Assembly: GCF_900104945.1 (NCBI RefSeq)
Contig: NZ_LT629736.1
Span: 3,437,001 to 3,501,000 of the forward strand
Origin: Halopseudomonas xinjiangensis
Lineage (GTDB): Bacteria; Pseudomonadota; Gammaproteobacteria; Pseudomonadales; Pseudomonadaceae
DNA: 64,000 bases
Reading direction: 5' to 3'
Part shown: positions 1 through 64,000 of the stretch, piece after piece
Position numbering within the stretch: position 1 is the stretch's first letter
How the letters are laid out: every line of letters starts with the position of its first letter
The notes under the pieces: generated by a model
Databases searched by the model: none
Told to the model about the DNA's origin: nothing
What the model saw: only the letters and a program-made list of their open reading frames with translations
Made by a program: the position numbers and the translations under genes

Positions 1-167
1 CGCACCGGCTCGCCGTCCAGGTGCACCGTGCAGGCACCGCACTGGGCGATACCGCAGCCGAACTTGGTACCGGTCAACCCCAGCACATCGCGAACGACCC
101 AGAGCAGGGGCATATCTGCCGGGACATCGATCTCGGATTCTTCGCCGTTTACAGACAGCTTGATCAT
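1..167 (-). CDS. (2Fe-2S)-binding oxidoreductase small subunit, partial
   Basis: This is the N-terminal 55 residues of a plant-type ferredoxin-fold subunit; the rest lies beyond the left edge. The start is the ATG at 167. The sequence carries the CGIAQCGAC cluster motif with Cys38, Cys43 and Cys46, after a short beta-rich start. This pattern belongs to the small subunit of molybdenum hydroxylases of the isoquinoline 1-oxidoreductase / aldehyde oxidase (xanthine dehydrogenase) family. That subunit passes electrons from the molybdopterin subunit to an acceptor. The large subunit would be expected downstream, outside the window. The family is certain from the motif, but the substrate cannot be told from this fragment. 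Confidence 0.85.
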
Positions 168-314
168 ACTTCGCACCTTGTTTGACGGACGTACCCAACT
201 GACTGTAGTCGAACCATCGCGGTATGACCGAGGTTCGTTCGACGGTTGCTGAAGTGTTCGGGCGATATGTCCCGTATGGCTTCACCCAAGCCGTCGCTGG
301 GCGAATATTACTGT

Positions 315-1376
315 TCAGGCGCGCCGATGCGGATCGAGGAGATAGCAGACCAGCGTTTGCGCGCAGGCCTCGATGGCCCCATCCAGTATGACTTCGTAGC
401 CGTGTGTGTTTTCCGTGGGAATGGCCAGGCAGCCCGCCTGTGGCGAAGCGCCGGTCAGCAGCACCGCGCTGGCGTCCGAGGCGAACCCCGGCATCAGTGC
501 TGGCTGCGGACAATAACCGCACGCGGCCGCTGCGAGCAGCAATGACTCCGACACCGAGCGGGTGTAGTAGCCTTTTTCGTCGCCGGTGAGCACGATGGGG
601 TCGACCGAGAGCCGCGTATCGTATTCGCTTGCGACCGGGCCGACCTCGAGCGCCAGGCAGATGTCGCCAGGCAGCGTCCGCGCCGCGTATTGCGCGCCCG
701 CGTTGGTTTCTTCCTCGCTGCTGGTAAAGGTGAAATACACGTCGTGACTCAGCGACTCGCGTTTCTCTATCAGTTGCCCGGCAGCCACCAGCGCCGCGAG
801 GACGGGTGCGCGGTCATCCATGAAATGCGCAGCGATACCGTCGTTCAAGCGAAAGGGTTTGCGCCAGTGCTGACTCAATACCACGCGACTACCGGCGCGC
901 ACGCCGAGCTTGCCCAGTTCGGCCTTGTCGCGCCGGGTGATCACATGCACGTCGTTCCAGCCGACGTCTCCGCTCAGCACATGCTGAGATTGCGGCGTCG
1001 AAGACGTGCCGTGCATGGTGCCGAACGATAGCGCCCCGGTGACTACCTGATGGTCGCCAAGAATATCCACCGGACACATGCCAAAGTTGACCGGGTAGGC
1101 TCCGCCAAGGGCGAAAACCCGCAGGGCACCATCCTCGTCGATGCGCTTGACCACCATGGCGATTTCGTCGAGGTGCGCCATGACGCGGATCGCCCCTTCG
1201 GCTGGCTCGGGCGCTCGCACCAAGCCGATCAGGTTGCCCGCCGGGTCTGACCAGAGCTCATCACATAGCGGTTTCAGTACCCGCTGGCAGATGTCGCGTA
1301 CTTCTTCTTCCTGCCCGCCCGGGCCGCGCGCCAGCAGGAGTTCTTCCAACAGCGCCTGGTTCGATTGTCCGAGCAT
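315..1376 (-). CDS. M42 family metallopeptidase (FrvX / glutamyl aminopeptidase type)
   Basis: A protein of 353 residues, the usual length for M42 cytosolic aminopeptidases, which form large tetrahedral assemblies and trim peptides using two metal ions. Visible family motifs are AHLDEI near residue 67 (metal His and Asp), DDRAP near 187 (bridging Asp), SSEEETNAG near 217 (catalytic and metal Glu) and a C-terminal TENTHGYE that supplies the last metal His. The segment that usually carries a metal Asp reads LALEVGP here, so a Glu may replace it. The start ATG at 1376 has a good GAGAGGAA ribosome site. It lies 52 bases after a ClpP-like protease gene on the same strand, suggesting a shared role in protein or peptide turnover. 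The exact substrate is unknown. Confidence 0.85.
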   Translation of the reverse strand: MLGQSNQALLEELLLARGPGGQEEEVRDICQRVLKPLCDELWSDPAGNLIGLVRAPEPAEGAIRVMAHLDEIAMVVKRIDEDGALRVFALGGAYPVNFGMCPVDILGDHQVVTGALSFGTMHGTSSTPQSQHVLSGDVGWNDVHVITRRDKAELGKLGVRAGSRVVLSQHWRKPFRLNDGIAAHFMDDRAPVLAALVAAGQLIEKRESLSHDVYFTFTSSEEETNAGAQYAARTLPGDICLALEVGPVASEYDTRLSVDPIVLTGDEKGYYTRSVSESLLLAAAACGYCPQPALMPGFASDASAVLLTGASPQAGCLAIPTENTHGYEVILDGAIEACAQTLVCYLLDPHRRA

Positions 1377-1428
1377 CGGTTCCTCTCAAATCAGTCCGGC
1401 CAAGCCCACTGAGCTCGCCCGAGCGGCC

Positions 1429-1980
1429 CTAGGAATGAATAGCACAGTTGATGGCATCCTTCGGCAGCTTGACGTCCTCGACCGCGTGGATCATCCCTGT
1501 CTCGATCGCTTCCCTGGGGTTGAGGATGCGCGGGGCGGCGGTCAGATAGTTGCGTACGTCCATCGTTTCGTTGGCGCCTTCGGTGCGCTCCTGGACGATG
1601 CTCGTATACAGCTCCAGATCGTAATCCAGGCTCATTGCATATTCCGACATGCGCGAATGGTCGACCGAGCCGTGCAGCGTCCAGTGGAACGGATGGAAGA
1701 GAAACTTGCTGTGATGACAGGCGGTGCGACGGCGACCGGCAAGGAACAGGATATTGCCCATTGACTCTACCGTGCCGAGATTGTGCGTATTGACCGGAAC
1801 CGGCAATGACATCAGGAAATTGAACATGGTGAAGCCGTAACTGCATTCGCCGCCCATGGTGGCGATGCGTAAAACCAGCTCAGTGGCATCCTGTTGTACG
1901 GCTTCGGAGCATTTGCGGATCAGCTGGCCACAGGTGCTGGAGTTGATTGGCGCGGTGAAATTGATGACGTGAACGGTCAT
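1429..1980 (-). CDS. ClpP-like serine protease (Clp protease proteolytic subunit family)
   Basis: A protein of 183 residues with the ClpP/crotonase fold pattern. The VESMGN motif places the nucleophile at Ser73 and FLFHPF places the catalytic His at His96. The oxyanion strand is represented by ATMGGECSYG. The region with the third triad residue, around MDVRNYL, is longer than in housekeeping ClpP. There is no adjacent clpX or clpA, so this is an accessory ClpP-like protein and not the chromosomal clpP. It sits between a DUF2795 stress protein and an M42 peptidase, all on the minus strand. I infer a stress-linked proteolytic function. Whether it partners an ATPase cannot be seen here. Confidence 0.8.
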   Translation of the reverse strand: MTVHVINFTAPINSSTCGQLIRKCSEAVQQDATELVLRIATMGGECSYGFTMFNFLMSLPVPVNTHNLGTVESMGNILFLAGRRRTACHHSKFLFHPFHWTLHGSVDHSRMSEYAMSLDYDLELYTSIVQERTEGANETMDVRNYLTAAPRILNPREAIETGMIHAVEDVKLPKDAINCAIHS

Positions 1981-2127
1981 GGACGAGTCTCTCAGGTTGG
2001 GCCCAGAAACCTGTCCTGGCTGGATTGGCCGTCGCGTCGTGCGACCTCTCTAGCGGCGGACGATATGGCTCCGAGTGCGTTCGAGCGTCAGGTTCGCGGC
2101 AGGCGTACAAGCCCGCCGCGACCGTCG

Positions 2128-2334
2128 CTATCGGACATCGCCATACGCCTTCATAACGTCGGCCATGTTGCGATATTGCTCGTTGGGCAAGTTCTTGAAA
2201 ATTTCCAGCACCTCCGAGCCTGCGCCGTTTCGTTGCGCCTGTTCGATGAGCTGGTCCTGATTGGCAGGATAGTCGATACCCTTCAGATAGCTGCCAACCT
2301 CGATGGGAGAATCGCCTTCGGTTCCACGTGCCAT
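2128..2334 (-). CDS. DUF2795 domain protein
   Basis: A protein of 68 residues that matches the DUF2795 pattern: a helical domain with SPIEVGSYLKGIDYPA near the start and a repeat-like helix with LPNEQYRNMADVMKAYG at the end. The function of the family is unknown. The gene has a strong GGAGG ribosome site five bases before the ATG, and a perfect CAGT tetranucleotide tract abuts that site. It follows the KGG stress gene on the same strand and probably shares its transcript, which suggests a stress-protection role. That role is an inference from context only. Confidence 0.8.
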   Translation of the reverse strand: MARGTEGDSPIEVGSYLKGIDYPANQDQLIEQAQRNGAGSEVLEIFKNLPNEQYRNMADVMKAYGDVR

Positions 2335-2343
2335 AAGGACCTC

Positions 2344-2369
2344 CAGTCAGTCAGTCAGTCAGTCAGTCA
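2344..2369. repeat. (CAGT)6.5 tetranucleotide tract before the DUF2795 ribosome site
   Basis: Six perfect CAGT units plus CA. The tract begins at the edge of the GGAGG ribosome site of the minus-strand DUF2795 gene. Tracts like this slip during replication. Being in the untranslated leader, length changes would alter leader structure or promoter spacing, not the reading frame. Confidence 0.9.
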
Positions 2370-2374
2370 TTGGA

Positions 2375-2397
2375 AGCGGGAGCCGATGGCCCCCGCT
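2375..2397 (-). other. Hairpin between the KGG and DUF2795 genes
   Basis: Six-base arms AGCGGG and CCCGCT enclose an inner GCC/GGC stem with a GAT loop. No T run follows on the minus strand, so it is more likely a processing or attenuation structure than a full terminator. Confidence 0.45.
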
Positions 2398-2407
2398 CAA
2401 GCCAGTA

Positions 2408-2683
2408 TCAGCTGTTGCGTCCACCGCTGTTGCTGTTCTGGCCGCCTTTACGCCCGGCTTCGGACGCTTTCTCGCGGTCGTTGGCGAAATTGCCGCCACT
2501 GTTCTGGCCGCCCCGGCTACCAGCCTCGGAGGCGCGCTGCGGATCATTGGCGAAGTTGCCACCGCTGTTCTGGCCACCCTTGCTGCCGATTTCCTGATAG
2601 AAATCCTGGTCGTGAGTGCGCGCAGTAGTTTCGCCGCCCTTGCGGCCAGCTTCGTTGGTGCTCATGCCATCTCGAGTCGACAT
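2408..2683 (-). CDS. KGG-repeat general stress protein (con-10 / GsiB-like)
   Basis: A very hydrophilic protein of 91 residues rich in Gly, Asn, Ser and Arg. It contains repeated units of the form AGRKGGQNSGGNFAND. The unit spacing is 22 residues, and at DNA level near-identical segments start at 2481 and 2547, 66 bases apart. KGG-motif proteins are small, predicted-disordered stress proteins induced by starvation, desiccation or osmotic shock. The ATG at 2683 has a strong GGAGG site. A good AlgU-type promoter lies about 95 bases upstream, so envelope or osmotic stress control is likely. The family call is firm; the molecular action of these proteins is not known. Confidence 0.88.
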   Translation of the reverse strand: MSTRDGMSTNEAGRKGGETTARTHDQDFYQEIGSKGGQNSGGNFANDPQRASEAGSRGGQNSGGNFANDREKASEAGRKGGQNSNSGGRNS

Positions 2684-2739
2684 AATACCTCCTATCGATT
2701 TAGAGAATTTACTACTAATATCAAAGAGCTACGATAGCC

Positions 2740-2763
2740 GCTCCGGTTGGATCGGAGCTTTTT
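2740..2763 (+). terminator. GC hairpin with T run (plus strand); also in the KGG leader
   Basis: Arms GCTCCG (2740-2745) and CGGAGC (2753-2758) are followed by five T on the plus strand, the form of an intrinsic terminator. No plus-strand gene ends here. On the minus strand the same hairpin lies in the predicted leader of the KGG gene. Confidence 0.5.
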
Positions 2764-2778
2764 GCCGCTCTCACTGCC

Positions 2779-2805
2779 TACGAAAAAACCCCATCCGGAA
2801 AGTTC
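2779..2805 (-). promoter_or_regulatory. AlgU/RpoE-type promoter for the KGG stress gene
   Basis: On the minus strand GAACTT (2805-2800) is followed after exactly 16 bases by TCGTA (2783-2779). This fits the known extracytoplasmic sigma AlgU/RpoE pattern GAACTT-N16/17-TCNNA. Transcription would start near 2772 and give a leader of about 90 bases before the KGG gene. Confidence 0.6.
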
Positions 2806-2893
2806 AAACGGCGGCCGGTATGGATCGACAAATGGTGGCATTACCATCCGCGGCGGACCGTCTACCCTCAATCAAGGACGCCGAGTAACCTGC

Positions 2894-2924
2894 TTGACCT
2901 TGCCACGATGTCAGGGTCGAACAT
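2894..2924 (+). promoter_or_regulatory. MerR/CueR-type promoter-operator before the HMA gene
   Basis: TTGACC at 2894 serves as the -35 element, with an imperfect dyad (GACCTTG and CAGGGTC) filling a long spacer of about 19 bases before a weak -10 near 2919. A long spacer holding a dyad is the hallmark of promoters activated by MerR-family metal sensors such as CueR. Confidence 0.55.
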
Positions 2925-2960
2925 CCAAGCACAACAAGCCCAAAACAGAGGAGTCACCAC

Positions 2961-3173
2961 ATGAGCAAGATCGAGTTATCGGTAAGCGAAATGACCTGCG
3001 GCAATTGCGTACGCCACGTCAGCGAGGCGCTGGAGAAGCAGCCTGGTGTGGAACGCGCACTGGTTGACCTGGACTCCGGCCGCGCGGTGGTGTCCGGGGA
3101 CTCCGATCCGGAGCGCCTGATCGCCGCGTTGCAGGAAGAGGGTTACCCGGCCGAGCTGGTCGGCCGCGAGTGA
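2961..3173 (+). CDS. copZ: Heavy-metal-associated (HMA) metallochaperone, CopZ-like
   Basis: A 70-residue single-domain HMA protein. The metal-binding loop reads MTCGNCVRHV with Cys14 and Cys17, and the rest follows the usual ferredoxin-like fold ending in EEGYPAEL. Such proteins carry Cu(I) in the cytosol to P-type ATPases and regulators. The ATG has a GAGGAG ribosome site, and a CueR-like promoter lies 40-70 bases upstream, which favours copper. No copper ATPase or cueR gene is nearby, so the chaperone is encoded alone. The symbol is by similarity. Confidence 0.85.
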   Translation: MSKIELSVSEMTCGNCVRHVSEALEKQPGVERALVDLDSGRAVVSGDSDPERLIAALQEEGYPAELVGRE

Positions 3174-3197
3174 GCGGAATGATTGCTACGGTTGAAG

Positions 3198-4058
3198 CTA
3201 CTTCAGGGTCAGCCGTAGTAGTTGCTCGCGCAAGGTGCCCGGAATCGGCACAGGCCGGTTGCTGGCCGGATCGATGACTACCATCACGCTGTTGGCCGCT
3301 GCCTGCATCTCGCCCTGGTAGCGGGCCCCGCCAGTAAAGACGAACGAGCTGTTGCCGATCCGTGTGATCCCGGAGGCCAGATCCACCTGGTCGAAGCCGG
3401 GCTGATAGCGCAGAAAGCTGATATCCGCCGAAGCGATCAGAATGCCTAGCCCGCCCATGTCCAGACTGCGTATGCCGCTGAATCGGGCCTGCTCCATATA
3501 ACGTGCCAGGGCGGCCTCGCTGCGCTGACTGTCCGCATCCAGATCGGCATAACGCGGCGTGAGCGGTTGGCGCACCGGGAACTCGCTGGCGCTGTTGAGC
3601 CGGTCGATATAATCGGCAGGTGCCAGGTCGGCAGGGGTATTGAGAGCGGCTTGCTGCAACCTGTCGCGGGTCGCCTTCGGCAGGGCGACCTGGCGGCCCT
3701 GATCGAAAGCACCGATCACGCATTGTTGGGTACCGACGTGGTTGCCATCCTGATACAGGTCGCAGCGGACCTGATAGTCGTTCTCGCCGCACATCAGCAC
3801 GCGTACTTCTGCCTGGATGTCGCTGCCATACCAGGACACCAGCCGGTAGTCGGTGATGGCGCGGACCGGCCGCAGGCGAATGTCATCGGAAAACCAGGCA
3901 TCCTTTCCGAACATGTCCATATGCGCCAGCAGGCGCGCTTCCTGATGCAGCTGATAGATCCTCGAGTTGTTCACGTGCCGCCAGGTATCCAGGTCGGTAT
4001 AGCGGGGCGTGATCGAGCAGCGGAAGATGGCCTCGCCCGGTTTGTCGCTTGCACTCAT
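3198..4058 (-). CDS. Double-hotdog acyl-CoA thioesterase
   Basis: A protein of 286 residues made of two tandem 4HBT (hotdog) domains. Each opens with a matching segment: PRYTDLDTWRHVNNSRIYQ near residue 18 and PRYADLDADSQRSEAALARYMEQAR near 168. The first domain keeps the D-x-x-x-HVNN signature that activates water; the second has lost the His-Asn pair, so it is probably structural. These proteins hydrolyse acyl-CoA or acyl-ACP thioesters in the cytosol. The gene converges on the HMA gene and diverges from ligD. The native acyl chain is unknown. Confidence 0.82.
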   Translation of the reverse strand: MSASDKPGEAIFRCSITPRYTDLDTWRHVNNSRIYQLHQEARLLAHMDMFGKDAWFSDDIRLRPVRAITDYRLVSWYGSDIQAEVRVLMCGENDYQVRCDLYQDGNHVGTQQCVIGAFDQGRQVALPKATRDRLQQAALNTPADLAPADYIDRLNSASEFPVRQPLTPRYADLDADSQRSEAALARYMEQARFSGIRSLDMGGLGILIASADISFLRYQPGFDQVDLASGITRIGNSSFVFTGGARYQGEMQAAANSVMVVIDPASNRPVPIPGTLREQLLRLTLK

Positions 4059-4244
4059 CTGGTCGAATCCTCGAAATCGTTATCAGCGCGAAAGGATGGC
4101 GGCTCCGGTGGCTTGCGCGCAACCGGATCCAGGCTGAATCACCAGTGCAAATAGCCTTCTATCGCAGGTCCGGTGGGCAGTGCTCCGGTGAACCTTGCGC
4201 GGCGGTGCGGCTCTTAACTAACAGGTACCAGCCAGAGAACGCGT

Positions 4245-6827
4245 ATGAGCCAGCCACTGGAAGAGTACAACCGCAAGCGTGATTTCGCCGCTACGCCCGA
4301 ACCTTCCGGCGAGGGGAAAAAGCGCCGCGCCAGCAAGCGAAGCGGCGGCGACAAGGCGCTGCAATTCTGCATTCAGAAGCACGACGCCACCCGCCTGCAC
4401 TATGACTTCCGTCTGGAGTTGAACGGTACGCTGAAAAGCTGGGCGATACCCAAGGGGCCGAGTCTGGATCCCAAGTCGCGGCGCCTGGCCGTGCATGTGG
4501 AAGACCATCCGCTGGATTACGCCACCTTCGAAGGACACATCCCCGAAGGGCATTACGGTGCGGGCGATGTCATCGTCTGGGATCGGGGCGTGTGGATTCC
4601 GCAGGGTGATGCCGAAGCGGACTACGCGAAAGGCAAACTGAAGTTCGAGCTGCAGGGTGAGAAGCTTTCCGGCGTATGGAATCTGGTGCGCACCCGCATG
4701 GATGGCAAGAAGGAGCAGTGGTTTCTGATCAAGTCCAACGACGAGGTCGCCCGCCCGGAAAACGAGTTCGACGTCGTCGCCGAGCAACCGCACAGCGTGC
4801 TCAGTGACCGTACCATCGTCGAGAAGAAGCGCGGCAAGAAAGCTGCGGCCAAGGTCGACAAGGAGGCGACTCCCAGGGCGGTGAAGAAAAAACCGGCCAC
4901 GCCGCGCACGACGAAATCTTCGAAACTCACGGGCGCCGAGCCGGCGCCGCTTCCCGAATCGATCAAGCCGGAGCTGGCGACTCTGGTCGAGACGATCCCG
5001 GACGGCGACTGGCGCTACGAAATCAAGTTTGACGGCTACCGAATCATGGCGCGTATCGAAGATGGTGAAGTCCGTCTATTGACGCGCAACGGGCACGACT
5101 GGACGGCGAAGATGCCACGCCAGGCCGAGGCGCTGGCCAGTCTGGCGCTGGAATCCGCCTGGCTCGATGGCGAAATGGTTGTCACCGATGAGAACGATCT
5201 TCCGGATTTTCAGGCGCTGCAGAACGCCTTCGAGGAAGGCAAAAGCGGTGGCATTGTTTACTACCTCTTCGACATGCCCTATCTGAACGGCATGGATCTG
5301 CGCAAGGTGCCGCTGGAGGCGCGCCGCGGCGCGCTGGCCGAGGTGCTACAACGCAGCGAAGACGACATCCTGCGGTTTTCCGAAGACTTCGACGAATCGC
5401 CGGATGCGATGCTCAACAGCGCCTGCCAGATGAAGATGGAAGGTTTGATCGGCAAGCGTTCCGGTAGCACCTACGTATCACGTCGCAGCAATGACTGGAT
5501 CAAGCTCAAATGCAAGCATCGACAGGAGTTCGTCATCGTCGGCTTCAGCGAGCCCAAGGGTAGCCGCAGTGGCTTCGGGGCGTTGCTGCTTGGCCTGCAC
5601 GATACCGACAGTGGCGAACTGCGCTATGCCGGCAAGGTCGGCACCGGTTTCAACGAGGCGACCTTGCGCAGCATTCACAAGCAGCTCAAGCCGCTCGAGA
5701 CGGACAAGCCGGCAGTCGCCAACCCGCCCAAGGGCGCCGATGCCCGAGGCGTGCACTGGCTCAAGCCGAACCTACTGGCCGAAGTGTCGTTCGCCGAGAT
5801 GACCAAGGATGGCAGCGTGCGGCATGCCGTGTTCCAGGGGTTGCGCGACGACAAGCCCGCCAGGGACATCGTCGCCGAAAAGCCTGCCGCAGCGGCTCCA
5901 GCCCGCGGCAAGAGTCAGACTGCGGGCCGCAAGGCGGCCAAGGCCGGGCCGAACCTGCGGATTACGCACCCCGACCGGGTGATCGACGCCAGCAGCTCGA
6001 CCACCAAACTGCAGCTCGCCGAATACTACGCCAGGGTCGCTGGCTGGATGCTGCCGCATCTGGAGAACCGCCCGGTTGCGCTGGTCCGCGCCCCGGAGGG
6101 TCTGTCGGGTGAGCTGTTCTTCCAGAAGAACGCCGATCGTCTGGCCATTCCCGGCATCGAGACGATGGGCAAGGAGTACTCCGGCCAGCCGGTGATGATG
6201 GTCAACAACGCCGAGGCGCTAATCGGTGCAGTGCAGATGGGGACCATCGAATTCCACACCTGGAACGCGACCTCGGCTGACCTGGAGCGGCCGGACCGAT
6301 TCATCCTTGATCTCGACCCCGACCCGGCGCTGCCCTGGAAGGCGATGGTCGAGGCGACCCAGCTCACCCTGGCTGTGCTCGACGAGCTGGGTCTTCAATC
6401 GTTCGCCAAGACCAGTGGCGGCAAGGGGATTCACCTGGTGGTACCGCTTACCCCATCGGCCGGGTGGAGCGAAGTCAAGACCTTCAGCCAGGCGATCGTC
6501 AAGCATATGGCCAAGCTGTTGCCGGACCGCTTTTCCGCCGTCTCCGGCCCGAAAAACCGTGTTGGACGCATATTCATCGACTATCTGCGAAACAGCCAGG
6601 GCGCGACCACTATCGGTCCGTTCGCCGCCCGCACCCGCGAAGGCATGCCGGTCTCGGTGCCGATCTTCCGTGAAGAGATCACCGAGATCCCCAGCGCCAA
6701 CCTGTGGACCGTCCACAACCTGCATGAGCGGCTTGAGGAGCTGGACGAGGACCCCTGGGCCGGTTACGCCGCAGTCGAACAGACCATTACCGCCGAGATG
6801 CGCGAGCGTCTGGGCATGAAACGCTGA
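4245..6827 (+). CDS. ligD: Multifunctional non-homologous end-joining DNA ligase LigD
   Basis: An 860-residue protein with all three LigD modules in the order known from Pseudomonas. The 3'-phosphoesterase domain spans about residues 40-190, with HDATRLHYDFR at 46-56. The ATP-dependent ligase domain spans about 240-545 and its adenylated lysine is Lys261 in EIKFDGYR. The primase-polymerase domain spans about 565-850, with the metal-binding DLDPD at 689-693. Lys/Ala-rich linkers separate the modules. Together with Ku it trims, fills and seals double-strand breaks, mainly in stationary phase. The ATG at 4245 fits the family N-terminus. No ku gene lies in the window. It is followed 19 bases later by a DUF2188 gene. 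Confidence 0.95.
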   Translation: MSQPLEEYNRKRDFAATPEPSGEGKKRRASKRSGGDKALQFCIQKHDATRLHYDFRLELNGTLKSWAIPKGPSLDPKSRRLAVHVEDHPLDYATFEGHIPEGHYGAGDVIVWDRGVWIPQGDAEADYAKGKLKFELQGEKLSGVWNLVRTRMDGKKEQWFLIKSNDEVARPENEFDVVAEQPHSVLSDRTIVEKKRGKKAAAKVDKEATPRAVKKKPATPRTTKSSKLTGAEPAPLPESIKPELATLVETIPDGDWRYEIKFDGYRIMARIEDGEVRLLTRNGHDWTAKMPRQAEALASLALESAWLDGEMVVTDENDLPDFQALQNAFEEGKSGGIVYYLFDMPYLNGMDLRKVPLEARRGALAEVLQRSEDDILRFSEDFDESPDAMLNSACQMKMEGLIGKRSGSTYVSRRSNDWIKLKCKHRQEFVIVGFSEPKGSRSGFGALLLGLHDTDSGELRYAGKVGTGFNEATLRSIHKQLKPLETDKPAVANPPKGADARGVHWLKPNLLAEVSFAEMTKDGSVRHAVFQGLRDDKPARDIVAEKPAAAAPARGKSQTAGRKAAKAGPNLRITHPDRVIDASSSTTKLQLAEYYARVAGWMLPHLENRPVALVRAPEGLSGELFFQKNADRLAIPGIETMGKEYSGQPVMMVNNAEALIGAVQMGTIEFHTWNATSADLERPDRFILDLDPDPALPWKAMVEATQLTLAVLDELGLQSFAKTSGGKGIHLVVPLTPSAGWSEVKTFSQAIVKHMAKLLPDRFSAVSGPKNRVGRIFIDYLRNSQGATTIGPFAARTREGMPVSVPIFREEITEIPSANLWTVHNLHERLEELDEDPWAGYAAVEQTITAEMRERLGMKR

Positions 6828-6846
6828 CCGCCGAGAGGGGACCCCC

Positions 6847-7071
6847 ATGCAGAACTATCACGTCACACCGACCGACAACGGCTGGCAACTGATCAAGGAA
6901 GGCGCGTCGCGACCGGCCCGCCGCGCACAGACCAAAAAGGAAATGCTTGAGCTGATGCAAGAGTTCATGGAGGGCAAGACCGCCTCGGTGAAGATTCATC
7001 TGCAGGACGGCAGCATCCAGGAGGAGCGCACCTATCCGCGTCGAGCGGATCCGGCCAGCAGCCCGGGCTGA
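6847..7071 (+). CDS. DUF2188 domain protein
   Basis: A protein of 74 residues that matches DUF2188, a small domain recognised by a start such as NYHVTPTDNGWQL and a second half with VKIHLQDGSIQEERTYP. The first part resembles a short beta hairpin in which an Arg/Lys-rich helix follows. Its function is unknown. A GAGAGGGGA ribosome site precedes the ATG, and it starts 19 bases after ligD, so it is probably co-transcribed with it. This suggests, but does not prove, a link with DNA repair or stress. Confidence 0.8.
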   Translation: MQNYHVTPTDNGWQLIKEGASRPARRAQTKKEMLELMQEFMEGKTASVKIHLQDGSIQEERTYPRRADPASSPG

Positions 7072-7144
7072 GTCGCGCTTCGTCCGAACCTCCGGGTACC
7101 AGCCGTGTCACACGCTTCGAACATCCTTTTTTCAGGAGCAACGC

Positions 7145-7231
7145 ATGCTTAAGTTTCTTGCCAGCACCGTCGGTATCATTTTCCTCATAGGCCTGTTGGT
7201 CATCATCGGTCTGCTCATGCTGATTTTCTGA
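7145..7231 (+). CDS. Single-span hydrophobic small protein (28 aa)
   Basis: An open frame starting at ATG 7145 with an AGGAG site eight bases upstream. The product is 28 residues: MLKF, then almost only Leu, Ile, Val, Gly and Phe to the end. It would be one membrane helix with a single Lys near the N-terminus, the form of known bacterial membrane peptides. It lies 73 bases after the DUF2188 gene, perhaps in the same operon. Evidence is composition, ribosome site and spacing only; no homologue is claimed. Confidence 0.55.
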   Translation: MLKFLASTVGIIFLIGLLVIIGLLMLIF

Positions 7232-7366
7232 GCCTACCGCAGGGCGGAACGGGTCAGCCGGGACCGGCTGGTTCACGCCGCCCCGCGCGTTTTGCCACCT
7301 GCGTGCTTGATTCCACTTCGCGCACTGCGTATGGTGCTGCGCTTGTCAGCGCCCGGCGCTGATCGA

Positions 7367-7481
7367 CTGGAGTGCGCGGTGCCCGTAACCATGGGCTAAT
7401 TGGAAGACAGTCGAATGCTGTCGCTGCCCCCGCAACGGTAGGGTCGTTTCGAACGACCGAGCCCGATACAGCCCACACTCC
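7367..7481 (+). promoter_or_regulatory. Cobalamin riboswitch aptamer
   Basis: The closing helix pairs GGAGTG (7369-7374) with CACTCC (7476-7481). Inside are the conserved core pieces in the right order: GGTGCCC-GGGCTAATTGGAAGAC, then GCTGCCCCCGCAACGGTA (7423-7440), then a B12-box-like element GAGCCCGATACAGCCCA (7459-7475). An extra perfect hairpin TCAGCGC-CCG-GCGCTGA lies just upstream (7346-7362). About 95 bases separate the aptamer from the CobN-like start and can hold the expression platform. Such RNAs bind adenosyl- or other cobalamins and normally lower expression when B12 is plentiful. Confidence 0.88.
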
Positions 7482-7574
7482 CCAGGTAAGGTTGCGGTGG
7501 GCGACCTCCCGATAGAGACAGCAACGCGCCCGCGTACTGTTTTCGTCGGTAGCCCACGTCATGACGGAGTGGGC

Positions 7575-10500
7575 ATGCGACACCATCGATATCTCTTTCT
7601 GCTGTTTTTCGTCGGCCTGCTCTGGCCGGCTCTGGGTCATGCCCGCATCAATGCCATCGTCTCGCAGTACAGCGCTGCCGAGTTCGCCTCTGCGGCCGGC
7701 ATGTTCGACGCCTCCGGCGCGAAGCTGGCAGTAAGCGCACGCACCCCCGAACAACTGACAGAACTGAGCGATGCCGAGATCGAGCAATGGCTGGCCGAGG
7801 GCACACAGCTGCTGGTGGTCGGTTTGTTCGGTCCGGAGACCGAACGCCTGCAGCCACTACTGCAGCGTTGGCGCGGCAACGATATGTTCATCATGCATAG
7901 CGAGCTGCATCTGGTCGCGCTGTCGCGGAGCTCGGGAAAACCGGTTTTCGACACAACCGAACAGGCACGCCTGCTCGGCGCGCAGAAGCCGGGTGATGAT
8001 CTCGCCGGCTGGGTCAGCCAACTGCAGCAAGCGCATCCACAGCAGGCTGAGTGGATAGAAGCCCGCAGCTACTGGCTGTCTGGAGGCAGCGACAACATTG
8101 CGCGCCTGCTCGGTTGGCTTGCCGCCCGTCAAGATCCGCGAATTGAAGTCGCTGCGCCTGTGCCGCGCCCCGCCTGGCGCTTCTACCAGAATGGCGCTAT
8201 CCGCGAAGCAGCTGAGCTGCAGTGGCAGGAAGGACGGGCAGTGGCCATCATTGACCACAGCCGCGCCGACCGCAGCGGTGATCGGCAGCTCAACGACGAG
8301 TTGTGCAAGGCCCTCGCCGCTCGCAAGCTTGGCTGCGTCAGTCTGTTTGCCGACTGGGGCGAGGGCACAGTGGCTGCGCTGCGCTGGTTGGTGGAGGGCG
8401 AACACCCGCCGCTGGCTGCGGTGGTGGTGTTGCAGGACTTCGTCATGGGTGGCGGCGAAGGGCGCGACCAGGCGACGGCACTGCTGGCGCAACTTGACGT
8501 TCCGGTAATCAAGGGGCTGCGTCTGGATGACCGTGACGAGAACGCCTGGCAGCTGTCCAGTGACGGGATTGGCCGCGACAAGGTGCATTACCAACTGGCC
8601 TTACCTGAACTGCAGGGCAGCAGCCAGCCGCTTGCGCTGGCTACCTGGCAGTCGGCGCGGCTCGATCCGGTCAGCGGCATCCGTTACGGCTTCAGTGTGC
8701 CGGTGGTCGAGCGGGTCGAGTCACTGGCCGATCGCGTTCGTGGTTGGCAGCGTCTGCAAGTGAAAGCGAATGCCGACAAGCGAGTGGCTATCGTCTATTA
8801 CAACCACCCGCCGGGGCGGCATAACATCGGCGCCGACAACCTCGACGTGCCGCAGTCGCTGTTTGAAATGCTCAAGCGCCTGCAGGCCGAGGGCTACGCG
8901 ACCGGACCTCTGCCGGAGTCGCCCGAGGCGCTACTTGAACTCTTGCAGGAGCGCGGGGTAAACCTGCCCGAGCATAACGACGCGTTGGCGCACATGGCCA
9001 AGCATGTGCAACGGGTCAGTGCCGATAGTTACCGCGATTGGTTCGCCGGCCTTCCCCAGGCTTTGCAGGCCGAGATGGTGCAGGGCCCGTTGGGTTACTG
9101 GCATGCCCAGTTGCGCAGGGCGATCGAAGCGTCCGAGTTCGAGCGAGCCGGTCAGGTGCTCGAGCAAGGCAGCAGCGAGCTGCACCATGTGCTCGACGGG
9201 GTCGATCATCCGGCTCGTCAACGGGCGCTGGATCTGCTGGCGCAGCTTGAAGCACTTTATCAGACCGCCTTGCAGCAACCATCGCAGGCCGACTGGCCTG
9301 GCGCTGAAGCGCTGGTCGATGCCCTTGCTGCGACCGGCATCGAAGGGCTGCGCGGGTGGGGTGCGGCCCCCGGACGGGTCATGGTCCATGAAGACGAGCT
9401 GATCCTGCCCGGGCTGCGTTTCGGCAACGTATTCATCGGACCTCAGCCGCCGCGCGGCTGGGAAGTGGACGAAGAACTGTTGCATGCCAATCTGGTGTTT
9501 CCGCCACCCCACCAGTATCTGGCGTTCTATCACTGGCTGCGCGACGACTTCGCCGCCGACGCCATCGTCCATCTCGGCCGGCATTCCACCTATGAATTCC
9601 TGCCGCGCCGGCGTGCGGCGCTGAGCGACGAAGACTATCCGCTACAGATCATTGGCGATGTGCCCAGCATTTATCCGTACATCGTCGACGGGGTCGGCGA
9701 GGGCATCCAGGCCAAGCGCCGCGGTCTGGCGGTCATGGTCGACCATCTGACGCCACCGCTGGTCGCCACGCCGCTGTATGACCATCTGCTTCAGCTTCGC
9801 CAACTGATCGAAAGTTTCGAGACCGGTAGCGGCCAGCACGACGGACCGGCGCGCCGGGCGACCATCGCCCAGATCAAGTCCATCGTCAGCCAGGCCGGGC
9901 TGGAAGAGGAACTGCGGGAATCGATGGCCGAGCCGCTTGCGGCGCGCGGCATCGAGTTCGAGCAGGTCGATGACGATCTTCTGGTGCATGAGGTGGGGCA
10001 CTACCTGACCAACATCCAGGAACGTTTCATGCCGCTGGGGCTGCACGTGTTCGGCAAGCCGTGGACGGACGAGGCCGTCGACACGCTGCTGGCATCGATG
10101 GGCGAGGGCGCCGAAGCGCATCGCCAGGCTCTGGTCGACTCGCCCGCCGCAGAGATGACCGCACTGATTGGCGCGCTGGAAGGACGCTTCGTCCGACCGG
10201 GCAAGGGTAATGATCCGGTGCGCACGCCCGAAGTACTACCCACCGGCCGCAACTTTCACGCGCTGGATAGCAGCCTGCTGCCCAGCCGAGTCGGTTGGGG
10301 GCTTGGGCAGGAGCTGGCCAGCCAGGCGCGCCAGCAACCGGTTGAACCGGGCAGCCGCGAGGCAGTGGTGCTCTGGGCCTCGGACACCGTGCGCGACGAG
10401 GGCGCCATCGTCGCCTTTGGCCTGGATCTCCTGGGTGTAGAGCCGACCTGGAACAGCCGCGGAATCGTCGAAGGTATCCGTCGGGTGCCGCTCGTTGACG

Positions 10501-11870
10501 AGCGGGAGCGCCGGGACGTGTTGTTCACCACCTCGGGGCTGTTTCGTGATCTGTACGCTGACCAGCTGGCGCTGCTCGAGCGCGGGGTCCTGCTGGCGCT
10601 CGACGGTGCCAGCGACACCATCCGCCGTGACTATCCTGCGCTGACCCTTGCTCTGAGCGCTGCGCTTGAGCCGCTTGGCGCCGGCGCGATTGGTGGCGAC
10701 GAAAGCCTTGAGGTCAACCGGGTGGCGGCCAACTGGGTGACGGACGCCGCGCGCCGGCTGGATGCCGGGCTGGGGGCGGACCAGGCTGGCCGGCTGGCGT
10801 CGTTACGGCTATTCGGGGTGGCGCCCGGCAGTTATGGCGCCGGCGTCAATACGCTGGTCGAGCGCTCTGGCAGCTGGCAACAACGCGGCGAGCTGGCCGA
10901 CGCCTATGTCGCGCGGATGGGCCATGCCTACGGTATCGATCAGCAGGGCGCGGCCGTGCAGGGCGTATTCGAGGACAATCTGCGCCAGGTGAACCGCACC
11001 TACCTGGGCCGCTCCAGTAATCTGTATGGTCTGATCGACAACAATGACGCCTTCGATTATCTGGGCGGGCTGAGCCTGGCGGTCGAACAACTGAGTGGCA
11101 CCGCGCCGGACAATATCGTCATGTGGCACAACGACCCGAAGAAGGTTCGCCTGGAGTCGCTGGGAACCGCGCTGACCGCAGAGTTGCGCGGCCGCTTTCT
11201 CAATCCCGCCTGGATCGAGGCGTTGATGCAGCACGACTACGCCGGCGCCCGGACCATGGGCAGCGAGTTTCTCGAATACCTCTGGGGCTGGCAGGTGACC
11301 AATCCGGAGCTGATCCGCGATTCGGCGTGGGAAGAGGTCAAGGCGGTGTACATCGATGACCGCTACGACATCGGCCTGGATGAATTCCTCGAACAGGGCG
11401 CCAACGTCCACGTGAAAACCAACATGCTCGCGGTGATGCTGGTGGCGATCAAAAAAGGATTCTGGGAGGCCGACGAGGCCACCATCGCAGAATTGGGCGA
11501 ACGCTTCGCCGCATTGGTTGCCGAGCATGGTCTGCCCGGGAGCGGTCACACGCGTCCGGACCACCCTATGCTCGACTGGCTGGAGCCAAGGCTGTCGGAT
11601 GAGCTGCGTTCCGGCCTGCAGGACCGGCGACAGGCAGCGCTGCAACCCGTGGAGGCTGAATCTTCGCCGAACACCATCAGTGAAGTGACGCTGGAAGAGC
11701 AGGAGCCAGGAGAGCAGCGGGACCAGCCTTCATCTGATGGCGCAGCCCAGGATGGTGAGAGCGAGGCCGACTCGGCATCGCCGGTACCTGTATTGATCGG
11801 CCTGGCTATTGTGCTTCTGCTGCTGGCATTCGGCATCTGGCGCGGCCGCGGTCGCGCACTGGAGAGGTAA
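7575..11870 (+). CDS. Exported, membrane-anchored CobN-like chelatase family protein
   Basis: A 1431-residue member of the CobN/BchH large chelatase family. Unlike cytosolic CobN it starts with a clear signal peptide (hydrophobic core residues 7-20, likely cleavage after GHA at 23). It ends with an acidic, Ser/Glu-rich linker (about 1355-1402), one transmembrane helix (about 1404-1423) and a basic RGRGR tail. Its bulk should therefore lie in the periplasm. The CobN core is recognisable by HLGRHSTYEFLPRR at 666-679 and AKRR...DHLTPPL at 713-728; canonical CobN reads GTHG where this has GRHS. The start ATG at 7575 is preferred over an upstream GTG because it gives the signal peptide. The gene lies under a cobalamin riboswitch and four bases before an ExbB-like gene. 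I infer work on a corrinoid or other tetrapyrrole, not classical cobalt insertion. Confidence 0.85.
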   Translation: MRHHRYLFLLFFVGLLWPALGHARINAIVSQYSAAEFASAAGMFDASGAKLAVSARTPEQLTELSDAEIEQWLAEGTQLLVVGLFGPETERLQPLLQRWRGNDMFIMHSELHLVALSRSSGKPVFDTTEQARLLGAQKPGDDLAGWVSQLQQAHPQQAEWIEARSYWLSGGSDNIARLLGWLAARQDPRIEVAAPVPRPAWRFYQNGAIREAAELQWQEGRAVAIIDHSRADRSGDRQLNDELCKALAARKLGCVSLFADWGEGTVAALRWLVEGEHPPLAAVVVLQDFVMGGGEGRDQATALLAQLDVPVIKGLRLDDRDENAWQLSSDGIGRDKVHYQLALPELQGSSQPLALATWQSARLDPVSGIRYGFSVPVVERVESLADRVRGWQRLQVKANADKRVAIVYYNHPPGRHNIGADNLDVPQSLFEMLKRLQAEGYATGPLPESPEALLELLQERGVNLPEHNDALAHMAKHVQRVSADSYRDWFAGLPQALQAEMVQGPLGYWHAQLRRAIEASEFERAGQVLEQGSSELHHVLDGVDHPARQRALDLLAQLEALYQTALQQPSQADWPGAEALVDALAATGIEGLRGWGAAPGRVMVHEDELILPGLRFGNVFIGPQPPRGWEVDEELLHANLVFPPPHQYLAFYHWLRDDFAADAIVHLGRHSTYEFLPRRRAALSDEDYPLQIIGDVPSIYPYIVDGVGEGIQAKRRGLAVMVDHLTPPLVATPLYDHLLQLRQLIESFETGSGQHDGPARRATIAQIKSIVSQAGLEEELRESMAEPLAARGIEFEQVDDDLLVHEVGHYLTNIQERFMPLGLHVFGKPWTDEAVDTLLASMGEGAEAHRQALVDSPAAEMTALIGALEGRFVRPGKGNDPVRTPEVLPTGRNFHALDSSLLPSRVGWGLGQELASQARQQPVEPGSREAVVLWASDTVRDEGAIVAFGLDLLGVEPTWNSRGIVEGIRRVPLVDERERRDVLFTTSGLFRDLYADQLALLERGVLLALDGASDTIRRDYPALTLALSAALEPLGAGAIGGDESLEVNRVAANWVTDAARRLDAGLGADQAGRLASLRLFGVAPGSYGAGVNTLVERSGSWQQRGELADAYVARMGHAYGIDQQGAAVQGVFEDNLRQVNRTYLGRSSNLYGLIDNNDAFDYLGGLSLAVEQLSGTAPDNIVMWHNDPKKVRLESLGTALTAELRGRFLNPAWIEALMQHDYAGARTMGSEFLEYLWGWQVTNPELIRDSAWEEVKAVYIDDRYDIGLDEFLEQGANVHVKTNMLAVMLVAIKKGFWEADEATIAELGERFAALVAEHGLPGSGHTRPDHPMLDWLEPRLSDELRSGLQDRRQAALQPVEAESSPNTISEVTLEEQEPGEQRDQPSSDGAAQDGESEADSASPVPVLIGLAIVLLLLAFGIWRGRGRALER

Positions 11871-11874
11871 GGAT

Positions 11875-12351
11875 ATGTTCGATAGTCAGGTGTTCGCCTG
11901 GTTGCATCTGCTCGTCGGCTGGCTGCTCAAGCCGGTCACCTGGGGTCTGTTCGGCCTGTTGATGATCGCTGTGATCGATGTCGGTATCGCCATAGGCGAG
12001 CGCTTTGGCGGCCTGGCGCGCTGGCGCCAGCAGCCCTTGACAACGGTGGAACGACTGGCTCGTCGACGGCTCGACCGCGCAGACCTGATCGCCCGTGTCG
12101 GGCCCATGCTAGGTCTGATGGGCACGCTGATTCCCCTCGGGCCCGGGCTGGCGGCGCTTGGCGAGGGCAATGTGCAGATTCTCAGCGTGGCCATGCGCGT
12201 GGCCTTCGATACCACGGTGCTGGGCCTGCTCGCGGGCGTGCTGGGCTTTGCCCTGGCGCGCTTGCGTCGCCGTTGGTATGACGACCTGCTCGACGACCTG
12301 GAAGCGACCATGAAACAGGAGCGGGGCGATGAGCCGTCGCTGGCGCTCTAG
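11875..12351 (+). CDS. MotA/TolQ/ExbB-type proton channel protein
   Basis: A 158-residue protein with three predicted membrane helices (about 21-40, 74-94 and 107-128). The second and third span the ExbB/TolQ signature, with GPMLGLMGTLIPLG and AFDTTVLGLLAGVLG. It is shorter than ExbB and lacks most of the cytoplasmic domain. ExbB/TolQ/MotA proteins form pentameric rings that conduct protons together with a single-span partner. The start ATG at 11875 has an AGGTAAGGAT site and sits four bases after the CobN-like gene. The next gene overlaps its end by 23 bases, so the three are translationally linked. A partner role with the CobN-like protein is inferred from the operon. Confidence 0.85.
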   Translation: MFDSQVFAWLHLLVGWLLKPVTWGLFGLLMIAVIDVGIAIGERFGGLARWRQQPLTTVERLARRRLDRADLIARVGPMLGLMGTLIPLGPGLAALGEGNVQILSVAMRVAFDTTVLGLLAGVLGFALARLRRRWYDDLLDDLEATMKQERGDEPSLAL

Positions 12352-12628
12352 TCGCTTCGCCTCCGGCGAGGACGACCCGCTCGGGCCGTTGGCCAACATG
12401 GTCGACGTCGTGCTGGTGTTTGCCTGCGGGCTGATCGCCGCGCTGGTCGCACAAACCGATCTGCTCACCAACCTCGAGCAGGCCGGCCAGCCGGTTCCGC
12501 TGGAGCGTGGACGCGAACTGCCGCAGATCCCGGATACCCTGAGTAGCGAGCGTGGGCAGGGCTTGAAGAGTCTCGGTCAAGTCTATCGCGATCCAGAAAC
12601 CGGCAAGCTGATCCTCATCGGCGACTAA
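12329..12628 (+). CDS. DUF2149 protein, ExbD/TolR-like single-span subunit
   Basis: A 99-residue protein matching DUF2149. It has a short basic cytosolic N-terminus, one membrane helix (about 23-42) and a periplasmic tail of about 55 residues. The helix opens with NMVDVVLVF and places an acidic residue, Asp26, at its start. This is the same form and position as the essential proton-carrying Asp of ExbD and TolR (PLVDVMLVL type). The gene overlaps the ExbB-like gene by 23 bases. The DUF assignment is firm; the equivalence to ExbD is my reading of the sequence and topology. Confidence 0.82.
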   Translation: MSRRWRSSRFASGEDDPLGPLANMVDVVLVFACGLIAALVAQTDLLTNLEQAGQPVPLERGRELPQIPDTLSSERGQGLKSLGQVYRDPETGKLILIGD

Positions 12629-12635
12629 AGTGGCA

Positions 12636-12656
12636 CCGGGCCAGCCGTCGGCCCGG
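12636..12656 (+). terminator. Hairpin after the DUF2149 gene
   Basis: Seven-base arms CCGGGCC (12636-12642) and GGCCCGG (12650-12656) lie eight bases after the stop codon. There is no T run, so it may end the transcript only weakly or with Rho. Confidence 0.4.
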
Positions 12657-12830
12657 CTCGAATCTAATCTCCCCCAAGCTTCTCTGCCCTCCCTCCAGAC
12701 AGCTCTCTCAGGGCATTTCGGCAACATTCAGTGACTAAAAGCCCTGCTAAGGATCGCACCCGTCGAATGGGCTGATGTCAATTTGCGATGAGCGGAACTT
12801 TGGTATTCGGCGACTGCCAAATCATGCGTT

Positions 12831-12857
12831 CGTTTGAATTTGTTTCAATCTGTTTCA
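12831..12857 (+). promoter_or_regulatory. Three 10-base-phased GTTT(G/C)A repeats before the sugar cluster
   Basis: Similar decamers begin at 12831, 12841 and 12851, the last two both starting TGTTTCA. They stand on one face of the helix, 23-50 bases before the SDR start codon, in an AT-rich stretch. They may be a regulator site or part of a promoter. Confidence 0.3.
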
Positions 12858-12879
12858 TTCCTCGGTGCCAAGGAAGACC

Positions 12880-13926
12880 ATGAAAATTCTTATTCTCGGA
12901 AATCTCGGTTACATCGGTCCTCTGGTCGCGCGCGAACTCGCCCAGAAGCATCCCGATGCGACGCTTCACGGGTTCGATAACGCCTATTTCGCCCATTGCC
13001 TGACCGGCGCTACCACAGTGCCAGAGCGCTTCCTGCGCAAGCAGATGTATGGCGACGTGCGTAACGTAACGGCCGACATGCTCAAGGGTTACGACGCGGT
13101 GGTGCAACTGGCTGCGGTATCGAACGATCCGATGGGCAATCGCTTCGCTGCGGTGACCACCGACATCAACCAACGCTCGACCGTCTCGATTGCCCGGGCC
13201 GCGGCGCAAGCTGGCGTGCGCAACTTCGTGTTCGCGTCCAGTTGCAGCATTTATGGCGTTGCGGAGGGCGCGCCGCGCACGGAGAACGATCCCACCGCGC
13301 CCATGACGGCCTATGCCAAGTCGAAGATCGGTGCAGAGCAGGAGCTCGAGACCATCGACACCGACATGGTCATCACTTGCCTGCGTTTCGCCACAGCCTG
13401 CGGCATGTCGGACCGGTTGCGCCTGGATCTGGTGCTGAACGACTTCGTCGCCTGTGCGCTGAGCGACGGCAGGATCACGGTGCTGAGCGATGGCTCACCC
13501 TGGCGGCCATTGATCGACGTGGCGGACATGGCTCGGGCAATCGACTGGGCAGCGCATCGCCCTGCCGATAACGGTGGCCGCTTCCTGCGCGTCAATACCG
13601 GCAACGACGAGCGCAATCACCAGGTGCGTGATCTGGCCAATGCGGTGGCGCAAGCGGTGCCTGGCACCAGCGTCAGCATCAACACCGATGCGCCGGTGGA
13701 TAGCCGCTCGTACAAGGTCGACTTCAGTCTGTTCCGCGAACTGGCGCCCGATCACCAGCCCCAGGTCACCCTGGATATGTCCATCGAGCGGCTGATCGCC
13801 GGTCTCAAGCGCATGAACTTCAACGACTCACAATTCCGCTCTTCTCCGCTGATGCGTCTGCACGTATTGCAGGGGCATATCGAGGAAGGGCGTCTTTCGG
13901 AGGATCTCACATGGCAACAGGCATGA
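12880..13926 (+). CDS. Extended-SDR NAD-dependent epimerase/dehydratase
   Basis: A 348-residue extended short-chain dehydrogenase. The NAD-binding loop reads GNLGYIGPLV at residues 7-16, followed by an active-site SSCSIYG and YAKSK (Tyr and Lys of the catalytic triad). These enzymes epimerise or dehydrate nucleotide sugars in the cytosol. The ATG at 12880 is chosen because it follows an AAGGAAG site and gives the canonical MKILILG start. It opens a cluster with a CDP-sugar cytidylyltransferase, so it may act on a CDP- or other NDP-hexose. The exact sugar cannot be fixed from sequence alone. Confidence 0.83.
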   Translation: MKILILGNLGYIGPLVARELAQKHPDATLHGFDNAYFAHCLTGATTVPERFLRKQMYGDVRNVTADMLKGYDAVVQLAAVSNDPMGNRFAAVTTDINQRSTVSIARAAAQAGVRNFVFASSCSIYGVAEGAPRTENDPTAPMTAYAKSKIGAEQELETIDTDMVITCLRFATACGMSDRLRLDLVLNDFVACALSDGRITVLSDGSPWRPLIDVADMARAIDWAAHRPADNGGRFLRVNTGNDERNHQVRDLANAVAQAVPGTSVSINTDAPVDSRSYKVDFSLFRELAPDHQPQVTLDMSIERLIAGLKRMNFNDSQFRSSPLMRLHVLQGHIEEGRLSEDLTWQQA

Positions 13927-13989
13927 ACCAAGCGATGACCAGTCCAATCTAGCGGTCAGATTTTCGCCCAATCTAAGGAGGGGCCAATA

Positions 13990-14766
13990 ATGAAAGTGGC
14001 AATCTTTGCGGGCGGTTTCGGAACTCGACTGAGCGAAGAAACTTCGGTACGCCCAAAACCGATGGTCGAGGTGGGCAACCGCCCGATCATCTGGCACATC
14101 ATGAAGATGTACGCACAGCACGGCTTCAACGAGTTCGTCGTCCTGGGTGGTTACAAGGTCGACTACATCCGTGATTACTTCCTCAACTACCGCGGCAAGC
14201 GCAGCGACTACACCATCGATCTGGATACAGGCGAAGTGCAGTGGCACGACGAGCTATCGGAAAACTGGAAGATCACGGTGCTCGATACCGGCGGCGACAC
14301 CATGACCGGAGGGCGCTTGAAGCGCGCCCGCAAATATCTTTCAGATGGCCCTTTCTGCCTCACCTATGGCGATGGCGTCAGTGACGTCGACATTACCGCG
14401 CTGGTGCGCCAGCACCGCGAATCGAAAAAGTGGTGCACCCTGACCGCGGTCACCCAGCCCGGCCGCTACGGTGCGCTGCGTCTGAACGACCAGCGCACCG
14501 AAGTCGAGGCCTTCCGTGAAAAAGGCGCTAAGGACGGTGGCTTGATCAATGGTGGCTTCTTCGTCTGCGAGCCGGAAGTCTTCGAACTGATCGACGACGA
14601 CAATACGGTCTGGGAAAACGAGCCGATGGATCGGCTGGTCGAGCGCGGCATGCTCGGCAGTTATCATCATGATGGTTTCTGGCAAAGCATGGATTCTCTG
14701 CGCGACAAGGTGGTGCTGGAAGAGATCTGGTCCACCGGTGCGCCCTGGAAAACCTGGAACGACTGA
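13990..14766 (+). CDS. rfbF: Glucose-1-phosphate cytidylyltransferase
   Basis: A 258-residue nucleotidyltransferase that makes CDP-glucose from CTP and glucose-1-phosphate. The N-terminal signature AGGFGTRLSEET and the following RPKPMVEVGNRPIIWHIMK are those of RfbF, and TYGDGVSDVD holds the metal-binding Asp. The length is typical. A strong AAGGAGG site precedes the ATG. CDP-glucose is the entry point to 3,6-dideoxyhexoses and related O-antigen sugars. The expected next enzyme, CDP-glucose 4,6-dehydratase, is not a clear separate gene here. Confidence 0.92.
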   Translation: MKVAIFAGGFGTRLSEETSVRPKPMVEVGNRPIIWHIMKMYAQHGFNEFVVLGGYKVDYIRDYFLNYRGKRSDYTIDLDTGEVQWHDELSENWKITVLDTGGDTMTGGRLKRARKYLSDGPFCLTYGDGVSDVDITALVRQHRESKKWCTLTAVTQPGRYGALRLNDQRTEVEAFREKGAKDGGLINGGFFVCEPEVFELIDDDNTVWENEPMDRLVERGMLGSYHHDGFWQSMDSLRDKVVLEEIWSTGAPWKTWND

Positions 14767-14778
14767 GCGGAGAGTCCC

Positions 14779-16086
14779 ATGATTATCGTTGATACGGCCC
14801 TGGCACGACGCCAGGCCGAAGGTCGGCCGATTCGTGTCGGCATGGTCGGTGCCGGGTTTCAGGGCAGCGGCATAGCGCTGCAGATCATGACCGCGGTCCC
14901 GGGCATGGAGCTCTGTGCGGTGGCCAACCGCAATATTGCCAGCGCAGTGGGCGTGTACGATCAGGTCGGCATCCAGCCGCAGCGTTGCGACACCCGCGCT
15001 GAACTGGAACGTGCGATCGCCGACGGGCGGCCGGCGGTCACCGAGGATGCCGAAGCGCTGGCCAGTGCCGATGGTCTGGACGCCATCATCGAAGTGACGG
15101 GTTCGATCGAATATGCCGCCCACGCCGTCCTCGCCGCGCTCGAGCACGGCAAGCATGTGGTGCAGATGAACGCCGAGCTCGACGGCACCATCGGCCCGAT
15201 TCTGAAGACCCGGGCCGACGCCGCCGGTGTCATCTACACCTTTTCCGACGGCGACCAGCCGGGCGTCCAGATGAACCTGTACCGCTTTGCGGCGGGTATT
15301 GGCGTCAAGCCGGTACTGTGCGGCAACATCAAGGGGTTGCATGACCCCTACCGGGACCCGACTACGCAGGAAGCGTTTGCCAAGCGCTGGGGTCAGAAAC
15401 CGGCCATGGTCGCCTCGTTTGCCGACGGTACGAAAATTTCCTTCGAGCAGGCAATCGTCGCCAACGGCACCGGCATGCAGGTCGCACGCCGGGGCATGCT
15501 GGGTCCGGACTTCTCTGGTGGAGACCCGGGCGCGCCGCTGGTGCCGATCGAGCAGACCGTCTCGGCCTTCGAGGAACATATCGATCCGTCCGGGCCGGGC
15601 CTGGTCGATTACGTGGTCGGGGCGCGACCGGGGCCTGGCGTTTTCGTGCTGGGGACCCTCGACAATGCGCGGCAGAAGCACTATCTGGAGCTCTACAAGC
15701 TGGGCAAAGGTCCGTATTACTGCTTCTACACGCCATACCATCTGTGCCATTTCGAGGTGCCCAATTCGGTGGCCCGTGCGGTGCTGTTTTCCGATCCGGT
15801 ATTGACGCCCAAGGGTGGCCCGCAGGTCGGCGTCATCGCGGTGGCGAAGAAGGATCTCAAGGCAGGTGATGTGATCGAGGAGTTCGGTGGCTACGAGGTG
15901 TACGGCGTGGCCGATAACATCGACGCGGTTCGCCGTGACAGGCTTCTGCCGGTGGGTCTTGCCCTGGGTTGTACACTCAAGCGTTCGGTGCCCAAGGATG
16001 CAGCCTTGACCTTCGATGATGTCAGTTTCCCTGAAGGTCGCCTGGTCGATCGGTTGTACGCGGAGCAGGAAGCGCTTTTCGCCTGA
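14779..16086 (+). CDS. NAD(P)-dependent oxidoreductase with C-terminal SAF domain
   Basis: A 435-residue protein with a Rossmann start, IRVGMVGAGFQGSGIALQI at 19-37, and a homoserine-dehydrogenase/Gfo-Idh style middle containing EVTGSIEYAAHAVLAAL and the HVVQMNAELD segment. The C-terminal part, from VAKKDLKAGDVIEEFGGYEVYG on, resembles a SAF (antifreeze/sialate synthase-like) domain. Such proteins are found in sugar and polyol loci, but the reaction is not defined. It lies 12 bases after rfbF and is followed by a strong terminator. I call it an oxidoreductase of unknown substrate, probably acting on the sugar made in this cluster. Confidence 0.78.
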   Translation: MIIVDTALARRQAEGRPIRVGMVGAGFQGSGIALQIMTAVPGMELCAVANRNIASAVGVYDQVGIQPQRCDTRAELERAIADGRPAVTEDAEALASADGLDAIIEVTGSIEYAAHAVLAALEHGKHVVQMNAELDGTIGPILKTRADAAGVIYTFSDGDQPGVQMNLYRFAAGIGVKPVLCGNIKGLHDPYRDPTTQEAFAKRWGQKPAMVASFADGTKISFEQAIVANGTGMQVARRGMLGPDFSGGDPGAPLVPIEQTVSAFEEHIDPSGPGLVDYVVGARPGPGVFVLGTLDNARQKHYLELYKLGKGPYYCFYTPYHLCHFEVPNSVARAVLFSDPVLTPKGGPQVGVIAVAKKDLKAGDVIEEFGGYEVYGVADNIDAVRRDRLLPVGLALGCTLKRSVPKDAALTFDDVSFPEGRLVDRLYAEQEALFA

Positions 16087-16093
16087 CGAACAT

Positions 16094-16138
16094 GCCTGGC
16101 GGCGCTGGCTGAACGCCAGCGCTGGCAGGCTTTTTTTT
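16094..16138 (+). terminator. Rho-independent terminator inside the sugar cluster
   Basis: A long stem pairs GCCTG and GCGCTGGC on the left (16094-16109) with GCCAGCGC and CAGGC on the right (16115-16130), with a three-base internal mismatch and a GAAC-type loop. Eight T follow. It stands between the oxidoreductase and the epimerase gene and should stop or reduce transcription of the latter. Confidence 0.9.
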
Positions 16139-16158
16139 GGCTTCACGGAGCACGGCAG

Positions 16159-16707
16159 ATGATTTACCACGAAACCGAATTGAAGGATGCCTGGCTGATC
16201 GAACTGGAGCTGCGCGGTGATGACCGCGGCTTTTTCGCCCGCACCATGTGCCGCGACGAGTTCGAGAAACACGGCATGGCGACCGACTATGTCCAGCAGA
16301 ACATGTCGGTGTCGGCGTTCAAGGGGACGCTACGCGGCATGCATTATCAGTTGCGCCCCTATGCCGAGGCCAAGCTGATCCGCTGCCTGCACGGGGCTAT
16401 TGTCGATGTGATCGTCGACATCCGCGAGGACTCACCAACCTATCTGAAGCATCAGATGTTCGAGCTGACCGACAGCAACCGCCATCAGCTGTACGTGCCG
16501 CCCGGGTTCGCGCACTCTTTCCAGACGCTGACGGACGACGTTGAAGTCAGTTATCTGGTTTCATCCCCCTATGCACCGCAGTACGAAAGGGGGTTGCGCT
16601 ATAACGATGAGCGGCTTGGCATCCAGTGGCCGGAGACGGTCACCACCATCTCCGACAAGGATGCGGCATGGCCGTTAATTGGCGAGCAGACGGAGCCGCT
16701 GTTCTGA
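16159..16707 (+). CDS. dTDP-4-dehydrorhamnose 3,5-epimerase family protein (RfbC-like)
   Basis: A 182-residue cupin of the RmlC family. Visible signatures are DDRGFFARTMCRDEF near 23, the KGTLRGMHYQ strand with the catalytic His near 65, and YVPPGFAHSFQTL near 113. These enzymes epimerise 4-keto sugars at C3 and C5, or only at one carbon. There are no rmlA, rmlB or rmlD neighbours; the partner is a CDP-sugar pathway gene, so the substrate may be a CDP-4-keto-hexose. The 3' end overlaps the convergent glycosyltransferase gene by 33 bases. Confidence 0.87.
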   Translation: MIYHETELKDAWLIELELRGDDRGFFARTMCRDEFEKHGMATDYVQQNMSVSAFKGTLRGMHYQLRPYAEAKLIRCLHGAIVDVIVDIREDSPTYLKHQMFELTDSNRHQLYVPPGFAHSFQTLTDDVEVSYLVSSPYAPQYERGLRYNDERLGIQWPETVTTISDKDAAWPLIGEQTEPLF

Positions 16708-17703
16708 GCGACGATTGTTGCCGGCGTCACGGAAATAAGTGACCGTGTCGCCGGCCGGCGCGTAGTAGCGTACCGACACACCCAACGTCTCGATAGGCGC
16801 ATCTGCGGGTTCGCTCATCGGGCGGAATCGACCGCTTTCCATCAACCCCCGGAGAACGATTCCGGCCTTGTGGAACTCACCGCGACGCACCAGCTTGAAC
16901 ATCACCTTCCATTGATGCAGCGTGGCCATGACCACGCGACGCTGTTTGTAATACTTGCGCGCCACGAACATCTCGTTGCGAATCAGATGGCGGTGATACT
17001 CGATGCGGTTCGGATTGCGCTCGGCGACGATGTCGATCGAGCCGCTTTCCTGACGCAGATGCTGCACCTTGCTGGCGCCTACCAGGAAGCCCGGCGCGTG
17101 TTCGGTGACCCGCAGCGTGTACTCGCTGTCCTCGCCCCAGATGAACATCGACGCCAACGGCAAGCCATGCTCGCTCAGCGTGGAACGCGGAACCAGGATC
17201 GAGACGAAGGTGGCCCGGCGAATCGGTACGATGCCGTGTTGCAGCGTCAACGGCCAGTTCTGGTAGTTGATCCGGTTGAGGCGGTCGTCGAGGTGCGGCG
17301 AGTTGGTGATCAGGCCTTTCTCGGTATACGCGGTCGACAGAAGATACGAATGATCGATGCCTTCGCGGTTCAGTAGTGCGTCGGACTCTTCCAGCCGCAG
17401 CAGCGCATCAGGCTCGGGAATGACATCATCATCCATCATCCAGACGAAGTCCGCGCCGTTCTTGTAGGCAATACGGAAACCCGCGTTGAAGCCGCCCGAG
17501 GCGCCGATGTTTTCGGAGAGAACGTACACCTTCAGGAACGGAAAGCGTTCCTGCAGAAGCATCTGTTCAGTGCCGTCGGTGCTGGCATTGTCGATGACGA
17601 TGATCCCGTCGCAGGGGCGGGTTTGGGCATAAACGGCGTCAAGACAGCGTTTAAGCAGATCCTTGCGGTTGTAGGTGAGAACTACGGCGAAGATCTTATT
17701 CAT
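16675..17703 (-). CDS. Family 2 glycosyltransferase
   Basis: A 342-residue GT-A fold enzyme. The donor-binding start VVLTYNRKDLLKRCLDAVYAQ, the IDNASTDGT motif and the metal-binding VWMMDDDVIPEPDALL give the family. The second half resembles rhamnosyl- and galactofuranosyl-type GT2 enzymes (GWGEDSEY-like motif FIWGEDSEYTLR). It would add a sugar to a surface glycan at the inner face of the membrane. The ATG at 17703 has an AAGGAAT site and is preferred to an upstream TTG. It runs against the epimerase gene and shares 33 bases with it. Confidence 0.87.
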   Translation of the reverse strand: MNKIFAVVLTYNRKDLLKRCLDAVYAQTRPCDGIIVIDNASTDGTEQMLLQERFPFLKVYVLSENIGASGGFNAGFRIAYKNGADFVWMMDDDVIPEPDALLRLEESDALLNREGIDHSYLLSTAYTEKGLITNSPHLDDRLNRINYQNWPLTLQHGIVPIRRATFVSILVPRSTLSEHGLPLASMFIWGEDSEYTLRVTEHAPGFLVGASKVQHLRQESGSIDIVAERNPNRIEYHRHLIRNEMFVARKYYKQRRVVMATLHQWKVMFKLVRRGEFHKAGIVLRGLMESGRFRPMSEPADAPIETLGVSVRYYAPAGDTVTYFRDAGNNRRSEQRLRLLAN

Positions 17704-17951
17704 GACCAATATTCCTTAGTTGGTTAAGGCAATCCCTTAAAGCGAAAACATAATTCCTGTCACACGGCGAGAAACACCTTGTTACAACCTCTAAGATAGC
17801 GCAAGGCCATGTCAGTTCCCTTGGCGCGACGGGCGGGTGACGGGTGGAAAGCCCTAGATCACCACCTCCCGCACATTCGCATTGCCGCGGAGCAGAGCGC
17901 GGCCGGTTAGCAGTCCTGCTGTTAACTCAGACACTGCACGGCATAACGCGT

Positions 17952-19592
17952 TCATTGGCCGAAAAGCCAGCCGACCAGTAGTAGGCTCAGCAGCACCCAG
18001 GCACTCCACATCACTGGCTCGCCGGATAAGCGCCGGTTGAGCTGCCGTTCGAGCGGGCGAAAGTCCGGCCTGATCCGGCCGGCTGGAAGACGTGGCGGTC
18101 GTTGCAAGGCTCGCACGAGCCCGAGTGACAGGTAGCGCGCCGGCTGTGGCAGCCGACCGGCGAGACCGGAGCCCCACCCGAGCTGGCTGGCGGCTGCCAG
18201 CGCCAGGCCAGCGACCAGGATCGGCCAGAGCATGCTCCAGGTATACGACCAATCGAGGCTGTACACCAAGGCGCCGCGCAGTGGTGGCCAGGCCCAGGGA
18301 AGCACCAGCGAAGCCATGCACAGCGGGGCCCAGAACGCGATCTGTGCCGGAGCGATATGGCCGCCGGCAGGTTGTTCGCGAAGCATCAGCCAGACGGCTC
18401 TACCGGCCAGCAGCGCAGTGCCGACCGAGCCCAGGCTGAGCAGCAGCGTCCAGTCTGCCCAGGCGCCTTCCGTCATGAGGCTTTTGAGCTGCGTTTTTAC
18501 CGCGCCCCCGCTGGTCAGCGGCGCACCTGCCAGCGCCAGCGCAGCGATCCCCAGCAGCGCCAGATGCAGCGGCTTCAGTTTCTGCTGATGGGCTAGGCCC
18601 GCGCCCATGAACAGTGCGCCCTTGGCCAGACCATGATGTACTGCATACAGCGCTAGCAGACTTGCGGCGGCACCTCGGTGGTCTGGGTCGCTCCAGGCCA
18701 GGGCGATGATTATCAGCAGATAGCCGATCTGGCTGACCGAGGAGTAGGCCAGCACGCTCTTCGCTCGACGTTGCAGCAGACCGAACACCACGCCGTAGAA
18801 AGCGGTCACCAGGCCGAGTCCGAGCAGGATCAGCGAGGCCTGCCCGGCAAAGGTCGCCTCCCCTATCGGTAGAAAGCGCCATATGCCAAGAACGCCGGCC
18901 TTTAACATGGCGCCCGACAGCACCGCGCTGGCAGCCGGCGGTGCGGCAGGGTGGGCCATGGGCAGCCATACGTGCAGCGGCCAGAAGCCGGCCTTGATGC
19001 CGAAGCCGGCGACCAATAGCAGGGCAGCTAGCTCCGACACCGGTGCCTGCTGCAAATCGCCGAGGAGCAGGCTGCCCCCGGCAGCATCGATACGCAGCAG
19101 CATTCCGGAGAACACCAGCATCTCACCGAGCATTGCCAGCTGCAGATAGAGGCGTCCAGCCTGCCGCGGCCCCGGACCGGCCAGGTGCGCGACCAGCGCA
19201 TAGGCCGCGAGACTCATCATCGAGAACCCGACGTAGAAGCCAGCCGCGTCCAGGGAGACGATCAGCAGCAGGTTGCCCGCCAGGGCGATCGACCACAGGC
19301 TCCAGAAGCGCCGCAGGTGGTCTCGCAACGTCGGGTCATGGTAGGCGAAGCCAGTGGCGCAGCCCCACAGTAACGCAGTGAATCCCAGCCAGGCGCGCCC
19401 AAGCGGATCCTCCAGACCCCATTGCGTGCCCGGCCAGAGTATCGAGATCACCAGTGGTTCGGGGTTGACGGCGACGCAGAGCAATGCCGGCAGCACGCTG
19501 GTCCACGCCCAGGCTGCGCTCCGCGGCCAGCGCATGGCCAGCGCACCGGCGATCAGCGGAGCGACGATGGCTACCAGCCACAGCCAGCTCAC
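17952..19592 (-). CDS. Third Mrp-type proton-antiporter-like membrane subunit
   Basis: A 546-residue polytopic protein of the NuoL/M/N and MrpA/D family. The core Lys is present in GFGIKAGFWPLHVWLP, and a second in the VKTQLKSLM segment. The Glu normally found in the fifth helix (FYEMLTL in the neighbour) is replaced by Ser in GFSMMSLAAY, which is unusual. The GTG start at 19592 overlaps the previous stop in a GTGA, the same coupling seen along the operon. It is the last gene of an eight-gene antiporter operon. It may be a structural or regulatory subunit rather than a proton-translocating one. Confidence 0.8.
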   Translation of the reverse strand: MSWLWLVAIVAPLIAGALAMRWPRSAAWAWTSVLPALLCVAVNPEPLVISILWPGTQWGLEDPLGRAWLGFTALLWGCATGFAYHDPTLRDHLRRFWSLWSIALAGNLLLIVSLDAAGFYVGFSMMSLAAYALVAHLAGPGPRQAGRLYLQLAMLGEMLVFSGMLLRIDAAGGSLLLGDLQQAPVSELAALLLVAGFGIKAGFWPLHVWLPMAHPAAPPAASAVLSGAMLKAGVLGIWRFLPIGEATFAGQASLILLGLGLVTAFYGVVFGLLQRRAKSVLAYSSVSQIGYLLIIIALAWSDPDHRGAAASLLALYAVHHGLAKGALFMGAGLAHQQKLKPLHLALLGIAALALAGAPLTSGGAVKTQLKSLMTEGAWADWTLLLSLGSVGTALLAGRAVWLMLREQPAGGHIAPAQIAFWAPLCMASLVLPWAWPPLRGALVYSLDWSYTWSMLWPILVAGLALAAASQLGWGSGLAGRLPQPARYLSLGLVRALQRPPRLPAGRIRPDFRPLERQLNRRLSGEPVMWSAWVLLSLLLVGWLFGQ

Positions 19593-21103
19593 AGACCGAA
19601 CTCCCGATTGACGATCAGCTGCGCCCAGGACAGCGGGCTGAACGAGGCGCCGGCGAACAGCCCGGCGAGCAGGGCCAGGCAAGCGGTGAACACAGTCGGT
19701 GCGAGCAGCATCCAATGGGTTTCGCCCCAGCCCGGTCGACCATTCCCCAGCGGTCGCTCTTCTGGCCAGCTAGACGGGGCGCGGCGGAACCAGGCGCGAT
19801 ATAGCAGCGGCAGAAAGTAAGCCGCGTTCAGCAGCCCGGAAAGCACCAGTACCAGCAGTACCCAGCCGGCCCCGACCTCCAGGGCGCCCAGCCCCAGGTA
19901 CCACTTGCTGATGAAGCCGGCCACCGGTGGTACGCCGATCATGCCCAGCGCGGCGATGCTGAACGCAATCATGGTCAATGGCATTCGTCGGCCAACCCCG
20001 TCGAGGTCACGAATCGAGTGAATACCCAGTGTTTCGGCCAGGTTGCCGGCGCAGTAGAACAGCGTCACCTTCATCAGGCCCTGATGGACCAGATGGGCCA
20101 GTGCGCCGACCGCCGCAATCGGGCCGAGCAGTGCCACGCCGAGAAGAATGTAGGAGACCTGGCTAACCGTTGAATACGCCAACCGCTTTTTCAGCTCGCT
20201 CTGCTGCAGCGCCTTGATCGATCCGTAGAGAATGGTCGTGGTCGCCAGAGCGAGCAGCGGGATGTGCAGTTGCAGTTCCTCCACCAGCTCGGTCCCGAAC
20301 ACGTCGTAAACCACCCGGATGATGCCGAACGCGCCGGCTTTGACTACCGCAACCGCATGCAGCAGTGCGCTCACCGGCGCCGGAGCTACCATCGCCCGCG
20401 GTAACCAGCCATGCAGCGGCACGATGGCTGCCTTCACTCCGAGGCCGACCAGCAGCAGAGCGAAGGCACAAACCAGCGTCGCACTGTTGTCCGCATCGGC
20501 TGCCAGATAACCGCCCGGAGTGAAGTCCGTCGCGCTGTCGCCCTGGGCATGCAGGAGCGCGACGCCGACCAGTACCAGCGCGCCGCCGGCGAGCGTGTAA
20601 GCCAGGTACAGCCGGCCGGCAGCAAGCGCCTCTGGCGTGCCGCGGTGAACCACCAGAGGAAAGGTCGCCAGGGTGAGCATTTCGTAAAACAGCAGGAAGG
20701 TCACCAGGTTGCCGGCCAGGGCAATTCCCACCGTGGCGCACACGCAGAGACTGAAATAGCCGAAGAACCGCGAGCGTAGGGGCGAGTCCTCAAGGTAGCC
20801 AATGGCGTAGAAGGTGGTGGCCAGCCACAACACCGACGACAGCGTGATGAACTGCAGCGACAGCGCATCGGCTTGCAGCACCAGATCGCCCTCGGGCAGG
20901 AACGACAGGGTGAACCGATACGCGTAACCGGCGCTGACGCCGTACAGCATGACCGCAACGAGCAGCAGTTTCAGCAGCACCGCGCCGATGTTCAGACCTA
21001 CACGCAGCCGCACCTGGTCTTCACGCAAGGCGAAAATCAGCACGCCGGGTATCAGCGAGCTGAGCAGCAGCATCAGTGGTAGCAGTTCGATCCAGGCGGC
21101 CAT
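19589..21103 (-). CDS. Mrp antiporter subunit D-like protein (second copy)
   Basis: A 504-residue proton-antiporter-like subunit with about 14 membrane helices. Key residues are kept: Glu in LLFYEMLTLATF, Lys in LGVKAAIVPLHGWLPRA and Lys in PPVAGFISKWYLG. It belongs to the MrpD/NuoM group that moves protons across the inner membrane in exchange for Na+ or K+. The ATG at 21103 overlaps the end of the preceding D-like gene by one base. It is a paralogue of that gene, not a duplicate at DNA level. Confidence 0.87.
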   Translation of the reverse strand: MAAWIELLPLMLLLSSLIPGVLIFALREDQVRLRVGLNIGAVLLKLLLVAVMLYGVSAGYAYRFTLSFLPEGDLVLQADALSLQFITLSSVLWLATTFYAIGYLEDSPLRSRFFGYFSLCVCATVGIALAGNLVTFLLFYEMLTLATFPLVVHRGTPEALAAGRLYLAYTLAGGALVLVGVALLHAQGDSATDFTPGGYLAADADNSATLVCAFALLLVGLGVKAAIVPLHGWLPRAMVAPAPVSALLHAVAVVKAGAFGIIRVVYDVFGTELVEELQLHIPLLALATTTILYGSIKALQQSELKKRLAYSTVSQVSYILLGVALLGPIAAVGALAHLVHQGLMKVTLFYCAGNLAETLGIHSIRDLDGVGRRMPLTMIAFSIAALGMIGVPPVAGFISKWYLGLGALEVGAGWVLLVLVLSGLLNAAYFLPLLYRAWFRRAPSSWPEERPLGNGRPGWGETHWMLLAPTVFTACLALLAGLFAGASFSPLSWAQLIVNREFGL

Positions 21104-22527
21104 CAGTCACTCACCACGGTAAGCCAGAAGATCAGCGGCTCGCTCAGCAACGCCATGGCCCAGACCAGCAAGGCGGGCAGCATTGCCAACCACTGCGCGA
21201 ACAGATCGGGACGGTGGTTCGGCTGGTTGGTCTCGGCGCGGTTGAAGGTCAGCGCCAGCACCCGGAACACATAGCCGGCGCTGGCCAGCGTGCCGAGTAA
21301 GACGCCGACCGCCCAGGGCCAGTTGCCGGGTTCGGCCAGCAGCGGCTGCAGCAGCACCCATTTGGCGACGAAGCCACCGCTTGGCGGTAGGCCGACCAGA
21401 CTGAACCCCGCCAGGGCGAAGGCGAAGGTGGCCACCGGCATGGTCTGCGAGGCGCCTTTCAGCGCCCATACACGCTTGGTGCCGAGAGTGCCCTGAATCT
21501 CGCCGGCGGCCAGAAACAGGCTGACCTTGGCCAGTCCGTGAGCGAGCACGAACAGCCAGAGAGCAACCGAAAGAATCACGCTGCGCCAGTGCAGAAGCAG
21601 GCCCAGCGCGAGCAGCGCATAGCCCAGTTGCGCGACGGTGGAATAGGCCACCAGGCGCTTGAGCCAGGGCGTGCGTAGCGCCGACCAGCCACCGCCAATC
21701 AGTGCCAGGATGCCGGCGATGGCGAACAGGGGGCCGATGCTGATGGCGAAGTCGGCCGGAGCGATCCGGCTCCAGACCAGCCACAGAATGAACAGCGGCC
21801 CCTTTACCACCAGGGCCGAGAGCAGCGCGCTGACGGCGGTGGGTGCACGGCTGTGGGCATCGGGGAGCCACATATGCAGCGGCCAGAGCGCGCCCTTGGT
21901 CATCAGACCCAGGGTGATCAGTAGCAAAGCGATCCGTGTCGTCGCGTCATCCACGGTCATGCTGCCGAGCAGGCCGATGTCCAGCGCACCGTAGCGACCA
22001 TAGAGCAGAGCCACGCCCAGCAGATAACACAGCGAGCCGGCCAGCGAGAGCAGCATATAACGCAGGGCAGCGGGGTACGCGTGCCGCCCGGCCAGTGCGA
22101 TCATCGCTACTGCGCCGAGCCCGAGTAGCTCCAGGGTCACGTACCAGTTGAACAGATCGCGTGACAGCCACAAGGCGCCGAGGCTGGCATGCAGCAGGGA
22201 AGATAGCGGCCAATAGTCGCTGTGCCGGGTTTCACTGTGCCGGCTCCGCGCGGCATAGACGGCGACCAGCAGATGGATCAGCGCGGTGTAGGACAGCAGC
22301 AGCGAGCTGAGCATGTTGATCTCGAAGCGGATGCCCAGCGGCGCTGACCAACCACCGAGTGCAATGTGCACCGTGCCGTCCTGCATCGCCGTCTGCAGAG
22401 CCAGCCCGCCACAGATGAGACTGGCAAAGCTACTTAAAATCACCCAGTAGCCCGAGCGTATGCGCAGCAGCAACAACAGCAACGCCGTTGCCAGCGGGAT
22501 GGTCATGCTGCCCAGCGCGGCCAGCAT
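21103..22527 (-). CDS. mnhD: Mrp antiporter subunit D (first copy)
   Basis: A 474-residue polytopic subunit of the MrpD family. Conserved residues are Glu in NWYVTLELLGLG, Lys in LMTKGALWPLHMWLPDAHS and Lys in PPSGGFVAKWVLL. It directly follows the subunit C gene, which is the usual C-D order of Mrp operons, so it is the best candidate for the true MrpD. Start ATG 22527 shares one base with the preceding TGA. It probably couples proton entry to Na+ or K+ export. Confidence 0.87.
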   Translation of the reverse strand: MLAALGSMTIPLATALLLLLLRIRSGYWVILSSFASLICGGLALQTAMQDGTVHIALGGWSAPLGIRFEINMLSSLLLSYTALIHLLVAVYAARSRHSETRHSDYWPLSSLLHASLGALWLSRDLFNWYVTLELLGLGAVAMIALAGRHAYPAALRYMLLSLAGSLCYLLGVALLYGRYGALDIGLLGSMTVDDATTRIALLLITLGLMTKGALWPLHMWLPDAHSRAPTAVSALLSALVVKGPLFILWLVWSRIAPADFAISIGPLFAIAGILALIGGGWSALRTPWLKRLVAYSTVAQLGYALLALGLLLHWRSVILSVALWLFVLAHGLAKVSLFLAAGEIQGTLGTKRVWALKGASQTMPVATFAFALAGFSLVGLPPSGGFVAKWVLLQPLLAEPGNWPWAVGVLLGTLASAGYVFRVLALTFNRAETNQPNHRPDLFAQWLAMLPALLVWAMALLSEPLIFWLTVVSD

Positions 22528-22814
22528 CAGGGCGGCTCCGGCTTGCTGGTGTCCTGCCGTCCGGGCGCAGCCAGGCGCAGCGCGAAGGCCGTCGCGCTGA
22601 CGGCCACCACCAGGCCGGTAACGACCAGCGCGTGGGGCAGTGGATCGATCGCAGCACCGCGAGTCGCCAGTGTCACCAGCACCATGAATACACCGCTACC
22701 CATGATATTGATTGCGATCAGTCTGCGCATCGCGTGAGTCTGGCAGCACAACCCGTGCAGCCCGATCACCCATAAAAGCAGACCGAGGCCGAGATACAGG
22801 GCAGCCTGACTCAT
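22527..22814 (-). CDS. mnhC: Mrp antiporter subunit C (NuoK-like)
   Basis: A 95-residue protein with three membrane helices, the size and pattern of MrpC/NuoK. Features are LGLGLLLWVIGLHGL, then INIMGSGVFMVLVTLA and DPLPHALVVTGLVVAVSATAFALRL, the last being typical of MrpC. The ATG at 22814 is chosen because it gives the family start and overlaps the upstream stop in an ATGA. It is placed between the fused A/B gene and the D subunit. Confidence 0.87.
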   Translation of the reverse strand: MSQAALYLGLGLLLWVIGLHGLCCQTHAMRRLIAINIMGSGVFMVLVTLATRGAAIDPLPHALVVTGLVVAVSATAFALRLAAPGRQDTSKPEPP

Positions 22815-23722
22815 CCGTCCATCTCCCGATGCTCGCCGACCACCAGTAGCGCCAGACTGGCTGCAATCGATAGCGTGGCAATGATTTCGAGGCCGAGAAT
22901 TAGCCTGCCTGCCATCGACGCGGGAAGAACCAGCCACCCGTCACCCCACGCACCGGTGATCACGGCGACCCCGAGAAACGCCGTGACGCCTCCGCACACC
23001 AACACGCGCGTGGGAAAGCGCGCCCAGTCCATCGGCCCGAGCATGCCCGCCAGGCGTAACACGACAATGCACGCGGCCAGCAAGGCTCCGGCCTGAAAGG
23101 CGCCGCCTGGAGCATGGCTGCCCCGCCACAGCAGATAACCGGCCACCACGATGCCAAGGGGTGCAAGCAGTCGCGCCCAGGCGAGTAAAACCGGCCAGGC
23201 GGTTGGAAACGCCTCGCCTGAAGGACGCAACTGTCGAACGCCCAGCAGCGCAAGCAGGAGTACCACCAGCTCGAGAAGCGTGTCCCAGACTCGATAATTG
23301 AGCAGCACCGCGGTCACCGGATGATCCACCCCGCTGGCCGGTAAATGGTAGCGAGTAAGCGCTGGCAACGCCGAGCGCATCTCCAGTGTCGGCAGGGCCG
23401 CTTGCAGCAGGATCGCCATCACCGCGAGCGCGAGCACTGCCGCTGCGATCATGCGCGGTCGGGCGGTGCGCGTGGCCCGCTCCGGAGCGCAGCGCGCCAG
23501 CGCGCTGAATAGCAGAACTCCAGTAAGTCCGGCGCCGATAGCCGCTTCCGCCAGGGCCAGGTCCGGCGCGCCGAGTCGCGCCCAGGTCAGTGCCAGCAAC
23601 AGGCCGAAGCTGATGAACATGATCACGGCGGTATACAGATCGCGCGCATGGATCGCGGCAATGGCCAGCACCGTCAATAGCAGGCAGAGCGTGCCGTCGA
23701 ACAGCAGGTCGACCTCAAACAT
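22811..23722 (-). CDS. mnhB: Fused MrpA C-terminal (DUF4040/MbhE) + MrpB subunit
   Basis: A 303-residue membrane protein combining three parts that are normally spread over two genes. Residues about 1-75 match DUF4040 (MbhD; ARDLYTAVIMFISFGLLLALTW and GAPDLALAEAAIGAG). About 95-165 match the MbhE-like part (HPVTAVLLNYRVWDTLLELVV). About 185-300 match MrpB (GYLLWRGSHAPGGAFQAGALLA). The N-terminal antiporter core of MrpA is missing here and is presumably replaced by one of the extra D-like subunits. It overlaps both neighbours by a few bases. Confidence 0.85.
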   Translation of the reverse strand: MFEVDLLFDGTLCLLLTVLAIAAIHARDLYTAVIMFISFGLLLALTWARLGAPDLALAEAAIGAGLTGVLLFSALARCAPERATRTARPRMIAAAVLALAVMAILLQAALPTLEMRSALPALTRYHLPASGVDHPVTAVLLNYRVWDTLLELVVLLLALLGVRQLRPSGEAFPTAWPVLLAWARLLAPLGIVVAGYLLWRGSHAPGGAFQAGALLAACIVVLRLAGMLGPMDWARFPTRVLVCGGVTAFLGVAVITGAWGDGWLVLPASMAGRLILGLEIIATLSIAASLALLVVGEHREMDG

Positions 23723-24050
23723 CGCTCGACTCCGCTGCGTGCGTTGCCGAATCCTTGATGGTGCTGCCGGAAGCCTCTTGTCGATAATGGGCGAGCAGCT
23801 GACAGGCCGTGGCGCCCGACCCCATGATCAACAACCATATCAGCAGCATCACCAGCACCTCACGCGGACCGTCGGCGCGTAGCGCAAGCCCCACGACCAC
23901 GCAGCCCAGCCCCAGGGTGTCGGCCTTGGTCACTGCGTGCAGTCGGCAGTAGAGGTCAGGGAAACGCAGCAGGCCAACCGTGCCGGCGATGAAAAAGAAG
24001 CCACCGGCAACCCAGAAGGGCACGCTCAAGACCGCCAGCCACTCACTCAT
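23715..24050 (-). CDS. mnhG: Mrp antiporter subunit G
   Basis: A 111-residue protein with three membrane helices and the MrpG signature GTVGLLRFPDLYCRLHAVTKADTLG. MrpG is a small essential subunit of the Mrp complex. The ATG at 24050 starts at the family N-terminus and overlaps the subunit F gene by eight bases; its end overlaps the fused A/B gene by eight bases. Confidence 0.9.
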   Translation of the reverse strand: MSEWLAVLSVPFWVAGGFFFIAGTVGLLRFPDLYCRLHAVTKADTLGLGCVVVGLALRADGPREVLVMLLIWLLIMGSGATACQLLAHYRQEASGSTIKDSATHAAESSDV

Positions 24051-24294
24051 GGCCGGCCCTGCGCAAATATTGCACCAGTGCGGCCGAGACCACTGCGGCA
24101 AGAAGCGCCAGTACCAGCGCCGAGTCGAGCAGCTCCGGCTGCTCCTGCCAGTGCGCCATGATGAGCAGCAAAGCGGTCCCAGTGGTACCGAATAGCTGGA
24201 TGGCCAGCAGCCGGTCGGCGCGGCTGGGGCCGCGCAGAATACGCCACAGGCCCGCACCGATGCTCAACAGCAGAACACACGCCAGCACACTCAT
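24043..24294 (-). CDS. mnhF: Mrp antiporter subunit F
   Basis: An 83-residue protein with three membrane helices and the MrpF signature RILRGPSRADRLLAIQLFGTTG. It overlaps subunit E by four bases and subunit G by eight. It is a small structural subunit of the antiporter complex. Confidence 0.9.
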   Translation of the reverse strand: MSVLACVLLLSIGAGLWRILRGPSRADRLLAIQLFGTTGTALLLIMAHWQEQPELLDSALVLALLAAVVSAALVQYLRRAGHE

Positions 24295-24794
24295 GGTTCG
24301 CTATCTCCGAACAGACGGCACAGCGAGCTTTCCAGCGCGGCGACCTGCCGTTGCCAATCGGAGCCGACATCAAGCACGTGCAGGCGCAACCGGTCTTCTT
24401 CAATGCCGATTGCCAGCGTGCCGGGCAGCAGGCCGACCAGGCTGGATAGCAGCAGCCGTACCTGGCGATGGTTGGAGCGCACCGGATAATCCACCCAGTC
24501 GGGGGCGATCGGCAGGCGTGGGTGCAGGGCGCGGCGGGCTACGTCCCAGCCGCCGCTGATGGCCGCTAACAGAAAGCGGGTGATGAACTGCGGCAGTGCA
24601 AGCGGCCGGATGGGCAATGGTGCCAGCTGCAGGCGCAGGGCAACCAGGGTGGCGGCGATGGCGCTTGGCAGGCCCAGATACCATCCGGCATTGCCGGCCA
24701 GCAGCAGCCACAGCGCGATGAACAGGATCAGCCAGTAAGCCGCTGACCGAGTCGTTGAAAAGGTAATCCGGCGGACAGACACTCTCACTCCCAT
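24291..24794 (-). CDS. mnhE: Mrp antiporter subunit E
   Basis: A 167-residue protein and the first gene of the operon. Two hydrophobic helices lie near the start (AYWLILFIALWLLLAGNAG and following), then a cytosolic part with the MrpE pattern QFITRFLLAAISGGWDVARRAL and LLPGTLAIGIEEDRLRLHVLD. The start ATG at 24794 is the best fit to the family; longer starts are possible. The next gene overlaps by four bases. Confidence 0.82.
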   Translation of the reverse strand: MGVRVSVRRITFSTTRSAAYWLILFIALWLLLAGNAGWYLGLPSAIAATLVALRLQLAPLPIRPLALPQFITRFLLAAISGGWDVARRALHPRLPIAPDWVDYPVRSNHRQVRLLLSSLVGLLPGTLAIGIEEDRLRLHVLDVGSDWQRQVAALESSLCRLFGDSEP

Positions 24795-24899
24795 GGCGGT
24801 GTGCAAGCCGACGCCGAAGACCAGGCGGCCCCGGTATGCTGGGACATCTGCGGTCGGATACGTATGCATCCGAAGCGAGGCGAGCCGTTTCGCTCGTAC

Positions 24900-24925
24900 C
24901 CCGAGTCTAGCTGGAGACTCTCGGG
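24900..24925 (-). terminator. Possible terminator hairpin after the chemoreceptor gene
   Basis: Arms CCCGAG and CTCGGG with an inner TCT/AGA pairing and a two-base bulge. It lies 38 bases past the chemoreceptor stop codon on the minus strand, without a clear T run. Confidence 0.35.
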
Positions 24926-24962
24926 TTCGCGGGTTTGTTCAACCCACGACCCCGTGGCCTGG

Positions 24963-26633
24963 TTAGCGCATATTTCGCTGAGCGCGCTCGCTACGCTCGC
25001 CTAGCTGGAAGAAGCTGACCTTGGACGTCAGCTGGTCGGCCAGTGCCGCCAGTTCATGGCTGGAGGCCGCTACCTGGTCTGATCCGGCCGAGGTCAGCAT
25101 GGTCGCGTCGTGAATGCGGATGATGTTCTGGTTGACCTCTTCGGCGACTGCGCTTTGCTGCTCCGATGCGCTGGCGATCTGGGCGTTCATGTCGTTGATT
25201 TCGCCCACTTCGTGGCGAATCTTGCCCAGCGCCGCTTCGGCGCGAGTGGTCTGTTCTACCGTGGTCCGCGCCAGATCACGGCTGGTCTGCATGACCGTCG
25301 CCGCCTTGCCGGCACCTTCCTGCAAACGACCGATCATTTCCTGGATTTCCCGAGTGGAGTGCTGGGTGCGTGCGGCCAGCGCGCGAACTTCGTCAGCGAC
25401 GACGGCGAATCCTCGGCCCTGCTCGCCTGCGCGCGCAGCCTCGATGGCCGCATTCAGCGCCAGCAGGTTGGTCTGCTCGGCAATACCGTTGATGACCTCG
25501 GTAATCTTTTCGATATCGCCACTGTCGCGCGATACCTGCTGGACGGTTTCCGCAGCGTCTTCGAGGGTGGCGGCCAGATGTTGAATGGCGCCAGAGGCAT
25601 CCTTGACCATGAGATTGCCGTTCTCGACTTCGCCATCGGCGTTGCGCGTCGCACGGGCGGCGCTGGCGGCGTAGCTGGCGATTTCGTTCACGGTGGCTGC
25701 CATCTGATTGATCGCCGTGGCCATCTGCTGGGCCTCCGCGCTTTGTACCCGAATTTGCTGGTTGTTGCTGTCAGAGGTGCCGAGCAATTGGCTCGATGAC
25801 TGGGTCAGAGCCTCTGCAGCCTGGGCTACCTCGCGCATGGTGTCGCGTAGCCGGGACATGGTCAGCTTCACCGTGCCCATGACGCTATCGGGGTAGTCGG
25901 TATCGATGCGCTGGTCGAGGCGACCTGCAGCCAGTCCGCGAATGACTTCGGCAACTTCATGCGGTTCGGCGCCGAGCGTTGCCCGCATGGTGCGGATGAT
26001 CATCAGCGAGACGAACACGCTGAGGATCAAGGCTATGGCGGTAGCGATCAGCGTCAGCATGCGAAAGCCGCTGGCTGTTTCGCGGACGGCAGTGATGTCC
26101 CGGCTGATTTCCGATTCCTGGTAATCGATGAAGGCGTTCACCCGTCGGAGCCATTCGCTGTAGGCCGGCGACACGTCAGAGAGCAGGAACAGCCGGGCGG
26201 CTTCGCGGTCGCCGGTCTGGCGGATATCGATCAGCGCTTCGGTCATCGGCAGCGCGGACGCCTCGATGTCCTTGATGTCCTGGAGCAGCTTGCGCTCGGT
26301 GGCATTGGAGGACTCCGCGATAAGGGTATCCATTGGCCTGGCCGATTCCCGATAGAAGCTGGCCAGCCGCTCGATTTCGCGCAGGTGCGCCGCAAGCTTG
26401 AGCGGGTCGTGAACCAGCACCGCATCGCGAATGGATATGGCACGGTCATGCACCGACCCGCGGAAGTTGATGGCGTAACGCTGTTTCACGGTTGCGCCGT
26501 CGCTGACATCGGTGAGCGTGCGGTCGATGAAGCCGACACGCTGGATGCCAATCGCGCTGAGCATGATCATCAGCGAGAGCACCAGGCCGAAACCGAGCCC
26601 TAGACGTTGTGCAGTGGTCAAATTGGAGAACAT
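24963..26633 (-). CDS. Methyl-accepting chemotaxis protein
   Basis: A 556-residue transmembrane chemoreceptor. A first helix at about 10-30 leads to a periplasmic four-helix sensor domain (about 35-185). A second membrane helix follows (about 190-212), then a HAMP domain and a long cytoplasmic signalling coiled coil. The highly conserved hairpin tip reads [32 protein letters not shown]. It senses a small ligand and controls CheA. No C-terminal NWETF-like CheR tether is present. The ligand is unknown. Confidence 0.92.
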
Positions 26634-26961
26634 GGCAGGCTCCTGGCCTTGAGTGATGACAGGATGATATCACTTAATTGTACAAAGTCACCCATTCGTA
26701 TAATTAATCGGCGATCACCCTGCGCTCTATCGTTCCGGGTTTATACCTTGAGTTTTCAATACACTGCGCCAATTATGGCCATTATCTTTCCCTATCAGGG
26801 CGGGAATGGAGGAGGCTCTGCGCGTCAGTTTGTAGATGTCCTGTATAAGATAGGCCTATACGACTGATCAATGAAGTGTCATTTCGCCGGTCAAATCCGA
26901 TTTGCCGGCTACGCTTTACGGGTATTGTTTGGCGTAGCCCTATCAACTGAAGGAGATTCCC
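26634..26961. promoter_or_regulatory. 328-base divergent intergenic region
   Basis: This AT-richer stretch lies between the chemoreceptor and acyl-CoA dehydrogenase genes. It holds a plus-strand TTGTAC (26678-26683) and TATAAT (26699-26704) 15 bases apart, a possible promoter. No gene is supported: a 30-codon frame at 26775 has no ribosome site. Confidence 0.4.
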
Positions 26962-28140
26962 GTGAGCGATCTTGAGACGTTCCGCCTGGAGACCCGCGCC
27001 TGGCTGGAAGAGAACTGTCCGCAAAGCATGCGGACACCGATGACCAGCGATGACGATTCGTGTTGGGGCGGACGCAACTTCAAGTTCAAGAGCGAGGACC
27101 AGCGGCTGTGGTTGGAGCGCATGGCTGAGCGGGGTTGGACCGCGCCGGACTGGCCGAGAGAATACGGTGGCGGTGGGCTATCCCAGGCCGAGCACAAGGT
27201 GCTGCGCGAAGAGCTGGCGCGTATCAAGGCGCGTCCGGCGCTGTCCAGCTTCGGTGTGTGGATGATCGGACCGGCGATTCTCAAGTTCGGCTCCGAGGAG
27301 CTCAAGCGTCAGCATCTGCCGCCCATCGTGCGCGGTGAGATCCGCTGGTGTCAGGGTTATAGCGAGCCGGGCGCCGGTTCCGACCTGGCAGGGCTGCAGA
27401 CCCGCGCCGAAGACCAGGGCGACCATTTCATCGTCAATGGTCAGAAGATCTGGACGTCCTATGCGGACAAGGCCGACTGGATGTTCTGCCTGGTGAGGAC
27501 CAATCCCGAGGCGAAAAAACAGCTGGGCATCAGTCTGGTGCTGTTTGACATGACCACGCCTGGCGTCAGCACACGGCCGATCAAGCTGATCTCCGGCAGC
27601 TCGCCCTTCTGCGAAAGCTTTCTCGACAATGTCCGCGTCGAAAAAAACCAGGTCGTCGGCGAAATCAATGCCGGTTGGACCATCGCCAAGTATCTGCTCA
27701 CCCATGAACGCGAAATGATTGGCGGCATGGGTCGCACCGCGGCCGGCCAGAAGACCCTGGCGCAGCAGGCGGTGGATGCGATCGGGCTGGACAATGGTCA
27801 GCTGGCGGACGGTATGCTGCGTGGCGAAGTCGCACGCTGGGATCTGGACGCGCGTGCATTCGAGCTGACCGCCGAGCGGGTGCTGGATGAAGCCAAGGCT
27901 GGCCAGGGGGTGGGCCATGCGTCGGCGATGCTCAAGTACTACGGTACCGAGCTGAACAAGCGCCGACAGGAACTGTTGGTCGCGTTACGCGGCAGCGAGG
28001 CGCTGGTCTGGGAAGGCGAGGCATCGCGGGAGGGTATCCTGCCGCGCAGCTGGTTGCGCTCCAAGGGTAACTCGATCGAGGGCGGCACATCCGAAGTGCA
28101 GCTCAACGTCATCGCTCGCAACATTCTCGGGCTTCAATAA
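26962..28140 (+). CDS. Acyl-CoA dehydrogenase
   Basis: A 392-residue flavoenzyme of the acyl-CoA dehydrogenase family. The GTG start follows an AAGGAG site. The FAD-binding signature RWCQGYSEPGAGSDLAGLQT is near residue 131, and the C-terminal GGTSEVQLNVIARNILGLQ closes the usual fold. It introduces the alpha-beta double bond in an acyl-CoA and passes electrons to ETF. Its length and N-terminus resemble acyl-CoA dehydrogenases of the steroid/aromatic side-chain (FadE) type, which often work as unequal pairs. It is followed 18 bases later by a second, divergent family member. Confidence 0.9.
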   Translation: MSDLETFRLETRAWLEENCPQSMRTPMTSDDDSCWGGRNFKFKSEDQRLWLERMAERGWTAPDWPREYGGGGLSQAEHKVLREELARIKARPALSSFGVWMIGPAILKFGSEELKRQHLPPIVRGEIRWCQGYSEPGAGSDLAGLQTRAEDQGDHFIVNGQKIWTSYADKADWMFCLVRTNPEAKKQLGISLVLFDMTTPGVSTRPIKLISGSSPFCESFLDNVRVEKNQVVGEINAGWTIAKYLLTHEREMIGGMGRTAAGQKTLAQQAVDAIGLDNGQLADGMLRGEVARWDLDARAFELTAERVLDEAKAGQGVGHASAMLKYYGTELNKRRQELLVALRGSEALVWEGEASREGILPRSWLRSKGNSIEGGTSEVQLNVIARNILGLQ

Positions 28141-28158
28141 CGGATCGGGGGACGCAAC

Positions 28159-29301
28159 ATGGCAGCTTTGGTACTCAATGAAGAACAGCAGATGCTCAAG
28201 GATGCGGCCAAGCGCTTTCTCGCCGAGAGCGCACCGGTCAGCCAGCTGAGATCGCTGCGTGACAATCGTGACGAGACCGGGTTTTCGCGCGAGCTCTGGC
28301 AGCAGATGGTGGAGATGGGGTTCGTCGGTACGCTGATTCCTGAGGAGTTCGGCGGCTCGGCGTTCGGCTTCACCGGGATGGGACAGGTCTTCGAGCAGGC
28401 CGGGCGCAATCTCAGCGCATCGCCGCTATTGTCCAGCGCGGTTGTCGGCGTTTCGCTGTTGCAGCTGGCCGGCTCCGACGAGCAGCGGCAGTCAATGCTC
28501 CCGGCGATTGCTGAGGGTAAGCTGTTGCTGGCGCTGGCCGTCGATGAGAAGCCGCGGCACGCGCCGCAGCATATCGAGACGGTCGCGCAGGAGCGCGACG
28601 GTGGTTATGTGCTGACCGGTAACAAGGTTTTCGTCATCGACGGACACGTCGCGGACACGCTGATCGTGGCCGCGCGTACCCACGTTGCGGACACCGCCAG
28701 CGAAGGGGTCTCGCTGTTTCTGGTCGACCCGAAGGCCGAGGGTGTTACGCTCGAACGCACCATCATGGTCGACAGCCGCAATGCGGCAAATGTCTCCTTC
28801 GATCACGTCAAGGTTGGGTCCGATGCCTTGCTTGGTCAACTTGACCAGGGCTACACGGCGCTCGACAAGGTGCTGGACATAGCCAACGCGCAGCTCGCAG
28901 CAGAGCTGCTGGGTATATCGTTGGAGGCTTTCGATCGCACCGTTGCCTACATGCAGGAACGCAAGCAGTTCGGTGTGGTGATCGGCTCGTTCCAGGCGCT
29001 GCAGCATCGCGCTGCGCACATGTTCAGTGAGCTGGAGCTGGTCAAGTCAGTCGTGCTCAAGGCATTGGTGGCGCTGGATGAAAACGATCCGGAGGCCAAG
29101 GCGCTGGTGAGCCTGGCGAAGGCCAAGGCGTCAGAGGTGGCGGAGCTGGTGACCAACGAGGCCATCCAGTTGCACGGTGGCATGGGCATGACCGATGAGT
29201 TCGACGTCGGCCTGTTCATCAAGCGTGCGCGCTCTGTGCAGGCGCTATACGGCGACTATCGCTATCACGCCGATCGGTTTGCCCGCTTGCGCGGTTACTG
29301 A
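28159..29301 (+). CDS. Acyl-CoA dehydrogenase (paired partner)
   Basis: A 380-residue second member of the acyl-CoA dehydrogenase family. The C-terminal half is typical (ERKQFGVVIGSFQALQHRAAHMF and EAIQLHGGMGMTDEFDVGLFIKRAR). The middle domain is more divergent and lacks the clear FAD signature of its neighbour. This is the pattern of heteromeric FadE pairs, in which the two subunits share one active assembly. A GGGGGA site lies before the ATG. The pairing is inferred from gene order and from divergence. Confidence 0.88.
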   Translation: MAALVLNEEQQMLKDAAKRFLAESAPVSQLRSLRDNRDETGFSRELWQQMVEMGFVGTLIPEEFGGSAFGFTGMGQVFEQAGRNLSASPLLSSAVVGVSLLQLAGSDEQRQSMLPAIAEGKLLLALAVDEKPRHAPQHIETVAQERDGGYVLTGNKVFVIDGHVADTLIVAARTHVADTASEGVSLFLVDPKAEGVTLERTIMVDSRNAANVSFDHVKVGSDALLGQLDQGYTALDKVLDIANAQLAAELLGISLEAFDRTVAYMQERKQFGVVIGSFQALQHRAAHMFSELELVKSVVLKALVALDENDPEAKALVSLAKAKASEVAELVTNEAIQLHGGMGMTDEFDVGLFIKRARSVQALYGDYRYHADRFARLRGY

Positions 29302-29317
29302 TCGTTCCGCTGCAGAC

Positions 29318-29344
29318 GTAGCGGCGGGACCTGCCCGCCGCTAC
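29318..29344. terminator. Strong hairpin between convergent genes
   Basis: An 11-base perfect stem (GTAGCGGCGGG, 29318-29328, with CCCGCCGCTAC, 29334-29344) and a 5-base loop between the acyl-CoA dehydrogenase and the OmpK gene. It likely ends both transcripts or stabilises their 3' ends; there is no long T run. A repeated extragenic palindrome is an alternative. Confidence 0.55.
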
Positions 29345-29353
29345 GCTGTCCGC

Positions 29354-30130
29354 TCAGAAGTGAACCTTGACCAGCAGGCTGATGGCGCTCTGGTTGGTAT
29401 CCAGACCGAAATTGCCGTTGTTCACGCCGTATTTGTTCTTCCAGTAATCGTATTCCACACCGGTGTAGAACTGCTTGGCTGACCAGCCGAGCGCCTTGCC
29501 CATGTCGTATTTGATCTGCGGGTTGAAGTGCAGGTTGGCGTGGTAATCCTCACCGTCGTTGTCCACCACCCAGTCGATGAACCCGTCGATAAGTACGTCC
29601 GAGCGACCTGCCGGCAGGGTATAGCCCCACACCGGGGTGATCTGCCATACGCCGCGGCCGCCGTCAGGCTGGTCGGCGTAGCGGTAATAGCTGTTCAGCT
29701 GAAAGTAGTCGAAACCGGGGACGTTCAGGTCGAGCGCCGGACCCAGCAGATAATTGTTCAGATCACCCCGGCCAAACTCGTAGGTGGCCGCCAGCAGCAC
29801 GTCGCGAATCAGGCCGTCGTTGCTGACGCTGTCGGTGAGTTTGCCGAATGACAACCGCGGCGACAGCTCGCCATAAAAGGTGTCGCGGTAGCCGAAGCCA
29901 TTTTCAGCGCCCTGATAATGAATGGCGTCGACGAACAGAAACAGGTCGCCGGCGTTCCTGCCGCTGACGTGTTCGAAGGTCAGCGTCTGCTGGGTTTTCG
30001 GGTCGAGCTGGAAGTCGGTGCCGTACAGGTAGGTCAGGCTGTTGTTTTGCCACTGCATCGGGTAGGCAACGGCCGAGGCGCTGAACGCAAGTCCGAGCGC
30101 GCTCAGTGCGGTAACGGTCAATCTGGTCAT
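29354..30130 (-). CDS. OmpK/Tsx-family outer membrane channel
   Basis: A 258-residue exported beta-barrel protein. A signal peptide ends at about residue 22 (SASAVA). Alternating aromatic strands follow, and the C-terminus is SLLVKVHF with the terminal Phe required for outer membrane insertion. Motifs such as SLTYLYGTDF and FTFEHV-like TLTFEHVSGRNAGDLFLFVD match the Tsx/OmpK nucleoside-channel family. It probably lets nucleosides or related solutes through the outer membrane. It is a single gene facing the acyl-CoA dehydrogenase operon. Confidence 0.85.
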   Translation of the reverse strand: MTRLTVTALSALGLAFSASAVAYPMQWQNNSLTYLYGTDFQLDPKTQQTLTFEHVSGRNAGDLFLFVDAIHYQGAENGFGYRDTFYGELSPRLSFGKLTDSVSNDGLIRDVLLAATYEFGRGDLNNYLLGPALDLNVPGFDYFQLNSYYRYADQPDGGRGVWQITPVWGYTLPAGRSDVLIDGFIDWVVDNDGEDYHANLHFNPQIKYDMGKALGWSAKQFYTGVEYDYWKNKYGVNNGNFGLDTNQSAISLLVKVHF

Positions 30131-30231
30131 TCGGGTACGGCTCCGGTGGGCTGAGTCACATTTGCGGAGCGCATCTTAAAGCAAACCAGGGCAAGTTCCA
30201 GCGATTTCAGCGAAGCCGTGCGGGCGCCGTT

Positions 30232-32793
30232 TCAGTCGTCCGTTTTCGCCTGGTTCGGGGCAGCTTGGCCAGGTCGGCGCATGTCGCACATCAGTCGGGT
30301 CATGGTGTCGCTGTTCAGCGGGTGGCTCCAGTAGAAGCCCTGCATGTAGCGGCAGCCGTGGGCGCGCAGGGTTTGCAGCTGGGATTCGGTTTCCACGCCC
30401 TCGGCCAGAGCTTGCAGCCCCAGGTTGTGCGCCAGCGTGATCATGCTGCTGACGATGATCTGGTTTTCCGGGTCTGTGTCCAGGCCTTCGATGAACGAGC
30501 GGTCGATCTTGATCAGGCTGGCGTGGAAGCGCTTGAGATGGGCCAGTGAGGAATATCCCGTGCCGAAGTCGCCGATGGCGATACGCACCCCGAGAGCGCT
30601 CAATTGCTGCAGCTGCGACGTGGCGGCGATCGGGTCTTCCATGGCGATGCCTTCGGTCAGTTCCAGTTGCAGGTAGCTTGGATCGACCTGCCAGGTACGC
30701 AAGCTGTTGCGGATATGCCTGACCAGGTCACCGCTACGCAGCTGCATCATCGACAGGTTGATCGATACCGGTGGCGGATTCACGCCGTCGTCGATCCAGT
30801 GGCGGACCTGTGACAACGCCTGGTTCAGAACCCAGTCGCCGAGGGCGAGCATCTGTCCGCTCGCTTCGGCTACCGGAATGAATTCCACCGGACTCAGCTC
30901 GCCCAGTTGCGGATGTTCCCAGCGCAACAGCGCTTCCATACCGATGATCGAGTGGTCCTGCATGTCCCATTGCGGTTGGTACAGCAGCGACAGTTCAAGG
31001 TTGTCGATGGCCGAGCGCAGCGAGCTCTCCAATGTAAGCATCCGCGACATGCGCGTCTGAATCTCGCCGGTGAAAAATCGATACGTATTGCGGCCCTGCT
31101 GCTTGGCCAAGTGCATGGCCGCGTCGGCCCGGCGCGTCAGCTCATCGAAGCTGAGTCCGTCCTCCGGATAGATGGCAATGCCGATCGATGCCGACGGGCT
31201 GACCATCTGCCCGCCCACCGAGACCGGACGCACGATATTCTGTAGCAGCCGTTCGGCGACATGGGCGGCGGCGACGCTTTCCAGCCCCGGCAGGGCGAGA
31301 ATGAATTCATCGCCGCCGTGTCTGGACAGTGTGTCTTCCTCGCGCAGTTGACCCCTTAGCCGCTCGGCCATGGCGATCAGCATTTCGTCACCGGCCTGAT
31401 GACCCAGTGTGTCGTTGATGTTCTTGAAATGATCGAGGTCGATCGACATCAGTGCGACCGGCGCAGCGTTACGCTCGCTGATGCCCAACGCGAGATCGAC
31501 GCGCTGGTGGAACAGTTTGCGGTTGGGCAGGCCGGTCAGGCTGTCGAACTGCGCCAGGCGGAGGATTTCCGATTCCTGTTGCTTGCTCTTGGTGACGTCC
31601 CGAGCCACGACGACAAAGCTGTCTGCGCCATCGACGTGCTTGGGCGCGGCGGATATCTGGAACCAGAACGTCTGACCCTTGATGTTCAAGCGGAACGGCT
31701 CGCTCTGCGCGTGACCCTGCACCTTGGCCAGGGCGAACGTGCGCTGACAGAGCGGCAGCGCCTCTCGCGGTAGCAGCGGGGCAATCAAGCGACCCTTCAG
31801 CGGCTGCGTGGTCAGTGCCATCAGTTCGTTGCCTGGGGCGTGGAACTCCGTTACCCGGCCGTCGCGGTCGATTTCCATGACAACGTCGGGTAACGCATCG
31901 AAAATGGCCTGCAGACGCTGCTGGGAGCGCTCGATCAGCTTGTAAGGTTGCTCGATGCTTTCGACGAAGATGGCCCGCACCAGAAAACCGTACGCAACGA
32001 CCTTGAATACATGTCCGAGCGCTACCAGATGATGCGCGGAATTCTCATAGGTCGTGAAACACAGCTGCGTCAGAGCCATGGCACCCGCGGCGCCAAACAA
32101 TGCCGCAGCATTGAAGGGCAGCGGCCGCCGCATGGCGAGCCAGAGCGCCAGCATGGCGATGGCGTTGACGGCGGCCAATCCGTGCTCGAAGCGAACCTTG
32201 GCGGGAGTGAGTCCTACTCCGGGAACATGCAGGGTGGGGAGCAGTTCGGGCAATCCCAGCGCCAGCACATGAAACAGCGCGACCGGGAGCATGACGGTGA
32301 GTAGTACGGCGAAGCGCTGGGCGCCGATCCGTGAGACGCGCCAGGGCGTCACTGCGACCCAAAGCATGGCGATGGCCGCCAGGGCGCGTGCGGCCAGCCA
32401 GAACAGAATGGACTTGTCCGAGCCGGATGGCGTGAAGTAAGTCGGCATACCGCTGAACGACAGCATATGACTGAAGTCGAGTATCGCCACCCCGAGAAAC
32501 AGGCAGGAAAGCACCAGAAGGCTTCGGGATGACTGGCGCCGATGACTGCTCCAGCCAATCGCGAACACCATGCTAGCCATGATGATGGCGATGGTTTCGA
32601 CCAGGGTATGCAGAGGCGGTGAGCCTGCCATGGCAGCAGCCGATGCGCGCAGACTTTCCGGAAGTGACACGAAGCGGGCGACCAGATACACCGCGGCCAT
32701 TGCCGCCAGCACCAGCGCAACGGACTTCAGCCCATGGCGGTGACTGGGGTGCCGGCGGCGGAACGGCGACAGGCTGCTAAGCTCAGGTTGCAT
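30232..32793 (-). CDS. MASE3-PAS-GGDEF-EAL cyclic-di-GMP protein
   Basis: An 853-residue inner membrane protein. An N-terminal multi-helix part (about 25-275, with LFLGVAILDFSHMLSFSGMP) looks like a MASE3 sensor. A PAS domain (about 285-400) follows, then a GGDEF domain with intact RHGGDEF, and an EAL domain with EALLRWEHP and later IAIGDFGTGYSSLAHLKR. Both catalytic signatures look complete, so it may both make and break cyclic-di-GMP. In many such hybrids one activity dominates; this cannot be told here. It stands alone, divergent from the lrgA-like gene. Confidence 0.92.
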   Translation of the reverse strand: MQPELSSLSPFRRRHPSHRHGLKSVALVLAAMAAVYLVARFVSLPESLRASAAAMAGSPPLHTLVETIAIIMASMVFAIGWSSHRRQSSRSLLVLSCLFLGVAILDFSHMLSFSGMPTYFTPSGSDKSILFWLAARALAAIAMLWVAVTPWRVSRIGAQRFAVLLTVMLPVALFHVLALGLPELLPTLHVPGVGLTPAKVRFEHGLAAVNAIAMLALWLAMRRPLPFNAAALFGAAGAMALTQLCFTTYENSAHHLVALGHVFKVVAYGFLVRAIFVESIEQPYKLIERSQQRLQAIFDALPDVVMEIDRDGRVTEFHAPGNELMALTTQPLKGRLIAPLLPREALPLCQRTFALAKVQGHAQSEPFRLNIKGQTFWFQISAAPKHVDGADSFVVVARDVTKSKQQESEILRLAQFDSLTGLPNRKLFHQRVDLALGISERNAAPVALMSIDLDHFKNINDTLGHQAGDEMLIAMAERLRGQLREEDTLSRHGGDEFILALPGLESVAAAHVAERLLQNIVRPVSVGGQMVSPSASIGIAIYPEDGLSFDELTRRADAAMHLAKQQGRNTYRFFTGEIQTRMSRMLTLESSLRSAIDNLELSLLYQPQWDMQDHSIIGMEALLRWEHPQLGELSPVEFIPVAEASGQMLALGDWVLNQALSQVRHWIDDGVNPPPVSINLSMMQLRSGDLVRHIRNSLRTWQVDPSYLQLELTEGIAMEDPIAATSQLQQLSALGVRIAIGDFGTGYSSLAHLKRFHASLIKIDRSFIEGLDTDPENQIIVSSMITLAHNLGLQALAEGVETESQLQTLRAHGCRYMQGFYWSHPLNSDTMTRLMCDMRRPGQAAPNQAKTDD

Positions 32794-33000
32794 CGAAGAC
32801 GAATCCTTGGACCAGGCCCATTTGCGACAGGTGTCGCGTGCTCATGTCCGAAAGCATATCGCCATCAGTCGGGGAATGCATTGACTTGTCGTGCCGCGGA
32901 CTTATCCGCGTCGCTTGGTGTGTTGCGCCATTGGTGGAATGGCCAGGCTGGCTGGCCGGGCTCATAATGTCGGTCCGGACATAGACGGTGGATTCCCTTC

Positions 33001-33360
33001 ATGTTGTTGCGCGGTTTGACTTGGCTGATTGTGTTCCAGCTGTTGGGCACTGGCCTGAACCAAATGTTCCTCTCATTCCTCCCGGGTCCCATCATCGGCA
33101 TGGTTCTGCTGCTGGTCTTCCTCATTCTTCGCGGCAGCGTCGGGGAGCCCATCGATATGGCGGCGGGAGGGCTGCTCAAGTACTTGCCCCTGATTCTGGT
33201 GCCTCCAGCGGTGGGCGTGATGATGTACGGTGCGGAAATTGCCGAAGACGCCTGGGCTATCCTGGGCAGTCTGGTACTCTCTTTTATTTTCACATTGCCG
33301 TTGTGCGGTTGGCTGATGCAGCGGCTCATCCGTCGGCAGGCGAGGGCGCCGCATGAGTGA
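33001..33360 (+). CDS. CidA/LrgA family membrane protein
   Basis: A 119-residue protein with four hydrophobic segments of the CidA/LrgA holin-like family, with LPGPIIGMVLLLVFL and GGLLKYLPLILVPPAVGVMMYG as family segments. Such proteins influence murein hydrolase activity, lysis and export of small metabolites. Its end overlaps the LrgB-like gene by eight bases, giving the usual two-gene unit. Confidence 0.9.
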   Translation: MLLRGLTWLIVFQLLGTGLNQMFLSFLPGPIIGMVLLLVFLILRGSVGEPIDMAAGGLLKYLPLILVPPAVGVMMYGAEIAEDAWAILGSLVLSFIFTLPLCGWLMQRLIRRQARAPHE

Positions 33361-34081
33361 TTTGCTGCAGATCGGCTGGCTGGCGATCATCGAGCATCCA
33401 CTGTTCTTCATCGGCCTGACGTTGGTGGCCTACCAGCTGAGCCTGGTGGTGTACGAACGCACGCGTCTGCCCTTGCTGCACCCGGTGTTGGGATCGATCG
33501 CGATCCTCGTCGTTGTGCTCTGGCTGCTCGATGTGCAGTTCCCCACCTACCGCGACGCAGTCGGACCTCTTCTGGTATTGCTGGGGCCGGCAACGGTGGC
33601 TCTGGCTGTGCCGTTGTATCTGAACCTGCGAAGGATACGCCAGTTCTTCTGGCCGATCCTGATCACGCTGCTGGTAGCCGGCGTCTTTGCCACGGTCAGT
33701 GTGATTGCGCTCGGGTGGCTGCTGGGCGCAAGCCCTGCGGTATTGATGACGCTGGCGCCGAAGTCGGTAACCACGCCAATCGCCATGCTGGTGGCCGAGC
33801 AGATCGGCGGCATTGCCGCGCTGGTAGCCGTATTCGTCATGTTCACCGGCGTGCTCGGGGCGGTCATCGGGCCCTGGCTACTGTCGCGCTGCGGTGTCTC
33901 GCATCCGGCCGCGCGAGGTATGGCCATGGGCCTGACGGCGCATGCCGTGGGCACGGCTCGGTCTCTGGAAGAGAGCGAGGAGGCAGGCGCGTTCTCCGCA
34001 CTGGCAATGAGTCTGATGGGGATAGCTACGGCCGTGCTGCTGCCGCTGGCGGTGGCAGCCTGGTATTGGCTCGGCGGTTGA
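33353..34081 (+). CDS. LrgB/CidB family membrane protein
   Basis: A 242-residue polytopic protein of the LrgB family. Diagnostic segments are LAPKSVTTPIAMLVAEQIGGIAAL and RGMAMGLTAHAVGTARSLEESEEAGAFSALAMSLMG. It works with its LrgA-like partner, with which it overlaps. In some plants and bacteria the pair has glycolate or pyruvate transport roles. The gene precedes cioA but a 135-base gap with its own hairpin suggests separate transcription. Confidence 0.9.
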   Translation: MSDLLQIGWLAIIEHPLFFIGLTLVAYQLSLVVYERTRLPLLHPVLGSIAILVVVLWLLDVQFPTYRDAVGPLLVLLGPATVALAVPLYLNLRRIRQFFWPILITLLVAGVFATVSVIALGWLLGASPAVLMTLAPKSVTTPIAMLVAEQIGGIAALVAVFVMFTGVLGAVIGPWLLSRCGVSHPAARGMAMGLTAHAVGTARSLEESEEAGAFSALAMSLMGIATAVLLPLAVAAWYWLGG

Positions 34082-34216
34082 CTGCCGCTGCGGCAGACTG
34101 CCGCGCAGGCGGAACATCGCGACGAGGTGCGTAGTCACAGTCTAGGGTCGAGTGCCACGGCCCTGATCCCGCACGCGGGCAGATGACCTGCCAGTTCCCA
34201 GCCAGGAGTGCCTTTG

Positions 34217-35629
34217 ATGGATTTGGATCCGTTACTGCTGTCACGCTTCCAGTTCGCCTTCGTGGTCTCGTTCCACGCGATTTTTCCGGTCTTTACCATC
34301 GGTCTTGCCTCGTATATCGCCTTCCTGGAAACCCTGTCGTTCAAGACCGGCAATCCGGCCTGGGAGCAATTGTCCAAGTTCTGGGTGCAAGTCTTCGCCG
34401 TGGTATTCGCCATGGGCGTAGTGTCGGGCATCGTCATGTCGTTCCAGTTTGGCACCAACTGGAGCAACTTCTCCTACTCGGCCGCCAACTTCATCGGACC
34501 GGTACTCAGTTACGAGGTGGTGACCGCGTTTTTCCTCGAGGCCGGTTTTCTTGGCGTGTTGCTGTTTGGGCGAGACCGCGTACCCAAGGGGGTGCACCTG
34601 TTCGCTGCCTACATGGTTGCGATTGGCACCTTCGTCTCGGCTTTCTGGATTCTCGCCACCAATAGCTGGCTACATACGCCGGACGGCACCGAGTTGCGCG
34701 ATGGCATCTTCCATGTGACCTCCTGGTATGACGCGATCTTCAACCCCTCTTTCCCGTATCGCTTCACGCACATGGCGATTGCTTCGTTTCTCACCGGCTC
34801 CTTCGTGGTGGCTGGCGTCAGCGCCTGGTATCTGCTCAACGGGCGAGAGGTCGAAGCCAACCGCAAGGCACTGTCGATGTGCCTGTGGGTGATACTGATT
34901 CTGGCGCCGACCCAGGCGGTGGTTGGCGACCTGCACGGCCTGAACACCTTCGAACATCAGCCGATGAAGATCGCGGCGATGGAGGCGAACTGGGAAACCC
35001 AGGACAAGGTTCCGCTGTTGCTGTTCGCCCTGCCTGACCGGGACCTGCAGGACAACCGTTTCGAAATCGGCATTCCCAAGCTCGGCAGCCTGATTCTTAC
35101 CCACCAGTGGGACGGCGAGGTCCCGGGGCTGCGCGAAGTGTCGGTGGAAGATCAGCCCCCCGTGTGGATCGTGTTCTACGCGTTTCGCATCATGGTGATG
35201 ATGGGGCTGCTGATGATCGGCTTCGGTCTGGCCGGGCTATGGCTGCGTCGCGGCGGTCGTTACTGGCGCGCTCCGTGGTTCCTGCAGGGGCTGCGATTCA
35301 TGAGTGTGGCCCCCTTCATTGCGGTGCTCGCAGGCTGGGTCGTGACCGAGGTCGGTCGGGCGCCCTGGCTGGTGTACGACATCGTGCGCCACGAGGAAGG
35401 CCTGACGCCCTCACTCACAGGCGGCATGGCGTTGTTCACGCTGATCGGTTACATCGCGGTCTACGCGGCGATCTTCGGCGCGGGTCTGTACTACCTGTTT
35501 GGGGTGCTGCAGGCGGGCATCTACGTCGAGGATCCGAGGCTGTCCGATCATGCAGACCAGGCCGAGCGACCGATGCGGCCGCTGTCGGCGACTCACGTTC
35601 GCTTCGAACATGAGAACAAGGAGCACTGA
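34217..35629 (+). CDS. cioA: Cytochrome bd-type quinol oxidase subunit I, cyanide-insensitive type
   Basis: A 470-residue multi-span subunit that carries the haems of bd oxidase and oxidises quinol. The first helix reads FQFAFVVSFHAIFPVFTIG, with the His ligand. The Q-loop segment is GLNTFEHQPMKIAAMEANWET and the loop is short, which is the mark of the CIO group rather than E. coli CydA. The ATG at 34217, eight bases after AGGAG, is preferred over a GTG nine bases earlier. cioB follows two bases later. The enzyme supports growth at low oxygen or in the presence of respiratory poisons. Confidence 0.93.
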   Translation: MDLDPLLLSRFQFAFVVSFHAIFPVFTIGLASYIAFLETLSFKTGNPAWEQLSKFWVQVFAVVFAMGVVSGIVMSFQFGTNWSNFSYSAANFIGPVLSYEVVTAFFLEAGFLGVLLFGRDRVPKGVHLFAAYMVAIGTFVSAFWILATNSWLHTPDGTELRDGIFHVTSWYDAIFNPSFPYRFTHMAIASFLTGSFVVAGVSAWYLLNGREVEANRKALSMCLWVILILAPTQAVVGDLHGLNTFEHQPMKIAAMEANWETQDKVPLLLFALPDRDLQDNRFEIGIPKLGSLILTHQWDGEVPGLREVSVEDQPPVWIVFYAFRIMVMMGLLMIGFGLAGLWLRRGGRYWRAPWFLQGLRFMSVAPFIAVLAGWVVTEVGRAPWLVYDIVRHEEGLTPSLTGGMALFTLIGYIAVYAAIFGAGLYYLFGVLQAGIYVEDPRLSDHADQAERPMRPLSATHVRFEHENKEH

Positions 35630-35631
35630 CC

Positions 35632-36636
35632 ATGGAAAATTTCGATCTGTCGATGATCTGGGCCGTGATCATTTCCTTTGCGGTGATCATGTATGTGCTG
35701 ATGGACGGGTTCGATCTGGGTGTGGGCATCCTATTCATGTTCGCGCCCGATGAGGACGCCCGCGACGTGATGATGAACTCGGTGGCGCCGATCTGGGATG
35801 GCAACGAGACCTGGCTGGTGCTGGGTGGCGTAGGGCTTCTGGCAGCCTTCCCGCTGGTGTACTCGATCCTCCTTCCGGCGTTGTATATAGGCGTTTTCCT
35901 GATGCTTGCCGGGTTGATCTTCCGCGGAGTCGCCTTCGAATTCCGTTTCAAGGCGCGCAGTTCGCGGTATCTCTGGAACTGGGCTTTCGCTGGTGGTTCC
36001 TTTTTGGCGGCGTTCGCTCAAGGTGCGGTGGTAGGAACCTACATTCAAGGTTACGAAACGGAAGGGTTGGTTTATTCGGGAGGCCCGCTCGACTGGCTTA
36101 CGCCGTTCACAGTGGTCACCGGGATCGGACTGGTTGCGGGCTATGCGCTGCTTGGCTGCACCTGGATCATTCTCAAGAGTGAGGGTTACATCCAGGCATG
36201 GGCTTACCGACTGGCACCCTGGCTATTGCTGGCGGTGCTCCTGGTGTTCGTGGTCATCAGCGCCTGGACTCCGCTGGTGGACCCGGCCGCCTACGAGCGC
36301 TGGTTCGCTGATGTGCGCTGGATCTGGATATTCCCGATTCTGGCCGGCCTGAGCGCGGTACAGATCCTGCGCAGCGTGTTCAAGCGGCAACAGGCGTGGC
36401 CGTTCCTGGCGACCATGAGCATGTTCGCGGCGACTTATTTCGCCCTGCTCTGGACCCGCTGGCCTTACGTCATCCCGCCGAATTTCACGCTGTGGGATGC
36501 GGCGTCGGCGCCCGAGTCGCAGCTGTTCCTGCTGATCGGGGTGCTGTTCGTCATACCTATCATCCTGATGTACACCGCCTGGGCTTACTGGGTATTCCGC
36601 GGCAAGGTCCGGGTGGGTGAAGGCTATCACCATTGA
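35632..36636 (+). CDS. cioB: Cytochrome bd-type quinol oxidase subunit II
   Basis: A 334-residue partner of subunit I with eight to nine membrane helices. Signatures are YVLMDGFDLGVGILFMFAPDEDARDVMMNSVAPIWDGNETWLVLGG and FRGVAFEFRFKA. It stabilises the haem pocket of subunit I. It begins two bases after cioA and its end overlaps the cydD start by 20 bases, so the four genes form one operon. Confidence 0.94.
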   Translation: MENFDLSMIWAVIISFAVIMYVLMDGFDLGVGILFMFAPDEDARDVMMNSVAPIWDGNETWLVLGGVGLLAAFPLVYSILLPALYIGVFLMLAGLIFRGVAFEFRFKARSSRYLWNWAFAGGSFLAAFAQGAVVGTYIQGYETEGLVYSGGPLDWLTPFTVVTGIGLVAGYALLGCTWIILKSEGYIQAWAYRLAPWLLLAVLLVFVVISAWTPLVDPAAYERWFADVRWIWIFPILAGLSAVQILRSVFKRQQAWPFLATMSMFAATYFALLWTRWPYVIPPNFTLWDAASAPESQLFLLIGVLFVIPIILMYTAWAYWVFRGKVRVGEGYHH

Positions 36637-38314
36637 CCGCCAGCGCCGCGCTCGTGCGCGGCAATGGTTACAGCGCTACCAGCGCCCGGTCAGATCATGG
36701 TTGCTCGGCGCGCTCGCTGCGGCGTTATGCAACGTCGTCGCCACGGTGCTGCAGCTGGGGCTGATGGCCTGGCTGATCCAGCGCATTCTGGTTGATCAGG
36801 TCTCGGTATCGCAGCTGCTGAAGCCGGCGATGGCCCTGGCTTGCGCGGTGTTGTTGCGAGCGCTGAGCCAGGCGCTGCATGACTATTGCGCCCAGCGGGC
36901 GAGTGCCAGGGTGCGTCAACAGGTCCGCTTCGATTTGCTGCAACGCTGGGCCGTAGCCGGGCCGGTCGGGCTCGCTGGCCGCTCTAGCGCAACCCTGGCC
37001 AACCACTGGATAGAACAGGTCCAGGCTCTGGACGGCTATTACGCCCGATTCGCCACCCAGCAGTGGCTGGCGCTCGCCGGTCCGCTACTGATCGGTCTGG
37101 TCGTGCTCTGGCAGGACTGGGTCGCCGCGCTATTCCTGTTTCTCGCAGGGCCGCTGATCCCCCTGTTCATGGCTCTGGTAGGGATGAGCGCCGAACGGCT
37201 CAGCCAGCAACATGTGCTTGAGGCAGGGCGGCTGGCAGGGCACTTTCTTGACCGCGTACGTAGCCTGACCACGCTGCAGCTGTTCGGCCAGGTGCCAGCC
37301 GCGGTTGCAGACGTTCGAGCCGCTGCTGACCGCTATCGGCGAATCAATATGCGCACTCTGCGGGTGGCATTCCTGTCCTCGGCGGTTCTGGAGTTCTTTG
37401 CCGCAGCCGCCATCGCCGTGGTGGCGATGTACATCGGCTTCGGCCTGCTCGGCTATATCGACTTCGGCCCGGCCGGAGAGCTCACGCTGTTCTCAGGGCT
37501 GTTCATTCTGTTGCTGGCGCCCGAATTCTTCCAGCCGTTGCGTACGCTTGCCCAGCACTACCATGATCGCGCGGCTGCTTTGGGCGCTGCCGATACCTTT
37601 GCCGACTTCGAACGGGAGGGCGATGATCCGCAAACCGTATCGGCTGGCTCCGCAACCGCGCCGCAAGCCTGGGCGCAGCAAGTGCGTGTCGATGCCCTGG
37701 GATTAAGTTATCCGGGCCGCGGCAGAGTACTGGACGGCGTCGAGCTGCACGTTCAGCGCGGCGAGGTGGTTGCACTGGTCGGACCGTCCGGTTCGGGCAA
37801 GTCGAGCCTGTTGCACTGTCTCGCTGGGTTCGTCACGCCGGATACTGGCTCGATCACCGTGTTCGGCAAGCCGGCCGGTTCGTTGCCGGTCGCCTGGCTG
37901 GATCAGCGTCCCTTGCTGATCCAGGGTAGCTGGGCGGATAACCTGCGCTTTACGGCGCCGGATGCACGGCCGCAGGCGATGCGCGCTGCGCTGGACGCTG
38001 CCGGGCTGACCGACCTGCTCGATCAGCAGGCGGCCGGTCTCGATGCGCCGCTTGGCGAACAGGGTCGCGGTCTGTCGGGAGGGCAGGCCAGGCGCCTGGC
38101 CCTGGCCCGCGCCTGGCTGATCCGATCCGATCTGGTGCTGCTTGATGAACCCACCGCCGGACTCGACGAGACCAGTCAGCAACCGGTCATCGAAGCCATC
38201 GCTCGCCTGGCTGCCAGCGGCCGTACCGTGATAGTTGCCACTCACCATCCTGCACTGATGACCGTCGCAGATCGCTGCCTACGCGTTGAGCAGGGGCATC
38301 TGTACCATGCGTGA
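36617..38314 (+). CDS. cydD: CydD, thiol reductant ABC exporter subunit
   Basis: A 565-residue fused membrane-plus-ATPase ABC protein. The ATPase part has Walker A GPSGSGKSSLLHC and signature LSGGQARRLALARAWL followed by VLLDEPTAGLD. CydDC exports cysteine or glutathione to the periplasm, which is needed to assemble bd oxidase haems. The start is a GTG at 36617 that overlaps cioB by 20 bases and is thereby translationally coupled to it. Confidence 0.92.
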   Translation: MKAITIDRQRRARARQWLQRYQRPVRSWLLGALAAALCNVVATVLQLGLMAWLIQRILVDQVSVSQLLKPAMALACAVLLRALSQALHDYCAQRASARVRQQVRFDLLQRWAVAGPVGLAGRSSATLANHWIEQVQALDGYYARFATQQWLALAGPLLIGLVVLWQDWVAALFLFLAGPLIPLFMALVGMSAERLSQQHVLEAGRLAGHFLDRVRSLTTLQLFGQVPAAVADVRAAADRYRRINMRTLRVAFLSSAVLEFFAAAAIAVVAMYIGFGLLGYIDFGPAGELTLFSGLFILLLAPEFFQPLRTLAQHYHDRAAALGAADTFADFEREGDDPQTVSAGSATAPQAWAQQVRVDALGLSYPGRGRVLDGVELHVQRGEVVALVGPSGSGKSSLLHCLAGFVTPDTGSITVFGKPAGSLPVAWLDQRPLLIQGSWADNLRFTAPDARPQAMRAALDAAGLTDLLDQQAAGLDAPLGEQGRGLSGGQARRLALARAWLIRSDLVLLDEPTAGLDETSQQPVIEAIARLAASGRTVIVATHHPALMTVADRCLRVEQGHLYHA

Positions 38315-39968
38315 CATCTGGCCGTGGGTACAGCTCATACTCGTCCGGCGGGTGCGCCTGGCCGTCGGAGCGCTGCTCATGGCGCTGACCATCGCCGGTG
38401 GCATCGGTCTGCTGGCCTTGTCCGGCTGGTTCATCACCGCAACCGGCCTGACGGCGTTGCTCTGGGCAAGCGGCACCCGGACGCCGTTCGATGTCTACAT
38501 ACCCGGCGGCGGAATCCGCTTCTTCGCGCTTACTCGGACGCTGTCCCGCTACGCCGAGCGCCTATACAACCACGACACCGTGCTGCGGCTGCTCGCCGAT
38601 CTGCGAACAGCGCACTTCAGCGCCATGAGCAAGCTTGACGCCGCGACACTGGCGCGCTGGCGATCAGCGCAGTGGCTGAACCGGCTGACTGCGGATATCG
38701 ATGCGCTGGACAACCTCTATCTGCGTCTGTTGGCGCCACCGCTGGTTGCCTTGCTGGGCGTCGTCGGCATATCGCTCCTGATCGGCTGGTATCAGCCCCG
38801 TTCCGCTCTGTGGGTCGCTGCGGCTCTGATTGCGCTGCTGATGTTGAATACGCTCGGAGTCGCCTGGTGGACCCGGCGTCTCGGCGCGAGCCAGGTCGAG
38901 CGGGTCGACACCCTGCGCAGTGAGGCGGTGGAGCATGTCCAAGGCCTGGCGGAGCTGACAGCGGCGGGTGCCCGGCTCAGTCATCAATCCCGTCTGCTGC
39001 GCATCAGCGCTGCCAGCCTCGCCGAGGAGCAGGGGCTGCGCGGCCGCACGGCGCTGGTTCAGGCTGCATCGACCGTCGTCATGCAGGGCGCGGCATTGGG
39101 CGTGTTGTTCGGCGCCTTGCTGGCCTATCGTGATGGTGCGCTGAGTGGTCCGGTCGCGGTGATGCTGACGTTGGCGGTAATGGGGCTGGCCGAAGCCTTT
39201 GCCGGCTTGCCGGCCGCCTTCGCCATGTTCGGCGCGACCCGGCGCGCTGCGCAACGCCTCAACGAGCAGCGGCGGGTGCAGTCGAGTCTGGTCGATCCCG
39301 GCGGTGCTGCCGCACCATCGGCCGGACTTCCCGACCTGTCCTTCGAGGACGTCTGCGTTGCGCATGCCGGGATCCAAGCCTTGACCCTAATGGTCGAGCC
39401 AGGCGAGCGGCTGGCTATCATCGGGCCCTCCGGCTGCGGCAAATCGACCCTCGCTGATCTCGCTGCGCGGCTGATCGATCCCGATCACGGCAGGCTGTGC
39501 TCGGGCGGCGTATCGCTGCGCGACCTGTCCCTGGATAGCTGGCGTGAACGGGTCGGTTATCTGACCCAGCGCACCGAGCTGATGCACGACAGCATCGCAG
39601 CGAACCTGTGGCTCGCTCGGCCTGATGCCTCTTTCGAACGACTCTGGTCGGTACTTGAGCTGGTCGAGCTCGGCGATGCGGTGGAAGGATTCGCCGACGG
39701 CATTCTCACTTGGGCAGGCGAGTCTGGCCGACAACTGTCCGGCGGCGAGGCGCGGCGCGTTGCGCTGGCGAGAGTACTGCTCAAGGATTCGCCCTTCGTT
39801 ATTCTCGATGAGCCGTTCAGCGGTCTCGACGAGGCGACAGCAGAGCGTATACGCAACAACCTCGAACCCTGGCTGGCGGGGCGCACCGTACTGATGTTCG
39901 CCCATGCTGCCGAAGCGCTGCCGCACGCCGACCGGCAGCTCAGCTGGAGCCAGCTGAACCGCCGCTAG
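38307..39968 (+). CDS. cydC: CydC, thiol reductant ABC exporter subunit
   Basis: A 553-residue partner of CydD. Six membrane helices are followed by an ATPase with Walker A GPSGCGKSTLADLA and signature LSGGEARRVALARVLL, then VILDEPFSGLDE. The ATG at 38307 overlaps the cydD end by eight bases. The gene ends nine bases from the end of the convergent carboxylase gene, with no terminator between them. Confidence 0.92.
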   Translation: MRDIWPWVQLILVRRVRLAVGALLMALTIAGGIGLLALSGWFITATGLTALLWASGTRTPFDVYIPGGGIRFFALTRTLSRYAERLYNHDTVLRLLADLRTAHFSAMSKLDAATLARWRSAQWLNRLTADIDALDNLYLRLLAPPLVALLGVVGISLLIGWYQPRSALWVAAALIALLMLNTLGVAWWTRRLGASQVERVDTLRSEAVEHVQGLAELTAAGARLSHQSRLLRISAASLAEEQGLRGRTALVQAASTVVMQGAALGVLFGALLAYRDGALSGPVAVMLTLAVMGLAEAFAGLPAAFAMFGATRRAAQRLNEQRRVQSSLVDPGGAAAPSAGLPDLSFEDVCVAHAGIQALTLMVEPGERLAIIGPSGCGKSTLADLAARLIDPDHGRLCSGGVSLRDLSLDSWRERVGYLTQRTELMHDSIAANLWLARPDASFERLWSVLELVELGDAVEGFADGILTWAGESGRQLSGGEARRVALARVLLKDSPFVILDEPFSGLDEATAERIRNNLEPWLAGRTVLMFAHAAEALPHADRQLSWSQLNRR

Positions 39969-39977
39969 GCTGCGTCG

Positions 39978-42900
39978 CTACCAGGTATCGACGAATGGTC
40001 GCAGGCCGCGTTGCAACGACTCTGGCGGTGCCGAACTGAGCCCGCGCAGCAGCCAGTCGCGCGTCTCGACCGGATCGATGACGGCGTCGATCTCCAGGAA
40101 GCTGGCCATGCTCAAGCCTTTGCCGCGCTGATAGAGTTCGGCAACCAGCTTCTCGAACAGCTTCTGCCGCTCGCCTTCGTCCTCGATAGCCGCCAGCTCC
40201 TTGGCATAGCCCAGGCGCACGGCGCCTTCCAGTCCCATGGCCCCGAACTCGCTGCTCGGCCAGCCGATGGTGAACATCGGCGCATGGAAGCTACCGGCTG
40301 CCATCGCCTGGGCGCCCAACCCATAGCCTTTGCGCAGCACCACGGTGAAGAACGGAATCTTCAGGCTGGCGGCGGTGACGAACATGCGCGAGACATGGCG
40401 TACCGTGGCCTGGCGCTCGGAATCCGGGCCGACCATGAAGCCGGGCGTGTCGCAAAGCGAGACCATTGGCAACCCGTGAGCCTGACACAGCTGCATGAAG
40501 CGCGCGGCCTTGTCACCGGCAACGGCATCAATGGCGCCGCCGAGGTGCATGGGGTTGTTAGCGATCAGGCCGAAGGCTTTGCCGTTGATACGCACCAGCG
40601 CGGTGATCAATCCCGGCGCGAACTGACGGCGCAGCTCAAGTACCGAGCCGTTGTCGGCCAGGGTCTCGATGACCTGCCGGATGTCGTAAACTCGCAGGCG
40701 ATTCTCCGGAATCAGATGGCGCAGGCGGCGTTGATCCGCGCATTCGCCGCCGGGCAGGTCGCCCTGGAAATAGGAAAGATATTGCTTGGCCACGCGGGTG
40801 GCTTCGGCCTCGTCCGGCACCACCATGTCCACGACGCCGTTGGGCCCGTGCATGCTGGTGGGGCCCACTTCTTCTGGTGTGTAGCGACCCAGTCCGCCGC
40901 CTTCGATCATCGCCGGCCCGGCCATGCCGATGGTGGCGTTTTCGGTAGCGATGATCACATCGCAACAACCGAGCAGCGCCGCATTGCCGGCGAAGCAGCG
41001 ACCGGAAACCACACCGACCAGCGGAACCTGCCCGCTGAGCCGGGCCATACGCATGAAGGTGGTGCAGTCGAGCCCGGCCACGCCGACCTTGTCGATGTCC
41101 CCCGGCCGGCCGCCGCCGCCTTCGGTGAAGAACACCAGCGGCAAGCGCCACTGCTCGGCCAGCTCGAGCATGCGGTCGGTCTTCTTGTGGTTCATCACGC
41201 CCTGGGTGCCGGCGAATACCGTGTAGTCGTAACTCATCGCCATGCAGCGTGCGGCTTCGGCACCGAAGTGCTCGGCGTTGACCGTGCCGATGCCGGTGAT
41301 GAGTCCGTCAGCCGGACTCATCTTCAAAAGGTCCTCATGGCTGCGGCGGGTGCGCTGGGCGGCCAGGGCGAAGCCGCCGTATTCCATGAAGCTGCCGTCA
41401 TCGAGCAGATCGGCCAGGTTCTCCCGGGCGGTGCGTTGACCGGTCTTGCGGCGCTTGGCGACGGCTTCCGGGCGGCGCTCGTCGGTGAGGTCGGCGCGGC
41501 GCTGAAGCAGTTCATCCAGGTCGGCGCGAATATGATCGAGGTCGACACTTTCTTCGCTCTGTACCTCTCCGGCGGCCACCTCGGCCGGCTCGACAAAGGC
41601 CAGCGGGCTGCCTTCGAACAGGCTGGCGCCCGGTTCGACCGGCAAGGCTCGAATGATCCCGCCCTGTTCGGCCTTGACCACGAACTCCATCTTCATCGAC
41701 TCCAACACAGCGATCGGCTGGCCGGGCGCGACGGCGTCACCTTCGCTTACTGCCAGACTGACCAGAACGCCCTGAACCGGTGCGGCAAGCGCTACGGTGC
41801 CGGCCGGAGCGTCGATCTTCTGTTGTGCGTCCGCGCTATCGGCGGAGCGGCTGAAGAACAGATCCTGATGTTCCGAATCGGCCACCAGGGAAGCCGCATG
41901 GGTTTCGATAAAGCGGGTATTGACCTGATTGGCCTGGACCGAGGGGTGTTGCACCAGGTTGCGCAGGAACGCCAGGTTGCTCGCAACGCCTTCCAACCGA
42001 AATTCGCATAGCGCGCGATAGGCGCGGCGCAACACGCCGGCAAAGTCGGCATCGGCATGCACGATCAGCTTGGCCAGCAGCGAGTCGAAGCTGGGGCTGG
42101 TGGTGTAGCCGCTGTAGCCGTAGCCGTCGACACGGATGCCGGGGCCGCTCGGTGGTTCGTAGACGGCCAGCGTGCCACCTGAAGGTTTGGTGCTGGCATC
42201 GGCGGCCATGGTCTCGAGATTGACGCGAAGCTGAATGGCATAGCCACGCGGCGCAGGAATGTGCTGTTGCTCAAGTTTCAAGTCGGCCAGGGTCGCGCCG
42301 CCAGCCAGACGCAGCTGGATTTGCACCAGATCCAGCCCGGTCACCGCTTCGGTCACCGTGTGCTCGACCTGAACGCGCGGGTTGGCTTCCATGAACACGA
42401 ACTGGTGGGTGTCGTCGTCGACCAGAAACTCGAAGGTGCCGAGCCCGCGATATCCAGCGGATCCGGCGAGCTGCAGGGCGGCGTCCAACAGCCTCTGGCG
42501 AAGCTCGGCTCCCAGCGTCGGGCTCGGTGCAATCTCCAGTACTTTCTGATTGCGCCGCTGCAGCGTGCATTCCCGCTCCCAGACGTGCGCGACTGACTTG
42601 CCGTCGCCAATGACCTGAACCTCAATGTGCCGGGCATTCTCGATCAGCCGCTCGACATATAGGTCGCCTGAGCCGAAGGCCGAGCGCGCCTCCGAGCTGC
42701 AGCGGGCATAGGCCTCGTCCAGTTCGCCAGGGTTGTGAACGGCGCGCATGCCGCGACCGCCGCCCCCGGCCAGCGCCTTGAGCATGACCGGCCGGCCGCC
42801 GTGGTCTTCCATGAATCGCCGCGCCTCGTCCAGGCTGGTGGCCTGGTTAGTCCCCAGACCCAGCGGTACGCCGATTTCGATTGCCAGTTGCCGGGCACGT

Positions 42901-43250
42901 GACTTGTCGCCAAACAGGTCGAGCACCTCGGGTGACGGGCCGACAAAGGTAATGCCGGCCTCGGCGCAGCGCCGCGCCAACTCGCTGCTTTCGCTGAGAA
43001 AGCCGTAGCCCGGATGCAGTGCGTCGCAGTGGCTCTCGCGTGCCACCGCGATCAGTTGGTCTATGTCCAGATAGGCGGCTGCGCCCCGGCCCGTCAGAGC
43101 GTGTGCGACATCAGCCTTGCGCACGTGCAGCGACTGGGCGTCGTCTTCGGCGTAAACCGCCACAGTGGGAATATCCAGCTCGGCCGCAGCGCGGGCGATG
43201 CGGATGGCGATTTCGCCGCGGTTGGCGATCAGCAAGCGTTCAAATGGCAT
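39978..43250 (-). CDS. Three-domain biotin-dependent acyl-CoA carboxylase
   Basis: A 1090-residue fusion. Residues about 1-450 are a biotin carboxylase (LIANRGEIAIRIARA; KALAGGGGRGMR for ATP). About 485-555 is a biotinyl domain with ESMKM, giving the biotinylated Lys520. About 590-1090 is a carboxyltransferase with both halves (YDYTVFAGTQGVMNHKKTDRM and TPGFMVGPDSERQATVRHV). Usually these are separate subunits. It carboxylates an acyl-CoA using bicarbonate and ATP; the target (acetyl, propionyl, geranyl-type) is not fixed by sequence. Start is coupled to the CoA ligase gene, whose stop lies only three bases upstream. Confidence 0.9.
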   Translation of the reverse strand: MPFERLLIANRGEIAIRIARAAAELDIPTVAVYAEDDAQSLHVRKADVAHALTGRGAAAYLDIDQLIAVARESHCDALHPGYGFLSESSELARRCAEAGITFVGPSPEVLDLFGDKSRARQLAIEIGVPLGLGTNQATSLDEARRFMEDHGGRPVMLKALAGGGGRGMRAVHNPGELDEAYARCSSEARSAFGSGDLYVERLIENARHIEVQVIGDGKSVAHVWERECTLQRRNQKVLEIAPSPTLGAELRQRLLDAALQLAGSAGYRGLGTFEFLVDDDTHQFVFMEANPRVQVEHTVTEAVTGLDLVQIQLRLAGGATLADLKLEQQHIPAPRGYAIQLRVNLETMAADASTKPSGGTLAVYEPPSGPGIRVDGYGYSGYTTSPSFDSLLAKLIVHADADFAGVLRRAYRALCEFRLEGVASNLAFLRNLVQHPSVQANQVNTRFIETHAASLVADSEHQDLFFSRSADSADAQQKIDAPAGTVALAAPVQGVLVSLAVSEGDAVAPGQPIAVLESMKMEFVVKAEQGGIIRALPVEPGASLFEGSPLAFVEPAEVAAGEVQSEESVDLDHIRADLDELLQRRADLTDERRPEAVAKRRKTGQRTARENLADLLDDGSFMEYGGFALAAQRTRRSHEDLLKMSPADGLITGIGTVNAEHFGAEAARCMAMSYDYTVFAGTQGVMNHKKTDRMLELAEQWRLPLVFFTEGGGGRPGDIDKVGVAGLDCTTFMRMARLSGQVPLVGVVSGRCFAGNAALLGCCDVIIATENATIGMAGPAMIEGGGLGRYTPEEVGPTSMHGPNGVVDMVVPDEAEATRVAKQYLSYFQGDLPGGECADQRRLRHLIPENRLRVYDIRQVIETLADNGSVLELRRQFAPGLITALVRINGKAFGLIANNPMHLGGAIDAVAGDKAARFMQLCQAHGLPMVSLCDTPGFMVGPDSERQATVRHVSRMFVTAASLKIPFFTVVLRKGYGLGAQAMAAGSFHAPMFTIGWPSSEFGAMGLEGAVRLGYAKELAAIEDEGERQKLFEKLVAELYQRGKGLSMASFLEIDAVIDPVETRDWLLRGLSSAPPESLQRGLRPFVDTW

Positions 43251-43253
43251 GAG

Positions 43254-44948
43254 TTAGTTGATCCATTCCTGCAGGTCCTGTTTCTTTACCTTTCCGGTAG
43301 CGGTCATCGGCAATGAGTCGACCAGCCTGACCTCCGGCACCTTGTAGATGGCCATGGACTGGCGGCACCAGTCCATCAATGCCTCGGCTGTCAGCCCGCT
43401 GCCGGGCTTGGCGACGACAAAGGCGACCGGGCATTGCCCGCGCTTTTCATCGGCACGACCAATCACCGCCGAGGCGAGAAGGTCCGGATGCTGGCCGAGC
43501 ATGGCTTCCAGTTCGCTGGGGAACACGCTCATGCCGTTGACCTTGAGCATTTCTTTGCGCCGTCCGAGATAGCGGATATGACCGGTTTCGGTAATTACGC
43601 CGCTGTCGCCGGTGTGCAACCAGCCATCGCGCAGCGCATCGGCGCTGGCCTCCGGCTTGTTCCAGTAGCCTTTGAGCAGCGATGGCGAGCGCACACAGAG
43701 CTCGCCTTCTTCACCGAGCGGCAGCAGTTCGCCCGTTTCAAACGCACACACCTTGAACTCGGTGCCGGGCACCGGCAGGCCGACGAAGGTGGGTGCGGAT
43801 TTGAGGTCGAAGTTGTCGTCCTGCATGCCGGCAGTGAATGTGTCGCAGGTGTGCGTTTCGGTCATGCCGAAGCTGGTTTCGAAGAACGTGCAACCGGTCA
43901 GTTCCCGCCAGCGGCTGCGGTACTCGGGGGTGAGCTTCTTGATGAATGACACGCAGCTGGTGATCTGCAGCGAACTCAGATCAAAATCGGCAACGCGGGG
44001 ATGGTCGAGCACTTCCGAGGCGCTATCGACCAGCAGACCGGTATGGCTGACCTTGTAATGTTGCACCGCGGCCATGAAGGCTTCGGCGTCCCAGCGCGCC
44101 AGCAACACCAGCGTGGTGCCGCTGAATACCGGATAAAGCAGCCCGGCGTTTTCGCCGGCGATCCAGAATTCCGGCATGAAGTTCAGGCTTATCCGGTCCG
44201 GATCGAGCCCCAGCGCAACAGGCAGGAAGCTGGCGCAGGTATACAGCATGTCACCGTGGGTGTGAATGCAGCCCTTCGGCAGGCCGGTCGTGCCGCCGGT
44301 GTAGTTGAGCGCAGCGATGTCATCCAGGGCCAGTTGCGGTAGCCGTTCGGCAGGCTGGGTTCTGGCCAGCGCAGGGAGCAGGTCGACGCTGTCGGTGACC
44401 TCCAGCTTCGGGGCCCGGAGCAGGTCGGGCACAGGGATCGGTGGTTCGGCAGGGCAAAGCTCGGACAGGCTGGTACTGATCACGACGTTGAGCTCGGTCT
44501 GGTCGCGTATCTCGCGGACCACGGGCAACAGTTGATCGAAACAGACGATGGCTGTGGCCCCGCTGTCCTTGAGCTGGTAGGCAAGCTCCATGCCCTTGGC
44601 CATCGGGCTGACCGGGGCATGAACGGCGCCGGCTTTGAGGATGCCGTAGAACGCGACATGCAGCTGCGGACAGTTGGGCATGAACACGGCCACGCGATCC
44701 CCGGGGGCGACGCCAAGCGAATACAAAAGCGCGGCGCAGCGGTCGCTGAGGTCGTCGAGCTCAGCGTAGGTGGTGCGGTGCCCGTAGTATTCGATGGCAG
44801 GCCGTTCGGGCGTGTGGCGCGCCCAGTGGCGCAGATATTCTGTCAGCGGCTGTTCGCCGAGGGGATATTGCGGCTCGACCGGCTTGCCTGCCGGCCAGGC
44901 CTGTTGCTGAAGCGCTTTCAGGTTGCTGAGATAATCCCGCTCTAGCAT
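43254..44948 (-). CDS. AMP-binding acyl-CoA synthetase
   Basis: A 564-residue adenylate-forming enzyme. The P-loop-like motif is LNYTGGTTGLPKGCIHTHGD, followed by FETSFGMTETHTC, GWLHTGDSG and the C-terminal Lys region PMTATGKVKKQDLQ. It activates a carboxylic acid to its CoA ester using ATP. It is directly upstream of the acyl-CoA carboxylase in one operon, which suggests that the CoA ester it makes is carboxylated next. An inverted repeat, possibly an operator, lies just upstream. Confidence 0.9.
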   Translation of the reverse strand: MLERDYLSNLKALQQQAWPAGKPVEPQYPLGEQPLTEYLRHWARHTPERPAIEYYGHRTTYAELDDLSDRCAALLYSLGVAPGDRVAVFMPNCPQLHVAFYGILKAGAVHAPVSPMAKGMELAYQLKDSGATAIVCFDQLLPVVREIRDQTELNVVISTSLSELCPAEPPIPVPDLLRAPKLEVTDSVDLLPALARTQPAERLPQLALDDIAALNYTGGTTGLPKGCIHTHGDMLYTCASFLPVALGLDPDRISLNFMPEFWIAGENAGLLYPVFSGTTLVLLARWDAEAFMAAVQHYKVSHTGLLVDSASEVLDHPRVADFDLSSLQITSCVSFIKKLTPEYRSRWRELTGCTFFETSFGMTETHTCDTFTAGMQDDNFDLKSAPTFVGLPVPGTEFKVCAFETGELLPLGEEGELCVRSPSLLKGYWNKPEASADALRDGWLHTGDSGVITETGHIRYLGRRKEMLKVNGMSVFPSELEAMLGQHPDLLASAVIGRADEKRGQCPVAFVVAKPGSGLTAEALMDWCRQSMAIYKVPEVRLVDSLPMTATGKVKKQDLQEWIN

Positions 44949-44969
44949 GGCTGCTTGCCTCTTGTTCTT

Positions 44970-44996
44970 GTCTGTCCTTGCAGCTTAGGGACAGAC
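44970..44996 (-). promoter_or_regulatory. Inverted repeat upstream of the CoA ligase gene
   Basis: GTCTGTCC (44970-44977) and GGACAGAC (44989-44996) form a perfect eight-base dyad with an 11-base spacer, 21 bases before the start codon. It may be an operator or a leader hairpin. Confidence 0.4.
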
Positions 44997-45050
44997 AAAG
45001 CCAGAGTGAAGCTCGGCAAGCGAGAGCATGGGTGTCATCGACATGCTGAA

Positions 45051-45073
45051 TTGCCGGCGATAATCACCGGCAA
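45051..45073 (-). terminator. Hairpin after the penicillin-binding protein gene
   Basis: TTGCCGG and CCGGCAA form a seven-base stem nine bases past the stop codon of the minus-strand gene. Only TT follows, so a weak terminator. Confidence 0.4.
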
Positions 45074-45081
45074 GCATTTTG

Positions 45082-47478
45082 TCAGAACAATTCCAGCGGT
45101 GTAGCGGCGTCGTCCACGCTGTATCCGTTATCGTCCAGTTCGCTGAACGGCGGTGGCGCATCCTCGTCCTTGAACACTTCGAAATAACCGTCAGTCGAGC
45201 CCGGGCGAGTAGAGCGGCCTGTCTCCGGATCGATGCGCACGCTGACCAGCCCCTCAGGCATCGGCTGGCTGTGCTCCGGGCGACCTTCGAGCGCCTGGCC
45301 CATGAAGCGCATCCAGATCGGCAGGGCGGTGGTGCCACCAAACTCGCGCCGTCCCAGTGTGGCCGGCTGATCGAAGCCCACCCACACGGTCACTACCAGA
45401 TCCGCGTTGAAGCCGGAAAACCAGCCGTCCTTCTGATCGTTGGTGGTGCCGGTCTTGCCTGCCAGGTCTTCACGGCCCAGTTCGCGCGCGCGCACGGCGG
45501 TACCGCGACTGATGACGTCCTTCATCATGCTGGTCAGCTGGTAGGTGGTGCGCGGATCGACCACGCGTTCGGCGACCGGGACGTCATCCTGGAGCGGTGC
45601 CAATGTCTTGTCTCGGTATTCCGCCAGACGTGACTGCATACGTTCGAGGGCCGCTTCTGCCACAGGCGGCTGCGTCAGATGCACAACCTGCCTGAAACGG
45701 TCTTCGACGCGGTCGATCACGTAAGGCCGCACCGCGTAGCCGCCGTTGGCGATGACGCTGTAGCCCTGAGCGATTTGCAGCGGTGTGAGTTCCGACGTAC
45801 CCAGGGAGGCGGAGAGATTGCGCGGCAACTCCTCCCGACGAAAGCCGAAACGCTGAATGTAGTCCAGGGAGCGATCCACGCCCATATCCTGCATCAGCCT
45901 GATCGAAACCAGGTTGCGCGAGCGGTACAAAGCTTCGCGAAGGCGAATCGGACCGAGAAAGTCGCCGCCAGAGTTCTGCGGCCGCCACTCGGTATCCTGG
46001 AATTCATCGACGTACACCAGGGGCGCGTCATTGACCAGGCTCGCCGGTGTGTAGCCGTTATCGAGCGCTGCGGCATAGAGGAACGGCTTGAAGCTCGACC
46101 CTGGTTGCCGACGAGCCTGGGTGACGCGGTTGTACTTGCTCTGCAGGAACGAGAAACCGCCAGTCAGCGCCTTGATGCTGCCATCGCTGGGCTCGAGTGC
46201 CACCAGGGCGCTCTGCGCCTGAGGCAATTGCGCCAGGCGGTAGGCTTCGTCACCTGTCGGCGCGACCCGCAGTACGTCGCCCTTGGCCAGAATGTCCCGG
46301 GGCGCCTTCGGCACAGGGCCGAGACTGTCGACGCCAAGCTGGGGCCGCGCCCATTTCATCTGTTCCCAGGGAATGGCCGCCTCACTTCCGTCGCGCAGCA
46401 CGATGATTGCCTGGTCGCTCTCGACCGTCGTGACGATGGCCGGAACCAGGCCGCCGAGGGCCGAATACTGGCGCAGTAATCGCTGGTACTCCTCCGGGGT
46501 CGCTTCGGGGTGCCTCGCCTCCGGCCCGCGGTAGCCATGCCGGCGATCGTACTCCATCAGACCCTCGCGCAGCGCGCGGTTGGCGTGCTGCTGCAGTGTG
46601 CTGTCGATGGTCGTGTAGACATGATAGCCGTCGGTATAGGCCGCATCTCCGTAGCGATCGATCATTTCCAGCCGGGCCATTTCCGCCACATAGGGCGCTT
46701 CCACGTCCAGATCGGCGCCATGGTTGCGGGCGGTGTTGGGGGTCGCCACTGCTTCGTCATAGGCTGCCTGGTCGATATAGCCAAGGCCCAGCATGCGCTG
46801 CAGGATCCAGTCGCGGCGAATCTTGGCCCGCTCCGGATTGGCGATCGGGTTGAAGCGAGAGGGCGCTTTGGGCAGGCCAGCGATCATGGCCAGATCAGCC
46901 AGTGGCAGTTCCGAAATGGTCTTGCCGTAGTACACCTGTGCTGCTGCCTCGATGCCGTAGGCTCGGTTGCCGAGGTAGATCTTGTTGACGTACAGCTCGA
47001 AGATTTCCTGCTTGCTCAGGTTGCGCTCGATCTGCAGTGCCAGAAGGATCTCATTGATCTTGCGGGAAAATACCCGGTCGCTGGTCAGGAAATAGTTCTT
47101 CGCGACCTGCATGGTGATGGTGCTTCCGCCGGTCTGGATCTGTCCGGTGCTGATCAGCTCGCCGACCGCCCGCGCCAGGCTGGACGGATCGACACCGTGA
47201 TGGTTCAGGAAGTTGTCATCCTCCGCAGCCAGAAGTGCCAGTATAAAGTTATTCGGCACCCGGTCGAAATTGATAGGGAAGCGACGCATTTCGCCGAATT
47301 CAGCGATTAATTTGTGATCGGTGCTGTATATCCGTAACGGGGTTTGCAGTTGTACGTTACGAAGTGTTTCAACATCCGGTAAAGCAGGGCTAAGATAGAG
47401 CGCTACCCCGCTCAGGCCCAGCAACGGAGCGCTTGCCAGAGCCAGCAGCGACCAGAGAATAAATTTGACGAAACGCAT
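45082..47478 (-). CDS. ponA: Penicillin-binding protein 1A
   Basis: A 798-residue bifunctional class A penicillin-binding protein. An N-terminal membrane anchor (about 6-28) is followed by a glycosyltransferase domain with AAEDDNFLNHHGVDPSSLARA (catalytic Glu) and QEIFELYVNKIYLGNRAYG. The transpeptidase domain has the active SSFK (in QPGSSFKPFLYAA), SRN and KTGTTND motifs. It polymerises and crosslinks peptidoglycan in the periplasm. Its place divergent from pilM matches the known Pseudomonas order. A -10-like TATAAT lies about 75 bases upstream. Confidence 0.95.
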   Translation of the reverse strand: MRFVKFILWSLLALASAPLLGLSGVALYLSPALPDVETLRNVQLQTPLRIYSTDHKLIAEFGEMRRFPINFDRVPNNFILALLAAEDDNFLNHHGVDPSSLARAVGELISTGQIQTGGSTITMQVAKNYFLTSDRVFSRKINEILLALQIERNLSKQEIFELYVNKIYLGNRAYGIEAAAQVYYGKTISELPLADLAMIAGLPKAPSRFNPIANPERAKIRRDWILQRMLGLGYIDQAAYDEAVATPNTARNHGADLDVEAPYVAEMARLEMIDRYGDAAYTDGYHVYTTIDSTLQQHANRALREGLMEYDRRHGYRGPEARHPEATPEEYQRLLRQYSALGGLVPAIVTTVESDQAIIVLRDGSEAAIPWEQMKWARPQLGVDSLGPVPKAPRDILAKGDVLRVAPTGDEAYRLAQLPQAQSALVALEPSDGSIKALTGGFSFLQSKYNRVTQARRQPGSSFKPFLYAAALDNGYTPASLVNDAPLVYVDEFQDTEWRPQNSGGDFLGPIRLREALYRSRNLVSIRLMQDMGVDRSLDYIQRFGFRREELPRNLSASLGTSELTPLQIAQGYSVIANGGYAVRPYVIDRVEDRFRQVVHLTQPPVAEAALERMQSRLAEYRDKTLAPLQDDVPVAERVVDPRTTYQLTSMMKDVISRGTAVRARELGREDLAGKTGTTNDQKDGWFSGFNADLVVTVWVGFDQPATLGRREFGGTTALPIWMRFMGQALEGRPEHSQPMPEGLVSVRIDPETGRSTRPGSTDGYFEVFKDEDAPPPFSELDDNGYSVDDAATPLELF

Positions 47479-47550
47479 GAGGGAGAGGGATTTCCCTGAT
47501 AATTGAGATGGTTAGCTACAGGCTAAGGTGAGAACGGGTTAACAGTCTGC

Positions 47551-47556
47551 ATTATA
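47551..47556 (-). promoter_or_regulatory. -10 element for ponA
   Basis: A perfect TATAAT on the minus strand, 73 bases before the ponA ATG. The -35 region is weak. Confidence 0.45.
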
Positions 47557-47635
47557 AGCGCATTTTTTTCGATTTCGCCATTTGCGCTTGCACAGCGACT
47601 GTTATTTAATGTAGGAAAACATAAACCGTCCGTAA

Positions 47636-48726
<1,091 letters not shown>

Positions 48727-48727
<1 letters not shown>

Positions 48728-49305
48728 TGGCTCGCATTAACCTGTTGCCCTGGCGCGAGCAGCTCAGGGAAGAGCGAAAAAAGGAATTTCTGACCGTTCT
48801 GGTCCTCATCGTGCTGTTCGCCGGCGCGTTGATTTTCCTTGGTGATCGGGTTCTTAGTGGTCGCATCGACCACCAGAACGCCCGAAACGAATTCCTCCAG
48901 AAGGAAATTCAGGTGCTCGAGGCGCGGATCAAGGAAATCGAACAGCTTCAGGCCCGGCGCACCCAGTTGCTCGACCGGATGAAGATCATTGAGGATCTGC
49001 AGGGTAACCGGCCAATCATCGTCCGGGTGTTCGACGAAATGGCCAGAAGTCTTCCTGACGGGGTGTATTTCACTTCGGTCGAGATGAAGGGGCCGACCAT
49101 CAATATCAAGGGTGGTGCGGAATCCAACAGCCGGGTTTCCAACCTGATGCGCCAGATGGACGCCTCGGAATGGTTGACTGCGCCGAATCTGACCGCGGTG
49201 CGTGCCGTAACCCAGGGAGCCGTCGATCAGGCCAACGTATTCGAACTGTCGGTACGTCAGACAGAGCCGGGTTCCCGCGCCGCTGAGGGAGAGCAGCAGC
49301 AATGA
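48727..49305 (+). CDS. pilN: Type IV pilus assembly protein PilN
   Basis: A 192-residue bitopic protein. The cytosolic start MARINLLPWREQLR carries the conserved INLLPWR that binds PilM. A membrane helix (about 22-42) and a periplasmic coiled coil with ferredoxin-like fold follow. It pairs with PilO. It overlaps pilM by one base and pilO by four. Confidence 0.94.
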
Positions 49306-49925
49306 GTTTCGCTCAATCCATGGAAAGCCTGAAGAAGGTCGATCTGAACGACCTGGACTTCAACAATATCGGTGCCTGGCCCGGCGCGCTCAAGGTAATA
49401 GTCGCGGCTCTGGTGTTCATCGTTCTGGTGGGTCTCGGTTACCAGTTCCATCTGAAGGATCTCCGTGCCTCGCTCGAGCAGAGCGAAGCAAAGGAAGTGC
49501 AACTGCGTGATGAATTCACCCAGAAGTCCTTCCGCGCGGCGAATCTGGATGCATACAAGGAACAGCTTGCCGAAATCGAGGAACGCTTCGGCACCCTGCT
49601 CAAGCAGTTGCCAAGCGATACCGAGGTTCCGGGTCTGCTTGAAGACATCACTCAGATGGGCCTGAACAGCGGGCTAGAGTTCGAATCGATCACCTTGCAG
49701 CCGGAGGTGGTCCAGCCGTTCTACATCGAGTTGCCGATCAGCATCGTCGTGCAGGGCTCCTATCACGACATCGGCACCTTCGTCAGCAGCGTGGCCGGGC
49801 TACCGCGAATCGTAACGCTGCATGACTTCACCATCGCGCCTCTGGAAGACGGAAACTCCGACCTGCTCAAGATGAGCATCGTAGCCAAGACGTATCGCTA
49901 CAACGAGGAGGGGGCGCAGCAATGA
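49302..49925 (+). CDS. pilO: Type IV pilus assembly protein PilO
   Basis: A 207-residue bitopic protein with one membrane helix (about 28-48), a coiled coil and a C-terminal ferredoxin-like domain containing PFYIELPISIVVQGSYHDIGTFV. It forms a heterodimer with PilN in the periplasm and reaches toward PilP. The starts and ends overlap the neighbours by four bases. Confidence 0.94.
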   Translation: MSFAQSMESLKKVDLNDLDFNNIGAWPGALKVIVAALVFIVLVGLGYQFHLKDLRASLEQSEAKEVQLRDEFTQKSFRAANLDAYKEQLAEIEERFGTLLKQLPSDTEVPGLLEDITQMGLNSGLEFESITLQPEVVQPFYIELPISIVVQGSYHDIGTFVSSVAGLPRIVTLHDFTIAPLEDGNSDLLKMSIVAKTYRYNEEGAQQ

Positions 49926-50452
49926 TCATCATGAATCGTAAGTTGATCGCCGTAGCGGCGCTGGCCTCCATGCTGGCTGGCTGCGGCAACAGTGATTTCC
50001 AGGACCTGCAGGTCTTCATGGACGAAACACGGGCCAGACCCACCGGCAATATCGAGCCTTTGCCGCGGTTCCAGCCCTACGAGGCATTTACTTACAGTGC
50101 GACGTCCCTGCGCAGTCCGTTCCAGCCGCCGGTGCGGATCGATCTGACCAAGCGTGAGCGCGGCTCACAGGATATCCGGCCGGACGAGAACCGGACAAGG
50201 CAGTTCCTTGAAGGCTTCAACATTGAAGGCTTCGAGATGGTAGGAACGCTTAGTAATCAAGGTGGCATGCAAGCGCTGGTTCGTGGCGCTGGCAGCGTGC
50301 ATCGAGTCAGGATTGGCGATTATCTGGGCCGCAATCACGGCCGCATCACCGGTATCGAGGAAGGGCGAATCGAAGTGATGGAGATAGTGCCAGACGGGGA
50401 AGGTGGTTGGTTGGAGCGCCCGCGTACACTCAGCTTGCCTGAGCGCGGTTAG
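49922..50452 (+). CDS. pilP: Type IV pilus assembly lipoprotein PilP
   Basis: A 176-residue inner membrane lipoprotein. The signal sequence ends in the lipobox LAGC with Cys21. A disordered linker and a small beta domain (about 80-170, with GFEMVGTLSNQGGMQALVRG) follow. PilP joins PilNO to the secretin PilQ. An ATG nine bases later is an alternative start. It overlaps pilO by four bases. Confidence 0.93.
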   Translation: MIIMNRKLIAVAALASMLAGCGNSDFQDLQVFMDETRARPTGNIEPLPRFQPYEAFTYSATSLRSPFQPPVRIDLTKRERGSQDIRPDENRTRQFLEGFNIEGFEMVGTLSNQGGMQALVRGAGSVHRVRIGDYLGRNHGRITGIEEGRIEVMEIVPDGEGGWLERPRTLSLPERG

Positions 50453-50472
50453 GACAACCAGGGAGAGATAAC

Positions 50473-52683
50473 ATGAACTGTAAACAGTCACGCGTGGAAC
50501 GCAATCAAATGCCTCTAACCAGGAAGTTTTCGCTCGCCGCGGTCTTGGCCGTGCTTAGCCCGTGGGTGGCCGCCGCCGACCTGCAGAATCTAGATGTGGC
50601 ATCGCTGCCGGGCGAGAGGGTAGAGCTCAAGCTGACCTTCGACGAGCCCGTTACGGTCCCGAAAGGCTATACCATCGAGCAGCCAGCACGCATTGCGCTG
50701 GACCTGCCGGGCGTCAAGAACAAGCTGGGAGAGCGTAGCCGCGAGCTTGGTCTGGGCAACGCTCGCAGCGTCAATATCGTCGAGGCAAACGACCGCACAC
50801 GTCTGATTGTCAACCTGACGAATCTGGCGCCTTACGCTACGCGTGTGGAAGGGAACAACCTGTTCATCCTGGTTGGGACCGACAGCGCGCCGGGCTACCG
50901 GGCCCCGGCCACTGCGAGTACTGCCTCGCCAGCGGCGGCCTCGTCGAACAACTGGAAGCCGGCCGATGAGCCCGCCGTGTCGGCCGCCGCCGCCGGTGGA
51001 AAATCCATCCGCAGCCTGGACTTCCAGCGTGGGGAGCAGGGCGAAGGCAACGTGATCATCGACCTGTCCGATCCGTCGATCCGCGTTGACGTGGACGAGC
51101 AGGCTGGGCGCGTCCGCCTGAATTTCCCGAATACCAGGCTGCCCGACGAGCTGCGAGTACGCCTGGACGTGAAGGATTTCGCTACGCCGGTCAACTTCAT
51201 CAATGCCTCCACTTCTGGCGGCGACGCAACGATCAACATTGAACCAAGCGGGTACTACGAGCATCTGGTTTATCAGGCGGAGGATCGCCTGATCGTCAGC
51301 TTCAAGCCGTTAAGTCGCGGCGAAGTCGAGCGGCGTCGTGCCGACGAATTCGCTTATACCGGTGAGAAGCTATCGCTGAACTTCCAGAACATCGAAGTGC
51401 GCTCGGTGCTGCAGCTGATCGCTGATTTTACCGACCTGAACCTGGTCGCCAGTGATACCGTCGAAGGCAGTATCACGCTGCGCCTGCAGAACGTTCCATG
51501 GGATCAGGCACTGGATCTGGTACTCAAAACCAAAGGTCTGGACAAGCGCCAGATCGGTAACGTGCTGCTAGTTGCGCCGGCAGACGAGATCGCCGCGCGT
51601 GAGCGTCAGGAGCTGGAGTCCCAGCGCCAGATCGCCGAGCTGGCACCGCTTCGTCGCGAGCTGATTCAGGTCAATTACGCCCGTGCAGGCGACATCGCCA
51701 AGCTCTTCGCCTCGGTTACCGCCGGAGCCCAGGGTGAGCAGCGTGGATCCATTACCGTAGACGATCGCACCAACAGCATCATCGCGCTGGAAACTCAGGA
51801 CAAGCTCGACGAGCTGCGCCGTATCGTCACCCAGCTGGACATTCCGGTTCGTCAGGTGATGATCGAGGCTCGGATCGTCGAAGCTAACGTCGGTTTCGAC
51901 AAGGCGCTGGGTGTTCGTTGGGGCGGTAACGTAGACCTTGGGTCGCGTTTCAATGCCTTTGGTAAGGACGGAAGAATGGGCGTGACGGAGGATCCGAATC
52001 CAACCACGGTCACTCTGCCTGACGGTACTACCCAGGAAGTCTCCCGCACCACCGCCGGCTTTATCGGTATTCCCGAAGTCCCGCTCAATACCCCGTTCGT
52101 GGACATGGGCGTGATCGGCGCTACCTCTGGTATCGGCATCGGCTTCATTACCAATAACGCAATCCTCGACCTGCAACTGTCGGCAATGGAAAGCACCGGC
52201 AACGGCGAAATCATCTCCCAGCCGAAGGTTGTCACCTCCGACAAGGAAACCGCGAAGATCCTCAAGGGTTCGGAGATTCCGTACCAGGAGGCCAGCTCAA
52301 GCGGCGCGACGACGACGGCTTTCGCCGAAGCTGTACTGTCGCTGGAAGTGACCCCGCAGATCACGCCGGATAACCAGGTCATCATGGAAGTCGTCGTCAC
52401 CAAGGACGAGCCTGACTTCACCAACGATGTGAACGGTGTGCCGACTATTCGCAAGAACGAAGTGAATGCCAAGATCCTGGTCGCTGACGGCGAAACCATC
52501 GTGATCGGTGGTGTATTCTCCAGCGAAACCACACAAGCGCAGGAAAAGGTACCCTTCCTGGGTGACCTGCCGGTGGTGGGCCGAGCGTTCCGTCGTGATA
52601 TCACCTCGGAGAGCAAGACCGAACTACTGGTATTCCTCACGCCGCGTATCATCAATAACGGAGCGATTTCCGTTGCCAGGTAA
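50473..52683 (+). CDS. pilQ: Type IV pilus secretin PilQ
   Basis: A 736-residue outer membrane secretin. A signal peptide ends near residue 35 (VAAA), then come AMIN domains (about 40-270), N-domains (about 300-455) and the secretin core with [17 protein letters not shown] near 690. It forms the pore through which the pilus leaves the cell. A GGGAGAG site precedes the ATG at 50473. It ends five bases before the aroK start. Confidence 0.95.
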
Positions 52684-52688
52684 GCACT

Positions 52689-53204
52689 TTGCGTAACGTG
52701 TTCCTCATAGGTCCGATGGGCGCTGGCAAAAGCACCATCGGACGCCTTCTTGCCAAGGAGCTGAAGTTTCCGTTCAAGGATTCTGATCGGGAGATCGAGG
52801 CCAGAACCGGCGCCGATATCCCGTGGATCTTCGACGTCGAAGGAGAGGAGGGTTTTCGCGAGCGTGAATCAGCAATGATTGCCGAGCTGACAGCGGAAGA
52901 GGGCATCGTGCTGGCCACCGGTGGTGGTGTGGTGATGCGTCCGGAAAACCGCAAAGCGTTGGCCAATGGTGGTTTGGTCGTCTACCTGCGCACGAGTGTC
53001 GAGCAGCAATTGCAACGCACTGCAAAGGATCGCCAACGTCCGCTTCTGCAGACCCCCGATCCGGAAAAAGTACTGCGGGACTTAATGGCCAGGCGTGATC
53101 CGCTATATCGGGAAATCGCCGATCTGACCATTGATACCGACCAGCGGGGGCCGAAGGTGGTCGTCAATACCATCGTCGCCCGACTGCGGGATTCGGCGAA
53201 CTGA
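52689..53204 (+). CDS. aroK: Shikimate kinase
   Basis: A 171-residue kinase that phosphorylates shikimate in aromatic amino acid synthesis. Walker A is GPMGAGKS at 8-15, and the shikimate-binding [11 protein letters not shown] and ATGGGVVMR follow. The start is an unusual TTG at 52689, six bases after the pilQ stop, preceded by AGGT; the family N-terminus supports it. The gene is part of the pilQ-aroK-aroB run. Confidence 0.94.
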
Positions 53205-53284
53205 TTCACTGATGCTCCTGCCGTTCCTCGTTTTCGCAGCGACTGCTCTGATGTATGCTGGCGGGCCAGCAACGGAGGGGTGTC

Positions 53285-54364
53285 ATGCAGCGGTTGACGG
53301 TCGAACTCGAAGAGCGCAGTTATCCCATATATATCGGCGAAGGCCTTCTCCAGGATCCTGAGCTTCTTCTCGGGCATATCGCCGGGAAACAAGTCTGCAT
53401 CGTCACTGACGATACGGTGGCCCCGCTTTATCTTGAACAGGTTCGCGCGCTGCTTTCCGGGCGCGAGGTGCTGTCGGTCGTCCTGCCCACGGGCGAAGCC
53501 TACAAGAACTGGGCGACGCTGCAGCAGATTTTCGATGCATTGCTCGGTCATCGCCATGATCGGCGTACCACGCTTGTCGCACTGGGTGGCGGCGTGATCG
53601 GTGATATGACCGGGTTCGCTGCGGCCTGCTATCAGCGCGGCGTCGACTTCATCCAGGTTCCGACGACGCTATTGTCCCAGGTCGACTCGTCCGTAGGGGG
53701 CAAGACCGGCATCAATCATCCTGCGGGCAAGAACATGATCGGCGCGTTTTACCAGCCCAAAGCAGTGCTGATCGATACGGCTACGCTGCGTACGCTGCCA
53801 GCTCGCGAGGTCAGTGCCGGCCTTGCGGAGATCATCAAGTACGGTCTGATCCGTGATCCCGCTTTTCTCGACTGGCTGGAAAGCAACATGGCCAGCCTGC
53901 GCAGTCTCGATTCGAGCCCGGTTACCGAAGCCATCGCACGCTCCTGCGCGATCAAGGCGGAGGTAGTTGGGGCGGATGAACGGGAGGGCGGCGTTCGCGC
54001 AATACTCAATCTCGGACATACATTCGGACACGCCATCGAGGCGCACCAGGGCTATGGTACCTGGCTGCATGGCGAGGCGGTCGGGGCTGGTATGACGATG
54101 GCGCTGGCCATGTCTGAACGGCTCGGCTGGATCGATCACGAGCATTATCGCCGCGCTGTCGCGCTCATTCGCGCAGCCGGGCTACCGGTAGCGCCCCCGC
54201 CGGAGATGGGCGTCGATGATTTCCTTCGGCTGATGTCCGTGGACAAGAAAGTCCTGGACGGCCAGCTTCGCCTGGTTCTTTTGCGCTCGCTGGGTGAAGC
54301 CGTAATCACCGCCGACTACCCATCCGATGCCTTACACGACACCCTTCGGAAAGACTATCCATGA
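53285..54364 (+). CDS. aroB: 3-dehydroquinate synthase
   Basis: A 359-residue NAD-dependent enzyme that makes 3-dehydroquinate from DAHP. Motifs are [40 protein letters not shown] and the zinc-ligand [12 protein letters not shown]. The ATG at 53285 with CGGAGGGG is preferred over an ATG 30 bases earlier. Its stop overlaps the next start in an ATGA. Confidence 0.95.
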
Positions 54365-55890
54365 AAGCAGAGCGGGACCCAGGCATCAACGCCGTCACTG
54401 ATGAGCAAGCCGTGCTGGAATATTACCAGTTGAGTCATGATCCGTTTGCTCCGCGGACCCCGGGCTTCAAATTCTTCACGCCCCAGCGCAAACCGGTGCT
54501 GGCTCAGCTACATCATCTTGCGCGATTCGGCGGTCAGGTGCTGGTCGTCACGGGGCCGCGCGGAAGCGGAAAAACGCTGCTGAGGCAGGCGTTGGTAGCC
54601 AGTACCAACAAGGATGCAGCGCAATGTGTCGTCACATCCGGACGTGAAGCCGAATCTCCAGCTGTTCTGGTGGCTACCTTATGCCAGGCGGTGGGTGTGT
54701 CAGAGAAGTCGGTCGCGGCGTTGCTCGAGCGCGCCGAGCAGATGCACGACATAGGCATGCAGCTCTACGTTGTCGTGGACGATGCTCACCTGCTTGACGC
54801 CGAGTCGCTGCAGCTCCTCGCAGACCTCAGTCAGATTGATGCCAAATTCGCTCCGAAAGTATTCCTCTTCGGTGAGGACGTGCTGGCCGGCACCCTGGTG
54901 ACGGCCGATATGGCAGACGACCAGCCCTGGTACCACCGCATCTCCCTGCAGGCCTTGAGCCTGGAAGAGACGCGAGAGTATCTGGCTCAGCGGCTCGAGG
55001 GCGCCGGACAGTCGATCGAGCTGTTCAGTGATGCGCAGGTAGCCTGGATCCATGAAGAAAGTGAAGGTTGGCCTGGGCGCATCAATGAAGCTGCCAAGCG
55101 TGCATTGCAAGATGATCGCGAAGATGTTGCGCCGGTCAGCGCTAGGCGCACGCCGATCATCCCCCGGCGTTCGCTGATTGCCCTGGTACTGGTATCGCTT
55201 GGCGTAATCGCTGCCTGGATGATGGGCGATAACGAGCCGGTCGAACCGAGCACGACAGTCCTCGAACTACCGGAGCCCGTACCAGAAGTGGACATGACAT
55301 CGATGGCTGCCCCATCGTCTCTGCCGCCCAGCGAGCCGGTGGACCCCATGGAGGCTGCTTCGGACATGCCAGAAGACCTGGCATTGTTCGAGCCGCCACA
55401 GGACGCCAGTGCTGGCAGTGCCCTGGCGGATGCTCCGTCGTCCGCTTCGCCGCAGACCGGTACAATGCAGCCGTCGGCAGCAGCGGAGCCCGAAGCAGCG
55501 GCGGCCGTCGCGCCGGAGCCTGTCGCTGTCGTTGAAGCGCCAGCGCTGCAACCTCAGCCGCCGCAGCAAGCCGATCCCAATCCCTCCGCGGCACCCGCGG
55601 CGACTGACGCATCCTCCTGGTACCGTCAGCAGGCTGGCAATCGCTATGTACTGCAGTTGCTCGGATCCCACTCCAGGCAGGCAGCGCTTGAATTCATGTC
55701 TGCTCACGACTTGTCGGATCTGCACTTTTTCGAAACGCGCCATGAAGGCAAGCCCTGGTTCGTGGTAACCCAGGGCGCGTATGCAGACCGGCAGCAGGCG
55801 CAGGCAGCGGCAAATCAGCTTCCCGGCCCGCTGCGTCAGCTGAAACCCTGGCCGCGGACCATCGCCAGCATCCAGCAATCTCTGCCATAA
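54361..55890 (+). CDS. AAA-type ATPase with C-terminal SPOR domain (DamX-like)
   Basis: A 509-residue protein. An ExeA/AAA-like ATPase (about 20-260) has Walker A GPRGSGKT at 65-72 and VVDDAHLL as Walker B. A membrane helix (about 272-290) leads to a long Pro/Ala/Glu-rich periplasmic linker (300-425) and a SPOR domain (about 428-505) that binds denuded peptidoglycan at division sites. DamX in other bacteria has a similar layout. It overlaps aroB by four bases, an arrangement kept in Pseudomonas. Confidence 0.9.
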
Positions 55891-55900
55891 TCAGTTTCGG

Positions 55901-55916
55901 CCCGCCTCAGGGCGGG
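55901..55916 (+). terminator. Short hairpin after the SPOR-protein gene
   Basis: CCCGCC-TCAG-GGCGGG with a broken T-rich stretch afterwards. A likely weak terminator of the pil-aro transcript. Confidence 0.45.
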
Positions 55917-55999
55917 TCGCCACTCTTTCTTCGGCGGTAAAAGCTTTCCGATTTACGACATTTGGATATGCTTTTGCGGCACTTTTCGCGCAAAATAAA

Positions 56000-56028
56000 T
56001 TGTGGCCCCGCGAGCCGCTGTGTACAAT
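56000..56028 (+). promoter_or_regulatory. Sigma-70 promoter for gltB
   Basis: TTGTGG (56000-56005) and TACAAT (56023-56028) are separated by the optimal 17 bases. The leader to the gltB ATG is about 85 bases. Confidence 0.6.
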
Positions 56029-56118
56029 TACTCCCCTTTTGTCCGGCGCCTAGCCAGATCACGCCTTCTGTTGACTGCACTAAGCGCTTGAATCCAATAG
56101 CTTTTTGAGAGTGTGCCT

Positions 56119-60567
<4,449 letters not shown>

Positions 60568-60575
60568 GCCAACAT

Positions 60576-60599
60576 TGGCGCGCCCTGGATGGCGCGCCA
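60576..60599 (+). other. Intercistronic hairpin between gltB and gltD
   Basis: Perfect nine-base arms TGGCGCGCC and GGCGCGCCA with loop CTGGAT, nine bases past the gltB stop. No T run. It may lower gltD transcription or protect the gltB 3' end. Confidence 0.6.
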
Positions 60600-60649
60600 G
60601 CGATTAGTTCTGGTGCTGACCGGCCCGTGACTGGCTAGCGCCGAGATGA

Positions 60650-62077
<1,428 letters not shown>

Positions 62078-62086
62078 GCTCTACAG

Positions 62087-62128
62087 CACAAACAACAAGG
62101 GCGCCTGAGGGCGCCCTTGTTGTTTGTG
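62087..62128. terminator. Strong terminator after gltD
   Basis: A perfect 19-base stem with a four-base loop (TGAG). The outer part of the stem supplies a T-rich 3' side (TTGTTGTTTG), so it should work for gltD and could work in the other direction. Confidence 0.85.
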
Positions 62129-62202
62129 CCTGCGGCGGGCCTGATGTTTGCACCGATTGCCGTTACAATGTGTGCTGATCTCGCCACCGGATACCGCACT
62201 CC

Positions 62203-63294
62203 ATGACCGAACTGAAGAACGATCGCTTCCTTCGCGCGCTGCAGCGCCAGCCCGTGGACGTCACGCCCGTATGGATGATGCGCCAGGCGGGTCGCTACTT
62301 GCCCGAGTACCGTGCTTCGCGCGCACGCGCAGGCGATTTCATGGGGTTGTGCATGAATCCGGAGATGGCTTGCGAAGTCACTATGCAGCCGCTGGACCGC
62401 TATCCGCTGGATGCTGCGATTCTTTTCTCGGACATTCTCACCATCCCGGATGCGATGGGGCTGGGCCTGTATTTCGAAACCGGGGAAGGCCCTCGTTTTC
62501 GCAAGCGTATCGATACCGCAGCCGACATCGAAGCCCTGCCGGTGCCCGATGCAGAGCAGGATCTGGGCTATGTCATGGGAGCGGTTCGCACCATTCGCCG
62601 CGAACTCAACGGCCGGGTGCCTCTGATCGGCTTCTCGGGCAGTCCGTGGACCCTTGCCACTTACATGGTCGAGGGCGGTTCATCGAAGGACTTCCGCAAG
62701 ACCAAGGCGATGCTCTATGACCAGCCGGAAGCCATGCACCAGCTGCTGGGCAAGCTGGCCGACTCCGTCACGGCCTACCTCAACGGCCAGATCCTCGCAG
62801 GCGCTCAGGCGGTGCAGATTTTCGACACCTGGGGCGGCAATCTCTCTGCTGACGCCTACCAGAAGTTCTCCCTCGCTTATATGCGTCGCATCGTCTCCGG
62901 ACTGATCCGCGAGCATGATGGACGCAAGGTGCCGGTGATCCTGTTTACCAAGAACGGCGGGCTTTGGTTGGAGAGTATCGCCGAGGCGGGCGCGGATGCG
63001 CTGGGGCTGGATTGGACGATGGATATCGGCGTCGCCCGTTCCCGGGTTGGCGCCAAGGTGGCCCTGCAGGGCAACATGGATCCAACCGTGCTATACGCCA
63101 AGCCGGAGGCGATTCGCGCCGAAGTCGGGCGCATTCTCGCCAGTTACGGCAAGGGGAATGGTCATGTGTTCAACCTGGGTCACGGTATCACTCCCGAGGT
63201 TGACCCGGCACACGCCGGCGCTTTTATCGAAGCGGTTCACGAGATGTCAGCAATCTATCATGATCCCTCTGCTATCGTAGGCCAGACGAACTGA
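62203..63294 (+). CDS. hemE: Uroporphyrinogen decarboxylase
   Basis: A 363-residue enzyme that decarboxylates uroporphyrinogen III to coproporphyrinogen III in haem synthesis. The signature [16 protein letters not shown] is near residue 21, with substrate Asp in [14 protein letters not shown], and [16 protein letters not shown] later. It has its own promoter region after the gltD terminator, as in other Pseudomonas. Confidence 0.96.
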
Positions 63295-63315
63295 TCATGT
63301 AACAGGGGAGGCGGT

Positions 63316-64000
63316 ATGCGGCGTGTCGTGTTCAACCAGAAGGGTGGCGTAGGCAAGTCGAGCATCGCCTGCAACCTCGCTGCGGTCAGCGCCGCGGCGG
63401 GCTACAAGACTCTTGTGGTTGACCTGGACCCGCAGGCCAACTCCAGCCATTATCTGCTCGGCTCGGGCCTCGAAAGCGTCGACCGGACGCTCGCCGACTT
63501 CTTCGCGCAGACGCTCTCGAGCGGTTCGGGCAAGGTGTCGGCCGAGCAGTATGTGGTGGAAACACCGTTCGAAAATCTCTGGGTAATGCCCTCCAGCCCG
63601 GATCTGGCCGACCTGCAACACAAGCTGGAGTCGCGTTACAAGATTCAGAAGCTGCGCAAGTTGCTCAAGGAACTCAAGTCGAGCTACGAACGGGTCTATA
63701 TCGACACGGCGCCGAGCTTCAACTTTTATACGGTTTCGGCGCTTATCGCCGCCGACCGCTGCCTGATTCCCTTCGATTGCGACAGCTTCGCCCGCCAGGC
63801 GCTGTACGGCTTGTTGAGCGAACTGGAGGATATCCGCGAAGAGCACAACGAGGATCTTCTGATCGAGGGGATCGTGGTGAATCAATTCCAGTCACGCGCT
63901 GCGTTGCCGAAGAAGATTCTCGACGAGCTGATCGCCGAAGGCCTACCGGTTCTGCCGGTATACATTTCCAGCTCGATTCGGATGCGCGAGTCGCACGAGG
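63316..64000 (+). CDS. ParA-family ATPase, partial
   Basis: The first 228 residues of a ParA/MinD-type ATPase, cut by the right edge. The ATG at 63316 follows GGGGAGG. The deviant Walker A reads KGGVGKSS at residues 9-16, then VVDLDPQANSS and YIDTAPSFNFYT (Walker B). These proteins move cargo such as plasmids, chromosome or protein clusters over the nucleoid. No parB is seen, and it follows hemE by 21 bases, so it is an orphan ParA with unknown cargo. Confidence 0.88.
   Translation, partial: MRRVVFNQKGGVGKSSIACNLAAVSAAAGYKTLVVDLDPQANSSHYLLGSGLESVDRTLADFFAQTLSSGSGKVSAEQYVVETPFENLWVMPSSPDLADLQHKLESRYKIQKLRKLLKELKSSYERVYIDTAPSFNFYTVSALIAADRCLIPFDCDSFARQALYGLLSELEDIREEHNEDLLIEGIVVNQFQSRAALPKKILDELIAEGLPVLPVYISSSIRMRESHE

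Follow-up and report, generated by a model that had tools for sequence, protein, structure and literature searches.

A vitamin B12-controlled trio of genes in Halopseudomonas xinjiangensis encodes an ExbB-like channel protein, a DUF2149 protein and a CobN-family protein, belonging to the family of enzymes that insert metals into ring pigments, which is predicted to sit outside the inner membrane. Gene evidence suggests, from sequence alone, that this putative complex places cobalt into scavenged or home-made B12 precursors and that it would be powered by proton flow instead of ATP. The core of the locus resembles the hmu haem-iron operon (HmuS/ExbB/DUF2149) and so the general kind is known, while this corrinoid branch has not been characterised. 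The observation made in an earlier note on this DNA, of a cobalamin riboswitch followed by these three genes, was confirmed.

Sequence features of the locus

The window analysed was a stretch of 64,000 nucleotides and all features described here lie on its forward strand. A covariance model search identified a cobalamin riboswitch aptamer (RF00174) at 7360-7491, with 42.3 bits against a gathering score of 31.5 (E 2.7e-07), which was the only match at gathering threshold in the 64 kb and which gave the same score in a whole-genome search. ViennaRNA folds of 7360-7600, 7440-7600 and 7485-7600 all formed a hairpin (GCCCAC...GTGGGC) at 7552-7574 which holds the GGAG ribosome site and abuts ATG 7575. 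This hairpin is a possible expression platform, although its regulatory role is inferred.

The CobN-family open reading frame spans 7497-11870 and is open from GTG 7497, but from sequence the likelier start is ATG 7575, with GGAG at 7566-7569, giving a protein of about 1431 aa (7575-11870; residue numbers here count from 7497). The protein matched PF02514 with 844 bits, but scored below every NCBIfam CobN/BchH equivalog cut-off listed; the best-scoring of the nine models gave 599.6 bits against a cut-off of 1619. A signal-peptide-like N-terminus was found at 7575-7643, with the cleavage site judged by eye, and a predicted C-terminal transmembrane anchor at 11784-11837, an 18-residue stretch of mean hydropathy 2.94 followed by a basic tail. 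The predicted periplasmic placement rests on hydropathy only. The ExbB/TolQ-like protein (11875-12351, 158 aa) matched PF01618 with 36.2 bits (cut-off 22.9). Its structural model (pLDDT 91.5) is shorter than ExbB and has three helices, and the nearest solved folds by Foldseek were TolQ and ExbB, with a best E of 0.016, probabilities of 0.98-1.00 for the first rows and no match at 0.001. The DUF2149 protein (12329-12628, 99 aa) matched PF09919 with 40.8 bits (cut-off 27.1) and carries a putative single ExbD-like helix with Asp26. Its profile match to an ExbD peptide had an E of only 5.7, so that it is not detectably ExbD by sequence, and its structural model (pLDDT 70.4, pTM 0.31) was too poor to search with.

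In the host genome (3.54 Mb, one contig) this was the only PF02514 protein. The best ChlI-like match was 25 bits, compared with 227-409 bits in ten genomes with canonical CobN, and no match to the CobS motor was found. Adjacent open reading frames that were scanned encode LigD upstream and sugar-nucleotide genes downstream, with no hmu-type neighbours.

Distribution, phylogeny and conserved residues

Of 183 related loci found, 80 were kept. All 80 carried the channel gene and 79 carried DUF2149; in the remaining locus (L041) the contig ends about 300 bases after the ExbB-like gene. Linkage of homologues to the two small subunits, which the earlier note had set as a test of its reading, was observed in 79 of 80 relatives, more than would be expected by chance. 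At least 64 of the 80 loci have an upstream cobalamin riboswitch or its core motif. BtuB-like genes were present in 36 of 80 loci, BtuF-like genes in 14 and B12 salvage genes alongside in 31. A search of a phage collection returned two distant matches.

The CobN-like proteins were aligned using 78 of the 80 loci (L030 and L031 were dropped as split ORFs), five extra sequences and the window protein, giving 84 trio proteins. In a tree which used 39 of these 84, they formed their own clade (SH-aLRT 100), and an HmuS-like relative on a long branch (L102) fell outside it; the solved HmuS (PDB 9D26) was not itself in this tree. By a simple hydropathy rule an N-terminal hydrophobic stretch over threshold was found in 83 of 84 trio proteins. 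At the C-terminus 52 of the 84 reached a hydropathy of 2.0, 31 lay at 1.04-1.99 and one (L083) had no such stretch, while seven canonical CobN proteins and one ChlH-type row reached 0.32 at most. This ChlH-type row (L121) was initially labelled as canonical CobN, but its HFGTHG motif makes it ChlH-type.

His696 (9582-9584), within the motif HLGRHST, aligns with HmuS His538 and was conserved in 84 of 84 trio proteins, 8 of 8 proteins of the receptor-linked branch and 8 of 8 rows labelled canonical. The HmuS H538A variant loses activity (PMC12583661). The motif DNND at residues 1181-1184 (11037-11048) was present in 84 of 84 trio proteins, and its Asp1184 aligns with His1209, the proposed metal ligand of HmuS, which lies in the motif LSLDHxxEFMGG. 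Asp is also found at this position in 7 of 7 canonical CobN proteins and in 7 of 8 receptor-linked proteins, and so this residue does not by itself mark a corrin enzyme. Positions 695 (basic) and 1181 (Asp) group 84 of 84 trio proteins with 7 of 7 canonical CobN proteins, in contrast to T and S/T, respectively, in receptor-linked, HmuS- and ChlH-type proteins. Between two aligned blocks HmuS has 278 residues, where its Met-rich insertion lies, and the window protein has 68, leaving no room for this insertion. In the ExbB-like protein Thr84 and Thr114 were conserved in 86 of 86 sequences, and Asp26 of DUF2149 was conserved in 85 of 85 and in 7 of 7 of the receptor-linked branch.

Cobalamin pathway gene content

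The host showed no corrin-ring synthesis, with no CbiC and only three TP-methylases, but keeps the genes that follow (hydrogeno)byrinic acid. CobB (452 bits, cut-off 254), CobQ, CobO, CbiB, CobU, CobT and CobS were found, together with BluB- and BtuM-like genes. A canonical cobaltochelatase in the host was rejected, since there was neither a sign of ring synthesis nor an ATPase motor match.

A set of 38 genomes was examined, comprising 33 CbiC-positive genomes from a class sample of 276 and 5 chosen as CbiC-positive trio carriers. Of these, 8 had CobG, the marker of the oxygen-dependent, late-cobalt route, above the curated cut-off. Three of the 8 have canonical CobN with a ChlI or CobS motor (G007, an Azotobacter which also has the trio, G297 and G309). 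In the other five (G127, G154 and G259 from the sample; G043 and G049 chosen) the only PF02514 protein is that of the trio, ChlI-like scores are at most 31 bits, CobS scores are at most 91 bits (true ones 561-568) and CbiX is absent. These five genomes are perhaps two lineages. In G127, G154 and G259 the trio lies in the cob operon, where the same-strand run is CobN-like, ExbB, DUF2149, (BluB), CobO, CobB, CbiD, ABC ATPase, (ABC-2 permease), CobG, then CobH to CobL. CobG and CobH of loci L104 and L094, and CobG and CobI of locus L105, pass curated cut-offs for metal-free precorrin enzymes. These clusters carry CbiD, whose name comes from the cobalt-first pathway, although CbiD also occurs in oxygen-type Pseudomonas clusters.

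Several observations on other carriers count against the insertion reading. Of 50 carrier genomes examined (of 80), 45 have no CbiC/CobH, so that under an insertion model most carriers would need an outside metal-free corrin. We considered whether trio genomes avoid de novo synthesis, but CbiC was found in only 33 of 276 genomes of the class in any case, so this is near background and was dropped as an argument. A rough count, with the trio in 3 of 5 CobG-positive genomes of the sample against 12 possible carriers in 276 (P 0.0006), ignores kinship and includes carriers not checked one by one, one of them below the DUF2149 cut-off, and it is given no weight here. The Azotobacter genome has both canonical CobN and the trio, while Spongiibacter (G033) and Duganella (G047) have the trio plus CbiX, so there it is not needed for their own synthesis; two Zoogloea loci have a CbiX-type cluster beside the trio. 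A copy on a Marinobacter plasmid (L127) keeps the body and a B12 operon but lacks the anchor, ExbB and DUF2149, which indicates either decay or that the motor is dispensable.

Comparison with related systems

The closest system is HmuS/HmuU/HmuV of Bacteroidota hmu operons, in which a periplasmic CobN-family body with a membrane anchor and the shared superfamily His (His538) is encoded with ExbB-like and DUF2149 genes. The CobN/ExbB/DUF2149 set has been described in the hmu operons of P. gingivalis and P. intermedia (PMC10434189), HmuU and HmuV have been compared with ExbB and ExbD, and a B12-riboswitch hmu-like operon was noted in 2023 (PMC10100974). HmuS of B. thetaiotaomicron (PDB 9D26) was solved and assayed in 2025 (PMC12583661). 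Its head domain has the haem ligands Met79 and His254. It differs from the present protein in its haem substrate, His1209 and Met-rich insertion, and in its HmuY/HmuR/HmuT partners and iron response in place of a B12 riboswitch. Compared with the CobN-CobS-CobT cobaltochelatase (or CobN with a ChlI-type ATPase), the window protein shares PF02514, the basic residue at 695, Asp1181 and Asp1184, and in five genomes its relatives share the context of late-cobalt B12 synthesis. It is, however, predicted to be secreted and anchored, it falls below all listed CobN equivalog cut-offs, and a proton-channel pair is present where no strong AAA+ motor match was found in the genome.

A CobN-like "third type", BtuS, predicted to be periplasmic and membrane-anchored and proposed for metalloporphyrin salvage, is named by Rocha et al. 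(PMC6460266, citing Rodionov 2003); members studied act in haem-iron use in B. fragilis. The cobN-exbB-exbD-tonB cluster of a Trichlorobacter (Geobacter) lovleyi plasmid likewise has a CobN-like gene with ExbB and DUF2149 next to cobalamin genes, and CobS/CobT were not found by its authors (PMC3403914). Its protein is 31% identical over 78% of the query, the region has an extra DUF2162 and a full ExbB/ExbD/TonB set, and the organism is not known to be an oxygen-pathway producer. With the ExbB/ExbD and TolQ/TolR motors the small subunits share the MotA_ExbB family, a conserved Thr pair and a putative helix with an invariant Asp like that of ExbD, but here the effector is a chelatase-family protein whose anchor is C-terminal, not N-terminal. 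In literature searches of an open library no proton-driven or periplasmic cobaltochelatase was seen among the best-ranked titles.

Interpretation and alternative functions

The best reading, which we regard as about as likely as not, is a class I (CobN/ChlH-type) metal chelatase moved to the periplasmic face of the inner membrane and dedicated to corrinoids. The gene evidence favours metal insertion over removal, and this reading is supported by the five CobG-positive genomes whose only CobN-family protein is that of the trio, the place of the trio in the cob operon of three of them, the late pathway genes kept by the host, motif positions 695 and 1181, the upstream riboswitches, and the invariant Thr84, Thr114 and Asp26. 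In this view the AAA+ ATPase of ordinary CobN-CobS-CobT is replaced by an ExbB/DUF2149 proton-driven motor that would pull on the C-terminal anchor and linker. In this salvager it would metalate scavenged precursor before import (by BtuB, then BtuF or the BtuM-like protein), and CobO, CobB, CobQ, CbiB, CobD, CobU, CobT and CobS would finish B12, while in a few producers it would be the late cobaltochelatase of the oxygen-dependent pathway. The gene set, riboswitches, topology signals, conserved motor-like residues and pathway gene content are shown by sequence, whereas proton coupling, the direction of the metal reaction, including any insertion of Co(II) into hydrogenobyrinate a,c-diamide as by canonical CobN, and the substrate are inferred. 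A more far-reaching version, which remains tentative and which we consider somewhat less likely than not, is that this machine has replaced the ATP-driven one outright. Producers would export a metal-free corrin, perhaps through the ABC-2 exporter inside the operon, metalate it in the periplasm and re-import it, and salvagers such as this host would use the same machine to turn metal-free corrins released by others into B12. Periplasmic metalation in a producer does require such export and re-import, and the exporter in these operons would fit, although this role is conjectural.

The interpretation in the earlier note, that proton flow through the small subunits drives a large periplasmic protein for capture, remodelling or metal removal from a corrinoid, was partly supported. 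Its predicted periplasmic placement, the lack of a CobS-type motor, an ExbB/ExbD-like pair with invariant residues, corrinoid regulation and the parallel it drew with hmu loci were supported, while the proton coupling remains inference. Metal removal was less well supported, and its description of the class as little-described is half right given the published work on HmuS and on the hmu-like operon.

A role restricted to corrinoid uptake, in which the CobN-like protein only captures and hands over corrinoids and the ExbB/DUF2149 pair powers release or transfer in a TonB-like manner without metal chemistry, is possible but less likely. The BtuB- and BtuF-like genes, B12 riboswitch control and the transport role proposed by the T. 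lovleyi authors (PMC3403914) are consistent with it. In contrast, the metal-site residues His696 and Asp1184 are invariant, the trio lies in late-cobalt cob operons of genomes that have no other CobN-family protein, and HmuS, with the same partner genes, is an enzyme (PMC12583661). A corrinoid dechelatase or metal exchanger, removing cobalt or wrong metals (Zn, Cu, Ni) from scavenged corrinoids, is unlikely. Although HmuS belongs to the same superfamily, has the same partners and runs in the removal direction (PMC12583661), its His1209 is replaced by Asp in the trio and its Met-rich region has no counterpart here. Moreover, cobalt corrins resist removal of cobalt without destruction of the ligand (PMC6771967), the operon is controlled by B12 rather than by a metal, a host without corrin-ring synthesis gains no B12 from freed cobalt, and the genomes where the trio is the only CobN-family protein carry a pathway that needs cobalt insertion. 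Removal of wrong metals is not excluded. Haem or porphyrin iron acquisition with incidental B12 control, suggested by the gene trio shared with hmu operons (PMC10434189), is very unlikely in view of the separate clade, the CobN-like motif residues, the lack of hmu-type neighbours among the ORFs scanned, the upstream riboswitch or core motif in at least 64 of 80 loci and the B12 salvage genes alongside in 31.

If the insertion reading is right, it answers how some oxygen-pathway B12 producers insert cobalt without canonical CobN or its ATPase, shows that an Exb-type motor can drive a chelatase, and predicts an unrecognised trade in metal-free corrins between bacteria. It would also mean that genomes scored as lacking a complete cobaltochelatase may be complete.

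Architecture of the operon

The cobalamin riboswitch RF00174 at 7360-7491 was followed by a CobN-family open reading frame (7497-11870; the likelier start is ATG 7575, which lies behind GGAG), an ExbB-like gene (11875-12351) and a DUF2149 gene (12329-12628). While the CobN-like protein scored 844 bits to PF02514, it fell under every listed NCBIfam CobN or BchH equivalog cut-off. The protein has a signal-peptide-like start and a C-terminal hydrophobic anchor with a basic tail, as expected for a periplasmic body. When 84 trio proteins were examined, the start passed a simple hydropathy rule in 83, while for the anchor 52 proteins reached a value of 2.0, 31 lay at 1.04-1.99 and one (from locus L083) had none. 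In the 63 trio proteins where the end of the body could be recognized by pattern, the stretch between it and the last 30 residues had a median length of 71 (8 to 111) and was composed mostly of P/Q/E/S/T/D/N/A/G. A hairpin at 7552-7574 holds the ribosome site directly before ATG 7575, and translational control is therefore plausible, although this is an inference.

With respect to the surroundings of the operon, the adjacent ORFs scanned were a LigD-type NHEJ ligase gene just upstream (4245-6827; NCBIfam PRK05972, 1250 bits, nearly full length) and sugar-nucleotide genes downstream, and the operon appears to stand alone. A small ORF at 7145-7231, just upstream of the riboswitch, encodes a 28-residue, almost wholly hydrophobic peptide.

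Conservation of the gene set and of its regulation

A genome scan found 183 relatives, of which 80 were kept for analysis. ExbB-like neighbors were found in 80 of 80 and DUF2149 in 79 of 80, the exception being at a contig end. A second ExbB-like/DUF2149-like pair was observed about 7 kb upstream of the Zoogloea trio in two loci (L072:477-1291 and L078:310-1125). A riboswitch core motif with at most one mismatch was located on the same strand within 6 kb upstream in 52 of 80 loci, 40 of them near the gene start. Of the other 28, Rfam was run on 19 and added 12, giving at least 64 of 80, while 7 were scanned without an upstream same-strand match and 9 were not scanned. The motif occurred 60 times on the strand of the gene and 11 times on the other, and 40 shuffled loci gave none. 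B12 salvage genes lay within 8 kb in 31 of 80 loci and BtuB-like genes in 36.

Thr84 and Thr114 of the ExbB-like protein were invariant in 86 of 86 sequences, and Asp26 of DUF2149 in 85 of 85. Thr84 and Asp26 also held in a second branch of relatives, in 7 of 7 each, where position 114 is Val. These residues match the Thr and Asp of ExbB/ExbD. A Foldseek search placed the model of the ExbB-like protein with TolQ and ExbB, with an E value of 0.016 at best and no match at 0.001. The assignment of DUF2149 as an ExbD is not proven, as one of two profile hints was an ExbD peptide at E 5.7 and the structural model was weak.

Relationship to CobN, HmuS and other CobN-like proteins

A tree of 56 proteins, built by a quick method, gave three groups: the present trio (39 rows, support 100, stem 2.09), canonical CobN together with one ChlH-type row (8), and a second branch linked to TonB-dependent receptors (8). 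In this second branch 7 of 8 also have ExbB and DUF2149 (loci L097, L098, L099, L100, L106, L107 and L108, with L101 lacking both); its members lie mostly next to TonB-dependent receptors and carry porphyrin-type motif residues, and it is perhaps a metal-harvesting relative, for which the Zur-regulated PA1922-PA1925 may be compared.

The motifs HxGRHST and DNND were present in 84 of 84 trio proteins. At the two distinguishing positions canonical CobN had K and D (7 of 7) and the receptor-linked branch had T and S/T (8 of 8), while HmuS and ChlH had T at the first position. The residue corresponding to HmuS His1209 was Asp in the trio, in 7 of 7 canonical CobN and in 7 of 8 members of the receptor-linked branch. 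By residues the trio therefore looks CobN-type and not HmuS-type, though by partners it looks like HmuS/HmuU/HmuV.

Two plasmid-borne genes showed other arrangements. In Marinobacter sp. M3C a plasmid copy (15001-19203 of locus L127), 49% identical over 93%, sits in a B12 operon with a riboswitch at 8757-8966; this trio-type CobN-like gene lacks the C-terminal anchor, ExbB and DUF2149 and has slightly altered motifs, and group II intron RNA and an IS1595 gene lie in the same 34 kb. On a Trichlorobacter lovleyi plasmid (6852-14128 of locus L128) one CobN-like gene is flanked by two motor sets, with DUF2162/ExbB/DUF2149 before it and ExbB/ExbD/TonB after it.

Cobalamin genes of the host

The host genome has one PF02514 protein, no CbiC, three TP-methylases (475, 259 and 315 aa frames, which we read as CysG-, SUMT- and RsmI-like) and three cobalamin riboswitches. 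One riboswitch precedes a BtuB-like gene (locus L090), one precedes a run of BtuB, BtuM-like, CobO, CobB, BluB-like, BtuF, CbiB, CobD-like, CobQ, CobU, CobT, CobC-like and CobS, and the third is that of the present operon. The BtuM-like protein matched PDB chain 8c7p, annotated as a cobalamin ABC transporter, at E 4.6e-47. CobB and CobQ would be idle if only finished corrinoids were salvaged, and from pathway knowledge we infer that they imply entry at cobyrinic or hydrogenobyrinic acid. With the trio as the putative chelatase, the path from metal-free hydrogenobyrinic acid to B12 would be nearly complete, leaving aside the cobalt reductase (CobR) step.

Cobalt insertion in CobG-type producers

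Producers of the CobG type insert cobalt late and need a CobN (PMC7689651). To determine whether the trio could fill this role, genomes of the class to which the host belongs were searched, and of 276 genomes, 33 had CbiC/CobH and 19 had DUF2149 of either branch. One very small genome of this class (G066, 400 kb) keeps a full-length CobN-family protein and CbiC. The 33 genomes plus five trio carriers chosen because they have CbiC, 38 in total, were then examined. CobG above cut-off was found in eight (5 of the 33 and 3 of the 5 chosen), and all eight have a CobN-family protein. Three of these genomes (G007, G297 and G309) have canonical CobN with a ChlI-like motor, G309 also having CobS, whereas five (G127, G154, G259, G043 and G049) have only the trio; these five may represent only two lineages. 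The 17 of 38 without any CobN-family protein have no CobG above cut-off. Several genomes, such as G074 and G102, have canonical CobN without a CobG above cut-off, so CobG is not the only mark of late insertion.

Across 19 genomes the ChlI-like score split cleanly, with 227-409 bits in ten genomes with canonical CobN and at most 33 in the other nine. CobS-type scores in the trio-only genomes reached 91 bits at most, against 561-568 for real ones. CbiX was absent from all five trio-only genomes and present in 6 of the 13 genomes searched. The trio proteins of these five genomes have signal-peptide-like starts and lie inside the trio clade.

In G127, G154 and G259 (loci L103, L104 and L105, respectively) the trio is followed by a same-strand cob run that includes CobO, CobB, CbiD, an ABC ATPase and CobG. 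CobH was labelled in L104 and L105, and its G127 counterpart comes from the whole-genome match. The ABC ATPase, together with an ABC-2 type permease confirmed by Pfam in L104 and L105 (only the ATPase was labelled in L103), lies between CbiD and CobG inside the cob operon (L103:9458-10381, L104:6905-8865, L105:8788-10757) and is a possible corrin exporter. CobG and CobH of L104 and of locus L094, and CobG and CobI of L105, passed curated cut-offs for the metal-free enzymes. In G154 and G259 a riboswitch sits directly before the CobN-like gene, while in G127 it sits before a BtuB-like gene upstream. In the Zhongshania genomes G043 and G049 the cob cluster and the trio lie on different contigs.

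Discussion

Related systems have been described. HmuS is a haem dechelatase with a solved structure (PMC12583661), and BtuS genes matter for haem iron in B. fragilis (PMC6460266), in which a B12-riboswitch hmu-like operon has also been noted (PMC10100974). A Zur-regulated TonB receptor/cobN/exbD operon is known in P. aeruginosa (PMC4542158). A cobN-exbB-exbD-tonB cluster without CobST was noted on a Geobacter plasmid and was read as transport (PMC3403914). In the part of the literature searched, we saw no paper that proposes cobalt insertion by a complex of this type.

Ordinary class I chelatases spend ATP, through AAA+ rings, on metal insertion (PMC7689651). There is no ATP in the periplasm, and an Exb-type motor pulling on the anchored tail would be a sensible substitute. 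With respect to the direction of the reaction, cobalt removal is chemically hard (PMC6771967), and free cobalt would not give this host B12, while E. coli excretes hydrogenobyric acid (PMC6771967), so a substrate can exist. Some results speak against this view: Azotobacter has both canonical CobN and the trio, Spongiibacter and Duganella carry the trio with CbiX, two Zoogloea loci have CbiX-type clusters next to it, the Marinobacter plasmid copy lacks the anchor, ExbB and DUF2149, and the trio-only clusters use CbiD. While the gene set, its riboswitches, the conserved residues and the pathway gene content rest on the sequence analysis, the periplasmic placement is predicted, and the motor mechanism, the direction of the reaction and the metal chemistry itself remain inference. 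On present evidence the trio differs from HmuS in its CobN-type residues and from canonical CobN in its predicted anchored periplasmic body and its ExbB/DUF2149 partners, and a bolder reading, in which a proton-driven periplasmic complex of this kind would have replaced the ATP-driven CobN machine in cobalt insertion, remains possible.
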